Assembly: GCA_022823185.1 (NCBI GenBank)
Contig: JAJDXQ010000015.1
Location: 124,001-188,000 of the forward strand
Source of the DNA: Caldilineaceae bacterium
Lineage (GTDB): Bacteria > Chloroflexota > Anaerolineae > Caldilineales > Caldilineaceae
Direction: 5' to 3'
DNA: 64,000 nucleotides
Below the pieces are notes generated by a model. The model saw only the letters and a list, made by a program, of their open reading frames with translations, did no database searches and was not told the origin of the DNA. Positions 1 to 64,000 of this stretch are shown piece after piece. Within the stretch, counting starts at the first letter, position 1; the number at the start of each line of letters is the position of its first letter. The translations under genes and the position numbers were made by a program.

Positions 1-922
1 CGCCATGAACGCCAAGCGCGTCGAAATAGCCATCGCTGCTCCCGCCCATTGCCTCGTACATCTGCTCGTAGTACAGTTCGTCCGGCATTGCCAGCTCGTT
101 GTTGTCCCCTGTCGGCGCCATCCCAGCGCTGACAACGATCGCATTCGGGTTCGCCTGCTTGATCGCCTCATACGCCCTGCCAAGAAAATACACGTACTCA
201 GCCGGGTTCGGGCGCTTGTGCCCCCACTCGCGGCTCAAATTCGGCTCATTCCAAATCTGATAGGCCTGAATGCAGCCAACCGCTCCCGGTTTGCAGCTAT
301 ACCGGCTGGCCAGCGCAAAGACATAATCGGCAAAATGGTCAGCGCTCTCAGGCGGAAGACCGGCCCAAAAATCCCGCTTCTGCGGGTCAGTGGAAATCCG
401 CGCCAAAAGCTTCAGATTGCCGTCGTTCACCTGCTGTACCACCCTGTCTGAAAACGACCAGTCCAAGTGCCCCTTTCCTGCGCCCTCTATATTTTCCCAG
501 GCAAACGTCTGTTTGACCCAGTGAAAACCAGCCTCGCGAATCAGATTCAAATCCCGCTCCGCTACCTCCGGCCTCCACCACAGAAATGCCTGGGTACCGA
601 AATCAGGGCTCTCCATCGTCGCCGGCAGAAAGCCGCTTGCCCCGGCCTGTTCCGTATCCGCCGAGGGTGGCGCCGGTGGCTGCTCCTCCGTCGCCGTCGG
701 TGTTGCCGTGTCCGCCGGCTCTGGCGTTGACGTAGCCGGTTCGCTTGTTGCTGTCGCAGTCGGGGGCGCCGGCGTATCAGTCGGCGCCTGGCTCGTCTCC
801 CCCATCGGCGTAGACGTCTTGGTCGGCGTTGTCGTGGGACCTTCGTTAGATCTGTCGCAAGCAGCCAGAGTAATCAGACCGAGAAAGAGTATCCCGATAA
901 GCATGCGGCGTTGCAGGGTCAT
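1..922 (-). CDS. Glycoside-hydrolase-like lipoprotein (C-terminus beyond window)
   Basis: The reading frame is open from an ATG at 922 to the window edge: 307 codons, C-terminus missing. Residues 1-22 form a lipoprotein signal ending in LAAC (Cys22). A Thr/Pro-rich linker (about 28-95) suggests a tether to the outer face of the membrane. From about residue 105 the protein resembles TIM-barrel glycosidases (clan GH-A, GH39/GH5-like), including the segment QIWNEPN (222-228), whose Glu226 would be the acid/base catalyst. An AAGG lies about 8 bases before the start. The nucleophile Glu would lie outside the window, so substrate and activity are unknown. The signal and the NEP motif are seen; the hydrolase assignment comes from family resemblance. 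Confidence 0.75.
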
Positions 923-1281
923 GGCAAAACCTTATCGAACGGAAGAATCTGAAATCGGATCCTATACACCTGCAGCGGCGCAGCCTTGGCTGACGTCCAG
1001 CACTGAGCCGCCTCCGAACAGGGAGTCGGTCGCTCCGAACGATGCAGGCATATGCAAAACATAACGGCCCCGGACCCATGGGCCCGTTGCCGTCGCAGCC
1101 TTCTTTACCGGGGGAAGCCGTACCATTGTAAGTGAGAATGAAGAGAATGGGAAAAATGCTGGCTCAGATTGACACTGTTCTGATGTCGACCCGCTATCCC
1201 GACCGTCTGCCCGCCGCCCTCCTTTTCCGCTCACACTCGCAGCGGCCAGAAATCCCCCGTGTCACCGGCCGCAGCAACCGC
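923..1281. other. Intergenic stretch, possible weak minus-strand promoter
   Basis: I see no convincing gene here. On the minus strand there is a possible -10 (TACAAT, 1128-1123) with a poor -35 (TTCCCA) 17 bases upstream. It could serve the lipoprotein gene at 922. Open frames in this stretch have no family resemblance. Confidence 0.35.
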
Positions 1282-1803
1282 TCACCTTGTAATTTCCCAG
1301 GCCAAATGCTGGATCTCCGGCAGTATCAGCTTCTCCATCGCCAACCTGACCGCATTGGTCGACCCCGGCAAACTGATGATCGCGCAGTCCCGGTACGTTC
1401 CCGCGGTCGCGCGACTCAGCATCGCGGCCGCCCCTACCTCTTCATAACTGAGTACGCGAAATATCTCCCCGAATCCGGGCAGCTCCTTTTCCAATGCACG
1501 CGAAAGGACGTCATACGTGCGATCCCTCTTGCTCACGCCGGTGCCGCCATTGAATACGATGACCTGCGCGCCGCTGCCGCTAAAATCTTCCAGCGCCTCG
1601 GATACCTCTTCCGGCTCATCGCGCACGATGCGGGTCGCGATCACCTGATGGCCCTCGGCCTCGGCCATCTGGCGTATCGCCTGGCCGCTGCGGTCCGTTT
1701 CGGGCGTGCGTGTGTCCGAGACGGTCACGATTGCAAAGGCGATTCTCCCCTTTTCTTCTTCCGCCTGCCGCCGATGCTCTTCGGAGCTCATTCCATTCTT
1801 CAT
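1282..1803 (-). CDS. moaB: Molybdenum cofactor biosynthesis protein B (MoaB/MogA family)
   Basis: A 173-residue protein of the MoaB/MogA fold, which binds molybdopterin and, in adenylyltransferase members, activates it with ATP before Mo insertion. Visible family motifs are VSDTRT followed by DRSG (about 27-41), the GGTG loop (about 86-89) with the following DxTYD-like segment, SRATAGT, and LPGSTNAV near the C-terminus. Length is normal for MoaB. It stands alone here with no other moa or moe gene nearby. The first ATG at 1803 is used; a second ATG four codons later is possible. Whether it is enzymatically MoaB or MogA cannot be settled from sequence alone. Confidence 0.9.
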
Positions 1804-2476
1804 GGTTTACCCTCTCATCACGTAAATGTCAATGAAAACGCGCGAAGTTTACAAGGCGCGCAAAAAATCTTGGCGCCTTTGCGCGCACATCTCTCCTGAG
1901 CATTATACATCCGATTCGGGAATGCGGCTCCCCTTAGCCTCCAATCAGGTGCAATCCGGATTTGGGGTAGTCTGGAAGAGCCGGCTGCATGACTCATCGT
2001 GAATTCCCAGAAGCAGCCTCAAACGTGCGCCTATCTTGCCCGGCCCCATATCGCTGCCCCGCGTCATATACGCGCCCCCGCTGTTCTCCCCGCCGCTCGT
2101 CCACAAATCAAAGCCCATCCCCCAATCCACTTAATCCCTCCACATCCCCGTTTTGCATGGATTGGTCGGTCTGTTATAATCTCACTCGGTCTGGAAAAAA
2201 CTTCAAGTATTATGGTCGATACCCCTGTTTGTTTGTGTCAGTAATTCCATAAACTAACTGACGTTTCGCAAGCGTTGCCTTGTGTCAGTTGGACCCACGG
2301 CGTACTGACGCCGCATCTGCGTAACATGGGTTATTGATTCGCCGATTATCCCTGTCGTTGAGCCTACCATGGCAGCAATGTTTCCCAGGAGCAGTTCCCT
2401 CGTGTTCATTTGTCTTTCGAAGTGAACGCGGTCTATTCTTGTTCGTTCAATCCATCACATTTCCAGGAGGAAAACA
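1804..2476. other. Long leader region of the sugar-uptake operon
   Basis: There is no gene in this 673-bp stretch. About 2110-2155 is a C-rich segment that resembles the dispersed repeat at 28831 and 48798 only weakly. Next come a sigma70-type promoter (2153-2180) and a roughly 290-base untranslated leader with two possible hairpins: AACTGAC (2256-2262) with GTCAGTT (2284-2290), and CGGCGT (2298-2303) with ACGCCG (2308-2313, 4-base loop). No T-run follows, so neither looks like a terminator. Confidence 0.5.
2153..2180 (+). promoter_or_regulatory. Sigma70-type promoter for the sugar ABC operon
   Basis: TTGCAT (2153-2158), a 16-base spacer, then a consensus TATAAT (2175-2180). It is the only clear promoter between moaB and the binding-protein gene at 2477, and it reads in the right direction. 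Confidence 0.65.
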
Positions 2477-3847
2477 GTGCAACGAACAGCAATGAGTCGA
2501 AGAAGCTTCCTGCAGTTGGCCGCGGGCAGCTCGGCAGTCGCTGCGTTAGCCGCGTGCGCGCCGCCAGTTCCGGCCGGCACAGGTACCGGCGCAGCCGCCG
2601 AGCCAATTACCCTGAACTTCTTTAACCGAGGCGGTCAGTTCATTGAGAACGTTATGGACCAGCAGATGTCCTTATACCGGGAGGCCAACCCCAATATCGA
2701 GTTCGAGATTAACGCGGTGGCCGGCGCCTCCCATCAGGAAGCCCTGCTGATCATGATTTCCGCCGGCACCGGACCGGACATGTGGTTTGACGCCAACCGC
2801 ACCACCGGCCCCCTCACTCGCAAGGGTGTGACGACCAATCTGGAGCCGTACTTTGAGGCGGACCCCGGTTTCAATGAAGACGATTATGTTGAAAACGTCT
2901 GGATTGCCCAAACCTACGACGGCGCCCGCTGGGGCATCCCCTGGGACAGTGGCGCGATGCTCATGGCGTTCAATATCGACCTGTTCGATGAAGTTGGCGT
3001 TCCGCATCCAGAGCCGAATCAATGGATGACGTGGGACGAAGCTGTCGAGCTCGCCAAGGTTCTCACCTTCGACTTGGACGACAATACAACCAACGATGCC
3101 GACTTCAACCCTGCCCGGGTGCGTCAATACGGACTCATCGCTGGCAAGGGTCACGGTCGGCCGACGTACATCTGGGGCAACGACGCGGAGGTTATCGCAG
3201 ACGACGGCACGATGCCTATGGATTCGGATGAATTCATTGAGGCGATGAACTGGTTGGCGGATCTGGGTTTGCAACACTATGTAAGTCCATCGCCGGCCTA
3301 CGAAGCCGCTGGCGAAATCAGCCTGCAAGCCGGCACCGTAGCCATGCAGCACATCGGCGTCTGGTCTTTGGGCCGCATCAACCAGTCCGGTGTCAACTGG
3401 GGCACCTTCCCAGTGCCGTACAATAAGACGAAGACCTCCTACGGCCACTACTCGCCCCTATGCGTCTTCTCCCAGACAGATTATCCCCAGGAATCCTATG
3501 ATTTCATCTCGTGGGCCTGCCTCAGCAATGAAGGGCAGCAGATTCTTGTCGATTTGGGTATGCAGCAGCCGACCCGTAAAGATCTGCGAGAACAGTTCCT
3601 GACCAATTCCGCGCCGCCGGCCCAGGAGTACCGCCAGGCTTTCTACGACGCGTTTGAAGATCAGGAAACCTTCCGCTGGCCCGGGGACACGATCGGCTCC
3701 TACTACGGTGGCTGGTATCAGACGATGCTTGATTACTGGGGACCGTACTTGGACCAACTTTGGATCGGTGATATACGCTGGGAAGATGTCGCCACAGAGG
3801 TGCGCCAAGGCTCTGAACACATCTTGCAAACTGGCGAAATTTCCTAA
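2477..3847 (+). CDS. Sugar ABC transporter substrate-binding lipoprotein (CUT1 family)
   Basis: A 456-residue family 1 extracellular solute-binding protein. The N-terminus has a twin-arginine signal (SRRSFLQ, 7-13) followed by a lipobox, LAAC (about 24-27), so export through Tat and lipid anchoring are expected. A strong AGGAGG sits 8 bases before the GTG start at 2477, which fixes the start. It heads an operon: the first permease starts directly after the stop codon (3848). It would deliver a sugar or oligosaccharide to the permeases. The neighbours (ketose epimerase, isomerase) suggest a monosaccharide or sugar acid, but the ligand is unknown. Confidence 0.92.
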   Translation: MQRTAMSRRSFLQLAAGSSAVAALAACAPPVPAGTGTGAAAEPITLNFFNRGGQFIENVMDQQMSLYREANPNIEFEINAVAGASHQEALLIMISAGTGPDMWFDANRTTGPLTRKGVTTNLEPYFEADPGFNEDDYVENVWIAQTYDGARWGIPWDSGAMLMAFNIDLFDEVGVPHPEPNQWMTWDEAVELAKVLTFDLDDNTTNDADFNPARVRQYGLIAGKGHGRPTYIWGNDAEVIADDGTMPMDSDEFIEAMNWLADLGLQHYVSPSPAYEAAGEISLQAGTVAMQHIGVWSLGRINQSGVNWGTFPVPYNKTKTSYGHYSPLCVFSQTDYPQESYDFISWACLSNEGQQILVDLGMQQPTRKDLREQFLTNSAPPAQEYRQAFYDAFEDQETFRWPGDTIGSYYGGWYQTMLDYWGPYLDQLWIGDIRWEDVATEVRQGSEHILQTGEIS

Positions 3848-4822
3848 ATGCAATCTTCACCTGCTCAATCTACACCCGCAGCGCAGACCGAACGAGGTCT
3901 GCGCTTTTTCCAACGCCTCAGCTTCGAAGAGACACTTTTTGGCTGGCTGTTTATCGTGCCAGCTGTGTTGGGGCTGCTGTTTTTCCGCCTCGGCCCGGTA
4001 TTCGCCAGCTTCTATCTGAGCTTCACGAAATACGAAATCATCACCGCGCCCCAGTGGATCGGGTTCGCCAACTACACCAAACTGATCAAGGATGCTCTGT
4101 GGCTGCGTTCCATTGAAGTGACCTTGTGGTATGTAGTTCTCTTTGTGCCTCTGTCCCTCACATTTGCCTACGCCGTTGCCCTGCTGATGAGCCGCAATGT
4201 GCGGGGGATCACAACCTATCGCACGCTCTGGTATTTGCCGTCCGTGGTGCCCGTGGTCGCCAGCGCGACCATCTGGCGATGGGGCCTGAATCCGGAGTTC
4301 GGGCCGATCAACTATCCTCTCAAGGTGCTGGGACTGCCCGCGCCCCGTTGGCTGACCGATCCGGATTGGATCGTGCCATCCATTGTCTTTATCGGTCTGT
4401 GGGGGCTCGGCAATTCTGTGCTCATTTTTCTGGCTTCGATTGTCAGTGTGCCCCGCACATTCTACGAAGCCGCGGAAGTGGATGGCGCCAACGGCTTGGC
4501 CAGATTCCGTCATGTGACCTTGCCCCTCACCTCTTCGATTATCTTCTACCAGTTGATCGTGACTGTCATAAACAGCTTTCAGGTCTTCGGTGTGGCCTAT
4601 GTCCTCTTTGTATCCAATCCGTCTGCTTCCTCTGCCGGACCGAACAACGCCGCGCTCTTTTATGTGCTGTACATGTTTCGTAACGCCTTCGGATACTTTC
4701 GCAACGGCTACGCATCAGCAATGGCCTGGATTCTCTTCCTCGTGGTCATGCTGCTGACGATTTTTCTTTTCTACAGCCAGCGGCGTTGGGTCTATTACGA
4801 AACAGAAGGGGGCGGCTCGTGA
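3848..4822 (+). CDS. Sugar ABC transporter permease (MalF/UgpA type)
   Basis: A 324-residue inner-membrane permease with about six hydrophobic helices. The cytoplasmic EAA loop is seen as EAAEVDGANGLARF (about 208-221) followed by HVTLP, the site that docks the ATPase. It starts one base after the binding-protein stop and ends in a four-base GTGA overlap with the next permease, so translation is probably coupled. No ATP-binding gene is present in this operon, as is common for CUT1 systems that share an MsmX/UgpC-like ATPase encoded elsewhere. Confidence 0.93.
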   Translation: MQSSPAQSTPAAQTERGLRFFQRLSFEETLFGWLFIVPAVLGLLFFRLGPVFASFYLSFTKYEIITAPQWIGFANYTKLIKDALWLRSIEVTLWYVVLFVPLSLTFAYAVALLMSRNVRGITTYRTLWYLPSVVPVVASATIWRWGLNPEFGPINYPLKVLGLPAPRWLTDPDWIVPSIVFIGLWGLGNSVLIFLASIVSVPRTFYEAAEVDGANGLARFRHVTLPLTSSIIFYQLIVTVINSFQVFGVAYVLFVSNPSASSAGPNNAALFYVLYMFRNAFGYFRNGYASAMAWILFLVVMLLTIFLFYSQRRWVYYETEGGGS

Positions 4823-5664
4823 CCGCGATCCGTTTCAGGCAAACTGTCATCCGTTTTCTGATTCATCTGACGCTGGCCGGCGGTAGCGCATTTATGCTGG
4901 TTCCGTTCTTCTGGCTTCTTTCTTCATCATTGAAAGCCCCCCACGAGATTTTTGTCTTTCCACCTAAATGGATCCCCGATCCGGTCCGCTGGACAAACTA
5001 TCGCGAAGTGTTCGAGGTTGTGGCGGTCGTGCGGTATACAACCAATACCATGACTGTCACGGTCTTTTCTACCTTGGGCGTTATACTCAGCTCCTCTATG
5101 GCCGCCTATAGCTTTGCTCGTCTGCGCTTCAAAGGGCGAGATATAATGTTCGGCTTGATCCTCTCGACAGTGATGCTGCCGTACGTCGTGACGATGATTC
5201 CCGTCTACATTCTGTTCACGCGTTTGGGCTGGATCGGAACTTTTCTACCCCTGATTGTGCCGGACTGGTTCGGCGGGCCGATTACGATCTTTCTTTTGCG
5301 CCAGTTCTTCCGCACAATTCCCCTGGAGCTGGAAGACGCGGCCCGCATTGACGGAGCCAGTCGACCTCGAATTTTCGCCCAGATCATTCTTCCTTTATCC
5401 CGGTCTGCGCTGACGGTCGTCCTTGTGTTGTCCCTGCTCTACAATTGGAACGACTTTCTGGCGCCGCTCATTTATCTGCATAAACGGGATATGTTTACAC
5501 TGGCCTTAGGGCTGAACGCGCTCCAACACTTCGAGAGCGGCCTCGATTGGACCCACTACGTGATGGTGCTGGCCACTCTGATGGTGCTGCCGGTTATTGT
5601 TATCTATTTTCTCGCGCAACGGGCCTTCGTCGAAGGGATCGTCCTTACCGGGCTGAAAGGTTAA
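4819..5664 (+). CDS. Sugar ABC transporter permease (MalG/UgpE type)
   Basis: The second CUT1 permease, 281 residues from the GTG at 4819. That start overlaps the stop of the previous gene (GTGA) and has AGGGGG just upstream, so I prefer it to an in-frame ATG at 4786. Six membrane segments are visible. The EAA loop reads LEDAARIDGASRPRIF followed by ILPLSRSA, typical of MalG-like proteins. It would form a heterodimer with the product of 3848-4822. Confidence 0.93.
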   Translation: MTAIRFRQTVIRFLIHLTLAGGSAFMLVPFFWLLSSSLKAPHEIFVFPPKWIPDPVRWTNYREVFEVVAVVRYTTNTMTVTVFSTLGVILSSSMAAYSFARLRFKGRDIMFGLILSTVMLPYVVTMIPVYILFTRLGWIGTFLPLIVPDWFGGPITIFLLRQFFRTIPLELEDAARIDGASRPRIFAQIILPLSRSALTVVLVLSLLYNWNDFLAPLIYLHKRDMFTLALGLNALQHFESGLDWTHYVMVLATLMVLPVIVIYFLAQRAFVEGIVLTGLKG

Positions 5665-5673
5665 GGACGACTT

Positions 5674-6507
5674 GTGAACAATCGCCAGCTCGGTGTCCAC
5701 CTGATGGTGTGGAGTGGAAGCGTCAACGCCGGCGAGATGGCCCTTTTCCCGCTCATCAGCGAATTGGGCTACAACGGCGTTGAAATCCCCATCTTCGATC
5801 CGGCAGCCCTTGACATCACCGCGATTCGTCAGGCTTGCCTGAACAGTGGTTTGGCCTGCACCGCGTCCACAGCCATGGCCCCGGGACTCAGTCTTATCGA
5901 TGACGAGCGCCGGGCGCAAGGGGTGGCCTGGTTGCAGAACGTTGTGCGGGCCGCGTCAGCCCTGGGCGCGGATCTCCTGTGCGGACCGATGGCCGTGCCT
6001 GTCGGGGAACTGCGGGGACGGGGATTTACCGATCAGGAATTCGACGCCTGTATTCAGTCTCTGCAGGAGGTTGGCGCTGTTGCCGCTGCGGAGGGCGTGA
6101 CCCTTGCGCTGGAACCCCTGAACCGCTTTGAAACATTCATGCTCAATACAGTTCAGGATGGCGTCCGCCTGATGAATGCGGTCGATCACCCGTCCGTGGG
6201 CCTGCTGCTGGATACCTTCCACATGCACATTGAGGAAAAGTCTACGCCGGACGCCATCCGCCGGGCCGGTAGGCATATCAGACATTTCCACTGCAGCGAA
6301 AACGATCGCGGCGCCGTCGGTAGCGGACAGGTGGATTGGACCGGGACATTTCAAGCGCTGGCAGATGTCCAATACAGTGGCTGGCTGGTGGTGGAGTCCT
6401 TCAACGCGGTCATTCCGGAACTGGCGGGCGCGACATGCATCTGGCGCCCCTTGGCCGAAAGCCCTTACGCGCTGGCGCAAGAGAGCCTGTCTTTCCTCAA
6501 CAGCTAG
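5674..6507 (+). CDS. Ketose 3-epimerase-like sugar isomerase (D-tagatose/D-psicose 3-epimerase family)
   Basis: A 277-residue TIM-barrel isomerase. The four predicted metal ligands are Glu147 (LEPLNRFE), Asp180 (LLDTFHM), His206 (HFHCSEN) and Glu241 (VVESF). Their spacing of 33, 26 and 35 residues equals that recalled for Pseudomonas cichorii D-tagatose 3-epimerase (152/185/211/246), strong support for this branch of the AP-endonuclease-like superfamily. It would interconvert ketoses at C3. The GTG start at 5674 follows AAGGA, nine bases after the permease stop, so it is in the uptake operon and probably acts on the imported sugar or a product of it. The exact substrate is unknown. Confidence 0.85.
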   Translation: MNNRQLGVHLMVWSGSVNAGEMALFPLISELGYNGVEIPIFDPAALDITAIRQACLNSGLACTASTAMAPGLSLIDDERRAQGVAWLQNVVRAASALGADLLCGPMAVPVGELRGRGFTDQEFDACIQSLQEVGAVAAAEGVTLALEPLNRFETFMLNTVQDGVRLMNAVDHPSVGLLLDTFHMHIEEKSTPDAIRRAGRHIRHFHCSENDRGAVGSGQVDWTGTFQALADVQYSGWLVVESFNAVIPELAGATCIWRPLAESPYALAQESLSFLNS

Positions 6508-6587
6508 AGTCTATGCCTGAAGCGTAAAGCGCAGCGAGCGCATCTCGCGTTTCACGGTCAACTGTTTTATTGCTGAGATGATAAAGA

Positions 6588-7595
6588 ATGTTCTCCCTCG
6601 ATGTCCATTGCCACTTCTTTCCCAAAGCCTTTTTAGACGCGGCCCGCGGTCCAAACACCCTCCAATCCAGAATTGAACGGCGAGCTGATGGCCGGGAGCA
6701 TCTTGTTTGCCCGGGCAACTTCGATCACCCGCTGACGCCCGATTTCTACGCGGCCGAGCAGATGCTGGCCGATATGGACAGCGCGCAAATCTCAATGGCG
6801 GCCATCTCCTCCGCGCCCCCCACGCTTTCTTACTGGGCAGAGGCCGGCGCGGCCAGGGAACTGGCATCGCGCTTGAACGAGAGCATCGCTGAACGGGTGG
6901 CCCAATGTCCCGAGCGGTTCCTGGGGCTGGCGACGGTTCCGCTGCAGGACATTGCCGCGTCCGTTGCTGAAGCAAGACGAGCGGTCAACGAACTCGGGTT
7001 GCATGGCTTTCAGATCGGCTCAAATGTAGGTGGAAAAAACCTGAATCATCCTGACTATTTCCCCCTCTTCGAGACGATCGCCGAACTGAACGTGCCTACA
7101 TTCATCCACCCGTATATCCCCGCGGGGGAGGAGCGAATGCAGGACTACTACCTGCACAATTTGCTGGGCATGGTGGCCGAGACCGGCCTGGCCATCGCAT
7201 CGGTCATTTACGGCGGGATCCTGGAACGATGGCCAAATCTGAAAATCATCTTTGCCCATGCCGGCGGTGTCTTTCCCTACGTTGTAGGGCGGATGGACCA
7301 CGGCTACAAGGTGCGCACTGAAGAGTGTGCCCGCGCCATTCCGCATCCACCCAGTCACTATTTGAGACAGGTTTACTTCGACTGTATGTCCTTTCACCCT
7401 TTGGCCCTGCGCTATCTGGTGGATATGGTCGGCGCTGATCATGTGTTGATCGGCAGCGACTATCCCTTCGACATGGGGCCCGTCGGCGGCCCTGTCGCGG
7501 AGGTGCTGGCCAATCCCCATCTGTCAGATCAGGAAAAAGAGCGGATCTGCGGCAGGACCGCGGCAACGCTATTTGGACTGACGAACCATCTATAG
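6588..7595 (+). CDS. Amidohydrolase-2 family protein (ACMSD-like decarboxylase/hydrolase)
   Basis: A 335-residue metal-dependent TIM-barrel protein of the aminocarboxymuconate-semialdehyde decarboxylase (ACMSD)-like family. Metal and catalytic residues can be read in order: His7 and His9 (DVHCHF), His174 (FIHPY), His224 (FAHAGG) and Asp291 (GSDYPFDMG). Related enzymes decarboxylate or hydrolyse small aromatic or sugar-derived acids, including lactones. It lies in the sugar operon, 80 bases after the epimerase and 24 before the next isomerase, so a role with a sugar lactone or acid is plausible but inferred. Confidence 0.85.
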   Translation: MFSLDVHCHFFPKAFLDAARGPNTLQSRIERRADGREHLVCPGNFDHPLTPDFYAAEQMLADMDSAQISMAAISSAPPTLSYWAEAGAARELASRLNESIAERVAQCPERFLGLATVPLQDIAASVAEARRAVNELGLHGFQIGSNVGGKNLNHPDYFPLFETIAELNVPTFIHPYIPAGEERMQDYYLHNLLGMVAETGLAIASVIYGGILERWPNLKIIFAHAGGVFPYVVGRMDHGYKVRTEECARAIPHPPSHYLRQVYFDCMSFHPLALRYLVDMVGADHVLIGSDYPFDMGPVGGPVAEVLANPHLSDQEKERICGRTAATLFGLTNHL

Positions 7596-7619
7596 ATAAT
7601 CCCCGATTGAGAGAGTGAA

Positions 7620-8522
7620 ATGTCCGCTATGAGACGGTACGAATTCGGAGTCGTTACCGATGAGATCGAGCAGGATTTTGAACGCGCCTGTTCGATCGCC
7701 CGCGAAGAGGGAATGTCCTACGTGGAGTTGCACAACCTGTGGGGAAAGCCGGTTCACGAGTTGACCGACACCGAGTTGGATCGGGCACTACGGCTCACCA
7801 ACGAGAACGGCCTGCGCACACATCTGGTCTGTGGGATGTTTTTCCGGCCCTTCCCTCTGGCCGATATCTCCCTGGACGAAATGGAGAGCCATCCTCGCTA
7901 TAAGGAGCATATGGAGCGGCTGGAACGCTTCATCGCCATTGCCCATAAATTCAATGCGCCCAACATTCGCACATTCGGCTTTACGCGCGATGTAGGCGGC
8001 GGCAACCCTTCGCCGCGCTCCCCGGACGGCGGCGGTATCGATGAGGAAACTCTGGCCAAGATCGCCAATGGCATCCGGAGCGCCTGCCAGCGGTTACAGG
8101 ACGAAGGGCTGGTGTTGGCCTTGGAAAATGCCCGCTCTCTCTACGCAAATACCGGCGGCAACATGCGTCTTGTGCTGGATGCCGTGCAGATGCCGAATCT
8201 CAAAATTATCTGGGACCCGGCCAACGCCTTCGTCGCCGGCGAAGACCCGGCAGTCGGCTATCAGCAGGTGAAAGGCCACATTGTCGATGTCCACTGCAAG
8301 GATGCAGTCGTGCTCGACGAGAGCGCTGGCCTGACCGCTTGGGCGCGCATCGGCGCCGGCGGAACGGACTGGCAGGCCCATCTCGCTCTGCTGCAAAACG
8401 AACCGGTCGACACCTACACAGTTGAAACGCACTGGCAGGCCAACGGGCAGGACAAAGCCGCCAGCACGCGCCAAACATTTGCCAGTCTGAAAGACCTCAT
8501 CGCCGAACTGCCTCAGAGTTGA
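7620..8522 (+). CDS. Sugar phosphate isomerase/epimerase family protein
   Basis: A 300-residue AP-endonuclease-2-like TIM barrel. Likely metal ligands are Glu169 (LALEN), Asp199 (IWDPANA), His225 (DVHCKD) and Glu269 (VETHW). It is clearly divergent from the ketose 3-epimerase upstream, so it is not a recent duplicate. It is the last gene of the 2477-8522 operon and is followed by a good terminator. The substrate is unknown; family members include hydroxypyruvate, xylose and inosose enzymes. Confidence 0.85.
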   Translation: MSAMRRYEFGVVTDEIEQDFERACSIAREEGMSYVELHNLWGKPVHELTDTELDRALRLTNENGLRTHLVCGMFFRPFPLADISLDEMESHPRYKEHMERLERFIAIAHKFNAPNIRTFGFTRDVGGGNPSPRSPDGGGIDEETLAKIANGIRSACQRLQDEGLVLALENARSLYANTGGNMRLVLDAVQMPNLKIIWDPANAFVAGEDPAVGYQQVKGHIVDVHCKDAVVLDESAGLTAWARIGAGGTDWQAHLALLQNEPVDTYTVETHWQANGQDKAASTRQTFASLKDLIAELPQS

Positions 8523-8550
8523 AGACAGAAGAGCGCATAAGAGCGGTACG

Positions 8551-8585
8551 ACGCGAGCCGACTTCATCGGCGCCGTCGCGTTTTC
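8551..8585 (+). terminator. Intrinsic terminator of the sugar operon
   Basis: ACGCGA (8551-8556) pairs with TCGCGT (8576-8581), and GCCGA (8557-8561) with TCGGC (8567-8571), with a four-base bulge on the 3' side. TTTTCT follows. It lies 28 bases after the last stop codon. Confidence 0.7.
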
Positions 8586-8613
8586 TATTGTCCCCCTAAG
8601 CCTGCTGCGCGCG

Positions 8614-10518
8614 CTACCGGCCAATCTCGGTGGCCGACCCAATCGGGTAATCTGCCGGCAAAGTCTCGGCCAACCGGACCTCGTCAAATCCACAAGTTGG
8701 GTGTCCGAACCCGCTCAAACTTCCCCCGTCCGGCTGCAGGTCAAATATGATGTTGTCATCCGCGCTCGCGCTCACCCCCGCGGGGATGAAATCCAACTGA
8801 AGGGCGTCCCGAACCTTCCAGGCAACAATGTGGTCCGAACAAGGTGTGTCTCCGCTGATACCAATCGCCCCCAATATGCTGCCGTTGGCATTGTAGAGAG
8901 AAAGGCCGCCCCCCGAACGGCTCCATCCGCCCGGCCTCTTCCCGACCAGCGGGTCCCCTACTTGTCCATATTCCGTCGCCGGGCCCGCATAGGCAGTCGC
9001 AGCGTCCAGAGGATTGCTCTCCTGCAAGCCAAACAGGTTTCCGCCGGGCCGCGTTGCCGCATAAAGATTGCTCGTCGAAAAAGCTAGACTGGTCAGGCTG
9101 AACGCATTGGCTGCATTCGCCTTCTGGACTGAATGGACACGACCGCCCGGCCACTGGGATCCCCTGTTGGCCCCCGAATAGGTTACAATGCATACAACGC
9201 CATCCCGGTCCACGAGCGTTGCCCACATATGATTCCCCAGCCCGCCATTGTTTCCTCCTGTAACAATCCTCTCCAACACGCCCTTCACAACCTCTTGGCT
9301 GGGCAAACTGTCGCAACCGGAGACAAATTCAGGTTCCTGCTGGCTCCGGGTCGCGCTCTCTACAAAGCGAACTGTCTGCGCCCCCGGCGCCGCGATCCCT
9401 TCAAAACGGATCACCGCGCCGCGGCCCGGTTCCCCCACACTCACGCCATTTATCACCACATACGCATTCCCATTGACATCAAAATCAACCGACGTGGGAA
9501 ACGGCAACCCTGTAATGACATCCTGCGAACTTTCGCCCTCACCCACTCGAACTACTGCCCCGCTGTTCGGAATCGGACCCTCGTCCGTAAAGATGCCGAA
9601 CCGCACAGCGTACAATGAGCCGTCAGGGCCCGTCCGCAAATCAGTCAACATCGTCAGATCGGTCGCGTAGTCCGTCACGCCGCCCGTCGCGGGATCAACC
9701 ACCACCACTTTTGCCGCGCCCGGCAGAAAGGGAAAACCGGGCAGCAGCGAAACATATATCCGACCGTCCGCGCCGAACGTGACCGCTGTCGGAACCGGGT
9801 CCGACTCCAGGGCGCCTCCCCGGTACGGATTGGGCAGCGGGCCGGGAATCCCATCAAAAACAGCTACCACTTCCGCCGTCTGGTTGGCTACATCGACCCG
9901 CACCAGCGTGTTGGCCCCCGCCTCCGCCACATAGAGAAAACCGTCCGGACCGGCTGTCAACCCATAGGGATGGGACTCCAATACATGCCCGTCAGGATTC
10001 TGTTCCTTCTCCAGTCTCCATAGCGGAACAACCTCCAGCACCGATCCCTGCAAAACTCGCAGGACCGCCGCCGTATCCGGCAACGCCTCTTCGCTGGCTA
10101 CCCCTTGCCATACACCAGCCGTTGCATACATCTCATTGTTCAGAAGAGCCAGCCGCGCTCCGCCTACAATGTCGCTCCCCAAAAAGATCGAGGGCAGAGT
10201 CGCCACAAGTTGCGGCTGGCCGCCCGGCGTCACACGCATCACGCGCGCTGTATTGCCGAAGGTTGCCTTGATCACCTCGTTCGTATTCGGATCAAGCCCG
10301 CCTACCTCTACCTCCTCGTCACCCCCCAGTCCCACGTCGATCACCCAGATGCTGCCGTCATCGATTGCCAGCACACCTTGAGGGCCGTTCAGACCATCCG
10401 CGATCACCGTGCCGCCGCTTTCTCTTTCCTGCGCCTTCGCGCCGTCAGATGCAATCCCCGCCGCCAACACCACGGCAAGCGCAAGAATGCTCCTGACCCA
10501 ACTTCGGATGGCTCTCAA
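8614..10518 (-). CDS. ScyD/ScyE-like beta-propeller fused to a GlcG/HbpS-like domain
   Basis: A 634-residue secreted protein. A signal peptide (about 1-30) is followed by a region like the ScyD/ScyE family (about 33-375), with repeated GPDG...LYV blades expected to form a beta-propeller. From about 405 to 575 the sequence changes to a GlcG/HbpS-like domain, seen in GGGLSLYNANGSILGAIGISG (about 537-556) and the DHIVAWKV helix. HbpS-type members bind haem. The two halves are normally separate proteins. It sits 90 bases downstream of a LysM-cytochrome c gene on the same strand, which fits a haem or redox role at the cell surface. Function is not established. Confidence 0.75.
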   Translation of the reverse strand: MRAIRSWVRSILALAVVLAAGIASDGAKAQERESGGTVIADGLNGPQGVLAIDDGSIWVIDVGLGGDEEVEVGGLDPNTNEVIKATFGNTARVMRVTPGGQPQLVATLPSIFLGSDIVGGARLALLNNEMYATAGVWQGVASEEALPDTAAVLRVLQGSVLEVVPLWRLEKEQNPDGHVLESHPYGLTAGPDGFLYVAEAGANTLVRVDVANQTAEVVAVFDGIPGPLPNPYRGGALESDPVPTAVTFGADGRIYVSLLPGFPFLPGAAKVVVVDPATGGVTDYATDLTMLTDLRTGPDGSLYAVRFGIFTDEGPIPNSGAVVRVGEGESSQDVITGLPFPTSVDFDVNGNAYVVINGVSVGEPGRGAVIRFEGIAAPGAQTVRFVESATRSQQEPEFVSGCDSLPSQEVVKGVLERIVTGGNNGGLGNHMWATLVDRDGVVCIVTYSGANRGSQWPGGRVHSVQKANAANAFSLTSLAFSTSNLYAATRPGGNLFGLQESNPLDAATAYAGPATEYGQVGDPLVGKRPGGWSRSGGGLSLYNANGSILGAIGISGDTPCSDHIVAWKVRDALQLDFIPAGVSASADDNIIFDLQPDGGSLSGFGHPTCGFDEVRLAETLPADYPIGSATEIGR

Positions 10519-10608
10519 TTTACTCCTCCTCCCGCGCCGCGGGCGCAGGCATTTTGAACAGGAAAGCTGTCGAATATCGCGCCACCGACCTCTGCGGCGG
10601 CCAGCCCA

Positions 10609-11955
10609 TTACTGGACCGCCAGGAAAACGATCAGAGCTTCCAAATCTTCCTCTGGTATGTGTTGATAGGACGGCATCCGGTGCTGACTCAGTGCAAATC
10701 CCTCGACATAATATACTTCCGGACGAATGATGCTCTCGTAAAGATAGGTGTACACATCGGTCGCCTGCCCTCCATATGCCGGATCATCAAGCCGCGCTGC
10801 AGCCAGTTCGGCCATCCCGTCGTGCGTCGGTCCAAATATCCCTGTCGTACCCACGCTCGAAACCTGGTGGCAGATGCCGCAGTACTGCTCTCTGTACACC
10901 GTCATCCCCCGTTCAATCAGGGCCGCCCTCTCCTCATCCGGAAGACTGTTCAACTCAGCCGGACTCCTGACACCGCTCCGCTCTACCCTGCGCAGCATCA
11001 GGGCAACCTGCAGAATCCACGAGATCCGCATGACATCGCCCGGCTGCAGCGCCTGTTCGGCTAACTCGTGATTCACCTCTCGCAGGGCCTCAACCGCTAT
11101 GCCCGTCTCTTCAGCAATCGACTCCCACGTGTCTCCCGGCTGCACTATGTAGGCGCCCGGCGTGATGAATGCCTTGCTTGCGCTGGGCATTCGGTCTTTC
11201 GCCGCCACAGATGAAGGCGCGAAAAGCGGCGGCCCGTCCGTCCACCCGCGAGAAGCCCCTACGTTGTTCGAGGCCCGCGGCAAGTACCGAATCTCTATCT
11301 CATCTCCGGCGCGCAGATCAACGCCCCTGTGTGCCCACAGGCTGTAATTATCCAGCAACAGGTCCAGATGCGTAACCGAGAATCTCTCCGCAATGCGTTC
11401 CCAGCTATCATCTTCCCCTACCACATGAACAATCGGTTCCACGGTCGCATCCGCGTCCAGGCCGGGAATTGAAAGCTGATCCCCGGGCCGAATTCCCTCC
11501 CCGCGCAGCCGCCACAGCTCCAAGTTTGCCCCTTTCAGGAAGTCCGCCTCTACATCGAATCGGGCGGCAATCAGAGGCCAGTCCTCGCCCATCCTCGTCG
11601 TGTATACAAAGGCCCGCGCATCGTCGACAGTGAACGGTTGCGCAAATCCGGCGTCGGCAACCGGCGGCGCGGCCCCGCTCAGCCTCTGTTCGTCCCCCTG
11701 TGTTGTCCCGCTTTCGGCCTGTCTGGCGATCGCCGGCGTGGCTTCCGGCGTCGGTGTGGCCGTGTCGTCTTCCGCCCCCTGCTGTGCCCGCGCCACCGTT
11801 TGCTCTGCCGGTGATTCAAATTGGGCCAAACGGTATAGCGTGAACCCGGCCAGAACGGCCGCGGCAAGCAGCAGAACGCGCGCAAAAATGCTGAGATGGC
11901 TGCCGGCCCGGCGAATGCGGGCGAATATTCTCCAACGGCGTGCGGAATTCGTCAT
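10609..11955 (-). CDS. Membrane-anchored triple-LysM cytochrome c
   Basis: 448 residues. A hydrophobic helix at about 22-44 anchors the protein. A Thr/Pro/Glu-rich spacer follows, then three LysM-like repeats (about 115-165, 175-225 and 267-313), which bind peptidoglycan or other glycans. The C-terminal domain (about 345-448) is a class I cytochrome c with the haem motif CGICH (359-363) and a possible distal Met at HRMPSY (427). The layout would hold a c-type haem against the cell wall. LysM plus cytochrome c in one chain is unusual. The next gene on the strand is the ScyD/GlcG fusion. The partner and redox role are unknown. Confidence 0.82.
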   Translation of the reverse strand: MTNSARRWRIFARIRRAGSHLSIFARVLLLAAAVLAGFTLYRLAQFESPAEQTVARAQQGAEDDTATPTPEATPAIARQAESGTTQGDEQRLSGAAPPVADAGFAQPFTVDDARAFVYTTRMGEDWPLIAARFDVEADFLKGANLELWRLRGEGIRPGDQLSIPGLDADATVEPIVHVVGEDDSWERIAERFSVTHLDLLLDNYSLWAHRGVDLRAGDEIEIRYLPRASNNVGASRGWTDGPPLFAPSSVAAKDRMPSASKAFITPGAYIVQPGDTWESIAEETGIAVEALREVNHELAEQALQPGDVMRISWILQVALMLRRVERSGVRSPAELNSLPDEERAALIERGMTVYREQYCGICHQVSSVGTTGIFGPTHDGMAELAAARLDDPAYGGQATDVYTYLYESIIRPEVYYVEGFALSQHRMPSYQHIPEEDLEALIVFLAVQ

Positions 11956-11987
11956 CTATTCTCCATCTGTGCCCGGTCCGGAGAGAC

Positions 11988-12041
11988 AAAAAAGAAGAGA
12001 GGAATGAGAGCCCCGTTCTCTCTGCAAACTCCTCTCTCTTC
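11988..12041 (-). terminator. Intrinsic terminator after the J-like/SH3b gene
   Basis: Read on the minus strand, a GA-rich arm (12041-12030) pairs with a CT-rich arm (12004-11995), with an inner GAGAG/CTCTC helix. TTCTTTTTTG follows. It separates the gene ending at 12167 from the cytochrome gene that starts at 11955. Confidence 0.6.
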
Positions 12042-12166
12042 GTACTCCGGTCACTCTATAATTTAATTGTATCTACATCATCAAGAAAACGAAAGAAGCG
12101 ATCTCCTCCCATTTCGACCGCTCCCGCTGACCCGCGCTCCTTGCCCCGGGAAGGCAACCAGCAAGC

Positions 12167-13228
12167 TCATTCCGAGTCGCTATCAGAACTGACTTCAACT
12201 GTCGGCGCGGGAAGACTATCGTTTTCGGCGCGCACCGGCAGGCTGGCAGGTTCCCCCTCCACTTCAATGGTCCATGCGGCAACCCAACCGGTCTCTTCCC
12301 CGGTCGCCACAACATACCAGCTGCTGTCCTCCAGCCGGCCAATCACCTCATACGACCGGTCGTTGCTAAGCAACTTCAAGACCGGCCCGGCAGTTTCTGG
12401 CCGCTCTCGCAAATTGACAGATGGATGCTGAAGTGTGCCCGTCAGCCCGATTATCGCGTTCGGGGGCGGCTCGTCAAAGTCGCTCTCCAGCGGTTCATAC
12501 GAACTGATCAGCGCCTGAGCCGTCGCTGTCGCCTGCGCCGCAACGGGATCTGCCCGATTGGCCGGGAACAGGACCGCGCCGATAATCGCAAGGATAAGGC
12601 CGCCGATGACGAGGAACGGCCAGCCCTTCCACGCCTGATGAATTCGCTGCGCCGCCGGTATCGCCGAAACGCCCTTGTAGATGGGCCCGACCTGCCGCGG
12701 CGGCGCCTGAACGCCCGCCCGTTCGAAATTGGCGAAAATCTCCGCCAGCTCCCCTTCGTAACGGGGGTCCACCCTCCACTCATTGAGCCGGGCATTGTAT
12801 GTGCGGCCTGCCTCGGGAATCGCCCTGTTGACAGCCTCATGCACAGCGGTGAAATCTTCCGCCCAGCCGACGCGAATATAGATCGAACCGTTCTCCAATC
12901 GCTGGTAAGACAACCACGCGTCCGAAGGCTCGATTCGTTTGCGAGCGCTTTCCAACTCCTCCTCGGTCAGAGGAACGAGCTCCGCTTCGCTCAACGCCTC
13001 GTCGTGCGTCCAACGCTTCAGTGGATTCGAAAGCTGGCGATAGGCCTCATCAACGCGGGCCAGAAATGGGTCCGATGGCTCCGGCCCGGCGATCAATACC
13101 GAATCGTCCAGATATTCCCCTGTGTGGAGACGTACCTGACGCCGGTACGCCGCGTCAAGCACCTCCTGTGTCGCGTTGGGCCTTACACCCAATATCTGAT
13201 AGTAACTCTCCAGGGTTTTTTCGTTCAC
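12167..13228 (-). CDS. J-domain-like membrane protein with SH3b domain
   Basis: 353 residues. Residues about 7-80 resemble a DnaJ J-domain (YYQILGV at 9-15, AYRRQ, then DPF..RVDEAYRQLSNP), but the HPD tripeptide needed to stimulate DnaK is replaced by HTG, so a classical co-chaperone role is unlikely. A single membrane helix follows at about 203-224. The C-terminal part (about 262-330) looks like a bacterial SH3 domain (VNLRERPETAGPVLKLL, ...GWVAAW), which would be extracytoplasmic. The tail is acidic. A protein with a cytoplasmic J-like head and an exported SH3b tail might link cytosolic and wall processes. This is inference. Confidence 0.65.
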   Translation of the reverse strand: MNEKTLESYYQILGVRPNATQEVLDAAYRRQVRLHTGEYLDDSVLIAGPEPSDPFLARVDEAYRQLSNPLKRWTHDEALSEAELVPLTEEELESARKRIEPSDAWLSYQRLENGSIYIRVGWAEDFTAVHEAVNRAIPEAGRTYNARLNEWRVDPRYEGELAEIFANFERAGVQAPPRQVGPIYKGVSAIPAAQRIHQAWKGWPFLVIGGLILAIIGAVLFPANRADPVAAQATATAQALISSYEPLESDFDEPPPNAIIGLTGTLQHPSVNLRERPETAGPVLKLLSNDRSYEVIGRLEDSSWYVVATGEETGWVAAWTIEVEGEPASLPVRAENDSLPAPTVEVSSDSDSE

Positions 13229-13372
13229 GGCCCGTGGCCCGCAACAGGAAGGAAATGCACCCTCAAAACGCTCGTGCCGCCTGTCTGGAGTCGGTCGCCA
13301 ACGTCAAAAATATCGTAGTGAATGAGAATAATCCTCACTGCCGGTCCAGCATGACGTTCACCCTGCCGCGTG

Positions 13373-14368
13373 CTACCGCCTGACCTCCTCCGAATAGCCG
13401 CCGCTTTCCACCAGAGCCGCTACCTCTTCCTTTTCGAACAGGCCCATGTCACCGGGGATCGTATATTTCATCGCTGCTGCCGCCGCGCCCCATCTCAGAG
13501 CCTCGGGCAACCATGACTCCCCTTCATGGTACAGGTAACGGTACAGCACGCCCGCCGTGAAAGCATCCCCCGCGCCGATGCGGCCAACCGTGCCGCCGCC
13601 TGGGAATATCGGCTGACGTATCGGCGTCTGCCCCGCCTCGGCCGCAATCGAACCCGCTGCGCCCAACGTGAGTATGACCGTCGCCCGCGGAAACTCCCCC
13701 TGCAACGCGGCCAGCGCTTCCTCCGGTGAGATCCCTTCCGCCAGGCCATAGTGAGTCTGGGCATCTCGGATCGGCGCAAAAACAATATCAGCCTCCGCCG
13801 CAAAGGGGTGGCAACCCTGGCGCGACGCCTCAGGAGTCCACAGCTTGGAGCGATAGTTGAAATCGAAGCTAACGCTCCATCCCGCCGCCCGCGCAAGCTG
13901 CAGCGCGCGCAGCGCCGTTGCAGCCGAGCTCTCGCTAATCGCCAGCGTGATCCCGGTCAAGTGAAGATGCCGGCCTCCCTCCGCGCTGAACAGCTCCGCC
14001 GGCAACTCATCCGCTGTCATGCGGCTGGCCGCAGAATCTGCCCGGTCATATATGATCGAAGTCGCTCGCGCGCCGTCCCCGAATTCAACGAAGAACAGGC
14101 CCAACCGCTCATCCTCTACCCAGACGATATGCGATGTGTCCACGCCATGCCCCATCAACGTGCGCGCGATTCGCCGTGCAAGGGGGTTGTCGGGCATGCG
14201 CGAAATCCACGTCGTGCGCACACCGAGCCGCGACAGCGCCACCGCTGTGTTCGACTCCGTTCCTCCCGCCTCCAGCTCAAAATGCGCGGCCTGCTCAATC
14301 CGCAGCTGGCCGGGCGGCGCCATCCGCAGCAGCGTCTCCCCCAGGGTTACCACATCGTATCTGCTCAT
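13373..14368 (-). CDS. kdgK: 2-keto-3-deoxygluconate kinase (PfkB family)
   Basis: A 331-residue ribokinase/PfkB-family sugar kinase. The N-terminal motif GGTESNTAVALSRLG and the C-terminal PfkB signature GRIGAGDAFTAG, with its catalytic Asp, are intact. The start is the ATG at 14368, because it overlaps the stop of the upstream KDPG aldolase gene (ATGA); a longer open frame to 14713 is not needed. The pairing with eda indicates phosphorylation of 2-keto-3-deoxygluconate to KDPG, the entry to the lower Entner-Doudoroff route for uronates and galactonate-type acids. A different 2-keto-3-deoxy sugar acid is possible. Confidence 0.88.
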   Translation of the reverse strand: MSRYDVVTLGETLLRMAPPGQLRIEQAAHFELEAGGTESNTAVALSRLGVRTTWISRMPDNPLARRIARTLMGHGVDTSHIVWVEDERLGLFFVEFGDGARATSIIYDRADSAASRMTADELPAELFSAEGGRHLHLTGITLAISESSAATALRALQLARAAGWSVSFDFNYRSKLWTPEASRQGCHPFAAEADIVFAPIRDAQTHYGLAEGISPEEALAALQGEFPRATVILTLGAAGSIAAEAGQTPIRQPIFPGGGTVGRIGAGDAFTAGVLYRYLYHEGESWLPEALRWGAAAAAMKYTIPGDMGLFEKEEVAALVESGGYSEEVRR

Positions 14369-15030
14369 TCCCCCGCGCGCGCCTCCTGTACCGCGTTGAC
14401 AAATCTCCCCGCCTGCTCCGCCAGCCTCCTCCAATCGCCCTCCTCCACCCAATCCTTCCGCACCAGCGCACTCCCGACGCCTATGGCCACCGCGCCCGCG
14501 CGCACAAATGCTCCCGCATTCTCCAGGCCGACCCCGCCTGTCGGCATCAGTTTCAGGTGGGGCAACGGCGCCAATATGTCCTTGAAATAGCCCGGACCGA
14601 GCCTGGTCGCCGGAAATACCTTCACCACAGCCGCTCCCGCCGCCCATGCCGTCTGGATCTCCGTAGGCGTGAACGCCCCCGGCATTACCGGTATATCCTG
14701 TTCGACACAGCATCTCACAGTCGGAATGTCCAGCGTCGGCGCCACCACAAACTGGGCCCCGCCTCGTATCGCGGCTTCCGCCATCTTCCGGTTGAGAACC
14801 GATCCCATGCCCAGGGCTGCATCCCCTGTCGCGAAGGCCGGTACACGCTTCCGCAGCAGCCCTAGCGCCTCTAGGGCCCCTGGGCTTGTCATCGTCAATT
14901 CGACCGCAGTCACCCCGCCGTTCAGCAGCGCCTTCGCCAGCCCGACCGCCCCGGCCAGGTCCGGCAATCGCACAACCGGCACCACGCCGCCCTGCTCAAT
15001 TGTTCGAACTGTCTTGCTTGAAAGGTCCAT
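14365..15030 (-). CDS. eda: KDPG/KHG aldolase
   Basis: A 221-residue class I aldolase that splits 2-keto-3-deoxy-6-phosphogluconate into pyruvate and glyceraldehyde 3-phosphate. Visible residues are Glu44 (AVELTM), the Schiff-base Lys137 (VVKVFPA) and the phosphate loop PTGGV (about 163-167). The ATG at 15030 has AGGGAA upstream and gives the usual family length; an ATG at 15060 would add ten residues. It overlaps kdgK by four bases, so the two are co-translated. It probably takes the products of the nearby enolase-superfamily sugar-acid dehydratases. Confidence 0.92.
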   Translation of the reverse strand: MDLSSKTVRTIEQGGVVPVVRLPDLAGAVGLAKALLNGGVTAVELTMTSPGALEALGLLRKRVPAFATGDAALGMGSVLNRKMAEAAIRGGAQFVVAPTLDIPTVRCCVEQDIPVMPGAFTPTEIQTAWAAGAAVVKVFPATRLGPGYFKDILAPLPHLKLMPTGGVGLENAGAFVRAGAVAIGVGSALVRKDWVEEGDWRRLAEQAGRFVNAVQEARAGE

Positions 15031-15301
15031 TCCACGATTCCCTGCCGCGCCTTCTGTCAACGGATCACGCGAATCATTATAGTGTAGAAAGGATCTTTGG
15101 CAAACGATTTGGGGAAAGATAGGCGCGCTCTCCGTCTAATCCCCGTATGCCCGCCACTCCCTGATCAATCGGCGCTGCCGACTGATCATTGATAACTGCT
15201 GTCCTTCGTTGCCGTTCTCCGTGCCCCTCCGTGTTCCTCCTTGGATAAAATGTGTTGCCGTTCGCCGTTGCCTTCCTCCGCGCCCCTCCATCGTTAACGA
15301 T
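15031..15301. other. Intergenic, low-complexity CT-rich segment
   Basis: No gene seen. About 15196-15290 holds near-repeats of GTTGCCGTTC and CCGTGCCCCTCCGTG, the kind of intergenic filler repeat also seen near 43380 and 48730. It abuts the broken permease remnant and may mark the break point. Confidence 0.4.
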
Positions 15302-15595
15302 GGCGGCCTGTTCGAAGGTATCATAGACTGGTTCGCAAATGCGCAGCCTGCTTTCCCCTTCATCTTGCTGGCTATCTCTGTCATCGCCGAAGCCGCGCTG
15401 AGTTTTCTCGGGTTGGGACCGTCTGGGCTGGACTACTCATCCTGGGGCCTGATGCTCGCTGAAGGAAAAAACTACCTGGCCGTCGCCTGGTGGGCGGCAA
15501 CCATCCCCGGCCTTGCCATCATGACAGCGGTTCTCTCCATTAACATCGTCGGTGACTGGCTGCGGGACAGACTCGATCCCAAACTGCAAACCTGA
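15302..15595 (+). pseudogene. Remnant of a peptide ABC permease (DppC/OppC type), internally deleted
   Basis: About 97 codons match two separated parts of DppC-type permeases. The first part (GGLFEGIIDWFANAQ...AFPFILLAISV) matches the second or third membrane segment. It runs straight into IAEAALSFLGLG and the C-terminal helices (PGLAIM, NIVGDWLRDRLDPKLQ). The N-terminus and the middle, including the EAA loop that contacts the ATPase, are missing; a full protein has about 280-300 residues. It cannot be a working permease. It probably came from a dpp/opp operon of which the binding-protein gene at 15694 is the other visible part. Confidence 0.75.
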
Positions 15596-15693
15596 AACAC
15601 AGGTGGCGTCCCGCATTCCACGATGCAGCGCGCTTTTCACAAATAGAGGACGCCCGCCGTCCTTGCAACCGCAATCACAGGAGAAGCGCGAAG

Positions 15694-17103
15694 GTGAACG
15701 AACTGCGTATTGCCCAAATGCAAGCGAGTCTGCTTCAGCCGGAATTCACGACCGATCAGCCCGACCTGCAGTCCATCCTAGCACTGGTGTATGAACCGCT
15801 CATGCAATGGAGACGCGGTCGCGTCATGCCCGGGCTGGTCACCTCTTGGGAGGTCCGCGACGACGGGCGGGCGTGGTTGCTTACCTTGCGTGAAAACATC
15901 CTCTTCCATGACGGCTCGCACTGCGCAAGCGAGGACGTCAAGCAAAGTCTGGAACGGATGCAGGAAGCCGGCGGCTCATTCGGAATGGGCGGCGTCTATG
16001 CGCCCTACCTGGACCCACTGAGCTTCGAGCCATTAGGAGAAACGCAGCTGCTTGTCAAGAGTCCCTCTCCGACCGGGGACCTGGTGGACATCTTCGCCGC
16101 AGTCTACGTGGGAAAGCCGACAGGCGCCGGTGAGCCTCCTCTGGGCACGGGGCCCTTCCGGCCCGCAGACTACGTGGAGGGCGAACTGCTTCGGCTCTCA
16201 AGCGTTGACACGCCCGGTCACGATCCGCCGTTCTCCGAGCTGACCATCCTGCAAATTCAGTCCGCTACGGATCGCTACAATGCTCTGTTGAACGGCCAGG
16301 CAGACCTGGCGACTGGGCTCGAACTGATGCCGTCCATACCTCACGACGACCGACTCACATGGCGCAAGTCCACGAACACGCTGTCAGTGACCGGTTTCCT
16401 CAACGGATATGAGAAGCCATTCTCGCAGCCGGAAGCCCGTTTGGCGATCAATCTGGCGGTTGACGTTGACGCCATCATCAACAGCGTCTGGCCCGGACGC
16501 GCCGAGCCTGCTTCGACCGTCGTCAGCCCCTTTCATTTTGGATTTCCCGACGCCCTGCGCCCCTACGGCTATGATCCTGAGCGCGCCAAAACGCTCTTCG
16601 ACACCTGCGATATGCCGGACGAGTTGGTCCTGCGAACGCCTCTCGTCATCCCTGACCGCGCGCCGCAGGTGGCGGCCATAATTCAGGAGCAACTCGCCCG
16701 CATCGGCATTCGCGTCTGTATCGAAGAAGAAGCGGACCGCCCGAAATACGCCCTGGACACGAGCCGGAAACGTATCGGACATATGGCGCTGTTCGATTCA
16801 AGCCCGCTGAGCGCCTACCGCGTGCTGCAAGAGAAAATTTCCAGCCAGACACAAGGGCCCTGGTGGCAAGGTGTCGTGGATTGCAGGGCCGACCAACTGA
16901 TAGATGCCGCCCACCTGTCCGTTGACCAGGGCAAGCGGAGGGAAGCCTACAGCAGGTGTCTGGCCTGGCTGCATGAGAACCCGCACTGGCTCTACCTGTA
17001 TCATCCCGTAAAACTCTATGCCCACCGGGCAGAACTCTCCGGCATCGAACTGGATCACGCCGGTCTGATCAGACTGGGCTCGGCGCAACGCCGCCGGGAC
17101 TGA
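15694..17103 (+). CDS. Family 5 (peptide/nickel-type) solute-binding protein lacking a signal peptide
   Basis: A 469-residue protein that matches the SBP_bac_5 fold nearly from its first residue: LVYEPLMQW, GLVTSWEV, the LRENILFHDGS motif, GTGPFR, then a domain ending in PHWLYLYHP. The GTG start at 15694 has AGGAG upstream. No signal peptide or lipobox precedes the domain and none is found in frame upstream, so as written the product stays in the cytoplasm. SgrR-like regulators have such a domain, but no DNA-binding domain is seen here. With the broken dppC just upstream, a decaying transporter operon is the simplest reading. Confidence 0.75.
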   Translation: MNELRIAQMQASLLQPEFTTDQPDLQSILALVYEPLMQWRRGRVMPGLVTSWEVRDDGRAWLLTLRENILFHDGSHCASEDVKQSLERMQEAGGSFGMGGVYAPYLDPLSFEPLGETQLLVKSPSPTGDLVDIFAAVYVGKPTGAGEPPLGTGPFRPADYVEGELLRLSSVDTPGHDPPFSELTILQIQSATDRYNALLNGQADLATGLELMPSIPHDDRLTWRKSTNTLSVTGFLNGYEKPFSQPEARLAINLAVDVDAIINSVWPGRAEPASTVVSPFHFGFPDALRPYGYDPERAKTLFDTCDMPDELVLRTPLVIPDRAPQVAAIIQEQLARIGIRVCIEEEADRPKYALDTSRKRIGHMALFDSSPLSAYRVLQEKISSQTQGPWWQGVVDCRADQLIDAAHLSVDQGKRREAYSRCLAWLHENPHWLYLYHPVKLYAHRAELSGIELDHAGLIRLGSAQRRRD

Positions 17104-17134
17104 TCCGGGCCGATGCCCCGCGAGCCTCTCCCAA

Positions 17135-18241
17135 TCACCCCACCCGGTACTTCTTCAACAGCTCATAATTCGGTGTAATGCCCAGCCCCGGCCGGTCCGG
17201 CGCGTCCACATTGCCATCCGCGTCCAGCTTCATCGTCTCCTCAAAAATCTGCATGCGCAGGGGGTCCACCGTCTCACGGTAAAATTCCAGAATCAGGCCG
17301 TTCGCGATGCCGCACACCACGTGAATGTGCACCTCCTGCGCCCCGTGCGGCGCGATCACCAGGTCCTCCGCCGCCGTCAGCGCCGCCACCTGCATAAACT
17401 CCGTGATTCCCCCCAGTATCTGCGCGTCCGCATTGATAATCGCCGCCCCCTCCCGCTCGATCAGGTCCCGGAACCCATAGCGCGTATACTCGTTTTCGCC
17501 ACTGGCAATCGGAATCGACGTGGCCCGCGCAACACGCGCATGCCCGCGATAATCGTCCGGAGCCACCGGCTCCTCAAACCAGAACGGCTCATACTTCTCC
17601 ATCTTGCGCGCCAGCTCGATCGCCTCGTGCGCCGTGTAAGCATTATTCGCGTCAACCAGCAGCTTGATATCCGGACCGATCGTCTCCCGCACAACCCGCA
17701 CCCGTTCGACATCCTCGTTGATCGGCACGCCGCCGACCTTCATCTTGATCGCCTTGGCGCCCAGAGTCAGATTCTCTTCCATCTCCTCTGCCAGTTCACG
17801 CAGGCCCTTGCCCTCCTCATAATATCCACCGGCAATGTAAGCCGGAATGCTGTCCCGGTAGCCCCCCAGCAGTTGGTAAACCGGCCTCCCTACAACCTTG
17901 CCAATCAAGTCCCAAAGCGCAATATCGATCGCGCTGATCACCCGCGTCGACAGCCCCCGTCGCCCCACCAGCTTGGGCAGCCACATCTCCTCCCAGATTC
18001 GCCGGTAATTGAATGGGTTTTCACCAACCACGACCGGCCTGAAGTAGTCCACCAGCGTCGTTGTCAAATCGCTTCCCTGGCCGGACGCGGTCCCACCGCC
18101 CCAGCCCACGCCCGTAATCCCTTCATCTGTGTGGATGTGGACTAGGTTCAGGCTGACATCCACGTAGGTGTACTTGCCGTTGCTGATTGGTTTGGGCCGC
18201 GGCCAGGCATATCTCTCCACCGTCATATCTGTTATCTTCAT
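17135..18241 (-). CDS. Enolase-superfamily sugar-acid dehydratase (mandelate racemase/muconate lactonizing type)
   Basis: A 368-residue mandelate racemase/muconate lactonizing enzyme-like protein. Metal ligands are Asp197 (LVDANNAYT), Glu223 (WFEEP) and Glu249 (ASGENEY); Lys166/Lys168 (KMK) and His299 (APHG) are candidate acid/base residues. This pattern fits acid-sugar dehydratases such as galactonate or gluconate dehydratase, which would supply 2-keto-3-deoxy acids to kdgK-eda nearby. I chose the ATG at 18241 because GGGAG precedes it; an upstream in-frame codon at 18292 lacks such a site. The substrate is not predictable by eye. Confidence 0.88.
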   Translation of the reverse strand: MKITDMTVERYAWPRPKPISNGKYTYVDVSLNLVHIHTDEGITGVGWGGGTASGQGSDLTTTLVDYFRPVVVGENPFNYRRIWEEMWLPKLVGRRGLSTRVISAIDIALWDLIGKVVGRPVYQLLGGYRDSIPAYIAGGYYEEGKGLRELAEEMEENLTLGAKAIKMKVGGVPINEDVERVRVVRETIGPDIKLLVDANNAYTAHEAIELARKMEKYEPFWFEEPVAPDDYRGHARVARATSIPIASGENEYTRYGFRDLIEREGAAIINADAQILGGITEFMQVAALTAAEDLVIAPHGAQEVHIHVVCGIANGLILEFYRETVDPLRMQIFEETMKLDADGNVDAPDRPGLGITPNYELLKKYRVG

Positions 18242-18701
18242 CACTGGCTCCCTGATTGTTGTGGCTGTCTCGGTCGAACGCGCATAGAGCATCCGCTACC
18301 GTTATACGCCCATTTCCAATCAAGAACAAACTGACTTCCACTGATAAGCCCGCCTGGCCGACGTACCGCCCTCTAACCCTCTTACTGTCCACAGTTCCCT
18401 GCCTCCTGCGACTTTGGGCGGTCGCCCGCAGGCGGCATCCCTTGTGCGGGGGGATTCCCCCCGCAACGTTCACCTTGGGGCACGCCCCGCCGCGACCGTG
18501 CGGCTGCGGCCCAACGTTGGCCGCCCGCACGCACCGTTTTGAAACCGAGGCAGTCTGCGCACTCTCCCCCTGCCCTTCCCCCGCCTGCGATTGGCCCCAG
18601 CAAACAAGCGCAGGATAATAGACATTCGGCCGACACGCTGTTCACGGCATTCTGACCAGGAAAAACGGCTTCATGCCCCGCATACTCCATAGGGTCCCAC
18701 A
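18242..18701. other. Divergent intergenic region with a perfect inverted repeat
   Basis: This separates a minus-strand dehydratase from a plus-strand SDR gene. It holds TGCGGGGGG (18445-18453), ATT, then CCCCCCGCA (18457-18465): a perfect 9-bp inverted repeat without a T-run. The surrounding 18410-18540 is very GC-rich and resembles the intergenic filler at 42280-42480. No gene is supported. Confidence 0.45.
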
Positions 18702-19760
18702 GTGAAGATCCTGGTAACCGGCGGCGCCGGCCGCGTCGGCGCCAATCTGATCCAGCCCCTCCTGGAAGCGGGCCACGACATCCGCGCCCTCCTCTACCCC
18801 GGCGACGCCAGCCGCGCCCACAAGCTGGACGCCTTCCCCGACGTGGAAACCGTGACCGGCGACCTGCGCAACCCGGACGACGTAAGCCTGGCCGTCCAGG
18901 GCGTTGATGCCATCTACCACCTGGCCGCCGCCTTCATGGCTCCCTTCGACAACCGCCAGTATCTGGACATCAACGCCATGGGCACGCTCAACCTGCTGGA
19001 GAGCGCACGCGCCCACTGCCCCAATCTCCACCGCTTCGTCTATGCCAGCACTGTAGCCGTCTACCTGCGGCTCGAGGAGAATGGCCGCTACTTCGAGGAG
19101 CCAATCCGGGAGGACATGGCCGCCCGTTACCACCAGATGCCCTATTTCCTGACCAAGTGGATCGGCGAAGAGCTGACCATGGCCTACCACCGCCAGTACG
19201 GCCTGCCCTCAGCCTCCATTCGCTTCTCCACCATCTTCGAGCCAAGTGAGTTCCTCAACGAAGCCGGCCTCCCCAAAGTCCTCGCCTTCAGCTCCGCCTA
19301 CGAGCAATACAAATCCGTGACGAGCAGTGACCCGGGCGCCCAGGCGATGCTCGACAATCTCACCTCCCAGTGGACCGGCCAGGACCAGCTCCTTCTCAGC
19401 CGCTGCCCCAACGGTCTCCCCTACAAGGAGCATTTCTGCGACGTGCGCGACATTGCCCGCGGTCTCCTCCTGGCCCTCGAAAGGGATGAAGCCGTCGGCG
19501 AGGAGTTCAACCTGGCCGGAAACCTGGTCATCGATTGGGCAGAGGCCGTCCCCCGGCTGGCTGAACGCTTCGGCGTCCCCTTCGTCGACGCCCGTCTCCC
19601 TACACCGGTCCACTACACGCTCGACCTGTCTAAAATTAAGACCCGGCTCGGCTTCAAACCACAGCACGACCTGACCAGCGTCATCGAAACCGCGGAAGCC
19701 ATCCGCCGCGGCGAACCAACGGACGTCCTCCCCACCGGCATCCGCTACCAGGACGGCTGA
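18702..19760 (+). CDS. NAD-dependent epimerase/dehydratase (extended SDR), copy 1
   Basis: 352 residues with a GTG start at 18702. The Rossmann motif TGGAGRVG (about 6-13), DLRN...D acidic site, HLAAA, and the catalytic YFLTK (Tyr-x3-Lys, about 147-151) place it in the extended SDR family with UDP-glucose 4-epimerase and uronate dehydrogenases. The gene at 20140 is a close paralogue along its whole length, separated by 379 bp. The location among dehydratase genes suggests a sugar or sugar-acid substrate. Confidence 0.85.
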   Translation: MKILVTGGAGRVGANLIQPLLEAGHDIRALLYPGDASRAHKLDAFPDVETVTGDLRNPDDVSLAVQGVDAIYHLAAAFMAPFDNRQYLDINAMGTLNLLESARAHCPNLHRFVYASTVAVYLRLEENGRYFEEPIREDMAARYHQMPYFLTKWIGEELTMAYHRQYGLPSASIRFSTIFEPSEFLNEAGLPKVLAFSSAYEQYKSVTSSDPGAQAMLDNLTSQWTGQDQLLLSRCPNGLPYKEHFCDVRDIARGLLLALERDEAVGEEFNLAGNLVIDWAEAVPRLAERFGVPFVDARLPTPVHYTLDLSKIKTRLGFKPQHDLTSVIETAEAIRRGEPTDVLPTGIRYQDG

Positions 19761-20139
19761 TGCCGCCTCCGCTCGTCATACATTCCCCCAATTGAAGAGC
19801 CAAACTCGCTCCAACAAATCGACCAGTCTTGCTCCTTCGCGGGCTCCCACCAGCGACAAACGCCGTCCGCCATCTTGGGGGCCCCCTTCCACAGTCAGCA
19901 CGCCGCCGCCTGCCATCCTGTAAATCCCTACCTTTCCAGCAAATCCTGCTCCGCGCATCCTGCAATTTGCCAAACCCTCCCCTCCGTTTGGCAAGAAGAA
20001 TCAGGTGCCGGATAATGAGCAACTGACCGCACAGAAAATACTGTAAGAAAATCTCTTTCGAGATTTCAGAGGGGTTCTTTCCTCTCGTGCAAGCTGAAAA
20101 AACGAAGTCCCTGTACCAAAGAATCTGAAAGGTCCCGCA
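19761..20139. other. Intergenic region between the two SDR paralogues
   Basis: 379 bp without a supported gene. Just upstream of the second copy, 20041-20100 includes GAAATCTC-type sequence on both sides that could fold weakly. No terminator or clear promoter is seen. Confidence 0.35.
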
Positions 20140-21198
20140 ATGAAAATTCTGGTCACCGGCGGCACAGGCCGCGTCGGCGCCAATCTGGTCACACGCCTGC
20201 TCGACAAAGGCCATGATGTCCGTTCCTTCGTTTATCCAGGCGATGCCAGCCGTGCAAATAAGCTGGATACCTTCACAAACGTGGAGACCGTAACGGGCGA
20301 TCTCCGCAACCTGGAGGATGTCCGCAGCGCTGTCAAAGGGGTTGACGCAATCGTCCACCTTGCTGCGGCCTTCGGCGGCCCCTTCGACAACCGCCAGTAC
20401 CTCGATATCAACGCCATGGGAACGCTCAATCTTCTCGAAAGCGTTCGCGCCGAGTGCCCCAATCTGCACCGCTTCGTATACGCCTGTACTGAGGCCATCT
20501 ACTGGCGGCTGGAGGACTACGGACGCTACTTCGAAGAGCCGATCACCGAAGACATGGTCGCCCGTTACCACCAGATGCCCTACTTCCTCACCAAGTGGAT
20601 CGGCGAAGAGCTGGCCATGGCCTACTACTACCAGTATGATCTGCCCGCCACTTCATTCCGCTTCGCCACAATCATTGAACCGAGTGAATTCTTCAACGAG
20701 GCCGGTGTGCCAATGCGGCTTGCCTTCAGCAGCGCATACCAGCGCTACAAGTCGATGAAAAGCAGTGACCCCGACACCCAGGCCATTCTCGACGACCTCA
20801 GATCCCAGTGGACCGGCGAAGATCAGCTGCTTCTCAGCCGCAACCCCAATGGCGTTCCCCATAAACAGCACTTTTGCGATGTGCGCGATATCACCCGCGG
20901 CCTGGTTCTGGGCATCGAAAAAGAGGAGGCGGTAGGCGAGGAGTTTTCCCTGGGCGGGGCTGCTATTATCGACTGGGGCGAGGCGGTCCCTTGGCTGGCC
21001 GAACGCCTCAACCTCAGTTTCGTCGACGCACGAACACCCGAAGCCAACTACTTCACCCTTGATCTGACCAAAATCCAGACGCGCCTTGGCTTCAAACCTG
21101 AGCATGACCTCGTCGATATCGTCGAGACCGCCGAAGCAATTCGCCGCGGCGAGGAAACCGGTGTCATCCCAACCGGCATCCGCTTTGGATATGGTTGA
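20140..21198 (+). CDS. NAD-dependent epimerase/dehydratase (extended SDR), copy 2
   Basis: 352 residues, the same length as the gene at 18702 and similar from end to end. It has TGGTGRVG at the N-terminus, HLAAAFGGPFDNRQYLD, the catalytic YFLTK, and the same C-terminal ending (AEAIRRGE...PTGIR). Substitutions are spread along the protein, so this is an older duplication. The ATG start at 20140 has a GAAAGG-like site upstream. It is followed after 64 bp by the first of two paralogous enolase-superfamily genes, suggesting one pathway. Confidence 0.86.
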   Translation: MKILVTGGTGRVGANLVTRLLDKGHDVRSFVYPGDASRANKLDTFTNVETVTGDLRNLEDVRSAVKGVDAIVHLAAAFGGPFDNRQYLDINAMGTLNLLESVRAECPNLHRFVYACTEAIYWRLEDYGRYFEEPITEDMVARYHQMPYFLTKWIGEELAMAYYYQYDLPATSFRFATIIEPSEFFNEAGVPMRLAFSSAYQRYKSMKSSDPDTQAILDDLRSQWTGEDQLLLSRNPNGVPHKQHFCDVRDITRGLVLGIEKEEAVGEEFSLGGAAIIDWGEAVPWLAERLNLSFVDARTPEANYFTLDLTKIQTRLGFKPEHDLVDIVETAEAIRRGEETGVIPTGIRFGYG

Positions 21199-21262
21199 TC
21201 TCTTGCCCATGTCCCCGCTCTGAATTGGGCGCCTCGGACTTGAACAAGGAGGAAGATTCTCA

Positions 21263-22405
21263 ATGACCAGTGCCGCGATTTCCGCCATTGAATGGGGCAC
21301 GCTTGTGGGCCAGCGGCCCCGACAGGCCGGCTGCAATTCACGACTCGCCGTTCACGGAAACGATGTCCAAGTGCCTCTCGCCCGCATCACCGCGTCCGAC
21401 GGAACGTCCGGCTTCGGCGCCTGCCGTCCCTTCAACCAAGAACAAGCCCATGCCTTCCTGGGTCAACGCGTCGACGACCTCATCACCATCGCATCCGGCG
21501 TCGACCCGCGCGCCGCCTCCCTCGAATTCCCCCTCTGGGACCTGCTGGGCCAGATCACCGGTCGGCCCGTCTACAGCCTCCTGGCGGAATCGGCCGGCAA
21601 GACTCCGTCCCAACCCCCGCGCGTGCGCTGCTACGACACCTCCCTCTACATCGACGACCTGCACCTCGCGACCGACGAAGAGGGCGCCGCCCTCATCGCC
21701 TCCGAAGCCCGTTTCGGCTACGAGCACGGCCATCGCTCCTTCAAAATCAAGGTCGGACGCGGCGCCCGGCACATGCCTCTCCTCGAAGGCAACCGTCGCG
21801 ATGTTGCCGTGATCCAGGCGGTGCGCGCCGAAGTCGGCCCCAACCCCGCCATCCTCATCGACGCCAACAACGGCTACAACCTCAATATCGCCAAACAGAT
21901 CCTGACCGAAACCGCCGACTGTAACATCTTCTGGCTCGAGGAAGCCTTCCACGAGGACGGCGCGCTCTATGAGGACCTGCATGACTGGATAGAACGTGAA
22001 GGCCTGGCTACCAACATCGCTGACGGCGAGGGCCTGGCCTCCCCCATGCTCCTGGACCACGCCCGCGACGGCTTCGTCGACATCATCCAATACGACATCT
22101 TCAGCCACGGCATCACAAACTGGCTCGAAACCGGCGCCCAGCTGGACGGCTGGAACGTGGGCACAGCGCCCCATCACTACGGCCGCCACATCGGCAACTA
22201 CGTCTCCGGCCATCTCGCAGCCGCCGTCGACGGCTTTCTCTTCATCGAGTGGGACGAATGCGCTACGCCCGGGCTCGACGGCTCCGCTTACCAGGTGGAC
22301 GACGGCTATGTGCGTATGCCGGACCTGCCTGGCTTCGGCCTGAACCTGGATGAAAAACGCTTCCAACAGGCTGTCTCCGCCAACGGCTTTGCCGTGTGCC
22401 AGTGA
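21263..22405 (+). CDS. Enolase-superfamily enzyme (mandelate racemase-like), copy 1
   Basis: 380 residues. Candidate catalytic residues are Lys161 and Lys163 (FKIKVGRGARH). Metal ligands are probably Asp200 (LIDANNGY), Glu226 (WLEEAF) and Glu256 (ADGEG). His304 lies in APHHYG. The long insert ARHMP after KxK is shared with copy 2, so the pair forms its own subgroup. AGGAGG lies just before the ATG. Function is probably a dehydratase or epimerase of a sugar acid. Confidence 0.85.
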   Translation: MTSAAISAIEWGTLVGQRPRQAGCNSRLAVHGNDVQVPLARITASDGTSGFGACRPFNQEQAHAFLGQRVDDLITIASGVDPRAASLEFPLWDLLGQITGRPVYSLLAESAGKTPSQPPRVRCYDTSLYIDDLHLATDEEGAALIASEARFGYEHGHRSFKIKVGRGARHMPLLEGNRRDVAVIQAVRAEVGPNPAILIDANNGYNLNIAKQILTETADCNIFWLEEAFHEDGALYEDLHDWIEREGLATNIADGEGLASPMLLDHARDGFVDIIQYDIFSHGITNWLETGAQLDGWNVGTAPHHYGRHIGNYVSGHLAAAVDGFLFIEWDECATPGLDGSAYQVDDGYVRMPDLPGFGLNLDEKRFQQAVSANGFAVCQ

Positions 22406-22557
22406 CAGAACCGACCCGGCCCAACCGCGCAGGTCGCCGCCGACCACCGCGGCATTCTCCGAGTGCCGTCTTCACCGGGGAAGCCGAATATTGGCGTTGG
22501 CGCGTGTTCTTTTCTACAATTCCGGTTAACTCGAAATAACGTTCAGGAGATGAAGAA

Positions 22558-23703
22558 GTGCGCGCCGCGCGTATCGCCTCAATCGAAAAGGGAACGCTAG
22601 TAGGCCGCAGGCCCCGCCTGGCAGGTTACAACGCCCGCAAAAGAGACGACCACGGTTGGGAGGCGCACATTCCCCTGGCGCGCATCACGACCGCCGATGG
22701 AGCTGCCGGCTTCGGCCTCAGCGATATCACCCCCCGGCAGGCTGAACCGTTTCTCGGAGCCCCGCTCGACGAGCTGATTACCGCCGAAAACGGCGTCGCC
22801 GGGAACGCCTCCGTCCTCGAGAATCCCCTCTGGGATCTTCTCGGCCGTCGCGCCGGCCTTCCTGTCTATCGAATCTTGGCTGAACGCGCCGGCAAGAGCC
22901 TTTCAGCGCCCTTGCGCGTGCCCTGCTACGACACCACCCTCCTGATCGATGATCTGCGCCTTCCCACTGACGAGGAGGGCGCCGCCCTGATCGCCTCGGA
23001 GGCCCGTTTCGGCTACGAGCAAGGACACCGCGCATTCAAGATCAAGGTCGGCCGCGGCGCCCGTCACATGCCTCCCGATGCAGGCAACCGCCGCGACATT
23101 GCCGTAATCCGCGCGGTGCGCGCCGCCGTCGGCCCCGAAGCCGCAATCCTCATCGATGCCAACAACGGCTATACCCTCAATATCGCCAAGCATATCCTCA
23201 GCGAAACGGCCGGCTGCAATATCTTCTGGCTGGAGGAGGCCTTCCACGAAGACGATGAGCTCTACGAGGATCTGCATGAATGGATCGAGCGGGAGGGCCT
23301 CTCCGTACTCATCGCCGACGGCGAAGGACCGGCCTCGCCTCACCTGTTGGACTACGCCCGCCGCGGCATCGTCGACGTAGTCCAATACGACATATTCAGC
23401 TACGGGCTGACGAAATGGCTGCAAACTGGCCCCCTACTCGACGCGTGGAACGTGCGTACCGCGCCCCATCACTACGGACGCCACTTGGGAAATTTCGTCT
23501 CCGGCCATCTCGCCCCCGCGGTCCAGAACTTTGCCTTCGTTGAATGGGATGAGCTCTCCACACCGGGCCTGGACAGCTCCGCCTACTCCGTGGATGACGG
23601 ACTCGTCACGCTGCCGGACGCGCCCGGCTTCGGCCTGATATTGGACGACAGCCTCTTCCTGCAAGCAGTGAAGGAAAACGGCTTTGTCGTCAAGAACAGT
23701 TAG
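22558..23703 (+). CDS. Enolase-superfamily enzyme (mandelate racemase-like), copy 2
   Basis: 381 residues, a paralogue of the gene at 21263 over its whole length. It has the same KIKVGRGARHMP segment, LIDANNGYTLNIAKHIL, WLEEAFHED, IADGEG and APHHYGRH. The GTG start at 22558 has AGGAG upstream. The 152-bp gap from copy 1 is consistent with co-transcription or a second promoter. Both copies keep all the predicted active-site residues, so both may be active. Confidence 0.85.
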   Translation: MRAARIASIEKGTLVGRRPRLAGYNARKRDDHGWEAHIPLARITTADGAAGFGLSDITPRQAEPFLGAPLDELITAENGVAGNASVLENPLWDLLGRRAGLPVYRILAERAGKSLSAPLRVPCYDTTLLIDDLRLPTDEEGAALIASEARFGYEQGHRAFKIKVGRGARHMPPDAGNRRDIAVIRAVRAAVGPEAAILIDANNGYTLNIAKHILSETAGCNIFWLEEAFHEDDELYEDLHEWIEREGLSVLIADGEGPASPHLLDYARRGIVDVVQYDIFSYGLTKWLQTGPLLDAWNVRTAPHHYGRHLGNFVSGHLAPAVQNFAFVEWDELSTPGLDSSAYSVDDGLVTLPDAPGFGLILDDSLFLQAVKENGFVVKNS

Positions 23704-23767
23704 CATGAACCTCTTCGCCCCTTTAACGGAAACCACCGCTTACGAGCCGCGAACATCGAGATGAGAT

Positions 23768-26700
23768 ATGTCTGATACCCCCTCAATGCAGGAAACCATC
23801 CGCCTTCTCAACGACTACTGGGCCGCACGCGGCTGCCAGATCTGGCAGCCCCACAGCGAAAAACTGGGCGCCGGCACCATGAACCCCGCCACCGTGCTGC
23901 GCGTCCTCGGGCCCGAGCCGTGGAACGTCGCCTACGTGGAACCCTCCTTCCGCGCTGACGACGGCCGTTACGCCGAAAACCCCAACCGCATGCAGATGCA
24001 CACACAATACCAGGTCCTCCTCAAACCGGATCCGGGAAATCCCCAGGAACTCTACCTCGGCAGCCTCGAGGCCATCGGCCTCCAGCGCGACCGCCATGAC
24101 ATCCGGTTCGTCGAGGACAACTGGGAGTCTCCCGCCCTCGGCGCGTGGGGCCTCGGCTGGGAAGTCTGGCTCGACGGCCAGGAGATCACCCAGTTTACCT
24201 ACTTCCAGCAGGCCGGGGGCGTGAGCCTGGACCCCGTCAGCGTCGAAATCACCTACGGGCTGGAGCGCATCGTCATGTACCTCCAGCAGCGGACAGAAGT
24301 CTGGTCCATCGACTTTGACGGCGTCCACACCTACGGCGAAATTTACCGGCAACAGGAAATCGAACACTGTATCTATAACTTTGAGCTGGCCGACGTCGAG
24401 CGCCAGCGAACACTCTGCGATCTCTACCACGCCGAAGCCGAAGTTTGCATCGAACGCGGGCTCGTCGCCCCAGCCCACGACTATGTGCTGCGCCAGAGCC
24501 AGGCTTTCAACATCCTCGACACGCGCGGCGCCATCGGCGTCACCGAACGCGCCAAATTCTTCGCCGCCATGCGCAGCCAGGCGCGCCGTATCTCCGAACT
24601 GTACGTCGAACAGCGCCAGCGAGAAGAGTACCCCTGGCTGGATGAGAGCGAACCTTCCCAAAATGGCGAAGGCAAGACGACGAGTGAAAGGGTCACAACG
24701 CAAGCGCAGGCTTCCAAGCCCCAATCTCTTCTGATCGAGCTGGGCAGCGAGGAGCTGCCCGCCGCCGATGTGACTCTTGGCATCGCCCAGATCGAACTGC
24801 GGCTCCCCGAACTGCTGGAACAAGCGCGGCTATCCTATCGCGCTCTGTCCGTGTCCGGGACACCCCGCCGCCTGGTCGCGCATGTGCAGGAGCTGTCACC
24901 GCGTCAGCACGACGAAACTGTCGAACGCCGCGGCCCGCCCGCCGACCGCGCCTTCGATGCCGACGGCTTGCCCACAAGAGCAGCCACCGGCTTCGCCCGC
25001 GGCCAGGGCGTTCAGCCCGCAGACCTCATCGTGCGCGACAACTATGTCTACGCCGTGTCCAGGAAGGAAGGCGAACCCGCCTCGGCCGTCCTCCCGCAAC
25101 TTATCCAAGACTTGCTGGATGGTATGCAATGGGGCAGGACAATGCGCTGGAACGGCAGCAACAAAAGCTACCCCCGTCCCTTGCGTTGGATCGTCGCGCT
25201 GCACGGCTCGGAGGTCGTTCAAATGTCGTGGGCGCACGTCCGCAGCGGCCGCGAAAGCCGCGGGCCCCGCTTCCGCGATGCACGCGCGCGCCTGCCCGCA
25301 GGCGAATTCACCGCCTTTCGCATTGCCGACGCCGACAGCTACTTCGCCGCCGCCGCCGAACAAGGCATCCAGCTCAACCGCCAGGACCGCCGCGGCCGCA
25401 TCGCGGCAGCCATCCAGGACGCGGCCGCCCGCGCCCGCTCCATCCAAACCGGCGCCGCCGAACCCCTGCCCGGCGGGACCTACCAGTGGGAACAGGATGA
25501 AGACCTCCTGGACGAAGTCACCGACCTGGTGGAAGCGCCCGAAGCGGTCCTCGGCGCCTTCGAAAACCGCTTCCTCGCCCTGCCCCAACCGATCCTGACC
25601 GCCGTCATGAAGAAACACCAGCGCTACTTCCCAGTCCTGTCCGTTCCCGCCAACCCGAACGAAGACCCCTCCTTGGCCCCCCGCTTCGTCACCATCGCAA
25701 ACGCCGACAAACTGGACTTTCCCGGGGTCGTGAGGCAGGGCAACGAGGGCGTACTTCGCGCCCGCTACGCCGATGCCGAATTCTTCTTCAACCAAGACAC
25801 GGCCAAGCCATTTGATTCCTTCACCGAGCGCCTGGGAACTCTCACCTTCCACGCCAAGCTCGGCACCATGCTCGAGAAAACCGGGCGCCTGCAAAAGCTG
25901 GCCCCGCAGATCGCGCAGATGCTTGCCTGCAACAAGCAGGACGTAGACACGGCTCGCCAGGCCGCCGCCCTCTGCAAAACAGACCTGGTCACATCCATGG
26001 TTGTCGAAATGACCAGCCTCCAGGGTACGATGGGCGAAATCTATGCCCGCAGGAGCGGCGAATCGCCCGCCGTGGCCCAGGCCATCCGGGAACATTATCT
26101 GCCCAGCTTCGACGGCGATGCCGTTCCCACTTCAGGGGCGGGCCTGGCCCTCAGCCTCGCCGACAAACTGGATACACTCGTCGGTCTCTTCGGCGTCGGC
26201 GTGACGCCCAGCGGCAGCGCCGATCCCTTCGGCCTGCGCCGCGCCGCCCTGGGAACCGTGAACGCGCTCACCATCACCCGGTCTCCTTTCGATCTGACCG
26301 CCGCCCTCGAGCTGGCGGCAGCGCAGTACCATGGCCTTCTTTCCCGGTCAGCCGTCCCCAACGCCAGGGAATTCATCATCCGCCGCCTTGAAAGAAAGCT
26401 GCGCGACCTGAACCATCCCCCCGATGTCGTCGATGCCGTCCTGGCCGCACGCGGGGACGACCCCTTTGCCGCCGTCGGCGCAGTCCTCCACCTGGAAGCG
26501 ACAGTTTCTTCCCAGGCCTGGGAAGAATCCTTTACAGCCTATGCCCGCTGCGCCCGCATCGTTCGCAATATCCAACGCGAACTTCCCCTGCGCCCCGCCG
26601 CATATCAGGAACAGGTGGAACACGATCTGCACAGGGCCTACGAGAACGCGGCCGCAGAGCTGCACGGCGCGGACGACGTCGCCGGGCTGCTTGGCCGCGT

Positions 26701-26857
26701 TCTCGCCGAGCTGGCAGATCCGATCAACAGGTTTTTCGACGCCGTGCTCGTGAACGCCGAGGAAGAAACACTGCGCCAGGCGCGCCAGGCGCTCGTCCAA
26801 CGCATCGCCCTTCTTCCCGCGCCTGTCGCCGACCTGAGTCGCCTGCAAGGCTTCTAA
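23768..26857 (+). CDS. glyQS: Glycyl-tRNA synthetase, alpha and beta chains fused
   Basis: 1029 residues. Residues 1 to about 290 match the bacterial alpha chain (catalytic class II domain: [22 protein letters not shown] start, [23 protein letters not shown]). A short polar linker (about 295-318) leads to the beta chain ([12 protein letters not shown] at about 321, then FITIAN-like and HD-like segments, C-terminal helices), which handles tRNA recognition. In most bacteria these are the separate genes glyQ and glyS; fused forms are known in Chlamydia and several other phyla. It charges tRNA-Gly with glycine. Confidence 0.95.
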
Positions 26858-26969
26858 AAGTTTGAATTGCCTATCCCATGATTGCAGTACATACTATGGC
26901 TGCTGGATACGCTCCCGATTCCCATGCCAGACAAATTTCGGAATCTGAAATCCAAGGAGAGTCGAACCA

Positions 26970-27770
26970 ATGGATAGCCAATACCTTGCGGGCAAAAAAG
27001 TAAGCGATGAACAGCTCGATGCCTGGGCGGACCAGTTTCATCGCGACGGTTGTCTCTTTCTCCGCAACATGCTGCCGCCGGATTGGACCGCCGAGCTGCG
27101 CGCAGACCTGGAAGTCGCCCTGCGCGACAATCCCAATGGGTTGAACAACAAGAGCCACCGCGCCCACCTGGCGCACCGCATGTTCGAAACCAGCGCCGCC
27201 AATCTGCGCCTGTTCGACATGGAGCCAATGATCTCTCTGGCCGAAGCGATTATCGGGCCCGACTGCCACGTCATCCACAACAACTCCTTCATCTCTCCTC
27301 CAGGCGGAGGACTCGACGGCTGGCACCAGGATGATCGGCCCCACTATATCGTCACCGATGGCAGCGCCCCGCAGAATGTCCACCTGCCCGTCCTCTTCTT
27401 TACCGCCAACTTCTACCTGACCGACGTCACCGAAGTCGAGCACGGCGGCACCGAAGTCATTCCCGGCTCCCACCTATTCGGCGCCAGCCCTGTCCGCCAG
27501 CTTGACGGGACCGAATGGGAGGAGCGAATCCAATACAATCTGGGCCCGGCCGGCAGCGTCATCCTGTTCAACAACCAGGTCTGGCATCGCGGCGGGCCAA
27601 ACCGCAGTCAGCGCACCCGCTTCATCACCCAGGTTACCTATGCCCGCCGCATCGTCGGTCATAAGTACTACCCGTTCATGAACTACACCATGCCTGAGCA
27701 CGTCTATGCCGGCGCCGACGACAGGCTGCGGCGCCTTCTTGGCTTTCTGCCGCACGGCCCTTACGGATAG
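26970..27770 (+). CDS. Phytanoyl-CoA dioxygenase (PhyH) family protein
   Basis: A 266-residue Fe(II)/2-oxoglutarate oxygenase. The facial triad is His119 and Asp121 (WHQDD) with His206 (VWHRGG); Arg215 or Arg217 would bind 2-oxoglutarate. The segment GGTEVIPGSH is typical of the family. PhyH-like proteins are abundant in marine Chloroflexota, where their substrates are mostly unknown. It is followed by an SDR gene 66 bases on, so the two may work in sequence on a hydroxylated compound. Confidence 0.88.
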   Translation: MDSQYLAGKKVSDEQLDAWADQFHRDGCLFLRNMLPPDWTAELRADLEVALRDNPNGLNNKSHRAHLAHRMFETSAANLRLFDMEPMISLAEAIIGPDCHVIHNNSFISPPGGGLDGWHQDDRPHYIVTDGSAPQNVHLPVLFFTANFYLTDVTEVEHGGTEVIPGSHLFGASPVRQLDGTEWEERIQYNLGPAGSVILFNNQVWHRGGPNRSQRTRFITQVTYARRIVGHKYYPFMNYTMPEHVYAGADDRLRRLLGFLPHGPYG

Positions 27771-27836
27771 CGGTCGATCGCGGGCGCGGCTCGTCCCAAA
27801 TCCAAGCAGGACGCGCAGGTCAGTGAGGATGCAAAC

Positions 27837-28613
27837 ATGAAGGGAGTCGCCGGCAAACGCGTCTTCGTTTCCGCTGCCGCTGGGGGCATCGGGCACGCCA
27901 TCGCCCTTCGCTTTCTGCAAGCAGGCGCATACGTGCGCATCTGTGATGTGGACGAAGCTGCCCTGGCGCAGGTGCAGGATCCATCAGGCCGGCTCGCCGG
28001 TCTCTGCGCCGACGTAGCCGACCCCAAACAGGTGGAAGCCCTCTTCCATAAAATTGAAAGTGACCTCGGCGGGCTGGATGTGCTCGTGAACAACGCAGGC
28101 ATCTCCGGCCCGACCGCAAACACCGAAGACATCCCGCCAGAGGACTGGCAGCGCACTATCGATGTCAATCTGAATGGCGCATTCTACTGCGCCCGCTTCG
28201 CCATCCCACTGCTCAAAAAGAGCGGCGGCGGCTCCATCGTCAACATCGCCTCCACCGCCGGACTTCACGGCTACCCACTGCGCGCCCCTTACACCGCCTC
28301 AAAGTGGGCGCTGATAGGCCTCACCAAGACCATGGCCATGGAGCTTGGCCCCTTCCGGATTCGCGTCAATGCAGTGTGCCCCGGTTCCGTCGAAGGATCC
28401 CGCATCGAGGCCGTCTTCGCCGCCAAGGCCCGGGCGCGCGGCGTCAGCCCCGATGAAATCCGCAATGCGTTCCGCCAGAAAAGCTCGCTGCGCACGCTGG
28501 TCTCCGCCGAAGACGTCGCCGAAACCGTCATTTTCCTCTCTTCGGACAGCGGCGCCCGCATCTCGGGCCAGACCATCGCAGTCGACGGACACACCGAAAC
28601 CATGCGCATGTGA
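27837..28613 (+). CDS. Short-chain dehydrogenase/reductase (FabG-like)
   Basis: A 258-residue classical SDR. The cofactor loop is SAAAGGIG (12-19), which replaces the usual TGxxxGIG threonine. NNAG (about 85-88), the catalytic Ser in NIASTAG and YTASK are intact. The C-terminal SGQTIAVDGH is typical. It oxidises or reduces a small alcohol or ketone with NAD(P). It probably forms an operon with the PhyH gene. The substrate is unknown. Confidence 0.86.
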   Translation: MKGVAGKRVFVSAAAGGIGHAIALRFLQAGAYVRICDVDEAALAQVQDPSGRLAGLCADVADPKQVEALFHKIESDLGGLDVLVNNAGISGPTANTEDIPPEDWQRTIDVNLNGAFYCARFAIPLLKKSGGGSIVNIASTAGLHGYPLRAPYTASKWALIGLTKTMAMELGPFRIRVNAVCPGSVEGSRIEAVFAAKARARGVSPDEIRNAFRQKSSLRTLVSAEDVAETVIFLSSDSGARISGQTIAVDGHTETMRM

Positions 28614-28830
28614 ACCAGGCGCACATAGACCAAATGCCCGAACCGCATCCCGCCTCCCTCTGCGCCGCCTCCCTATCCCCCGAACCCATGTGGGTACTCC
28701 CCTTGCGGCCGCCCAAGCCCCTTGGCACAGAAAGGCTCCTCCAAATCAGAGACGCCAACACGTCCCTCCCGCCCTTCCCTTACTGTTCTCCCTGCCCCTT
28801 GCCCCTAATCCCCATCTAAATCCCCGTCCT

Positions 28831-28885
28831 GACACCAACCCATCCCCCAAATCCCATAAATCCCCCCAAATCCCCGTTCAGACAA
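28831..28885. repeat. Dispersed intergenic repeat, copy A
   Basis: A 55-base stretch from GACACCAACCCATC to CCGTTCAGACAA that recurs at 48798-48853 with about three differences including one inserted C. The other strand carries runs of GGGGATTT and GGGGGATGGG, which could form a G-quadruplex. Weaker relatives are near 2115 and 37980. Confidence 0.75.
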
Positions 28886-28949
28886 ACTCCCCCGTCCCAA
28901 ATCCCCGTCCTGAAAACCACCGTTCTGCACACAAAAAGATGCCCCCTTC

Positions 28950-28978
28950 TTGCCCTCCCGACAGGACTGTGCTATCGT
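28950..28978 (+). promoter_or_regulatory. Promoter for rex
   Basis: TTGCCC (28950-28955), a 17-base spacer, then TATCGT (28973-28978) with an upstream TG, as in extended -10 promoters. The -10 block TGTGCTATCGT is identical to that of the tRNA-Arg promoter at 38055-38083. Confidence 0.55.
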
Positions 28979-29120
28979 TAGTGAAATACTTCGCAGTCGA
29001 AAGAGGGCCGGCAGGCCACCCCAGCTGACAGTCCATCCGAAAGCCTGAACCAGGCGGCGCCCACTCCAATCTGCGGACACCGCCGCTGCCGCCCCTACTC
29101 ACGAAAGCCGCATCGAAACG

Positions 29121-29768
29121 GTGAAGCACGACAGAACGCAGCCAAAACCTTCTATCCCGGACATCGTAATCGGGCGACTGCCCGTCTATCTGCGCACGCT
29201 GCGGCTGCTGGCCGACGAAGGGCGCGAGGTGACCTCCAGCCAGGAGCTGGGCGAGCACCTTGGCATAAGCTCAGCCCAAATTCGCAAAGACCTCAGCCAC
29301 TTCGGTGAATTCGGCAAACAGGGAACCGGCTACAACATCGACTTCCTTTGCCGCCAACTGCAGAAAATCCTCAACGTGGACCGAATCTGGCCGGTGATGC
29401 TGGTCGGCGCCGGCTCTCTCGGCACCGCCATCGCCAACTACCAGGAGTTCGAATCAAGCGGCTTCCGCATCGTTTCCGTTATGGATGAAGACCCACAGAA
29501 AATCGGTCAGCCTATCGGAATCGGCCTGGTCATCGAGAACTTCGCAACCCTGCAACGCCGGGTCCAGGAACTGGGTGTGCAGATTGCAGTGATGGCCGTC
29601 CCTGCCCACGCGGCCCAGCGCGTCGCCAACCAGCTTGTCGAGGCCGGGCTGAACAGCATCCTGTGTTACGCCCCCATCACACTTGCCGTCCCCGCGCACG
29701 TTCGAGTCGAATACATCGATCCGGTCGTCCACTTCCAGCACATGACCTATTATCTGCGCGCCGAATAA
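29121..29768 (+). CDS. rex: Redox-sensing transcriptional repressor Rex
   Basis: A 215-residue Rex. The N-terminal winged helix (about 10-85) contains [22 protein letters not shown], the DNA-recognition part. The Rossmann domain has GAGSLGTA (about 97-104) for NADH or NAD binding. Family members repress respiration and fermentation genes when NADH is low. The GTG at 29121 is used; there is no strong ribosome site, so the start is less certain than the gene. Confidence 0.94.
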
Positions 29769-29834
29769 CAGGCGCTGTCCCGGACCGCGCCTTTCCTGGA
29801 CGGCTCGCGCCTGTCAACGAACCTCAGCCCGAAT

Positions 29835-30566
29835 TCAAAGGGGATCTTTGCGAGGCAGACCCTGCTGCCTGGGGTACTGTTTGGGGGTCTTCCGCAGCTT
29901 TTTCACCAAAAGAATTCGCCGCTCTTCATTCAGTGACGGCACCACAACAGGAGAAAACCGGACCGTTTCGCCGCCCAGCAGTTCAATCGCCTTGCGCGCC
30001 TCCATGAACTCCTCGGCCGCGTTCGGGCCCTTGTACAGGAGCGCAAGCCCGCCCTGGCGTACAAACGGCATCACATACTCGGTCAGCGTGTTGAGACGGG
30101 CCACGGCCCTGGCCGTCACCAGATCGAACTGACCGCGAAAACGTCGTTTGCGGCCCAATTCCTCAGCCCGGCCCTGGATCAGCGTTACATTGTCAAGCCC
30201 CAGCGCGCCCACGACCTCGTTGAGAAAGCGTATCTTCTTGGCCGTGCCATCCACAAGCGTCAGCTTCAGATTGGGCCACACGATTTTGAGCGGCAAACCG
30301 GGGAATCCCGCGCCGGTGCCAATATCGACGCAGGCCAGCGCCCGGGTCGGGGGCATTGATGAACCGTACTCCTCGGCAACCAGCGGCAGGCCCGCCAGAC
30401 AGTCCAGAAAATGCTTCCTCTGCACGCCTTCGCTGTCCGCAATCGCGGTCAGATTCATCTTCTGATTCCATTCGTCCAGCAACGCCGCATAGGCGCGAAA
30501 CTGCTCGATCTGTTCGCTATCAAGTGGAATGCGCAGGTCGTCTGCGCCAGATTTCAATAACTGCAT
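29835..30566 (-). CDS. rsmG: 16S rRNA (guanine527-N7)-methyltransferase RsmG
   Basis: 243 residues from the ATG at 30566. RsmG motifs are LLDEWNQKMNLTAI (about 31-44), the SAM-binding loop VDIGTGAGFPGLPL (about 80-93), FDLVTARAVA and LLYKG. It methylates N7 of G527 in 16S rRNA. The frame stays open upstream to 30833, but that part has no family match and overlaps the divergent Nudix gene. Only 28 bases separate the two starts, so their promoters overlap. Confidence 0.94.
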   Translation of the reverse strand: MQLLKSGADDLRIPLDSEQIEQFRAYAALLDEWNQKMNLTAIADSEGVQRKHFLDCLAGLPLVAEEYGSSMPPTRALACVDIGTGAGFPGLPLKIVWPNLKLTLVDGTAKKIRFLNEVVGALGLDNVTLIQGRAEELGRKRRFRGQFDLVTARAVARLNTLTEYVMPFVRQGGLALLYKGPNAAEEFMEARKAIELLGGETVRFSPVVVPSLNEERRILLVKKLRKTPKQYPRQQGLPRKDPL

Positions 30567-30594
30567 AACTGCATTGTAGCACAGGAGCTGAACC

Positions 30595-31056
30595 TTGAAG
30601 ACGATCCGATACCGCGCCGCCGGCGGCGTCGTTGCGCAAAGAGACCTCCTCCCCCACCTGCCCCCGACGGAAACTTTCTTGCTCCTGCTGGATAGACCCA
30701 GCCGAGCAGAAATCCGCCTGCCCAAAGGGCATATCGACCCGGGCGAGAGCGCCCAGGAAGCCGCCCTGCGCGAAACCCGCGAAGAAACCGGCTTCAGAGA
30801 CCTCCGCATCCTGTCAGACCTCGGCAGCCGCACCGTCGAATACGACTACAAGGGCGCCCACTACATTCGGGATGAGCATTACTTCCTCATGCAACTGCTT
30901 TCGCCAAAGCAGACGGCCCGCCCTCCCAAAGACGCCAAACAGTTCCAGGTGCTCTGGGAGCCGCTCACTCGCGCCGCCGAACGGCTGACCTTTGAGGCCG
31001 AGCAACGCTTCGTCAAAGACGCTGTGAAGGCGCTCCGGTTGCTGCCCCCCCTCTGA
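30595..31056 (+). CDS. Nudix hydrolase
   Basis: 153 residues. The Nudix box is complete: G-x5-E-x7-REETGF, running from GHIDPGESA through RETREETGF (about 43-65), and binds Mg2+ for hydrolysis of a nucleoside-diphosphate derivative. The TTG start at 30595 has AGGAGC upstream. The gene diverges from rsmG. The substrate is not predictable; diadenosine polyphosphates or oxidised nucleotides are common ones. Confidence 0.9.
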   Translation: MKTIRYRAAGGVVAQRDLLPHLPPTETFLLLLDRPSRAEIRLPKGHIDPGESAQEAALRETREETGFRDLRILSDLGSRTVEYDYKGAHYIRDEHYFLMQLLSPKQTARPPKDAKQFQVLWEPLTRAAERLTFEAEQRFVKDAVKALRLLPPL

Positions 31057-31066
31057 TTCAACCCAT

Positions 31067-31096
31067 ACAAAAACCGGAAACGTTCCCATTCCCGGT
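31067..31096 (-). terminator. Intrinsic terminator downstream of infA
   Basis: On the minus strand, ACCGGGAA (31096-31089) pairs with TTTCCGGT (31080-31073), eight pairs with one G-U and an 8-base loop. TTTTTG follows. It ends the rpsU-infA transcript and lies just after the convergent Nudix gene. Confidence 0.72.
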
Positions 31097-31214
31097 TCGA
31101 TGGATCCCAAAAATCTTCGGTTCTTGTCAGGCAGTCTCAACGTCCCTGCTCGCAGAAGCGTCAGCCGTGCCTGCGTGCCCCGCGCACGGCCTTGCTCCCA
31201 CCGCAGAGAATCTG

Positions 31215-31430
31215 CTACTTGCGTCGATATGTAATGCGTCCCCGGGTTAAATCATAGGGACTCATATCGACTCGCACCCTGTCGCCGAGAAACACCCGAA
31301 TGTAGTTCCTGCGCATCTTGCCGGACAGATAAGCCAGCACAACGTGTCCGTTCTCCAATTCCACCCGAAATTGGGCATTCGGCAGGGCCTCGACGACTTT
31401 GCCTTCCAGTGTGAGCGTTTCCTCAGCCAT
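31215..31430 (-). CDS. infA: Translation initiation factor IF-1
   Basis: 71 residues, the standard length, with an OB fold. Conserved segments are [37 protein letters not shown] and [13 protein letters not shown], a near-perfect match to bacterial IF-1. It binds the ribosomal A site during initiation. It lies 59 bases downstream of rpsU and probably shares its promoter. Confidence 0.97.
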
Positions 31431-31489
31431 ATCTCCCCATCAGTTGACGCGTGGCCGACTGCTTGGCAGCCTGGTGTTTATAAATTGCT

Positions 31490-31741
31490 CTAACGGAAAG
31501 ATCGGGCAGCGTTTCGCCTCGCTTTCCGAATCGCCTTCTGCTTGTTGATGCGGCGCACCTCGCTCTTGGACGTAAACCAGCGCTTCTGACGCACGATAGG
31601 CAATATCCGCGCCTCAGCCACCGACTTCCGGAAACGCCGCATTAGACTTTCCTGGGATTCTCCAGGCCTCAACTCTACGCTAATCGAACTCACCCCCTTC
31701 AATACGTCTGCTTTTCTGACAAAATAAATCTGCCAGTCCAT
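31490..31741 (-). CDS. rpsU: Ribosomal protein bS21
   Basis: 83 residues from the ATG at 31741. The S21 core begins near SVELRPGESQESLMRRFRKSV and continues with RRRWFxSKSExRR-like and basic C-terminal segments. Residues 1-16 have no counterpart in typical S21, and the ATG lies inside a perfect hairpin, so the real start may be the in-frame GTG at 31693 or TTG at 31702. That would give about 67-70 residues, the usual length. A run AAGGGGG lies right at 31693, too close to be ideal. The gene is certain, the start is not. Confidence 0.88.
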   Translation of the reverse strand: MDWQIYFVRKADVLKGVSSISVELRPGESQESLMRRFRKSVAEARILPIVRQKRWFTSKSEVRRINKQKAIRKARRNAARSFR

Positions 31742-31761
31742 TTCAATTTTGAGACTGGCAG
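31730..31761 (-). promoter_or_regulatory. Hairpin in the rpsU leader
   Basis: CTGCCAGTC (31761-31753 on the minus strand) and GACTGGCAG (31738-31730) form a perfect 9-bp stem with a 14-base loop. ATTTATTTTG follows. It lies at the very start of the predicted transcript and contains the first ATG in its loop, so it may be an attenuator, a translational switch, or a 5'-end stabiliser. Confidence 0.55.
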
Positions 31762-31769
31762 GCTTTCCA

Positions 31770-31799
31770 AGTATATACGACCCGACGGTGGGACTGCAA
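31770..31799 (-). promoter_or_regulatory. Promoter for rpsU-infA
   Basis: TTGCAG (31799-31794), an 18-base spacer, and TATACT (31775-31770). The predicted transcript start, near 31763, falls one or two bases before the leader hairpin. Confidence 0.65.
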
Positions 31800-31807
31800 A
31801 TGCCGCA

Positions 31808-33394
31808 TCAGAGACTTTCCTCCGAACCGCTCGCAGCTTCCGTATCCGGCGCCTCTTCTTCTCCCTCGGCCGCATCGGCATTCGCATCGGCTACTGCCTC
31901 TGGTTCAGCGGCCGCTTCAGCCGCCGCTTCAGCCGCCGGTTCCCCAACCTCCGCTGCAGGGGCATCTTCTGACTCAGCCGTCTCGGCTTCCGGCTCCCCG
32001 ACCGCCGCCGCAGGCTCAGCCACCGCCTCAGCCGCCTCGGCTTCCGGCTCCCCGACCGCCGCCGCAGGTTCGGCCACAGTCTCTGCCGCCTCGGCCTCCG
32101 GTTCCTGAACCTCCGCCGCAGGCTCAGCCTCTTCCTCTACAACCTCAGGTTCCGGTTCCCCGACCGCCGCCTCAGGCTCGGCCGCGTCACTTTCATAGCT
32201 CTCCGCTTCAGACTCCAACAGCGCTTGCCCAACAATCTCATCAGCCTGCCGCCGGCTCAATCCGATGCGCTGCCTGTCAGGATGAATGCGCAAAATCTTC
32301 ACCGGAACGCGATCGCCGCTGCTGACCATCTTCAACGGCTCTGCGACCGTGATATCTGCCAGTTCGCTGATGTGAATCAGCCCTTCAATTCCGGGCTCAA
32401 GCTGAGCAAACGCGCCAAAGTCAATCACTCTTGTAACCGTGACCAGTATCGTGTCATTCACCCGGTACCGTTCTTCTATGCTCTCCCATGGATTCGACAA
32501 CAACCGTTTGCGGCTCAATGCAATTCGGCTGCGCTCCGGATCCAGGCGCAAAACTTCGACCTGAAGACGGTCGCCCACTTTTAAGACATCACGCGGATGG
32601 CTAACCGGCGTCCAACCAATCTCGCTCACATGCAGAAGCCCGTCCGCCCCCCCAATATCCACGAACGCGCCAAACGGCCGCAGGCTGCGAACCTCGCCAT
32701 CGATCACCGCGCCGACCTCCAGCTCCTTGAACAACTCGGCCTTCCGCCCGGCCCGGTACTCGCGTTCGGCCAAACGATAGGAGAGCACAAGTCGACGCCG
32801 CTGCCGCTCCACCTCAATCACTTTGACAGGCAACTCCTGGCCCACAATCTGCTGCAGCCGCTCATTCCGCTGTTCTTCATTCATGTTGCGGGGCAACCCC
32901 ACAACATGTGAAGCCGGTATGAACCCGCGCAAATGATCAAAATCGGCCAGCAGACCACCCTTGTTGTAACCGACCACCTTCCGAACCGTGATCTCGCCGC
33001 TCTCCAGCATCTTTTCCGCAACGAGCCAGTCCTTCTTCTGCAGCGCGTCTGCTATGCTCAGCACCAACATGCCTTCGCTGGTCGTTAGCTTGCTCACCAC
33101 GACTGGCGCCGTCTCACCTTCGCGCAGCGTGCTCACATATTCTTCGTCGAGCCGATTCAAGTCCGATTGGGGGACGATCCCATCTCGCTTTGCGCCAATG
33201 TTCACCAGCAACTCATTCGATCGTACCTCGACGATGATTCCTTCTCGCAGATCGCCGCGCTCCGGCAAACTGAGATCCTCCTCTTCCGCGAGGTACTGCT
33301 CAAATAGCATCTCATCAGCCTGCCGCTCTTCACTGGCTAGCCCATTTTCTGTGCTTTCGGCCTCGTCGCCTAACTGCTCTGACTCTGACATCAT
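31808..33394 (-). CDS. rpsA: Ribosomal protein S1-like protein with four S1 domains and an acidic repeat tail
   Basis: 528 residues. Four S1/OB repeats span about 45-375; the third and fourth have the classic GAFVDIGGADGLLHVSE and GAFAQLEPGIEGLIHISE. They bind mRNA and recruit it to the 30S subunit. The last 130-140 residues are an acidic Ala/Glu/Pro tail in which AVGEPEAE-type units repeat. The ATG at 33394 is preferred because AGGTGG lies eight bases before it; a GTG at 33406 sits inside that site. Four domains, rather than the six of E. coli, is usual outside Proteobacteria. Confidence 0.9.
   Translation of the reverse strand: MMSESEQLGDEAESTENGLASEERQADEMLFEQYLAEEEDLSLPERGDLREGIIVEVRSNELLVNIGAKRDGIVPQSDLNRLDEEYVSTLREGETAPVVVSKLTTSEGMLVLSIADALQKKDWLVAEKMLESGEITVRKVVGYNKGGLLADFDHLRGFIPASHVVGLPRNMNEEQRNERLQQIVGQELPVKVIEVERQRRRLVLSYRLAEREYRAGRKAELFKELEVGAVIDGEVRSLRPFGAFVDIGGADGLLHVSEIGWTPVSHPRDVLKVGDRLQVEVLRLDPERSRIALSRKRLLSNPWESIEERYRVNDTILVTVTRVIDFGAFAQLEPGIEGLIHISELADITVAEPLKMVSSGDRVPVKILRIHPDRQRIGLSRRQADEIVGQALLESEAESYESDAAEPEAAVGEPEPEVVEEEAEPAAEVQEPEAEAAETVAEPAAAVGEPEAEAAEAVAEPAAAVGEPEAETAESEDAPAAEVGEPAAEAAAEAAAEPEAVADANADAAEGEEEAPDTEAASGSEESL
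31830..32190 (-). repeat. In-gene repeats coding for the acidic tail of the S1 protein
   Basis: The 3' end of the S1 gene repeats a unit of about 51-54 bases whose product reads AEAVAEPAAAVGEPEAE with small changes. At least three units are clear, and shorter variants flank them. Such arrays can change copy number by slippage. Confidence 0.7.
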
Positions 33395-33466
33395 CGAATT
33401 TTCCACCTGTGAATTGCGTAGCGGTTCAAGTTGCGGACGGCCCGCTCGAAATACAATATAAACCCG

Positions 33467-33484
33467 GGGCTGCTTTTGCAGCCC
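33467..33484 (-). other. Hairpin in the rpsA leader
   Basis: GGGCTGC (33467-33473) and GCAGCCC (33478-33484) form a 7-bp stem with a 4-base loop in the untranslated leader between the promoter and the S1 start. No T-run follows on the minus strand. A role in control of S1 synthesis is possible but only inferred. Confidence 0.5.
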
Positions 33485-33508
33485 TGTCCAGACTATCTAT
33501 AGCCCTAT

Positions 33509-33537
33509 ATTATAGCCATTTACACCTGCGCAGTCAA
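33509..33537 (-). promoter_or_regulatory. Strong sigma70-type promoter for rpsA
   Basis: On the minus strand, TTGACT (33537-33532), a 17-base spacer and TATAAT (33514-33509): 11 of 12 consensus bases. The leader to the start codon is about 110 bases. Confidence 0.8.
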
Positions 33538-33840
33538 ACGCAAAAAAACCATCAAGCCTGCCCAATATCAAGCTCCAATCCCCAAAATTTCCGCGCACAG
33601 AGAGCGCTGCTTATACGGCGCGTAATAAGCCTCGCGACCCAAAAAAAGGGCTTGGAAAGTCCGCTGCCAGTCAACCTGAAAGCGCAAAGCCATGCCCGTT
33701 CAAGAAAGACCGAACAATCTTGACTGCCCCATTCCCGTGCATAGGCCGCCAGCCTCTGTTGTGTCTGCCAAACGCAAGAATGCCGGAAGTAGGATCCCCC
33801 CCGAAGGCCCCGCTTAAGACCTGATCAATCTTCGCCTCGA
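33538..33840. other. Intergenic, no feature seen
   Basis: 303 bp between the rpsA promoter and the end of the DUF4129 gene. I found no gene, terminator or repeat that I can support. Confidence 0.4.
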
Positions 33841-35496
33841 TCAATCAGCGTCTTCGTCGTCGGTCTTCTTCTCTCCCCCTCTTTCCGCCTGCTCTTCCTG
33901 CAACCCCGCCAAAGCGCCCCGGACCTGTCTCCACGCCCGCTTCAGCAGCGGAACAGCCTTTGCTTCCGTCCTCTGATGCGCGAACTCGATATTCACAAAA
34001 CCCTCTGTCAAACGGGCAACGGCCGCCTCATCCTCCCCTTCAATCCGTTGCGACAACCGCGCCTGAAATCGGTGCGGCGTCTCTCCCGGCCGCCTCCGCA
34101 GCCCGTGCTCGGCAGCGCTTTCCAGCGTCGACACATAGAAATACCGCACCTGCTCATCGGCCGGCAGTCGCCCGAGCATTAGATCGTTCAGCCAGCGCCG
34201 CATACGCGAACGCCCTTTCTTGCCCTCCTCCTCCTCCTCCGGCTGCAGCGCACGCGCCCGCCACTCGTTGAAGGCGTCGCCTATCTGCCGCCAACCCTGC
34301 AGGAACTCGCGCAACCAGGCCAGCAGGCGCTGGAAATTCACCCCCCGCCCCTGGAGATAAATGTACGTCGCATAACCCAGCAAGAGCGCGACAATAATCC
34401 AGAACACCGTCCCGCCAAGCCAGGCCGGCCCGTCCGCCTGCTGAACCTGCTCGAACGGCAGATCCCCCATCTCCGGCTGCTCGCGCGGCGGCTCCTCGAC
34501 CACCTCCTCGTCTCCCCCAAACAGAAGCGCAAGGAGCCCCATCAACAGTCCCAACAGCCCAAAGACCGCGCCGGATATCACCCTGATTGCCCACCCCATC
34601 AGTTGTGCAAGCCGGAATGTGCCGCCCAGCGGCATCAGAAAGGCTGCCGCCGCCACCACCGCCAGCAGCCCGAAAGCATAGAATGGCCAGTTGCGCACGA
34701 TACTGCCTTCGCTCGGCAGTCTTGCCAGCTGCCACCTGGCCCGCAAGGCCGCCAGATGCCCGAATGTCAGCAGCAGCAAGCCTAGAACAAAATAGACGAC
34801 CGCCGCGCCAATCACCCCCCCCGCAATATCCTGGCGAACCAACGCGAAAAACCCGTTCGTACCCATGCCAACCTGGCTGCCCGCAGTCAGCACAATGAGC
34901 AGCATGCCTCCCAACGCCCAACGTTCACTGAATCGGCGTACCAGCGCCCCGCGATCACTTTGTATCCGATGATCGTCGCCGCTGATCGGCCTCGATGCAG
35001 CCTCCAAATCGGCCAGTTCGTCCGTCTGCAAACCCATCGACAGAAAGTCATTTGTCACCAGAACCGCCATCCCCCATGCAATCAGAATCAAGACCGCGTT
35101 GATGACAAAACTGAACGTCAGGAATACGCCGATCGGTTGCAATAGCATCGAGGACGGCGCCGGCCAGCCTTCCACCGTCGCCCAAAGCGCCAATCGCGCC
35201 GCAAAGAGAATCAGTCCAATTTCCGATAGGCGAAATGCCAGCGTGCGCCGGTTCCTCTGCTCAGGCCGCACTAAAATCGTCGTCGTGTATCCGCCGACCA
35301 GCGCCGCGCCTATCGAACTGACTCGCAATATACCTAAGTAGGTCAACGGCAATCCGGGCCCGATGTGCCGGATGAACGATGTCAGGGCGACCATCAGGCA
35401 CCCAACCAACGCCGCAATGACCGCAGGACGCAACAAAGAGTCCTGCCACGCATTGTCATAGTCGATATAGTGTCGGGAACTGCCTGCCTCTTCCAT
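33841..35496 (-). CDS. DUF4129 domain membrane protein
   Basis: 551 residues from the ATG at 35496, which has GGGAG just upstream. About nine or ten hydrophobic segments (first at about 20-40, last near 365) precede a cytoplasmic or periplasmic C-terminal DUF4129 region (YFYVSTLESAAEHGLRRRPGETPHRFQARL). In TgpA-type proteins the same membrane and DUF4129 parts flank a transglutaminase core; no such core (Cys-His-Asp) is visible here. It is the last gene of the MoxR-DUF58 operon, 11 bases after DUF58. The function of this set is unknown; a role in envelope protein maturation has been proposed. Confidence 0.8.
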   Translation of the reverse strand: MEEAGSSRHYIDYDNAWQDSLLRPAVIAALVGCLMVALTSFIRHIGPGLPLTYLGILRVSSIGAALVGGYTTTILVRPEQRNRRTLAFRLSEIGLILFAARLALWATVEGWPAPSSMLLQPIGVFLTFSFVINAVLILIAWGMAVLVTNDFLSMGLQTDELADLEAASRPISGDDHRIQSDRGALVRRFSERWALGGMLLIVLTAGSQVGMGTNGFFALVRQDIAGGVIGAAVVYFVLGLLLLTFGHLAALRARWQLARLPSEGSIVRNWPFYAFGLLAVVAAAAFLMPLGGTFRLAQLMGWAIRVISGAVFGLLGLLMGLLALLFGGDEEVVEEPPREQPEMGDLPFEQVQQADGPAWLGGTVFWIIVALLLGYATYIYLQGRGVNFQRLLAWLREFLQGWRQIGDAFNEWRARALQPEEEEEGKKGRSRMRRWLNDLMLGRLPADEQVRYFYVSTLESAAEHGLRRRPGETPHRFQARLSQRIEGEDEAAVARLTEGFVNIEFAHQRTEAKAVPLLKRAWRQVRGALAGLQEEQAERGGEKKTDDEDAD

Positions 35497-35507
35497 TTTT
35501 CTCCCGG

Positions 35508-36782
35508 CTATCTCTGCAACTTCATCAGGTCCGATTCCCAAATCGTCTGATGCGATACAATGCCCAGCGCCTCTGCCTGCTCTTGCATCAGCTTGAACTG
35601 GGGCTGCAGTGTGCAGGCAAGGGCAAACACGTTGATCCCCCGCCGGTACAGACCGTGAAGAACCCATACCAGGCCTTCTGTCAGCCGGGGCGTCACGACC
35701 ACCAGCGTCGAACCCCAACTCAAATGCGCCGTCCGCGCCGGCAACCAGGTCGGCAGGGCAATCGGCGAAATCCAGTCCTCCCCTCCCGCTTCCCCCTCGG
35801 CCGTCTCCGCCTGACGCCCGCCCTTCCGGCCTGCCGGCTCCACTTCAGCCTTCCGCGCGTCGCGCAGCTGAATCCGCGCCAGGATCTCAAGAATGCCCAT
35901 CAAATGGCCGCGCCCGTTTCGGGAAGGCACCTCCAGCACCTCCGCGCCTGAACGGGGATCCTCCCCGTTGCTGAGAAATCCCACCTCCTGCCTCTGCTCG
36001 GCCACATGACTCGCCACAGACGCCGCCAGTATCACCGCCCATTCGCTGCCGCTGTACTCCTCCCTGTACGGAAATGCGCTACGGTCCAAATCAAGCACTA
36101 CAGTCGTGCTCAGGGCCATCGAAGGCTGGAACTTCTTTACCAGTAGCGCGTCCTCCCGCGCGCTCGCCCGCCAGTGAATATGACGCATACTGTCCCCGCT
36201 GGCATAGGGACGGACGCCTGCCATCCGCGTCGGGTCCTGAAAAAGCCGGTGAGGACTGCGCATATCGCCGAACGGCAGCAGACTGGGCAAACCCAGTTCG
36301 GCCAGAGAATAGACCTTGGGATAGACCGTCAAGAGGTGGGACTTCGTCTCCTGCCAGGAGGACTCGGCAAACCCGAACAGGTCTCCTGTTTGCAGGTTGA
36401 GAGGACCGATCTCGTAGTAGCCGCGGCGGTGACAGTGCAGCGAAAACCGGCGGTTTGTCAGCGAGCGGCCCCCAATGCTGATCACCGTGCTGTACTCATC
36501 GACCGCTCGCAGGTCGATCGGGATATTCTCCTGCAGCCTCAACCACGGGATCGGCAGACGGCTGCGGTTCTGAAAACTGACATCGCTGCGAATTGTCTCG
36601 CCGGCAAACGCCTTGGCCGGCGCTCGCCGCGAAACCTTCAAATTGCGCAGGCTGCGCCGGGTCCACCAATGACTGATCAGCCATACGCCTCCTACCACAT
36701 AGAAGACATAGTAAATCCAGTCCATCCGCAGAAAGACGGCAAACCCAAACAAAAAAAGAAGAAGAAAGAAAAGGTCAAACAA
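35508..36782 (-). CDS. DUF58 domain protein
   Basis: 424 residues from a TTG at 36782, four bases after the moxR stop; an ATG at 36725 would remove most of the first membrane helix. Two hydrophobic helices at the N-terminus are followed by a region with immunoglobulin-like strands, and then the DUF58 signature GxRPYASGDSMRHIHWRASAR (about 205-225), the start of a von Willebrand A-like fold. It partners MoxR ATPases in many bacteria. Ala/Glu-rich low complexity occurs at about 320-345. Confidence 0.86.
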   Translation of the reverse strand: MFDLFFLLLFLFGFAVFLRMDWIYYVFYVVGGVWLISHWWTRRSLRNLKVSRRAPAKAFAGETIRSDVSFQNRSRLPIPWLRLQENIPIDLRAVDEYSTVISIGGRSLTNRRFSLHCHRRGYYEIGPLNLQTGDLFGFAESSWQETKSHLLTVYPKVYSLAELGLPSLLPFGDMRSPHRLFQDPTRMAGVRPYASGDSMRHIHWRASAREDALLVKKFQPSMALSTTVVLDLDRSAFPYREEYSGSEWAVILAASVASHVAEQRQEVGFLSNGEDPRSGAEVLEVPSRNGRGHLMGILEILARIQLRDARKAEVEPAGRKGGRQAETAEGEAGGEDWISPIALPTWLPARTAHLSWGSTLVVVTPRLTEGLVWVLHGLYRRGINVFALACTLQPQFKLMQEQAEALGIVSHQTIWESDLMKLQR

Positions 36783-36786
36783 TCCG

Positions 36787-37773
36787 CTAAGCCTCTTCCT
36801 CGACAGCAGGAGCCCCAGGCCACTCCTCCGTCGTATCGCCCAGATCGAGCGTGATCTCATCCAGCAGCTCGGAGATGATCTGCTCTGCCGTGCGCCCACG
36901 CAGCGCCGCGTCCGAACGCACGATGCAGCGGTGCGGCAGGGCCAGCGGAGCCAGCGCCTGCACATCGTCCGGCAACGCGAACGCTCGTCCCCGCAACGCG
37001 GCCCGCGCCTGCGCGCCTCGATACAGCGCCAGCGAACCACGCGGGCTCGCGCCCAACGCCAGGTCCGAGTGGCTGCGCGTCGCCTGGACAAGCCCCACAA
37101 TATAGTCCCGGATGCTGTCAGCCACCGTCACCTGCCATATCTGTTCCGCCAGCTCCGGCAGATTGTGGCCGTCAACGACCGCATCCAATGTCTCAATTGG
37201 GTGTCGATGCCCTAAGTTGACCAGCATCTCCCCCTCCTCCGTGTCCGACAGGTAGCCCAGGTTCAATTTGAACAGGAATCGATCGAGCTGTGCCTCCGGC
37301 AGCGGAAAGGTGCCTTCATACTCCACCGGGTTCTGCGTCGCAATCACCATGAACGGGCGCGGCAAAGGCCGGGTTACCCCGTCCGCGGTGATCTGCTGTT
37401 CGCCCATACACTCCAGGAGAGCTGCCTGCGTGCGCGGCGTGGCGCGGTTTATCTCGTCCGCCAGCAGAATATGGGTGAATGCGGGCCCGGCGATAAACTG
37501 GAACTGCCGCGTCTCCTGGTTGAAAATGCTCGTGCCCGTGATGTCGCTGGGAAGCAGGTCCGGCGTGCATTGCAGGCGGCGAAAGTCCACGCCCAGGCTG
37601 ACCGACAACGCCCGCGCCATCATCGTCTTGCCCACGCCCGGTACATCCTCTAGCAGAACGTGGCCTTCGCACAACAATGCGATAAGCAGATGCTCGATGA
37701 CCTCCTCTTTGCCAACGATCACATCGCCGACATTTTCCTGTACACCGCGAAAAAACTCCTGCGCGTTCTGCAT
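36787..37773 (-). CDS. MoxR-family AAA+ ATPase
   Basis: 328 residues. Walker A is EDVPGVGKT (42-50), Walker B is ILLADEINR (102-110), and GEQQIT and TQNPVEYEGTFPLPEAQLDRF follow, all typical of MoxR. It is thought to act as a chaperone that activates DUF58/VWA partners, and the operon order MoxR-DUF58-DUF4129 supports this. Confidence 0.93.
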   Translation of the reverse strand: MQNAQEFFRGVQENVGDVIVGKEEVIEHLLIALLCEGHVLLEDVPGVGKTMMARALSVSLGVDFRRLQCTPDLLPSDITGTSIFNQETRQFQFIAGPAFTHILLADEINRATPRTQAALLECMGEQQITADGVTRPLPRPFMVIATQNPVEYEGTFPLPEAQLDRFLFKLNLGYLSDTEEGEMLVNLGHRHPIETLDAVVDGHNLPELAEQIWQVTVADSIRDYIVGLVQATRSHSDLALGASPRGSLALYRGAQARAALRGRAFALPDDVQALAPLALPHRCIVRSDAALRGRTAEQIISELLDEITLDLGDTTEEWPGAPAVEEEA

Positions 37774-38054
37774 GCAATGCCTCTATTCCTGGATCGGTGA
37801 GGGCTTCGCCACTCCGCCCCATCTCGGCGCGCGCCGCTGTCTTGACTGCCGGAAAATGCGGGAGCAGGTGGCGTCCATTCAGCGCGCCAGACCAACGCGG
37901 ATGGGCGATTCTATCCGCCCATTCTACTTTAATCCCATGATTTCTCCGAACTTGCTGGCCCCAACCATGCCCCGCCCCGCAGTTCCCCCAAATCCCTGTC
38001 CAGACAACCAACCCCTGCAATTCCCGACGCGCCCCCAAATCCACCCTGCTTCCT
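37774..38054. other. Intergenic region with a weak copy of the dispersed repeat
   Basis: 281 bp before the tRNA promoter. About 37980-38045 contains CCCCCAAATCCCTGTCCAGACA and related units, which resemble the repeat at 28831 but are more diverged. No gene is supported. Confidence 0.45.
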
Positions 38055-38083
38055 TTGACCTCAAAGGTCCTTTGTGCTATCGT
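38055..38083 (+). promoter_or_regulatory. Promoter for the split tRNA-Arg gene
   Basis: TTGACC (38055-38060), a 17-base spacer and TATCGT (38078-38083) with TG upstream. It ends 23 bases before the tRNA 5' end. The -10 block equals that of the rex promoter. Confidence 0.7.
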
Positions 38084-38393
38084 CAAGAAGGTGCGCAGTG
38101 CTTCCTGCCCCCGTAGCTCAGAGGATAGAGCAGAGGTTTCCTAAACGTGCGCCATGTAACGGCGTGACACCATGTCCGAAAGGTCGGACACAAGTACAGG
38201 AGCAATTGTAGGTCAACTGCCCAACCGGACTCCGAAAGGAGGTAAGGGAAAATAGCATGGCAGTAAAGGCGGAATGCAGAATTGCCATGAATTTCAGCAG
38301 GTTCGCCAAGACCTGCGCCCTAAGATTAAGACTAAACTGTTTGAATCTCAGATTCCACTAAGCCTAAAAAACCAGCTTGCGGGAAGCATGGCT

Positions 38394-38436
38394 GAAACCC
38401 GCATCCCCAAGTTCAAGCTCAGGGTTTAGGAGCTTG
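38394..38436 (+). other. Exon-recognition region of the intron (candidate EBS2 and EBS1 loops)
   Basis: CAAGCTC (38414-38420) and GAGCTTG (38430-38436) form a perfect 7-bp hairpin. Its 9-base loop ends in GTTTAG (38424-38429), complementary to the 3' end of exon 1. Thirty bases upstream, GAAACC (38394-38399) complements the adjacent GGTTTC of exon 1. The order EBS2 then EBS1 in domain I is the expected one. Confidence 0.75.
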
Positions 38437-38657
38437 ATGTCCTGACAACGGGGATAGACCTGCAAATCCAGCAGGGCAAGGAATCGAACGAGAAATCTAA
38501 GGGGCGCCGGAGGTGTCACGAGCGGAACATGGGAAAGCCTAACAGCCGAAAGGCTTATGGCTTCGGAGTTCCCATAGTAGTCAGAGAGTGGGAAAACCAC
38601 TTACAAGGCGAAGGGGAACAGGTGTGATTCGACGATGAGAAAAGCAAGGTATGCGAA

Positions 38658-40484
38658 ATGCAGAATTCCGAAGCTGTACTCAGAGTCTATAGCGAAAGAG
38701 GGAAGGAGGGAAAACCCCTAAATCGACTGTACCGACAGCTTTTCAATCCGGAATTGTACTGGGAAGCGTACAACAGTATCTACGCCAACCTTGGCGCAAG
38801 AACCAATGGCGCGAGCGAAGATACACTCGATGGCATGTCGAAGAAACGCATAGACAATATCATTGAGAAAATAAAACGGGAAACCTATAGATGGAATCCG
38901 GTACGTAGAACATACACTCCAAAAACCGATGGCAGGCGGAGGCCACTGGGAGTCCCATCAGGGGACGATAAGCTACTGCAAGCCACGATGAAAATGCTGC
39001 TGGAAGCCTACTACGAGCCAACGTTCAGCGATCGAAGTCACGGATTCAGGCCGAAAAGAGGTTGCCACACCGCCCTGATCCAGATCAGCAAAATGCACAC
39101 GGGCGTAAACTGGTTCATTGAAGGCGATATCAAAGGTTGCTTCGACAACATTGACCACGAATCCCTGCTGGGAATCCTGGGAAACAGGATCGAAGACGGC
39201 AGAATGCTGAGGCTCATCAGCAACCTGCTGAACGCGGGATATTTGGAAGACTGGGCTTACAATGAAACGCCAAGCGGAACACCGCAAGGTGGAATCATCA
39301 GCCCGCTACTCACCAACATCTATATGGATGTACTGGACAAATGGGTAGAAAATGAGCTTCTCCCCCGCTACAACCGCAGTCGAAAAAGTCGGGGAAACGG
39401 AAAGCTGTGTGGGCGAAGATTAAACCCCGAATACACAAAATTGACCAGGCAAATCACAGTTTCTGAGAAAAACGGGGACATAATCAGCGCCAAATCGCTC
39501 CGCAAAATGAGAAACGAAATTCCATCCGGAGACCCAACCGACGACGGGTATCGAAAGCTGGAATACATCAGATATGCGGACGACTTCCTGTTGAGCTTCG
39601 CAGGCCCAAAAAGCGAGGCAAGGGAAATTAGAGAGGAAATCAGAAAGTTTCTGCAAGACAGGCTGAAGCTGGAACTGTCCGAGGAAAAGACCCTGATAAC
39701 CCACGCCAAGACACAGAGCGCCAGATTCTTGGGATATGATCTGAGAGTTATGCACTCAAGCCAAATCCGAACAATCAACGGAAAAATGTGGCTTGGAATC
39801 CCGCCAGAAGTAATCAGGAAGAACATGAGAAAGTACATGGTGGACGGAAAGCCGGGAACAAGAACATACCTGGAAGAGAACTCCGATTACGCCATCATAA
39901 CAACCTATCAAGTGGAATATGTAGGGTTGGTTCAGTACTACATCATGGCGCACAACTTGCGAAAACTGACACGGGTAAACTGGGCGGTCAGGACATCCTT
40001 GCTGAAAACACTGGCAAGCAAGCACAAAAGTTCCGTCACAAAGATGGCGCAAAAGTACGCGGCCACCTTAAAGAAGAATGGCCGCAACTACAAAGTGCTT
40101 GAAGTCACTGTAGAAAGAACAGGCAAGAAACCGCTCATTGCACGATACGGGGCAACCCCTCTAACTCGAAACCCGAATCCCGCAGAAATCAAGGACACGA
40201 CGCCAACTGTCTACGGAAGGCGAACAGATTTGATCGATAGAATCAAATCGGATGTGTGCGAGATGTGCGGGGAAAATGGGCAGACGGAAGTTCACCATGT
40301 GAGAAAGCTGAAAGACCTGACAAGGCCGGGCAGAAAACCAAAGCCCGCGTGGGTCAAGAGGATGGCGGCGTTGAGACGCAAAACATTGGTAACGTGCAAA
40401 ACGTGCCACAGAGCTATCCACAATGGAGAACACCGTCCAGAATGGGACGCTAACACGATCGCACTGGAGAGCCGAATGCTATGA
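38658..40484 (+). CDS. Group II intron reverse transcriptase/maturase with HNH endonuclease
   Basis: 608 residues. The reverse transcriptase fingers and palm cover about 50-345, with FIEGDIKGCFDNIDH (153-167) and the catalytic YADD (306-309). The maturase (X) domain is about 375-490. A C-terminal HNH domain has zinc Cys534/Cys537 and Cys580/Cys583, and HH at 546-547. All three activities for splicing and target-primed retrohoming seem intact. The ATG at 38658 is used; only a weak AAGG precedes it. The last codons and the TGA (40482-40484) lie inside domain V. It is similar to maturases of bacterial and chloroplast-like introns; the exact class needs a tree. Confidence 0.95.
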   Translation: MQNSEAVLRVYSERGKEGKPLNRLYRQLFNPELYWEAYNSIYANLGARTNGASEDTLDGMSKKRIDNIIEKIKRETYRWNPVRRTYTPKTDGRRRPLGVPSGDDKLLQATMKMLLEAYYEPTFSDRSHGFRPKRGCHTALIQISKMHTGVNWFIEGDIKGCFDNIDHESLLGILGNRIEDGRMLRLISNLLNAGYLEDWAYNETPSGTPQGGIISPLLTNIYMDVLDKWVENELLPRYNRSRKSRGNGKLCGRRLNPEYTKLTRQITVSEKNGDIISAKSLRKMRNEIPSGDPTDDGYRKLEYIRYADDFLLSFAGPKSEAREIREEIRKFLQDRLKLELSEEKTLITHAKTQSARFLGYDLRVMHSSQIRTINGKMWLGIPPEVIRKNMRKYMVDGKPGTRTYLEENSDYAIITTYQVEYVGLVQYYIMAHNLRKLTRVNWAVRTSLLKTLASKHKSSVTKMAQKYAATLKKNGRNYKVLEVTVERTGKKPLIARYGATPLTRNPNPAEIKDTTPTVYGRRTDLIDRIKSDVCEMCGENGQTEVHHVRKLKDLTRPGRKPKPAWVKRMAALRRKTLVTCKTCHRAIHNGEHRPEWDANTIALESRML

Positions 40485-40556
40485 AAGTAGCACGTTCGGT
40501 TCGGAGGGGGATTGTAGGAAAAGTGCTTTCAGCAACTCGTCTGCAATCTACCCTAC
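40469..40556 (+). ncRNA. Intron domains V and VI (catalytic core and branch point)
   Basis: Domain V (40469-40502, 34 nt) runs from GAGCCGAATGC through a GAAA tetraloop to GCACGTTCGGTTC. It has the AGC triad and the two-base bulge of group II introns. Domain VI (40503-40556) pairs GGGATTG with CAAT...CCC, leaving the A at 40550 bulged. It is seven bases from the 3' splice site, where the branch point is expected. Confidence 0.92.
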
Positions 40557-40624
40557 CTTTGGCCGTAGGTTCGACTCCTACCGGGGGCGCTCTTCTTCCC
40601 CACAATTCAGAGGCAATTTGGTAA

Positions 40625-40654
40625 CGAAAAAGAGAGTCGCGTCCGCGACTCTCT
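40625..40654 (-). terminator. Strong intrinsic terminator, mainly for the minus-strand M81 gene
   Basis: AGAGAGTCGC (40631-40640) and GCGACTCTCT (40645-40654) form a perfect 10-bp stem with loop GTCC. On the minus strand TTTTTCGTT follows. It may also help end the tRNA transcript on the plus strand, though no T-run is present there. Confidence 0.8.
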
Positions 40655-40685
40655 CCTCCCGCTTCTCGCCTGCCAAAACGACAAG

Positions 40686-42173
40686 CTAATCCAGATCTAA
40701 TCCAGCAGTGAACGGATAGACAGCGCGTCCCAGCCGCCGGAAGGACAGGTCCGCCAGGCTGTGCACGCTCGGCTCCGCCACCACGTGGATCGCGCCCGCC
40801 CACGACGCAAACCCGGCGCGAAAGTGCGCGCTCGATTTCACGCAAATATACCGCATCTGCCGCGGATCCAGCCCGAGCGTCCGCGCGAACGCGGTATCAA
40901 AAGGTTGCTCCCGCCTGCTCACCAGCAACACGTGGATCCCTTCCTGGACCACATGCGCCGACGGGCCCATTTCCCCTCTCAACCCCGCATACATGGGCCC
41001 GTCATACCGAAACGCCCCGTCAGAAAGCGCCGCAACCTCCACCTCCATCGGCACAGGCGCCCCCTGCATCGGAGACGACTTGCCGCCCACCTCCAGGGCC
41101 GCGTGTCCGCCTACACCCGCCTCCTGACAGATTGCAACCGCCTCGGGGTCGACAATGTAAAGCACGCACGCATCCTCCAACTGCATGTCGATAAATGTCC
41201 GCAAGACGCCCGTGCTGTCTCCCGGCGACCCGCCGCCCGTGTTGTCCTGCATATCGGCCAGAATGACAGGGTAAAGTCCCTCCTCCTGCGCCCTTTCCAG
41301 CGCCGCGCGCGCAGAAAACAGCTCCAACTGCCAGTCTTCTCGCCGCGCAAATATCCACTCCCCCAACTGGTCTGCAAGAGCCTGCGCCAGCCGCTGATTG
41401 TCCTCAGTCACAATATAGACCGACGCGCCCATATCCGGTACATCCGCCAGAAAGAAACAGGTCGCGATTGAGCCGCATACGACCCCTGGCTGAGACTCGA
41501 TCCGGTGCAGTTCAGCGATCGCTTCCCGCATCGGCAGATGCGCCGTCACCTGGTTCAGCCCCCACGCCATCGGAATCCTGTGCAGAGCCATCGTCGGCCG
41601 CAGGCCCTCTCCCAAAATCCGCGCCAGCACATCCGCGCACTCTCGGCCCCGCGCCGCCATGTCAACCTCAGGAAACGACTCCCGCCCGATCAGCGCATCG
41701 GCCATCTCGACCATCTGCCGCGAAACATTCGAGTGTATGTCCAGCTGCGCCAGCACCGGCACGTCCGGGCCAACCGTCTCCCGCACCTTCGCGAGCAGAT
41801 GGCCCTCCGCATCCCCCAACCCGTCAGGCCCGTCGAGATCCCCGACCGCCATCGAACCGTGCAGCTCCAACAGCACGCCGTCCAAAGGCAGCGCTTCCGT
41901 CAGCCCGTCCAATATGCGCCCCAGCAACTCATCATACAGCGGCCGCGGCGTCGGCGCGCTCGGCTGCGGTTCGCCAAACAAAGTCGGTACAAGCTCGAGT
42001 CCGTGCGCTCGCGCCCCCTCAATAAACCCGCCAATCGGCGTGTTCGTCCCCGCAAATGTATGCAGGATCTCGTCGCCTTCAAGCAGGAACCGTTCCTCGT
42101 AGCTCGCGCGCGTCGTCGGTACCGGCGTAAACGTGCTGCTCTCGTGGCTGAGTCCCCCAACCGCAACTCTCAT
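40686..42173 (-). CDS. M81 family (MlrC-like) metallopeptidase
   Basis: 495 residues from the ATG at 42173, preceded by GGGAGG. It matches MlrC, the microcystin-degradation protein family: GGLSHESSTFTP (6-17), LLELHGSM, LDIHSN (144-149). The C-terminal MlrC domain has DNTGGGSPGDST (about 322-333). In most members the last metal-binding motif reads YPHxD; here it is FPEVD (168-172), with Glu in place of His. Either the metal site is altered or the function has changed. The real substrates of non-cyanotoxin members are unknown. Confidence 0.85.
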   Translation of the reverse strand: MRVAVGGLSHESSTFTPVPTTRASYEERFLLEGDEILHTFAGTNTPIGGFIEGARAHGLELVPTLFGEPQPSAPTPRPLYDELLGRILDGLTEALPLDGVLLELHGSMAVGDLDGPDGLGDAEGHLLAKVRETVGPDVPVLAQLDIHSNVSRQMVEMADALIGRESFPEVDMAARGRECADVLARILGEGLRPTMALHRIPMAWGLNQVTAHLPMREAIAELHRIESQPGVVCGSIATCFFLADVPDMGASVYIVTEDNQRLAQALADQLGEWIFARREDWQLELFSARAALERAQEEGLYPVILADMQDNTGGGSPGDSTGVLRTFIDMQLEDACVLYIVDPEAVAICQEAGVGGHAALEVGGKSSPMQGAPVPMEVEVAALSDGAFRYDGPMYAGLRGEMGPSAHVVQEGIHVLLVSRREQPFDTAFARTLGLDPRQMRYICVKSSAHFRAGFASWAGAIHVVAEPSVHSLADLSFRRLGRAVYPFTAGLDLD

Positions 42174-42519
42174 TCTGCCCTCCCAGTGGCCATCCCCTGC
42201 TTTCTCTTCTAAGCTCCAATGCAGTTCTGGGCCTCCCCCAACCCCCACCCAGCAACGGGGTAGCCTTGCCCTGTATCGGCGGCCCCTCCGCGCCCCGCCC
42301 TTCTCGCGGCCCGCCGCCGCGCCTGTCCGACCACACGCCGCCAGCAACCAGGTCTCCGCTCGACGGGGCGGGGCAGTGCGTGGACCAGGTGGCCTTGCGT
42401 CGAACCCCGGCGGCAAACACACGCCGCCGGGCCGGGGGACACCCCCGGACCCCCCACAACGCCGCCCTGCGCCGCTGCGTCAATACAGCGGCATTCTCCG
42501 CCAACCACCACACCAGCCC
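42174..42519. other. GC-rich intergenic region, no gene
   Basis: 346 bp of GC-rich filler with short inverted repeats such as GGGGGACACCCCC near 42440. Open frames on both strands here are low-complexity and have no family match. Confidence 0.45.
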
Positions 42520-43320
42520 CTATCCACCGTCCTCCGCCGCCTCCGGCAGCACGAGCCCGTGTACAAAACCGCCGTCGACTCGCAGAATCGTGCCCGTCAC
42601 GTAGTCGGCATCATCGCTTGCAAGGTAGGCCGCGGCCTTGCCAATATCCTCCGGCGCCCCTATCCGCCCCCATGGGATGCGGCGGCCGCCCTCGGCAATC
42701 TCCTCCTCACTGTAGAATTTGCGCTCCCCCGGCGTATCGATCCAGCCGGGATTGATCACATTGACATTGATCCGGTCTCCCGCCAACTCCGCCGCCATCG
42801 TGCGGGCCAGATGGTTGATCGCCGCCTTCGACATGTTGTAGGCCCCGCTGCTGGGGAATGCGATCTCCTCGTGAACTGAGCTGATCACCACGATCTTGCC
42901 CCGGCTGCGCCCCGCAAGCGGCTGCTTCAGCATCTGCTGCGCTGCCAACTGGCACGTGTGATAGACGCCGAACTGGGTCACCTCAAACGTCCGCATCACG
43001 TTTTCCCACTTCGCCTCCACCACCGGCTCGCGCACAGAGACCGCCGCATTGGCCACTGCCACGTCGAGCCCCCCAAACCGCGCCACCGCGCCCTCGATCA
43101 TCGCCGCGATCGCATCCCGATCCGACACGTCCGCCTGCCATACCAGCGCCTCTCCGCCCATCCGCCGGATCTCTTCCGCCGCGCTCTCGGCCTCAGCCTC
43201 CGACGTGCGGTAATTCACCACCACGTTCGCGCCCTCTTCCGCCAGGCACAACGCAATGCCCCGCCCGATGCCCAGCGACGCGCCCGTCACCAACGCCGTC
43301 TTCCCCTCAAATCGCCTCAT
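42520..43320 (-). CDS. Short-chain dehydrogenase/reductase (glucose 1-dehydrogenase-like)
   Basis: 266 residues from the ATG at 43320, which has GGAG upstream. TGASLGIG (12-19), the NAAV form of the NNAG motif, Ser in VISSVHEE and YNMSK are the SDR features. VHEEIAFP and the overall pattern resemble glucose 1-dehydrogenases. It would oxidise a sugar or polyol with NAD(P). The substrate is unproven. Confidence 0.85.
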   Translation of the reverse strand: MRRFEGKTALVTGASLGIGRGIALCLAEEGANVVVNYRTSEAEAESAAEEIRRMGGEALVWQADVSDRDAIAAMIEGAVARFGGLDVAVANAAVSVREPVVEAKWENVMRTFEVTQFGVYHTCQLAAQQMLKQPLAGRSRGKIVVISSVHEEIAFPSSGAYNMSKAAINHLARTMAAELAGDRINVNVINPGWIDTPGERKFYSEEEIAEGGRRIPWGRIGAPEDIGKAAAYLASDDADYVTGTILRVDGGFVHGLVLPEAAEDGG

Positions 43321-43448
43321 CTCAAAACTCCATTCATGGTGTATATTCCTTCCTACCAATAGACCGCCTCACTTCATCCCTTCACTTCGTCCCCTTCCCC
43401 GCCGCTCCCACTATGCCTATGCCGCCTCTCCGCCGCGGTGCCTCCCCG

Positions 43449-43483
43449 CTGACCACTGACCACTGACCACTGACCACTGACTA
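43449..43483. repeat. Tandem heptamer repeat (CTGACCA)5
   Basis: Four perfect copies and one variant (CTGACTA) of CTGACCA in a row, just downstream of the glycosidase-like gene (15 bp from its end). The same words appear scattered at 48735-48765 and 15165-15185, so this is a genome-wide filler type, not a CRISPR. Confidence 0.85.
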
Positions 43484-43497
43484 CTGCAGTTTCATCC

Positions 43498-44979
43498 TCA
43501 ACTGAACCAGAACGAATAAAGCTCCGCCTGCCACAAATGAAAACGCAGCCTGACAGTCCGGCCCGCCAACTCCTTCAGACTCCGCCCATCGCGCCATTCA
43601 ACCCGTTCGTCAATACTATCCTTGATGGCCGGAATGCAATCCTCTTTCGTATAGCCGGGAATGGGCGCGCCGCTTCCCGCGTCAATCACCTCTACCAGCA
43701 CACGCCCCCGCCACGAATCCGCGTTCACATGCAGCGTATCGCCGCCCACCTCCACCGGACGTGTAAGGACCGACCCCCACTCAACCCCGCCTTTAAGCGA
43801 AACAAAGCCGTCCATGCGCAGCCGCGCAAGGCAGAGCGCGCTGGCATCCATGTAGCGCCTGTTCAGCGTATCCTCAACAGAAAGGCTGCGATAGCGAAAC
43901 CCCAGATAGTAGAACCACAACTCATTGTTCCGTTGAACCGGGCGGTTCAGGATCAGGATCTGGCCCGTATCGTACGTCTCACCGTCCCCAACCGGCGACA
44001 GCTCCATAAATGGCGCCCGGTCCGCAGCCCGCTCCCAGTCCAGCAGATTGCGGCTGGAAGCCAGCTCCACTGACTTGCGGCTGTCAACGTTCTCATACAT
44101 GGGGGGATGTTTGCCCGCCCAGTGGTGCATCACCGGCATCGCCAGGTAGAGGCCCTCATACGGAAATATCGGGAAGTTGTAAACATCCGTCCGCCACTCC
44201 TCAGGCCGGTTGAAGATCGGCGTCAGATACGCCGGATCGTCGAAAAATCGCTGCAGCCGTTCATGGCCGTTTTCCTGGTCGGTCTGGTCCGCGCGAAAGA
44301 TCAGCCCGTGCTCCTCCCAGTCGGCGAAATCCTCGCTCGTGTACAGATGCCACGATCGTCCGTAAGGTCCGTTCCGCTTAACCGCAGCGATAAACTGCCG
44401 CCGAGCCTCGTCGTAGGTCAGGTGCGACTCATCATGGCTGTGCAGCGTGGGAACTTCCAGTTCCTCCCAGTGCAAAAAGTCCGCCGAAACCACCGAGCGC
44501 AACGCGCTCCCGCCGTAGCGCAGACCCTTGAAACGCCGGCGGGGATCGGGATCGTGCGGATCGTAAATCGGCCCTTGAAGCAGCCCTTTCGCGCTGGGAA
44601 GAATGTTGTTCTCGCCGCCGACCGGCGTGCCCTGCCAGGTCAGCGCAGAATAGTCATACAGCCCCAGAAACGGCTTCTCCCAGTTCACGCCGTCCTCCGA
44701 AACCGCATAGCAGGCGAAACTCTCCCCGCCGGCCGGCGCCCCGGTCACATCCAGCCGCACTTCTGGATCCAACCCCTCGGCCCCGGTCAGGTAGATCATC
44801 TTGAAGATCCCCTCATCCGGCAGCCAGACCGGCGTCGTCCGGATCTGAATCACATTGTTCTCCCAGCGGTATTCCGGCCGGATCACAACGTTGTCGCGCG
44901 CCTTCCGCGGCTGGTGCAGCTTGCGCGCCAGATTGTCGATCGCCTCGACCTCGTGATCGTCGATAAAGAGATGTTTCAT
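43498..44979 (-). CDS. Five-bladed beta-propeller glycosidase-like protein
   Basis: 493 residues without a signal peptide. Repeated segments of the type SEDGVNWEKP, SADFLHWEEL, TSEDFADWEE and SSRNLLDWERA mark the blades of a GH32/GH43-like propeller. Uncharacterised members of this group occur beside sugar-oxidising genes in marine bacteria. No single catalytic Asp or Glu can be fixed by eye. The upstream neighbour at 45011 is a Gfo/Idh/MocA oxidoreductase, 31 bp away, so they probably act together on a glycoside. Confidence 0.72.
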   Translation of the reverse strand: MKHLFIDDHEVEAIDNLARKLHQPRKARDNVVIRPEYRWENNVIQIRTTPVWLPDEGIFKMIYLTGAEGLDPEVRLDVTGAPAGGESFACYAVSEDGVNWEKPFLGLYDYSALTWQGTPVGGENNILPSAKGLLQGPIYDPHDPDPRRRFKGLRYGGSALRSVVSADFLHWEELEVPTLHSHDESHLTYDEARRQFIAAVKRNGPYGRSWHLYTSEDFADWEEHGLIFRADQTDQENGHERLQRFFDDPAYLTPIFNRPEEWRTDVYNFPIFPYEGLYLAMPVMHHWAGKHPPMYENVDSRKSVELASSRNLLDWERAADRAPFMELSPVGDGETYDTGQILILNRPVQRNNELWFYYLGFRYRSLSVEDTLNRRYMDASALCLARLRMDGFVSLKGGVEWGSVLTRPVEVGGDTLHVNADSWRGRVLVEVIDAGSGAPIPGYTKEDCIPAIKDSIDERVEWRDGRSLKELAGRTVRLRFHLWQAELYSFWFS

Positions 44980-45010
44980 TGCCGTCCCTCCTTCCTGCCC
45001 CGCGCCCGAC

Positions 45011-46111
45011 TCAGAAATGCCCTTCGTCTCTCAGCATGTACAACTGAGAAGAGCGATCGGCCAGCGGCAGCTCCACCGGCCGGTTCCCCTGCCGCTGTGA
45101 CTCGTAAATGGCCATCACCATCTCCAGCGAAGCCACCCCGTCCTCTCCGTTCGAGCTCGGTTCGCCGCCGTCCTCGATGCAGCGTACCAGCTCCTCCACC
45201 GCCAGCTGGATCGAGCTTGCCTCTTCTATCGCTGGAAAAGGCTGCGGCTCCAGTGTAAACCACTCGATGCGGGGATCCGGCTCATTCAGGCGGTCGGTCG
45301 TGTCCACGCCCAACAGCCACTGGTTACCCGCATACTCCAGGCTGATCACCCCATCAGTTCCCTGCAGCTCCAGACCGAATCTGGCATACCGCGTCAGCTC
45401 GTTCGCCATGCACACCGCGCTGACGCCCGAATGGAAACTGAAGATCGCATCACTGATGTCCTCCACCTGAAACTCATGGCGGTGGCGCCGGTGCGCCGTA
45501 CCGACTACCGATTTAACGTCGCCCGCATAGATGCGAAACAGGTCAAACGTATGCACTGCATCGTGGATCAGCGGCCCCTCTTCGTCCGCCGTCCACGCCG
45601 GGAACGGCTTTACGCCCTGGCAGATGCCCAACATCGAAATCAGGTCTCCGATAGCCCCCTCATTGACCATCTCCTTCGCCTTGATAAAGGCAGGATTCCA
45701 GCGTCTTGAGTGATTGACTGACAGCACGCATCCAGTGCGCCGGCACGCCTCTACAATCGCGTCCCCGTCCTCCAGGCTCAGCGCCAGCGGCTTCTCACAC
45801 AGAATCCCCTTGGCGCCGTTTTCCACCGCTGCCTCCACAATGTCCCGGTGCAGCCCCGGATGTGTCGCCACGCACACAATATCCAGCTTCTCCTTCTCCA
45901 ACATCTGCCGGTAGTCCAGATAGAGCGCGTCCACATCCCACATACGCCCAAACACTTGCAGATGCTCGTTCCCCCGGCTCGCCCCGGCCACAAGCTCCGT
46001 CTGCGCGCACACAGCCAGCCCGCCCGCATGGGTAAGCGGCGTCGGCGGGTCCGTCTCCCAAAGAGTGCCAATCCGGCCGCATCCAACCAGACCGGCGCGA
46101 TAAGTATTCAT
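45011..46111 (-). CDS. Gfo/Idh/MocA family oxidoreductase
   Basis: 366 residues. The Rossmann motif is GLVGCGRIG (7-15), CEKPLA with Lys107 is the hallmark EKP, and the HDAVHTFD region holds the catalytic His. Such enzymes oxidise or reduce sugars and inositols with NAD(P). It lies directly upstream of the propeller gene and probably forms an operon with it. Confidence 0.9.
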   Translation of the reverse strand: MNTYRAGLVGCGRIGTLWETDPPTPLTHAGGLAVCAQTELVAGASRGNEHLQVFGRMWDVDALYLDYRQMLEKEKLDIVCVATHPGLHRDIVEAAVENGAKGILCEKPLALSLEDGDAIVEACRRTGCVLSVNHSRRWNPAFIKAKEMVNEGAIGDLISMLGICQGVKPFPAWTADEEGPLIHDAVHTFDLFRIYAGDVKSVVGTAHRRHRHEFQVEDISDAIFSFHSGVSAVCMANELTRYARFGLELQGTDGVISLEYAGNQWLLGVDTTDRLNEPDPRIEWFTLEPQPFPAIEEASSIQLAVEELVRCIEDGGEPSSNGEDGVASLEMVMAIYESQRQGNRPVELPLADRSSQLYMLRDEGHF

Positions 46112-46250
46112 ATGGTTCCTTTCTGTGGATGTTTTGAGAGGGTTATGTTACTTGCGTGCAATTCTGCGCGGCGGTGTGATTCTCACGAAAAGCCCCTCAA
46201 GGCGATCGAGGATCCTATTCGTCCTTCGCCTGACGCGACGTTCCTGGCCA

Positions 46251-46691
46251 TCACGCCTGGCTAAACGGGTTCCGCGTTTTGAGTTCCGGAAACAAAGCGA
46301 AGTCACGATCACGAGTAAGGAGCACTTCTGTGCCGTGGGCATGGCAGATCGCGGCAATCCTTGCATCATGGACAGTCGCGCCCCGCACCTGCGGACGCTG
46401 TACAAGCCCGCTCAAAATCTCAAGAAAGCCGTCGGTCTCTCCAATGAGATGATTCACCGGTGACGCAATCCACACTGCGAGCTGCTGCCATGCCAGTTCC
46501 GGCGACGTGGCGGCCTCTTTCCAGATTCGCCGATTTGTCACGATGCTCAGAAACTCAAAACAACAGGGCCAGGGGATCGCCCAGCCCCGGCTTCCTTCAG
46601 CCAATCCGCGGACTATGTCGTACGCAGCCCCATGCACTTCAGATTCCCTGCGATGGGCGTAAACGAGCAGATTCGTATCGACCGCGATCAC
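46251..46691 (-). CDS. vapC: VapC-type PIN-domain toxin
   Basis: 146 residues from the GTG at 46691, which overlaps the antitoxin stop by four bases (GTGA); the longer frame to 46736 is not needed. Acidic PIN residues are Asp4 (AVDTN), a mid-protein Glu (CCFEF), and the C-terminal HDARIAA and TRDRDF Asps. PIN toxins cut RNA, often tRNA or rRNA. Pairing with a ribbon-helix-helix gene makes a type II toxin-antitoxin module. Confidence 0.88.
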   Translation of the reverse strand: MIAVDTNLLVYAHRRESEVHGAAYDIVRGLAEGSRGWAIPWPCCFEFLSIVTNRRIWKEAATSPELAWQQLAVWIASPVNHLIGETDGFLEILSGLVQRPQVRGATVHDARIAAICHAHGTEVLLTRDRDFALFPELKTRNPFSQA

Positions 46692-46936
46692 GGGGACTCC
46701 GACTCCCCGTAAACGGTCTCCCGCAAATCCTGCCATGACATGGCATTGAGCGGGTCCACAGCGTTCGGATCCCCCACACTCATATCGGGCAACTTGTACT
46801 TTCTCTGTGGTTCAGGCGCGGCAAGTGCGAGGCGAATGCCATCCTCGATAACGGCGCGCAGCGAACGGCCCGTGGCCTTCGCGTGCTGCCGCGCCCGTCG
46901 CAGCAGTTCATCTTGAATCTCAATGGTCGTTTTCAT
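46688..46936 (-). CDS. vapB: VapB-type antitoxin (ribbon-helix-helix)
   Basis: 82 residues. KTTIEIQDELLRRARQHAKATGRSLRAVIEDGIRLAL is a classic ribbon-helix-helix DNA-binding and dimer region (1-38). The C-terminal part (about 50-82) should wrap and block the toxin. It probably represses its own promoter in the short region at 46937-47123. Confidence 0.87.
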   Translation of the reverse strand: MKTTIEIQDELLRRARQHAKATGRSLRAVIEDGIRLALAAPEPQRKYKLPDMSVGDPNAVDPLNAMSWQDLRETVYGESESP

Positions 46937-47123
46937 GGCAGCAATCCTACCAATATTCTGGGGATATGAGCAAGTGTCCTATCACGGTCAACAAAAGCGA
47001 AGACTGACCCATATCGTCGCTACGCTATCTCGGCCGCGGCCCCGCAGTTCCTCAACAGCTTTCCGCGGGACTCGCCGACAGCGCCCGGATCGGTAGACTG
47101 CCCCCCTCCAACGAACCCCCCGC

Positions 47124-48422
47124 CTACACCCGCGAAATCCGCCGCCGGAACGGCCACCGGTACCGCAGCCTCTGCCGCTCGCTGTAACCCTCATCACCCG
47201 GGGCCGGCGCCTCCACGCGGCCAAACATTACCCACCCCATCACCAGGAATGCCGCGCTCAACAGAAACACCGCGCTGTGCGGCGCCCCCAACCGCAACAG
47301 CCCGACCGTCACCAACGGAGCCACCAGGCCCCGCAGCCCAACCACCGTCGACTGAATCGCCGCATACTCCGTCACCCTGTCCGGGTCCGCCAACTGTATA
47401 CCCGCGCTGATCCGTCCCAGCTCAAAACCCGCCATCCCCAATCCCCGCGCAATAGCCGACGGCATCAACATCCACAGGCTTTGTGCTGACATATACGTCA
47501 GTGGCGTCACGATCGAGATCGCCGAGATAGCCCGAACGACAAAAAGGCCCCCCCGCTTGTCAATCGTCCGCCCCCACAGCAGATAGCTGAAAAACCAGGT
47601 TAACGACTCAACCAGCCCCAGCAATCCAATATCCGAATACGAGAGTTGCAAGCGGTCCACCTGCACGACCGGATAGAGCGGCCAGCTCAGCAGCCCCCCC
47701 AACCCAAACAATGAATAACTGAGTAGATAAACCGCGAAGTTCTTGTCGCCGCGCACGATCTGCCACAGCTCCGAAAACGCCTTCGTCTTGCGCCGCGGCA
47801 ACTCCCCCTCGTCAAAGTCAATGCGTGTGAAAAGATATGTGGCCAGAATCCCAAACAGCGCCCCAATCGGGAAAAGCACCTGGTACCCCACCTTGTCCAG
47901 AGCCCATCCCGCCAATGGAGTGACCAGGAGAATGACGGAAACGCGCCCCATCCGCACCGTCGACATCACCTTGCCCCGCCCGCTTTCAGGATAGATCTTC
48001 TGAATAACGCGCGTGTATGCCGGGATCACAAACGCTTCCAGCAGCCAGAACACAATGCCGATCGCCATCAGCTGCGCCGCGCCCGTCACGAACGCCGTCA
48101 GCAGGAACAGCGAACGCCCCAGCAGCCAGCAGAAAACGATAATGTTGATTGTACGCCGGCGACGCATCAGAACGATGCTGAACGAAGTGAAGACCGATCC
48201 TACAAAGAGAAGCGCCGTATAGAGCGCCAGCATATCAACCGAGGCGCCCTGACGTCGCAGCACAACCTGCGTGAAGGGGATGATCGTAGCATAAAAAACG
48301 CCGTAGGCCAGCGACATCGAGAGCTCGATGTGCATGACACGGCGCACAGAGGGCGAAAGCGAACCGGCCAGCGCCGTCTCAAACCAGATGACGCTCCGGC
48401 TCAGTAATTCTCTTGTTTTCAT
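47124..48422 (-). CDS. Major facilitator superfamily transporter
   Basis: 432 residues with about 12 hydrophobic segments. Between helices 2 and 3 there is a short basic loop (MRRRRTIN), and another basic segment follows WGRTIDKRGG (about 285-294), as in MFS proteins. The substrate cannot be told. It stands alone on its strand; upstream (48423 onward) is a long gap. Confidence 0.82.
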   Translation of the reverse strand: MKTRELLSRSVIWFETALAGSLSPSVRRVMHIELSMSLAYGVFYATIIPFTQVVLRRQGASVDMLALYTALLFVGSVFTSFSIVLMRRRRTINIIVFCWLLGRSLFLLTAFVTGAAQLMAIGIVFWLLEAFVIPAYTRVIQKIYPESGRGKVMSTVRMGRVSVILLVTPLAGWALDKVGYQVLFPIGALFGILATYLFTRIDFDEGELPRRKTKAFSELWQIVRGDKNFAVYLLSYSLFGLGGLLSWPLYPVVQVDRLQLSYSDIGLLGLVESLTWFFSYLLWGRTIDKRGGLFVVRAISAISIVTPLTYMSAQSLWMLMPSAIARGLGMAGFELGRISAGIQLADPDRVTEYAAIQSTVVGLRGLVAPLVTVGLLRLGAPHSAVFLLSAAFLVMGWVMFGRVEAPAPGDEGYSERQRLRYRWPFRRRISRV

Positions 48423-48797
48423 CTTGCTCCAGCCTCAGGCGTTTCCGGCGCCTGGCCTCTTGCTTGCGAACTGCGATGACCAATCTACTCTCAGGCCGGA
48501 GCGGGACCCCCAGTCCATCAAGGTCCTCTATCCGCTGCCGCGACAATGCCGCAGCGTCCAACGATCGGTGACGGTCAAACTCGTCCCAACACGGTTCTCC
48601 CCGCGCCGCCCTGTAGGCAGCCAGGGACACTCCCCCTAACCTATCACAGAGCCCGCCACACAACAACCCGGACAACCGCCTGTGAACCGCCAATCCGATG
48701 CCTGAACCCATCCTGCTCAAACGCCCTTCCTCCCACTGACCATTGATCACTGACCACTTCAGTTCCAACACCACCACTCGTCGTCAATTCCCTTTCA

Positions 48798-48853
48798 AGA
48801 CACCAACCCATCCCCCAAATCCCAAGAATCCCCCCAAATCCCCGTTCAGACAA
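48798..48853. repeat. Dispersed intergenic repeat, copy B
   Basis: 56 bases almost identical to 28831-28885 (about three differences, one of them an extra C). Like copy A it lies between a gene end and a promoter. Its other strand is G-rich (GGGGATTTGGGGGG). Confidence 0.75.
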
Positions 48854-48906
48854 CAGCCCTTCCCCCAATCCCCGTCCCGACCACTTCGCCCTCCCGCGCA
48901 ATCGAG

Positions 48907-48935
48907 TTGACATCTATCCCAATCGCGTTTAGCCT
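48907..48935 (+). promoter_or_regulatory. Promoter for the MacAB-like operon
   Basis: Consensus TTGACA (48907-48912), a 17-base spacer and TAGCCT (48930-48935). It reads towards the adaptor gene at 49062, with a leader of about 120 bases. Confidence 0.6.
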
Positions 48936-49061
48936 AGTCACAGGGTGTCCCCAACCGGGTCTGCCCGCTGAACGCAGATTCATGGAACGCGTTCAACAGT
49001 AGGCGACAACCCAATACCCACCGCGACTCTCTCGCCGCGTTTGAACCCCTACGGACCAGCG

Positions 49062-50276
49062 ATGTCTGCCTCACCTCAACCGACTTCCAGCTTTCGATCC
49101 CGCCACTCAATCCGCCTACTCCTCCTGTTGGCCGTGCTGGCAATCGCCATCTCGGGCTGCCTCACACCTGTGCGCGTCGTGCCCACCCCAACACCCTGGC
49201 CCACGCCCGTTCCCTCGGAACAGAACCGCTATACCGTCACGCGCGGCGTCATCGAAGATCGCTTCCAGCTCATCGCGGAGGTGGCCCCCTTGCGCTGGGA
49301 GCCTCTCGCTTTCGCCGTTGACGGCAAACTCGGCGCAGTTCTGGTCAGCGAAGGGGAACAGGCCGAAGAGGGGCAGATCCTTGCCGAGCTGATCATGCCC
49401 GACCTGCTCGAACAGCTCGAACAGGCCCGCCTCGACCTTTCACGGGCGGAAAGTGTCCTTTGGGTCTACGAAAACGAACTCAGCTTCGACCTGGAAAGAG
49501 CCCAACTGGATGTCCGTCGCGTTGAACTCCTGCTCGAACACGCCCGCAATGCCGGTGACGCCAACCTGGTAGCCATCCAGGAAGTCGAGCTCGAACTCGC
49601 CCAACTCAACCTGCGCGAAGTCGAGAGCCGCGTCGACCCTTCCCTCGTACAATCGGTCGCCCGCGCCAATCTGGCTGTCGTGGCACTCGAACGCCAGGTC
49701 GAGGAACGCCGCATCCGGGCCCCGTTTTCCGGCCAGGTCGTGGCCGTCGGAATCGGCCTAAACAGTATGCGCGGCCCCTTGGATCCGCCGCAACGCCGCG
49801 CCGACGTGCCCGCCTTTTCTCCCTTCATGGTTATCGTCGAACCTCAACCCGTGGAGCTGATCGTCTCCAGCCAGAGCTCGCGCGCCTCAGAACTGAGCGT
49901 CGGCCTGGAGGTGACCGCAACCCATCGTTGGGCCCAGGACGAGCCCTTCCCGGTTCAGGTTTCCCAACTGCCGACAATCTCCTCCGGCGATCGCTTCACC
50001 CCCGGCTTCCCCGGCTCCATTCACCTCGCTGTGGAAGGCGAAACGCCGCCGCTCGTCGCCGGAGAATTCATCAACATCGAAGTCGTCGCCGCCGTGCGCG
50101 AAGATACACTCCTGCTGCCCGACGCGGCCGTGCGCCGCTTCGGCGGCCGCACCTTTGTCGTCGTCCAGGATGGAGACCGCCAGCGCCGCATCGACATTCG
50201 CACGGGCCTGGAAAGCCAGGGCATGGTCGAAGTGCTGGAAGGACTCGAAGAGGGCGACGTCATTGTGGGACGTTAG
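49062..50276 (+). CDS. HlyD/MacA-like adaptor lipoprotein
   Basis: 404 residues from the ATG at 49062; an in-frame TTG at 49041 is less likely. It has a signal with lipobox ISGC (Cys33), a Pro/Thr spacer, then a lipoyl/barrel-sandwich half (about 68-105), a long alpha-helical hairpin rich in Leu, Glu and Arg (about 110-210), the second half (APFSGQVVAVGIG) and a beta-barrel. The stop is followed at once by the permease ATG. It would link the FtsX-like permease to envelope or extracellular steps. Confidence 0.87.
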   Translation: MSASPQPTSSFRSRHSIRLLLLLAVLAIAISGCLTPVRVVPTPTPWPTPVPSEQNRYTVTRGVIEDRFQLIAEVAPLRWEPLAFAVDGKLGAVLVSEGEQAEEGQILAELIMPDLLEQLEQARLDLSRAESVLWVYENELSFDLERAQLDVRRVELLLEHARNAGDANLVAIQEVELELAQLNLREVESRVDPSLVQSVARANLAVVALERQVEERRIRAPFSGQVVAVGIGLNSMRGPLDPPQRRADVPAFSPFMVIVEPQPVELIVSSQSSRASELSVGLEVTATHRWAQDEPFPVQVSQLPTISSGDRFTPGFPGSIHLAVEGETPPLVAGEFINIEVVAAVREDTLLLPDAAVRRFGGRTFVVVQDGDRQRRIDIRTGLESQGMVEVLEGLEEGDVIVGR

Positions 50277-53117
50277 ATGCCTGCCCGTCTCCCTTTCCTC
50301 GGTCTTGCTCTGCGCCGTCTTTCCAGCCGGCCCAGCCTGACCTTACTCTCTCTACTTAGCATCGTCCTCGCCATCGGCATGGTCGCCAGTATCCCCATCT
50401 TCTCGCAAGGGGTCAGCTACCTCCTGCTTCAGGACGAACTGACCAATATCGCCAACATCTTCCACCGCCCGCCCCTGACGATGCGCTTCTACTACATCGT
50501 CCCCAAGAGCAGCGCACTGTCTCTCGACAACGCCCTGCGCCTGGAACACGACTTCACCCGCATCGTCGAGCGAGAAACGGGCCTGGCCGTGGCCGACACG
50601 CTCACCTACGTCGCCAGCCCCGGTATGACCATCCAGCCACTCGACGAAAAACATACCTACTCCGACCTCAAAGAAAATGTCATCGTTGAAAATGTCCAGT
50701 TCGCCGTCGTCACCGACATCGGGAATCGCATCGACATCATAGAGGGCGTGCCCTACGGCGTCACGAGCGGCGGCGCCTCCGTAAACGTCTGGCTCTATCA
50801 CGAAAAAGCCACAGAACTGGGCTTCCAGGTTGGCGAATCCTATCATATGGTCGAAGGCGCCTCCGGCAACGACATCCCCATTACCGTCGCCGGCGTCTGG
50901 AGACCCAGCGACCCCTCAGACTTCTACTGGTCTGCCACCACGATCTCCTGGCGCAAACTCCTGCTCGTGCCCGATGACGTCTACCGCAGCGCCATCGAGC
51001 CCAACATCAGCCGCAGAACCGGTATCGCCGTCTGGTATCTCAGCCCGGACGAAGAAACGCTCAAACTACATCAGGCCGATACCGTCGCCAACGGCCTCCG
51101 CACCGTCCCAAGCAGAGCCGACCTGCTCTTCCCCGGCTCCAAAATGGATGTCTCGCCCGAACTGCCTCTGAACCGTTACCTGCAGAGAAGAGCCAGCCTG
51201 TCCGCTCTGCTTGTCGGGTTCAGTCTGCCCGCCTTGGGTCTCCTGCTCTTCTTCTTGTGGATTCTCTCGCACGTAACAGCCCAGTTCCAACAGGAAGAGG
51301 TCGCAATTCTCGCTTCCCGCGGGGCGGGCCGCCGTTTTGTCACCTTGCTCATCCTGCTTGAAACCCTCCTCCTCCTCGCCGTCGGCATCCCCCTGGGCCT
51401 CGGCGCTGGCTATATCATGGCGCGCGCCATGGGCCTGGCATCCGGCTTCCTCGTCTTTACCCCGCGCGCCGGCATCCCCGCCACTCTACTCGAAGTGGAC
51501 TGGCGTCTCATCGGACTCGCCTTGCTGCTCCTCGTTCTGGCGCGCGGCATCCCCGCCCTGCGCGCCGCTGGCAGCGGTATCGTCCAGCACCTGCGCGCCC
51601 GCTCCCGTCCCCACGCCGCCATCACCACTCTCCTGCTGGCCGGCGACGCAGCCCTCATTCTCCTCTCCTGGTACGCATACCGCCAGCTGAGCCAGCGGGG
51701 CACACTCGGCATCATCGGCTGGGAGCCAAGTGGCGATCCCTTCCGCGACCCGCTCCTGCTCCTGACTCCTTCCCTCTTCGTGTTCACTTCAGCCCTTGTG
51801 CTTACCCATCTCTTCCCCCTGCTCATGGGGCCCGTTGATCGCCTCGGAAACCGCCTCCGCTCCTTCGTCGCCTATATGGGTCTCACCCAGCTGCACCGCC
51901 AAGGCAGACACTACTCCGGCAGTCTCTTCCTCACCATGGTCTGTCTCAGCCTCGGCGCCTTCTACGCCTCCATGGCACTCAGCCTCGACCAGTGGCTGGC
52001 CGACCGCATCCACTACCAGGTCGGGGCCGACTACCGCTTCCAACAGGGCATCCCGCCCCCGGACATGGGAGGCCCCGTCTTCCCCGATGAAGAGCCTGAC
52101 CCTGAGGTGGTCAGCGCATGGCTTCTGCCCGTGGACGACTACCTCAGCATCCCCGGTGTCGAGGACGCGACCCGCGTCGCCGTCTTCAACGCCAACACCA
52201 GCGTCTCACGCTCCATCGACGCCGTCTTCCTCGGGATCGACCGCTACGACTTCGCCCGCGTCGCCTTCCATCGCCCCGATTTCAACTACGCGCCGCTTGG
52301 CGAACTGATGAATCGGCTCGGGATGTATCCCAACGGGATCCTCGTCTCGCGCAACTTCCTCAGGCGCAGCCGCCTCCTCGAAGGACAGATGACTGAGTTG
52401 GACATCTCCATAAACTACGGCTCATTTGAACACGAATTTCTCATCGTCGGCGCCTACGACTACTTCCCGACCGCCTATCCCGAAGACACAGAAGTCTTCG
52501 TCGGCAACCTGGACTACGTGTTCGAGCAAGTCGGCGATGAAAGCCTCCACCAGATCTGGATGAAGACCGGCGAAGACGCCGTCCCCGAAACAATCATCGA
52601 AAACCTGCTGGATATGGGAATCTGGCCTATCCGCATCCGCGACGCACGGGCCCTCCTCACACTGGACGAAGAACGAGTGGAGCGCATCGGTCTCTACGGC
52701 ATTCTCTCGGTCGGGTTCCTGGCCTCTACGCTCCTCGCCAGCCTCGGCCTGCTAGTCTACACCTATGCTTCGCTTCAAGGACGTCTGCAGCAGATCAGCG
52801 TCATGCGCGCCGTCGGCCTCAAAACCCGTCTCGTCCTCGCTATGGTCGGCGTCGAATACCTCGGCGTCATCCTCTTTGGCGTCCTCTGGGGCGTTGTCAT
52901 CGGCATCGCCACCGCCTGGCTCTTCGTGCCCTTCTTCCGCGTCAGCGGGGATCCGATCTTTGCCTTGCCCCCCTTTGTGCGCCATATCGCCTGGGGCCAG
53001 ATCGGCATCCTCGCCCTTGTCTTCGGCGCCGCCCTATTGGGGTCCCAGACGATCATCCTCTACTGGAGCACGCGTCGCGATCTCTTCCAGGTCCTGCGCA
53101 TGGGGCAAAGGGAGTAG
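50277..53117 (+). CDS. FtsX-like ABC permease (MacB type, long)
   Basis: 946 residues with an N-terminal helix, a large extracytoplasmic domain (about 45-295), three helices (about 305-425), further helices at about 455-560, another extracytoplasmic domain (about 575-800), and a last FtsX domain with three helices (about 815-935). This is the double-FtsX layout of long permeases. Start and stop abut its neighbours (1 bp and 3 bp), so it forms one operon with the adaptor and ATPase. It likely exports or extracts a lipid or lipoprotein-like substrate. Confidence 0.87.
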   Translation: MPARLPFLGLALRRLSSRPSLTLLSLLSIVLAIGMVASIPIFSQGVSYLLLQDELTNIANIFHRPPLTMRFYYIVPKSSALSLDNALRLEHDFTRIVERETGLAVADTLTYVASPGMTIQPLDEKHTYSDLKENVIVENVQFAVVTDIGNRIDIIEGVPYGVTSGGASVNVWLYHEKATELGFQVGESYHMVEGASGNDIPITVAGVWRPSDPSDFYWSATTISWRKLLLVPDDVYRSAIEPNISRRTGIAVWYLSPDEETLKLHQADTVANGLRTVPSRADLLFPGSKMDVSPELPLNRYLQRRASLSALLVGFSLPALGLLLFFLWILSHVTAQFQQEEVAILASRGAGRRFVTLLILLETLLLLAVGIPLGLGAGYIMARAMGLASGFLVFTPRAGIPATLLEVDWRLIGLALLLLVLARGIPALRAAGSGIVQHLRARSRPHAAITTLLLAGDAALILLSWYAYRQLSQRGTLGIIGWEPSGDPFRDPLLLLTPSLFVFTSALVLTHLFPLLMGPVDRLGNRLRSFVAYMGLTQLHRQGRHYSGSLFLTMVCLSLGAFYASMALSLDQWLADRIHYQVGADYRFQQGIPPPDMGGPVFPDEEPDPEVVSAWLLPVDDYLSIPGVEDATRVAVFNANTSVSRSIDAVFLGIDRYDFARVAFHRPDFNYAPLGELMNRLGMYPNGILVSRNFLRRSRLLEGQMTELDISINYGSFEHEFLIVGAYDYFPTAYPEDTEVFVGNLDYVFEQVGDESLHQIWMKTGEDAVPETIIENLLDMGIWPIRIRDARALLTLDEERVERIGLYGILSVGFLASTLLASLGLLVYTYASLQGRLQQISVMRAVGLKTRLVLAMVGVEYLGVILFGVLWGVVIGIATAWLFVPFFRVSGDPIFALPPFVRHIAWGQIGILALVFGAALLGSQTIILYWSTRRDLFQVLRMGQRE

Positions 53118-53120
53118 AAT

Positions 53121-55151
53121 ATGGTTCAATCTGCAGCCCCGGCCGCTGAAGGCGCCCCCCTCATCGTCTGCGACAATCTGGTTAAAATCTATCAGATTGA
53201 TGAGATCGAAGTCGTCGCCCTCCAGGGCCTTGACCTCGAAATCCGCCGCGGCGAAATGATGGCCATTATCGGCGCCAGCGGCAGCGGCAAATCCTCTCTT
53301 CTCAACATCATCGGCGGCCTCGATCGTCCCTCGGCCGGCCAGATAACCATTAACGGACGCAACCTGCTCAAAGCCGCAGACAAGGAGCTTGAGGACTACC
53401 GCCTGAACGACGTTGGCTTCGTCTGGCAGCAGTCTGCCCGCAACCTCATCCCCTACCTGACCGCCCAGGAAAACGTCGAGCTCCCCATGATTGCAGCCCG
53501 GGAGCGCGAAGACTCGCCCGCTCAGCGCGCCCGCGACCTGCTCGACGCCGTCGGCCTGCTCAGTCACAGCCACCACCGCCTGGCGCAACTTTCCGGCGGC
53601 CAGCAGCAGCGCGTTGCCATCGCCGTGGCGCTGGCCAACCAGCCCCAGATCCTCCTGGCCGATGAGCCGACGGGCGAAGTGGATTCTGTCACCGCCAACC
53701 AGATCTGGCAGCTCCTCCGCGAGCTGAACCGCCGCTTCAACCTCACCAGCATCATCGTCAGCCACGATCGTGACATCGCTCGCGTTGTCGATCGCGTCAT
53801 CGGTATTCGCGACGGCAAAATCAGCACTGAAATCGTGCGCCAGACCCATGCCGGTCTGCTCGACGACCAGCTTTCCGCAGGCCTGGACGACGCTGAGGAC
53901 GGTCCGCTCGTCACCGATGAACCCGCTGAAGGAGCCAGCAGCGCAACGCTCCAACTCGAAGAGCGCGTCGTCCTTGATGCCGTCGGTCGGCTGCAGATGC
54001 CCCACGACTATCTGGAACAGCGCGGCATCGGGCGCAGAGCGGTCGTGCAGCTGGTCGAAGACGGCATCCTCGTCCGTCAGGCACAGGAGCAACTCCCCTT
54101 CGCCGGCGACATCAGCGCTCCAGGCGGATACGCCGGCGGGGAGGACGACCAGTCTGCCTGGGAACAGGACCCGACGCCTCGCCGCAAGAACCCGTGGTGG
54201 CGTCGGCTTCTACTGGGAGCGCCCAGAGAAGTTGACGAGACGCCGGACGGGGAACTGGCTGAAAGCCCCTGGGCCAGCGATGTAACCTCGTCTGCGCAGA
54301 ACGACGCCGACAGGCCCGCAGACAGTTCACGCGAAACGCTTCAGTGGGACAATGACCGCGCCGGCCCTCGCGCCACCTTTGCGCCGCCTGACCCAACCCC
54401 CGAGCCCAGCCCCGCCGACGAATCCGAACGCTTGGTGATTTCGGAGTTCTACAGAGGTCCCCTCGTCGAGGTCAGCGATCTCCAGCGCGTATACTCGGTC
54501 GGCGATCAATCCGTCTATGCCCTGCGCGGTATCGACCTGTCCGTCCCCCGCCGCTGCTTCGCGCTTTTCCGCGGCCGGTCCGGCTCCGGAAAAACGACAC
54601 TGCTCAACCTGATCGGCAGCCTCGACACCCCAACCGCAGGCCGTGTCTCCCTTTTCGGCCAGGATATCGACAAGCTGACCGCCGATCAATGCGCCCAGAT
54701 TCGCCAGCGCTATATCGGCTTCGTTTTCCAGGCCTTCTCCCTCATCCCCACCCTGTCAGCCCAGGAAAACGTCGAGATGACACTGCGAATCCTCGGCCAG
54801 GCCGCCGCCGAACGCCGCCGCAGGGCCGCCTACTGCCTGTCGCTGGTGGGGCTCGGCCGCTGGGCCGATCACCGTCCTTTTGAAATGTCAGGCGGCCAGC
54901 AGCAGCGTCTCTCGATCGCCCGCGCCCTGGCGCACGGCCCGGCAATGCTGATCGCAGACGAACCCACCAGCGACCTCGACAGCGAGACCGGCCGCCAGAT
55001 CCTCGAACTCTTCGCGCAGCTGGTCGCAGAAGAAGGCATCACAGTGCTCATGGCCAGCCACGATCCGACCAGCGATGACTTTGCCACAGAAGTATACGAG
55101 CTTCAGGATGGCCAGATAGCCAAACACATTGCCAACGGCGGCTCGAATTAG
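53121..55151 (+). CDS. Tandem ABC ATPase (two LolD/MacB-type domains in one chain)
   Basis: 676 residues with two full ATP-binding domains. Domain 1 (about 13-240) has GASGSGKS (51-58), LSGGQQQR and LLADEPTGEVD with a His switch (SHDRD). Domain 2 (about 445-670) has GRSGSGKT (about 485), MSGGQQQR, LIADEPTSDLD and SHDP. A hydrophilic, Asp/Glu/Pro-rich linker of about 200 residues lies between. Most MacB/LolD systems use two copies of one ATPase; here both sites sit in one chain, matching the double-FtsX permease. Confidence 0.9.
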   Translation: MVQSAAPAAEGAPLIVCDNLVKIYQIDEIEVVALQGLDLEIRRGEMMAIIGASGSGKSSLLNIIGGLDRPSAGQITINGRNLLKAADKELEDYRLNDVGFVWQQSARNLIPYLTAQENVELPMIAAREREDSPAQRARDLLDAVGLLSHSHHRLAQLSGGQQQRVAIAVALANQPQILLADEPTGEVDSVTANQIWQLLRELNRRFNLTSIIVSHDRDIARVVDRVIGIRDGKISTEIVRQTHAGLLDDQLSAGLDDAEDGPLVTDEPAEGASSATLQLEERVVLDAVGRLQMPHDYLEQRGIGRRAVVQLVEDGILVRQAQEQLPFAGDISAPGGYAGGEDDQSAWEQDPTPRRKNPWWRRLLLGAPREVDETPDGELAESPWASDVTSSAQNDADRPADSSRETLQWDNDRAGPRATFAPPDPTPEPSPADESERLVISEFYRGPLVEVSDLQRVYSVGDQSVYALRGIDLSVPRRCFALFRGRSGSGKTTLLNLIGSLDTPTAGRVSLFGQDIDKLTADQCAQIRQRYIGFVFQAFSLIPTLSAQENVEMTLRILGQAAAERRRRAAYCLSLVGLGRWADHRPFEMSGGQQQRLSIARALAHGPAMLIADEPTSDLDSETGRQILELFAQLVAEEGITVLMASHDPTSDDFATEVYELQDGQIAKHIANGGSN

Positions 55152-55205
55152 AAGACAACAACCCAACGCATCGCTCCGCACCACCCCTGCACAGGAGATT
55201 CGAAT

Positions 55206-56234
55206 ATGACCCAGACTTGGCGCGTTGCCATCGCCGGCTGCCATCGCATGCTCGACAGAAAACCGGCCAATCACAACTTTGCCACCGCCTTCGATTCCGT
55301 GCCCGGAACCGAAACTGTCGCAGTCTTCGACCTCGGCGCCGAAACACGCCAGGAATTCGTGGCCTGCTGGGGAGACAGTGTCACCGCCTACGACAACTTC
55401 GGCAAAATGCTCCAGCAGGAACAGCCCGATATCCTCTGCATCGCCACCAGCCAGAAGATGCACGCCGACCAGATCCAGCAGGCCGTCGCCGCCGGCGTAA
55501 AGGGGATCCTCTGCGACAAGCCCCTCGCCACCAGCCTCTCGGAAGCCGACCGCCTGCTGGACGCCTGCCGCTCAGCCAGCGTCCCCTTGGCGCTGGGCCT
55601 GGACCGCCGCTGGCTCGTCTCCTACCGCCGCCTCGCCGAGCTCCTGCGCGACGGCATCGTAGGCCAACTGCAGTCCATGATCATCTACGGCATCCCCAAT
55701 CTGATCAATCACGGCTGCCACTGGTACGACGCCGCCCTCCACCTCGCCGGTGATCTCGAACCCCATTGGGTAAGCGGATTCGTCGATGATATATCGGACG
55801 AACCGCCCGACTCACGCCGCCGCCTCGATCCCACCGGTCGCTGCATCGTCGGCCTCCAGGATGACGTTCATCTCTACTTCACGCCCGGCGGCAGCCAGCG
55901 CCCCGCCTTCGACGTCGTCGGCGACCAGGGCCGCCTTACCATACTGGACGACGGCCTCAACGCCTGGCACTGGCAAGAAGTCGACGCGCCGCCGCAACCC
56001 CTGGCCATCCCCGAACCGATCGGCGATTTCCCCTCCGGCCCCGCTATCGTGCAGGATCTGCTCGACGCCCTCGCCAGCAGCGGCAGGACCGCCTGCGACG
56101 TCGACGAAGCCCGTCGCGCCACCGAAATCGGCTTCGCAGTTCACTTATCGCACGCGCGCCAAGGCGCCCGCGTCGACCTGCCCGCCGCCGACCGCGAACT
56201 GCGTATTCCTTCGTTCCCGTGGGGAAATGAATAG
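55206..56234 (+). CDS. Gfo/Idh/MocA family oxidoreductase, divergent
   Basis: 342 residues. The N-terminus RVAIAGCHRMLDR lacks the usual GxGxxG second and third Gly (reads AGCHRM), and the EKP motif appears as CDKPLA (about 100-105). HGCHWYDAALHLAGD holds the His region. These changes suggest weaker or altered cofactor binding. It starts 55 bases after the export operon and may belong with the aminotransferase and lyase genes that follow on the other strand. Confidence 0.78.
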   Translation: MTQTWRVAIAGCHRMLDRKPANHNFATAFDSVPGTETVAVFDLGAETRQEFVACWGDSVTAYDNFGKMLQQEQPDILCIATSQKMHADQIQQAVAAGVKGILCDKPLATSLSEADRLLDACRSASVPLALGLDRRWLVSYRRLAELLRDGIVGQLQSMIIYGIPNLINHGCHWYDAALHLAGDLEPHWVSGFVDDISDEPPDSRRRLDPTGRCIVGLQDDVHLYFTPGGSQRPAFDVVGDQGRLTILDDGLNAWHWQEVDAPPQPLAIPEPIGDFPSGPAIVQDLLDALASSGRTACDVDEARRATEIGFAVHLSHARQGARVDLPAADRELRIPSFPWGNE

Positions 56235-56256
56235 GGCTGCCCCGTCTCCGGCTCTG

Positions 56257-57516
56257 TCAGCCGGCCCGGTAGGCTGCCGCCACCTTCTGGAAGATGGCGA
56301 TAACGTCGTCTATATCCCGCGTGCGCCAGTTCTCATGCAGCGTCATCGTGAAGTGGCTCTTGAGCATCGCCTGCGCGTTGGGGCAGGCGAACTCGCGATT
56401 TGGGTCGCCCTCATATAGCGGGCTGGCCCAGGGGTAACCGCTGCTGCCAAAGACCCGCCGCTCCGTATACCACGTCTGCCTGTGCGGCATCCCGTACCGG
56501 TAATCGTCCGTAACCGGCAGGCCCTCTGCCCGCAAGCTCTCACAGAACGTCTCCTTGTCACACGCCGCCCGCTCCGGGTAAAACGCCACCGGCAAGAACC
56601 AGTTGCTGGACACGACATCCTCCCCAGGCCGCCGCATCGATATCATTGCCGCGTCCGCCGTGCCTTCGATCAGTTGGCCGACAATGGCCTGCCTGCGTTC
56701 GATCATATCCGGCAGTTTGCGCAGCTGAATCAGTCCGACCACGGCGGCCAGGTCCGTCTGGTTGAAGTTCAGCGTCGCCTGCATGTTCGTCGCGCCTTCC
56801 GGCAGAAAGTGCGGCTTGCCCCTGTCAGCCATCCGCCGCGCCGACTGGTAGAGCGCCTCGTCCTGGGTGAAGACAATCCCGCCCTGCCCGCCCGAGCTAT
56901 GGTTCTTTCCCGAATTCGTCGAGAAGGCCGACAGATCGCCGAAGCTCCCGGCAAGCCGCCCCTTGAATCGCGCCCCGTGCGCCTGCGCGCAATCTTCGAT
57001 CACAGGAATGCCGTGCCGCCCCGCCAACTCCATGATGCCCACAATATCGGCCGGCTCGCCCGCAATATGCGGCACGATGATCGCGCTCGTGCGCGGCGAA
57101 ATCAACGCCTCGATCTGCTCTGGCCCAGTGTTGAAGCTACCCGGCGCCGAGTCCGCGATCATCGGGATCATGCTCTGCAAGGGGATCGGCATAATCCCGC
57201 CCGGGTCCGTAAAGGGGCCGATGATGACCTCGGTGAACGCCTCAAGTTCCAGCGCCAACAGCGCCACGTAGATAGCCGCCGACCCCGAGCTGACCGCATC
57301 CGCGTACCCGCCCCCCATGTACTCGGCAAACGCCGCGCAATACGCCTCCTCCTCCTCGCCCTGATACGCGCCAAGCGTCCCCGTGGCAACGACCTTGTCC
57401 ATGTACGCGCTGACCGCCGCCAACTCCTCACTCCCAATGTGCCCGCGCGCCGGCAACGGCGCCTCCCGCACGGGGCTGCCGCCATGCAGAGCCAGCTTGT
57501 TCACACCTTCACCCAT
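56257..57516 (-). CDS. DegT/DnrJ/EryC1/StrS family PLP enzyme
   Basis: 419 residues. Asp175 (EDCAQAHG) should hold the PLP nitrogen and Lys204 (FSTNSGKNHSSGGQGG) the Schiff base. Members make amino sugars from keto-sugars, though some are dehydratases. The usual GEGG after the lysine reads GQGG here. It lies three bases after the stop of the heparinase-like gene, so both are co-transcribed. Confidence 0.85.
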   Translation of the reverse strand: MGEGVNKLALHGGSPVREAPLPARGHIGSEELAAVSAYMDKVVATGTLGAYQGEEEEAYCAAFAEYMGGGYADAVSSGSAAIYVALLALELEAFTEVIIGPFTDPGGIMPIPLQSMIPMIADSAPGSFNTGPEQIEALISPRTSAIIVPHIAGEPADIVGIMELAGRHGIPVIEDCAQAHGARFKGRLAGSFGDLSAFSTNSGKNHSSGGQGGIVFTQDEALYQSARRMADRGKPHFLPEGATNMQATLNFNQTDLAAVVGLIQLRKLPDMIERRQAIVGQLIEGTADAAMISMRRPGEDVVSSNWFLPVAFYPERAACDKETFCESLRAEGLPVTDDYRYGMPHRQTWYTERRVFGSSGYPWASPLYEGDPNREFACPNAQAMLKSHFTMTLHENWRTRDIDDVIAIFQKVAAAYRAG

Positions 57517-57519
57517 GTC

Positions 57520-59676
57520 TCAATCCTCCAGACTGTATTCGAAGCGGCTGCTGGCCGGCAGGTCGCCTAGCCAGGAGGGGACCTCCGCTTCCGGCCCCAT
57601 GCGGATTATCCACAGATCCTTCCAATCCGACCCCTCCACCGTACACGCCGCCCAGCCCGCCCCAATCAGGTCGCAGCCATGCCAGGCGACCGATTCAACG
57701 CGGCGTGTATCCCGGTAGGGATGGCATACGCTGATAAAGGCCGTGCGCGACGCGTTTCGCTGGCGGATGAACAGGTCCTGCATGTCCTCCGCTGGGTTTC
57801 CCGGCGCAGGCCCCGCATAGAGAGGCGTCTCCTCCTCTTCCGCCGCGAAGAGTTTCACGCCGGTTTCGCCAAACTGCCAGTCCAGTACGATATGTCCGTA
57901 CGCAGGGCGCGTGCTGAGATCCTCGATGTATTCGTATCCGTCCCCCTCTAACGCGGCAGGCACAATCGGAACGCCGTCGCCAAGTGGCGCCAGCACGCCG
58001 CGATTGCGAAAGATCCAGTCGATGCGGCGCTCTTGACCGGCATCGACCAAGTATATGTCCACAAAATAGTCGCCGCGCGCCAGGACTGCCCTCCGCATCC
58101 TGGTTCCATCGTAAACCTCGGGGGCCTCTTCGTCGACGCCGTATGTGGGGACGTCAATCCCGGACACGGTATCATCGCCCCAATCTATCGCCGCGTCAGC
58201 GATCTGAAACGGCCCGTCAGCCCGAAAAGCAATGCGCCGGCCCGCGCCCGCCGGCTGCGACTTGCCGTCCAGCACAACCGTGTTATGGCTCACTGTTTGG
58301 CGGTACCAGCCCTGAAACAGATCAATCCCGTAACCGGGCGTCCCCAGGTCCGGAGCCTGCCGTTCGCCGCATGCAAACACTGTCAGTCCCAGCTTGTCCG
58401 GGTGCCCGTGACCGCCGCCGTGGACCCCATACTTGAGTAGCAAGTACTGCTCGCTCGCGGTCGACGGCTCAGCCTCCTGCTCCGGCTGCGAACGCAGAAT
58501 CGCGTACCCCGATGCAGGCATCTCGACACTGGGAAGCCTGAGTCCCCCATCCGCTCCGGACTCTAAATCCGTTGCGCCGTACAACAGCGCGTCCAGGCTT
58601 TCCCGCGGACCGTGTTGATATGCCCGCGCCAGGACTTTGCCAAAGAGCGGTTCGTCGAACCATGCCTGCCCGATCTCGTAGAACGCCGGCGCCTTGGGTA
58701 CGCCGTGGCAGCAGTCATCGTTCAGACTCGTGAAGTACCAGCAGTCATTCGTCGCCGGCAAGCTCCCGTCAGGGTAGGCGCACAGCACAGGCGCCCGCAA
58801 TACAGCCGCCAGTGACGGATGTTGCCGCAGATCCCACGCCGGCAGATTGGCCGTCGCCTTCGCCAGCAGGAGCAGCGCCGCCACCGTGTAAAAGTGATAG
58901 CTGAACGAGCCCTCAAACCACAGCCCGTCCGCCAGAATCCCCTCCCGCGCCTGCGTATGGAAGCCGTACTCCCCGTCAATCGCGAAAGCCAGCAGCTCCT
59001 CGCTCCCGGTCACCGCGCCGATCGTCCCAATCGCCGCGTTGTGCCAGCAGGCAAAGTTGTGGATTCCCCCGAAATGCCGCTCCATCAGAAACTCGGCTGC
59101 CGGCAGCAGCAGTTTCCCAACGATCTCCTCCTCCTGCCCTTCGCTCAGCGTTGCTCTTATCAAGTCGAATGACCACGCCAGCGGAATCGACCACACCGCC
59201 TCGTCCAGCGTACTGAACTGAGCGACCCCATGGTTGTCCGGCCGCCAACCCGTGTAGGCCTTGTACCCGTCGTAAGCCGCAGCATAGCCCAACAGGATTT
59301 CCTGCACGCTCTGCCGGTTTCGCTCCTCGCCCTCCAGCCTCCACAGCACCGCCAGCCGCAGCGCCGACTCCGCCAGCCTGTTGTTCACCGACCAGCGCCA
59401 CGCCGAGTCAAAAGGCTCCCCGCTGAACGCTTCTCCGTCAACCGGACACCGATGCAGATGGGGCGAGTCAGGCTCAAAGACCAGCTGCACCGCATGCTTC
59501 GGGCAAAAATAGTCGTGATAGTAGCCCCCCGGCAACAGCGGAACATCCACAGGACGAGCAAAGAAGTCCTCTACTTCATCACGCAACAACCCTGCCGCCG
59601 AAGCGAACTGCGGCAACCCAGCCTTCAGCCGGATATCGGACCACTGGTCGTCAGAAATCAGTGTTGTGTTTGTCAT
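57520..59676 (-). CDS. Heparinase II/III-like polysaccharide lyase or related protein
   Basis: 718 residues without a clear signal peptide. An N-terminal alpha/alpha-toroid (about 60-370, with HNFACWHNAAIG at about 206-217) is followed by a beta-sandwich with GGGHGHPDKLGL (about 430-441) and VSHNTVVLDG (about 467-476), as in heparinase II/III and alginate lyases. The His residues fit the lyase active site. Without an export signal it may act on imported oligosaccharides. The aminotransferase downstream and the oxidoreductase nearby suggest an acidic or amino-sugar glycan. Confidence 0.82.
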   Translation of the reverse strand: MTNTTLISDDQWSDIRLKAGLPQFASAAGLLRDEVEDFFARPVDVPLLPGGYYHDYFCPKHAVQLVFEPDSPHLHRCPVDGEAFSGEPFDSAWRWSVNNRLAESALRLAVLWRLEGEERNRQSVQEILLGYAAAYDGYKAYTGWRPDNHGVAQFSTLDEAVWSIPLAWSFDLIRATLSEGQEEEIVGKLLLPAAEFLMERHFGGIHNFACWHNAAIGTIGAVTGSEELLAFAIDGEYGFHTQAREGILADGLWFEGSFSYHFYTVAALLLLAKATANLPAWDLRQHPSLAAVLRAPVLCAYPDGSLPATNDCWYFTSLNDDCCHGVPKAPAFYEIGQAWFDEPLFGKVLARAYQHGPRESLDALLYGATDLESGADGGLRLPSVEMPASGYAILRSQPEQEAEPSTASEQYLLLKYGVHGGGHGHPDKLGLTVFACGERQAPDLGTPGYGIDLFQGWYRQTVSHNTVVLDGKSQPAGAGRRIAFRADGPFQIADAAIDWGDDTVSGIDVPTYGVDEEAPEVYDGTRMRRAVLARGDYFVDIYLVDAGQERRIDWIFRNRGVLAPLGDGVPIVPAALEGDGYEYIEDLSTRPAYGHIVLDWQFGETGVKLFAAEEEETPLYAGPAPGNPAEDMQDLFIRQRNASRTAFISVCHPYRDTRRVESVAWHGCDLIGAGWAACTVEGSDWKDLWIIRMGPEAEVPSWLGDLPASSRFEYSLED

Positions 59677-59944
59677 ACCTTGACCTGTACTTGAAGTCAG
59701 CGAGCGCCCAATAGACGTGTACTAATCGTGTCTGGGATTCCATTCAACTGAAATAGGAAACACTGCAGTTGAAAGGTTTCACAAGGTTCAAATCCCTTTG
59801 GTCGCAAAGATTGTAAAGCACCCCACTTTGAATTTGTGTATGAACGCTTTAGAATCTCTTCAGACCTTCCCCTCTCACTGACGGCATTTCCCAAAATATC
59901 TCTGGCCGTTGGATAAACGAGGGGCCCGAGCTGGACAGATTCCT
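59677..59944. other. AT-richer intergenic region before the Fic gene
   Basis: 268 bp, visibly less GC-rich than the flanks, with the promoter at 59828. No gene is supported. Confidence 0.4.
59828..59855 (+). promoter_or_regulatory. Possible promoter for the Fic gene
   Basis: TTGAAT (59828-59833), a 16-base spacer and TAGAAT (59850-59855). The hexamers differ from consensus at two and one positions. Confidence 0.45.
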
Positions 59945-61135
59945 ATGTCTGAATTCAGAAAATATCAACAGACCCATCCCTGGATAAATTTTCGGCTGGA
60001 TCTGCGCAGGATCGATTATACGCTATGGTTCCACCTGGGAGAAGTACAGGCAAAATGCGAGCAAGTCGCTGGGGTGCCCCTTCTGCCTGAAGTTGCAGAG
60101 CACTTGCATCAGGTCTATCTGGCCAAGGGAGCGCTGGCAACGACAGCCATTGAGGGAAACACTTTGACCGAAGAAGATGCCTTGGGGTTGGTTAGGGGAG
60201 AACTCAAGCTACCGCCCTCCAAAGAGTATCTGGGGCAAGAAATAAGAAACATAGTCAGAGCCTGCAACCATATCCCGGAAGGCATACTGTCCGGCGAGTT
60301 TGCAGAACTGACCGTTGACAGGATCATGGAACTCAATGCCCTGGTCCTGCGTGACTTACCGTTAAAGGATGAAGTTTCTCCCGGCATTATTCGGGAGCAC
60401 GATGTTGGCGTAGGGCGATACCGCGGCGCCCCCTATCAGGACTGTGAATATCTTCTGAAAAGGCTTTGCAGTTGGATAAGTATCAACAGTTTCCTACCGA
60501 ACGAAGAACTAAGAGTTGTATCAGGAGTTCTTAAAGCAATCGTTGCCCATCTCTATTTGGCTTGGATCCATCCGTTTGGCGATGGCAATGGACGAACAGC
60601 GCGCCTGGTCGAATTTCAACTGCTGCTGTTAAGCGGCGTGCCGACTGCGGCAGCCCATCTCCTGAGTAACCACTACAACATGACCCGCACGGAATACTAC
60701 AGGCAGCTCGATCTGGCGAGCAAGTCGGGCGGGGATGTCCTCCCCTTTATCCAATACGCCCTGCAGGGACTAAGAGATGGTCTGGATGAACAGCTGCAAA
60801 CGATTCGGGCACAGCAGTTCCACGTTTTCTGGATAAATCATGTTCATAATTCGTTCCGCCAGAAGGTAAGCGCCACAGATTTGCGTAGAAGACAACTTGT
60901 GGTCGATCTTTCCGAGAAAACTGAACCTGTACCCATCGTACAGTTACGTTACATCTCCCCAAGAACTGCAGAGGCCTACGCTGGCAAGACGGACAACACT
61001 GTTCGGAGAGATGTTAATGTGCTTGAGAAAATGGATCTGGTCAGAAGAAGCGATGAGGGTGTCAAAGTCAATATAGAGTTGATGGCTGCCTTCCTGTCTC
61101 CAGTAATTGCTGTCGAGGAAAATAATGATTCGTAG
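59945..61135 (+). CDS. Fic family protein (class II, self-inhibited)
   Basis: 396 residues from the ATG at 59945; a TTG at 59909 is also in frame. The Fic core motif HPFGDGNGR (209-217) is complete, with catalytic His209. An inhibitory helix T-x3-EGN (66-72, Glu70) precedes it, typical of class II Fic proteins that block themselves until activated. The C-terminal part (about 320-385) looks like a winged helix. Fic enzymes attach AMP or related groups to proteins. The gene and its upstream region have lower GC and different codon use than the neighbours, which hints at transfer. Confidence 0.9.
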   Translation: MSEFRKYQQTHPWINFRLDLRRIDYTLWFHLGEVQAKCEQVAGVPLLPEVAEHLHQVYLAKGALATTAIEGNTLTEEDALGLVRGELKLPPSKEYLGQEIRNIVRACNHIPEGILSGEFAELTVDRIMELNALVLRDLPLKDEVSPGIIREHDVGVGRYRGAPYQDCEYLLKRLCSWISINSFLPNEELRVVSGVLKAIVAHLYLAWIHPFGDGNGRTARLVEFQLLLLSGVPTAAAHLLSNHYNMTRTEYYRQLDLASKSGGDVLPFIQYALQGLRDGLDEQLQTIRAQQFHVFWINHVHNSFRQKVSATDLRRRQLVVDLSEKTEPVPIVQLRYISPRTAEAYAGKTDNTVRRDVNVLEKMDLVRRSDEGVKVNIELMAAFLSPVIAVEENNDS

Positions 61136-61254
61136 CAAGGTTCCTTCTCTACTGCCGACCAAAAGAAAAGGAGAGAAAGATTCATCTCCCTCTCCCGTCC
61201 CTTCGCAATTGCAAAGTCGTCTTGCGACCAGTTGTCTTCACCGTGCAACGCCAC

Positions 61255-62007
61255 TCACGATCCCGCAGCCTCCTCCACCTTCGCCAGGAACGCCTGCCCG
61301 CCGGAAGCAACCCAGGCCGCCCAACCCGTCAACAGAAAACGAACGCCCAGGTTGACGTAATGCGCGGCGTTTGCATCACTCGCAAGCCCGCCCGCATTCC
61401 TCCCGGCCGCAATGATCTGCGCAAACGCGCCCTCGATCGTTTCCACAACCTCGGGATGGTCCATGCCGCCCAGATGCCCCATCGACTGGGCCAGATCGCT
61501 CGGCGCCACAAAAAACACGTCAATATGGTCTACGGTAAGAATCTCGGCCAGATTCTGCACCGCAACAATATCCTCAATCAAAACAACGACTAGCGTCTCA
61601 TCGTTGGCGCGGTCGAAATAATCCGGCACACCATATCCCTGTCGGCTCGTATACATGCCCCGCCTGCCGTCAGGATGAAATTTCGCAGCGTCCACAACCG
61701 CCTGCGCCTCTGCCTTCGTATTTACATGGGGAACCACAATCCCCTGCGCGCCCAGGTCGAAAGTGCGGTAGATGATCCCCTCGTTGTTCCGGTTGACCCG
61801 CACCACCGATGTCATGCCCCACAGGTCGCACGCCCGCGTCAGGTCTGGAATGTCGCCGTAGTCCACCGGCCCGTGCTCCCCTTCCAGCCAGATGGCGTCG
61901 AACCCCAGCGGGCCCAATTGATCGATCATGTCAGTGGAATTGTTCCCTGAAAGGCAAACAACCGCCTCCCCCCGTTCCAGCTTTCGCTTGGCTCTGTTTT
62001 CTCGCAT
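61255..62007 (-). CDS. HpcH/HpaI aldolase family protein
   Basis: 250 residues. Class II pyruvate aldolase motifs are LEGEHGPVDY (about 41-50), IVVPHVNT, GRRGMYTSRQGYG, LIEDIVAV (metal Glu) and APSDLAQSMG (metal Asp). It would split or form a 2-keto-3-deoxy sugar acid or 4-hydroxy-2-oxoheptanedioate-like substrate, giving pyruvate, and fits the sugar-acid theme of the window. Confidence 0.88.
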   Translation of the reverse strand: MRENRAKRKLERGEAVVCLSGNNSTDMIDQLGPLGFDAIWLEGEHGPVDYGDIPDLTRACDLWGMTSVVRVNRNNEGIIYRTFDLGAQGIVVPHVNTKAEAQAVVDAAKFHPDGRRGMYTSRQGYGVPDYFDRANDETLVVVLIEDIVAVQNLAEILTVDHIDVFFVAPSDLAQSMGHLGGMDHPEVVETIEGAFAQIIAAGRNAGGLASDANAAHYVNLGVRFLLTGWAAWVASGGQAFLAKVEEAAGS

Positions 62008-62097
62008 CTCGATGTGTCTCCCCTTCCGCGTGGATTCGATCCCTCAACTAGAGAATCATAGCACAATTTTGCAGCCTGGTTGGAAAAAGCTCAACTT

Positions 62098-62133
62098 ACA
62101 AAAAAGGGCGGCCCCGTTCTTGGGGCCGCCCTT
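62098..62133 (-). terminator. Intrinsic terminator for the betaine-binding-protein gene
   Basis: AAGGGCGGCCCC (62104-62115) and GGGGCCGCCCTT (62122-62133) form a perfect 12-bp stem with a 6-base loop. On the minus strand TTTTTT follows. It lies about 40 bases past the stop. Confidence 0.88.
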
Positions 62134-62175
62134 CCTGTTTCAGATTCACAGACGTACTGCGAAATGAGCTTTCCG

Positions 62176-63243
62176 TTACTCCGTGGGCCAGCCTTCCGGG
62201 ATCTCATTCGCCGCAAGCGCTTCTTCGATCGCCGCCGCCGCGTCGTCCGTCACCCAACCACTCCATATGTCCGACTTGCTGTTCAGCCACCACAGAGCCG
62301 CGTCATTGCTGCTGGCATCGCTGTTGTTGTTCAGCCACCGGGCAACCTCTTTGTAAACTTCGATATTGAAGTCCCACGCCTCCAGCATCGCAATGACGTC
62401 TGGCGCCGCGTCCACCAGGTCCGGATGCACCGCGATCAGAATGTCCGCGTCTTCGTAAGCGCAAGCCTTATTGGCTTCCCAGCACTCTTCGCTGTAAGCA
62501 GGCTCCTCCAGACGGACCAGATCCAGAATGAGCGCCGGGTCGTTCGTGCCCCACTGGTAACCGACCCACGGCTCCTCCTTCTCGTAGGCGCCATAGAGGT
62601 CGGCATTCAGCGCCGCGCCGTCACCCGGATTCACGATGTGGACATGGTCCTCCAGTTCATATCCGATGACCTGCGCAGCATTGACCTCTTCACATGCCCA
62701 GCCTATCACGCACGAAACCAGTCGCGCCTTCCCGCCAGTCTCGGCAGTCGCAAACAACTCTTTGAACTGCTCGTCCTTCAAGTCGTCCACACTGTCCAGC
62801 TCAGGATACTGCTCCTGCAAATACTTGGGAATGACAAACGCGGACTGCCAGTCCTTCCCCAGGCTATGGCCAATCTCAACAACCTCCTCGTTGCCCAGGG
62901 CCTCATACCAGGCCTCATCCTGGTTGGGCAGCCAGATCTCCAGGGTCACATGCGTATCGCCGTTGCGCAAACCCTGGAACAAGGGCAGCGTTGACCCGAA
63001 GACAACGTCAGTGGAATAACCGTAGCCCTTCTCCACAATATACTGGGCGACACGGTTCTGAATCTGGGCGCTGCTCCAGTTCAAGTCGCTGAAGATTATC
63101 GTGTCAATTGAGGCTGCCGGGGCCTCCTCAGCCGCCGGAGCAGCCGCTTCCTCGCTCGGCGCGCTCTGCCCAGCCGGCGCACAGGCTCCGGCAACAAAGA
63201 TGACAATCAACGACAAAATAAGCAAACGGTACTGGACGCGCAT
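62176..63243 (-). CDS. Glycine betaine/proline-type ABC substrate-binding lipoprotein
   Basis: 355 residues. Signal peptide with lipobox AGAC (Cys20), an Ala/Glu linker to about 45, then an OpuAC-type domain (IIFSDLNWSSAQIQ, LEIWLPNQ, WVGYQWGTNDP). Trp residues of the ligand box (Trp in NWSS, EIW, YQW) are plausible. ProX/OpuAC proteins bind betaine, choline or related compounds. No permease or ATPase gene is visible; they could lie past the right edge. A second, closely similar gene ends at 63853. The leader carries a riboswitch-like element. Confidence 0.88.
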   Translation of the reverse strand: MRVQYRLLILSLIVIFVAGACAPAGQSAPSEEAAAPAAEEAPAASIDTIIFSDLNWSSAQIQNRVAQYIVEKGYGYSTDVVFGSTLPLFQGLRNGDTHVTLEIWLPNQDEAWYEALGNEEVVEIGHSLGKDWQSAFVIPKYLQEQYPELDSVDDLKDEQFKELFATAETGGKARLVSCVIGWACEEVNAAQVIGYELEDHVHIVNPGDGAALNADLYGAYEKEEPWVGYQWGTNDPALILDLVRLEEPAYSEECWEANKACAYEDADILIAVHPDLVDAAPDVIAMLEAWDFNIEVYKEVARWLNNNSDASSNDAALWWLNSKSDIWSGWVTDDAAAAIEEALAANEIPEGWPTE

Positions 63244-63298
63244 AATTCTCTCCTATGGGTGTATGGTCGAAGAGAGGCCGGCATTTGGGGCAAGCACT

Positions 63299-63338
63299 CC
63301 AAAAAGGCGGGGCCAACTTTGCCGTCTGGCCTGACGCC
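63299..63338 (-). terminator. Leader terminator (expression platform)
   Basis: On the minus strand GGCG (63338-63335) and GGCCA (63331-63327) pair with TGGCC (63315-63311) and CGCC (63309-63306), and TTTTT follows. It lies about 55 bases before the start codon, so it would stop transcription inside the leader. Confidence 0.6.
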
Positions 63339-63472
63339 CTCTGTCCTTCAGCCTGAGAAGTGCTGCAAGTGACCAGCGTATCAGAGATCGTTCCCTGACA
63401 AGAGGCGGAAATATGTCCCCGCCCGCGCCTTTCGGCCTTCTCTGGTTGAACTTTTTCCCCTAAGCCTCTCCT
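63339..63472 (-). ncRNA. Candidate glycine riboswitch (single aptamer)
   Basis: Read on the minus strand, the leader begins AAGGAGAGG and has a middle block GCCGAAAGGCGC. It ends CTTCTCAGGCTGAAGGACAGAGG (two pieces: CTTCTCAGG and AAGGACAGAGG). These match, in order, the GGAGAG, GCCGAAGGGGC and CUCUCAGG...AAGGACAGAG blocks of glycine aptamers. P1 would be GAGAGG with CTTCTC. A GGCGG/CCGCC hairpin would be P3b. The terminator at 63299 follows directly. I could not fold it; the middle block is not a perfect match. Confidence 0.5.
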
Positions 63473-63475
63473 TGG

Positions 63476-63852
63476 ATTAGTACCCGCTCATGCAGTGCCA
63501 GCCGCATATGAAACCGCGAATTCAGGTTGGCAGGCCATCCCGAAGAAAGCCTTGCAGGCTCCTGGCCAGCCAGGCTGCACAAAGTGGGGCGGACTATCTT
63601 TTCCGCGACCCTATGTTATCAGCCTATGGGCAGAAGGTCAAATGAATGCTGCCAAGTCCCTGTGCAGGTTCTGTCACAGCCTGAACTGTCTGAGGACCCC
63701 GTTTGGCAATGCTGGTCCGGGTCCAAATAGGGCAAAAAAAAACTGTGCCTTCGTGTAAACTGGCGTGCTTGGGCGATAGCCAGAGGCGTGCAACCCAATG
63801 ACCGACTTGTACTGGGAATGATGTGAAGGAGCAGGCGGTATCGGCCGCCAGG
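63476..63852. other. Intergenic region between the two betaine-binding-protein genes
   Basis: 377 bp with no supported gene, only short frames. An A-run near 63731-63740 could be the tail of a minus-strand terminator for the gene ending at 63853, but I see no good stem. Confidence 0.4.
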
Positions 63853-64000
63853 TTACTCATCGGGCCAGCCTTCCGGAATCTCGTTGTTTGCAAGCGCAGC
63901 CTCGATAGCTGCAGCCGCCTCATCGGAGACCCAGCTGCGCCAGATTTCAACGTTGCCGTTAAGCCACCATAGCGCCCCATCATTGGAGCTTGCACTGCTG
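63853..64000 (-). CDS. Second glycine betaine/proline-type binding protein (N-terminus beyond window)
   Basis: Only the last 48 codons are in the window. They end ALANNEIPEGWPDE, and the stretch SSNDGALWWLNG...WVSDEAAAAIE matches the C-terminus of the 62176-63243 product almost residue for residue. So two paralogous binding-protein genes lie in tandem on the minus strand, this one upstream. Confidence 0.85.
   Translation of the reverse strand, partial: SSASSNDGALWWLNGNVEIWRSWVSDEAAAAIEAALANNEIPEGWPDE

Follow-up and report, generated by a model that had tools for sequence, protein, structure and literature searches.

A group II intron in the anticodon arm of the only tRNA-Arg(CCU) gene found in a Caldilineaceae genome, and comparable introns in tRNA genes of Ktedonobacteria

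How might a bacterium obtain its tRNA-Arg(CCU), if the only gene found for it is interrupted by more than 2 kb of other sequence? The question is raised by a 64,000-nt stretch of DNA (the window) from a Caldilineaceae genome, in which an earlier note, made from the letters alone, had recognised two tRNA halves that join at 38146/40557 into a 73-nt tRNA. This was borne out by ARAGORN: in the joined exons (38107–38146, tRNA positions 1–40, and 40557–40589, positions 41–73; these and all the features of the locus given below are on the forward strand), it called one 73-nt tRNA-Arg(cct) with a full cloverleaf, so that the tRNA-finder check that the note had proposed was passed with a good tRNA-Arg(CCU), and it called no tRNA in the unspliced window. 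The 5′ exon ends at tRNA position 40, as the note had it, and the break at 40/41 falls in the 3′ strand of the anticodon stem. ARAGORN still calls tRNA-Arg(cct) when the join is moved by −4 to +6 bases, so the junction is set by the intron ends rather than by the tRNA call. The observation itself is real and well delimited.

Upstream of the tRNA is a promoter-like TTGACC-17-TATCGT (38055–38083), picked out by a promoter scan and by alignment with sister loci. As the scan gave two such sites in 3 kb against 1.2 expected, this evidence is weak taken alone; TTTGACC and TGCTATCGT do not vary between the window and the 12 sister loci (of 15) included in the alignment. Downstream, a hairpin noticed by eye in the alignment (40631–40654) is a possible terminator lacking a T run, and was not among the features that the same scan reported.

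The 2,410-nt insert (38147–40556) reads GTGCGCC...CTACCCTAC, in which GTGCG...AC agrees with the GUGYG start and AY end of group II introns, and it shares its ends with relatives in other genes. Its last part (40467–40556) matches RF00029 at 68.2 bits (cut-off 40, E 2.6e-11). Of 4,227 Rfam families, no other exceeded its cut-off in the window, the group I core included; with 150 of 355 candidates scored, this was also the one RF00029 match seen in the genome. The same stretch folds with z = −6.0 (none of 200 shuffles was as good) into a 14-pair domain V (40469–40502) and a domain VI (40505–40554), whose bulged A40550, seven nt from the 3′ end (−7), is the predicted branch point. When 11 introns were compared, 22 of the 33 consensus pairs of domains V and VI had both bases changed with pairing preserved in one sequence or more; broken pairs also occur among these introns, mostly in domain VI. 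Of the proposed covariance-model check, then, the part concerning domains V and VI stood, while domain I was assessed by comparison, its homology being judged by profile across introns, a hairpin fold and exon pairing.

The exon pairing is complete. EBS1 (GTTTAG, 38424–38429), in the 9-nt loop of an 8-bp hairpin, pairs at 6/6 positions with IBS1 (CTAAAC, 38141–38146); the delta G immediately before it (38423) pairs with C40557, where the 3′ exon starts; and EBS2 (AAACC, 38369–38373) pairs at 5/5 positions with IBS2 (GGTTT, 38135–38139; exon positions −12 to −8). In these stretches, which were chosen from the alignment beforehand, such fits are expected by chance for 0.4% of random hexamers and 1.3% of random pentamers. 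Another AAACC was considered as EBS2 and dropped, its stretch being conserved whatever the target; the variable 38369–38373 was preferred.

The intron contains an intact 608-aa ORF (38658–40484), identified through Pfam and PDB comparisons as a reverse transcriptase (RVT_1) with maturase domain X (Intron_maturas2) and an AI2M-like HNH endonuclease, and its end overlaps domain V by 18 nt (40467–40484). Thus, the expectation of group II ends, domains V and VI and a full-length RT/maturase/HNH gene was upheld in all its parts. In the PDB, its best relative is LtrA (E 2.2e-125, aligned over query residues 7–587), and the NCBIfam model group_II_RT_mat scores 274 bits, below its curated cut-off of 300. 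AGG makes up 13 of the 59 Arg codons of the protein (22%), against 89 of 1,174 (7.6%) in the other long ORFs of the window. The idea of a feedback loop between the protein and its own tRNA was dropped, as the share is 13–15% in three relatives in ssb genes and 26% in another relative.

We therefore think it very probable that a complete group II intron, with its own RT/maturase, splits the sole tRNA-Arg(CCU) gene found in this genome, and would remove itself with the help of its protein to leave a 73-nt tRNA; judged by its sequence, the intron is likely to be able to splice. In Ll.LtrB of Lactococcus lactis, the intron that encodes LtrA, the target is recognised through EBS1, EBS2 and delta, and splicing yields a lariat. 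The window intron would have arrived by retrohoming, through reverse splicing into anticodon-arm DNA read by its EBS sequences. The pre-tRNA would still be transcribed from the old promoter and would double as the message for the intron protein; branching at A40550 would then join nucleotide 40 to nucleotide 41, with RNase P and CCA addition left to complete the tRNA.

Support for this reading comes from 16 further genomes of the genus. The CCU anticodon arm was matched exactly once in 15 of them (the exception, G003, is 81% complete and had no match), and all 15 matches represent the same locus, with the tRNA uninterrupted, flanks that align across the junction and a tRNA-Arg(cct) call by ARAGORN. 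The predicted spliced product is identical over its 73 nt to the tRNA of 13 of these 15 sisters, G008 and G013 differing in the variable loop. In G008 the flanks are about 92% identical to those of the window and the intron is absent, so the insertion is recent, or has been lost from G008. In the window's own draft genome (46 contigs, 99.29% complete), there were 46 tRNA hits, to 45 of which ARAGORN assigned a three-base anticodon, in no case CCT, so that the search for a second, unsplit tRNA-Arg(CCU) found none in the draft. To the remaining hit, a tRNA-like gene with a short anticodon loop (L044, G000 C23:67523-67595), ARAGORN gives only CG.

Might the split gene nevertheless be dead or dying, invaded recently by an intron that splices poorly, with AGG read by tRNA-Arg(UCU)? 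The Arg tRNAs found in this genome have TCT, CCG, TCG and GCG, and tRNA-Arg(UCU) may read AGG by wobble. The cell therefore need not depend on this splicing, and selection on it may be weak. Of the claim that the cell must splice to read AGG with this tRNA if the copy is unique, the uniqueness has stood, as far as the draft goes, and the necessity may not hold. The low frequency of AGG outside the intron also suits a dying gene, as does the lack of an intron in the nearest sister, and, if the insertion is recent, intact halves say little about use. We nonetheless regard this explanation as improbable: both halves are the same as in 13 of 15 sisters, the upstream element has been kept, and the ribozyme core, EBS pairing and protein are all intact. 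In addition, similar introns in Ktedonobacteria interrupt a tRNA-Trp gene of which no unsplit copy was found (see below), arguing that such splicing can work. It seems less probable still that an unsplit tRNA-Arg(CCU) lies on DNA missing from the draft, making the split copy dispensable. The 46 contigs, though 99.29% complete, also failed to yield a tRNA-Ile(GAT), so the draft does miss tRNA genes; yet each of the 15 sisters with a match has exactly one, at the same locus. That unrelated sequence was joined into the tRNA gene during assembly of this draft is very hard to believe, when the flanks agree with the sisters both before and after the junction and exactly this target is fitted by EBS1, EBS2 and delta of the intron.

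The reading of a self-removing group II intron in a tRNA gene invites comparison with known systems. The plastid trnK intron breaks its tRNA at 37/38, compared with 40/41 in the window. Like the window intron, it belongs to group II, carries a maturase and lies within a tRNA gene, but MatK has lost most RT motifs (PMC4424553), whereas the RT, X and HNH domains of the window protein are intact; no degenerate RT of that kind was found here, the RT domain being complete against LtrA. Ll.LtrB shares with the window intron the GUGCG start and a protein alignable over nearly its full length, but its host is the relaxase gene of a conjugative plasmid (PMC6003770), in contrast to a chromosomal tRNA gene. 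The group I introns of bacterial tRNA genes self-splice, as is predicted for the window intron, and likewise lie near the anticodon, and they are recorded from cyanobacteria and alpha- and beta-proteobacteria, with putative examples in giant sulfur bacteria (PMC4033280, PMC4853749); they differ in their group I ribozyme and in interrupting mostly 37/38, while the window has a ribozyme of group II, together with an RT. Housekeeping genes that the cell needs do harbour group II introns in bacteria (recA of Geobacillus, and others), and cyanobacteria and the CL and ML lineages are mentioned in this connection in a review (PMC4424553); those introns sit in protein genes, as do some relatives described below, while the window's host gene specifies a structural RNA without a reading frame.

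We found no report of a group II intron in a bacterial tRNA gene in the open-licence literature, among the matches listed, which is not proof of absence. The 2001 study of Vogel and Hess reportedly dealt with plastids. It is cited for one sentence, in the available part of a review, that puts introns of groups I and II at 37/38; elsewhere in that part bacterial tRNA introns are group I, as is the self-splicing row of its table (PMC4033280). The excerpts of PMC4390854 mention group I and group II self-splicing introns in bacteria and name no group II tRNA case, and those of PMC4424553 give plastid trnK as their tRNA case. Thirty-four RT genes are recorded for Ktedonobacter racemifer, with no tRNA case in the part available (PMC3236041), and the accessible parts of PMC8919778, PMC12350094 and PMC3984707 likewise contain no group II tRNA case.

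Within the genus, relatives of the window intron occur in ssb genes (L112, L114, L115, L117 and L137) and in a MazG gene (L116). Removal of the intron restored the SSB frame of L112 (PF00436, 117 bits) and the MazG frame of L116 (PF03819, 45 bits); Pfam was run on these two loci, and the other ssb cases were called by having the same flank sequence. (L112, L114 and L117 share their matches with L048, L049 and L061.) The relatives start GTGCGC and most end CTACCCTAC or CTACCCGAC, L136 ending CCTACCCACT. Their EBS sites tend to track the target, as with TCCGG/CCGGA in two ssb introns and GACTAC/GTAGTC in L136. With G-U pairs scored as half, the EBS1 fit (of 6) is 4.0 in G011, 4.5 in one G001 copy, 5 in G014, G003 and G005, 5.5 in G013 and the other G001 copy, and 6 in L136, and the EBS2 fit (of 5) is 4 in G013, G011 and G005, 4.5 in one G001 copy and L136, and 5 in G014, G003 and the other G001 copy; in a cross table of these fits a foreign exon sometimes equals or beats the intron's own. 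Two similar intron copies (L117 and L137) lie 3.6 kb apart on contig C205 of G001, in two ssb-like genes that differ in sequence, and the tblastn pieces of both contain stops. None of the relatives that could be tried was found to split another tRNA: 24 of 63 loci were given to a tRNA-join test, of which three lacked a domain V motif and two had no start within reach, leaving 19, and a slightly different version of the script recovered the window's own case.

Are there comparable cases farther afield? A pattern combining the 3′ strand of domain V with a T-arm behind it was run on 400 Chloroflexota genomes; 61 had a match, most of the rows being, by eye, intact tRNAs or chance, and 10 regions were followed up. 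In the class to which G109 belongs, a looser pattern had matches in 13 of 47 genomes, and in its family a tRNA-Trp pattern had matches in 23 of 29. The first pattern misses cases, the intron of G327 having come from the tRNA-Trp pattern alone. We place the family in the class Ktedonobacteria, since it includes Ktedonosporobacter rubrisoli (contig 1 of G407 agreed with NZ_CP035758.1 at 1,000 of 1,000 compared bases). Among the candidates, L210 was rejected as a tmRNA and L214 as containing no tRNA. A scan of 292 genomes centred on G455 (Okeania) had matches in seven and no clear case, the one locus followed (L305) being rejected for want of a group II match, and a further eight genomes yielded no split tRNA.

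In the Ktedonobacteria family, tRNA-Trp(CCA) is split at 38/39 by an intron of 575–615 nt, too short to hold an RT gene, in six genomes of one genus (g99; L203–L208), the intron of one of them (G118) starting GCGCGCC. In another genus, G327 also has a split tRNA-Trp, with a C preceding the intron start GAGCGCC. A CAU tRNA (called Met by ARAGORN) is split cleanly at 38/39 by a 544-nt intron in G306; in the split CAU tRNAs of G175, G239 and G268 the exon is separated from the start of the intron by odd bases, numbering from a few to about eight. Extra or changed bases where exon and intron start meet are seen at L201, L291, L299 and L285 (CAU introns and one Trp intron); similar 5′ insertions are known from organellar rRNA introns, where they accompany loss of branching. 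In G183, tRNA-Arg(CCU) is split at 38/39 by a 2,639-nt intron with a 620-aa ORF, whose product is 33% identical to the window protein, and in G320 domains V and VI adjoin a tRNA 3′ half at the end of a contig. RF00029 was above cut-off at L201, L202, L203, L205, L207, L209, L285, L291, L299 and L300 (L204, L206 and L208 were left out of the Rfam runs).

These introns appear to read the anticodon itself, as the IBS1 that they would recognise consists of the anticodon with U33 before it and A37 and A38 after it. The Trp introns have TTTGGA as EBS1 and the G183 Arg intron has TTAGGA, with 6/6 pairs to IBS1; as EBS2, with 5/5 pairs, all six g99 introns have ACCGC and that of G183 has ACCGA. The introns of G306 and G175 contain TTATGA, complementary to TCATAA; the exon end of G175 as assembled has no EBS1 fit, because of its extra bases. 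G327 has no full-fit EBS2 (best 4.5), and the delta pairing is absent from the g99 introns.

The case of g99 is stronger than that of the window, since no alternative gene was found for tRNA-Trp. Each of the six genomes has two pattern matches, of which one is the split tRNA-Trp and the other has CCGG at the anticodon (tRNA-Arg(CCG) in G127), and none has an intact tRNA-Trp by the tRNA-Trp pattern. For G127, a single contig of 5.6 Mb (94% complete), typing covered every one of the 46 tRNA hits and gave no CCA. No other standard tRNA is known to read UGG. The exons are identical in five of the six loci and 97.3% identical to those of G191, compared with 88–98% for the introns and 71–94% for the 300-base flanks, as would be expected if selection acted on the spliced tRNA. 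It is likely, to judge from these sequences, that protein synthesis in g99 depends on group II splicing of tRNA-Trp. The G183 protein, used as query, had no match at E 1e-3 in the six g99 genomes (5 of 12 genomes searched had one). The window intron and that of G183 encode an intact mobility protein, and others have none within the intron; these would represent bacterial stages between a selfish retroelement and a host-dependent intron.

How often were tRNA genes entered? In a tree of 28 domain I sequences, 10 Ktedonobacteria tRNA introns fall on one side of a 100/100 branch, and the window intron groups with the ssb, MazG and L136 introns (99/98). The tRNA introns in it came from the tRNA pattern, just three other Ktedonobacteria introns were included, the root is at the midpoint, and the program gave a long-branch warning that covered the window's branch. 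Allowing for these weak points, the tree suggests entry at least twice, at 40/41 and at 38/39. On balance, we consider it probable that tRNA genes are a regular home of group II introns in bacteria; that one Ktedonobacteria clade has specialised on anticodon loops, its EBS1 being in effect an anti-anticodon, and has spread to tRNA-Trp, a CAU tRNA and tRNA-Arg(CCU); that in one genus it occupies the sole tRNA-Trp gene, so that the reading of UGG, and with it most protein synthesis, depends on a group II ribozyme; that the window represents a second, independent invasion; and that one relative carries an intact copy of the tRNA that it interrupts. Bacteria would then resemble plastids in having group II introns in apparently single-copy tRNA genes, and, since tRNA finders miss such split genes, a tRNA that is apparently missing from a genome may be concealed by an intron.

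The relative with the intact copy is the intron of G183, which contains a complete tRNA-Arg(CCU) at intron nt 503–575 (L209 reverse-complement 4474–4546), ahead of the protein ORF that starts at intron nt 659. This cargo tRNA differs in sequence from the split tRNA-Arg(CCU) gene, and may stand in for the gene that its intron interrupts.
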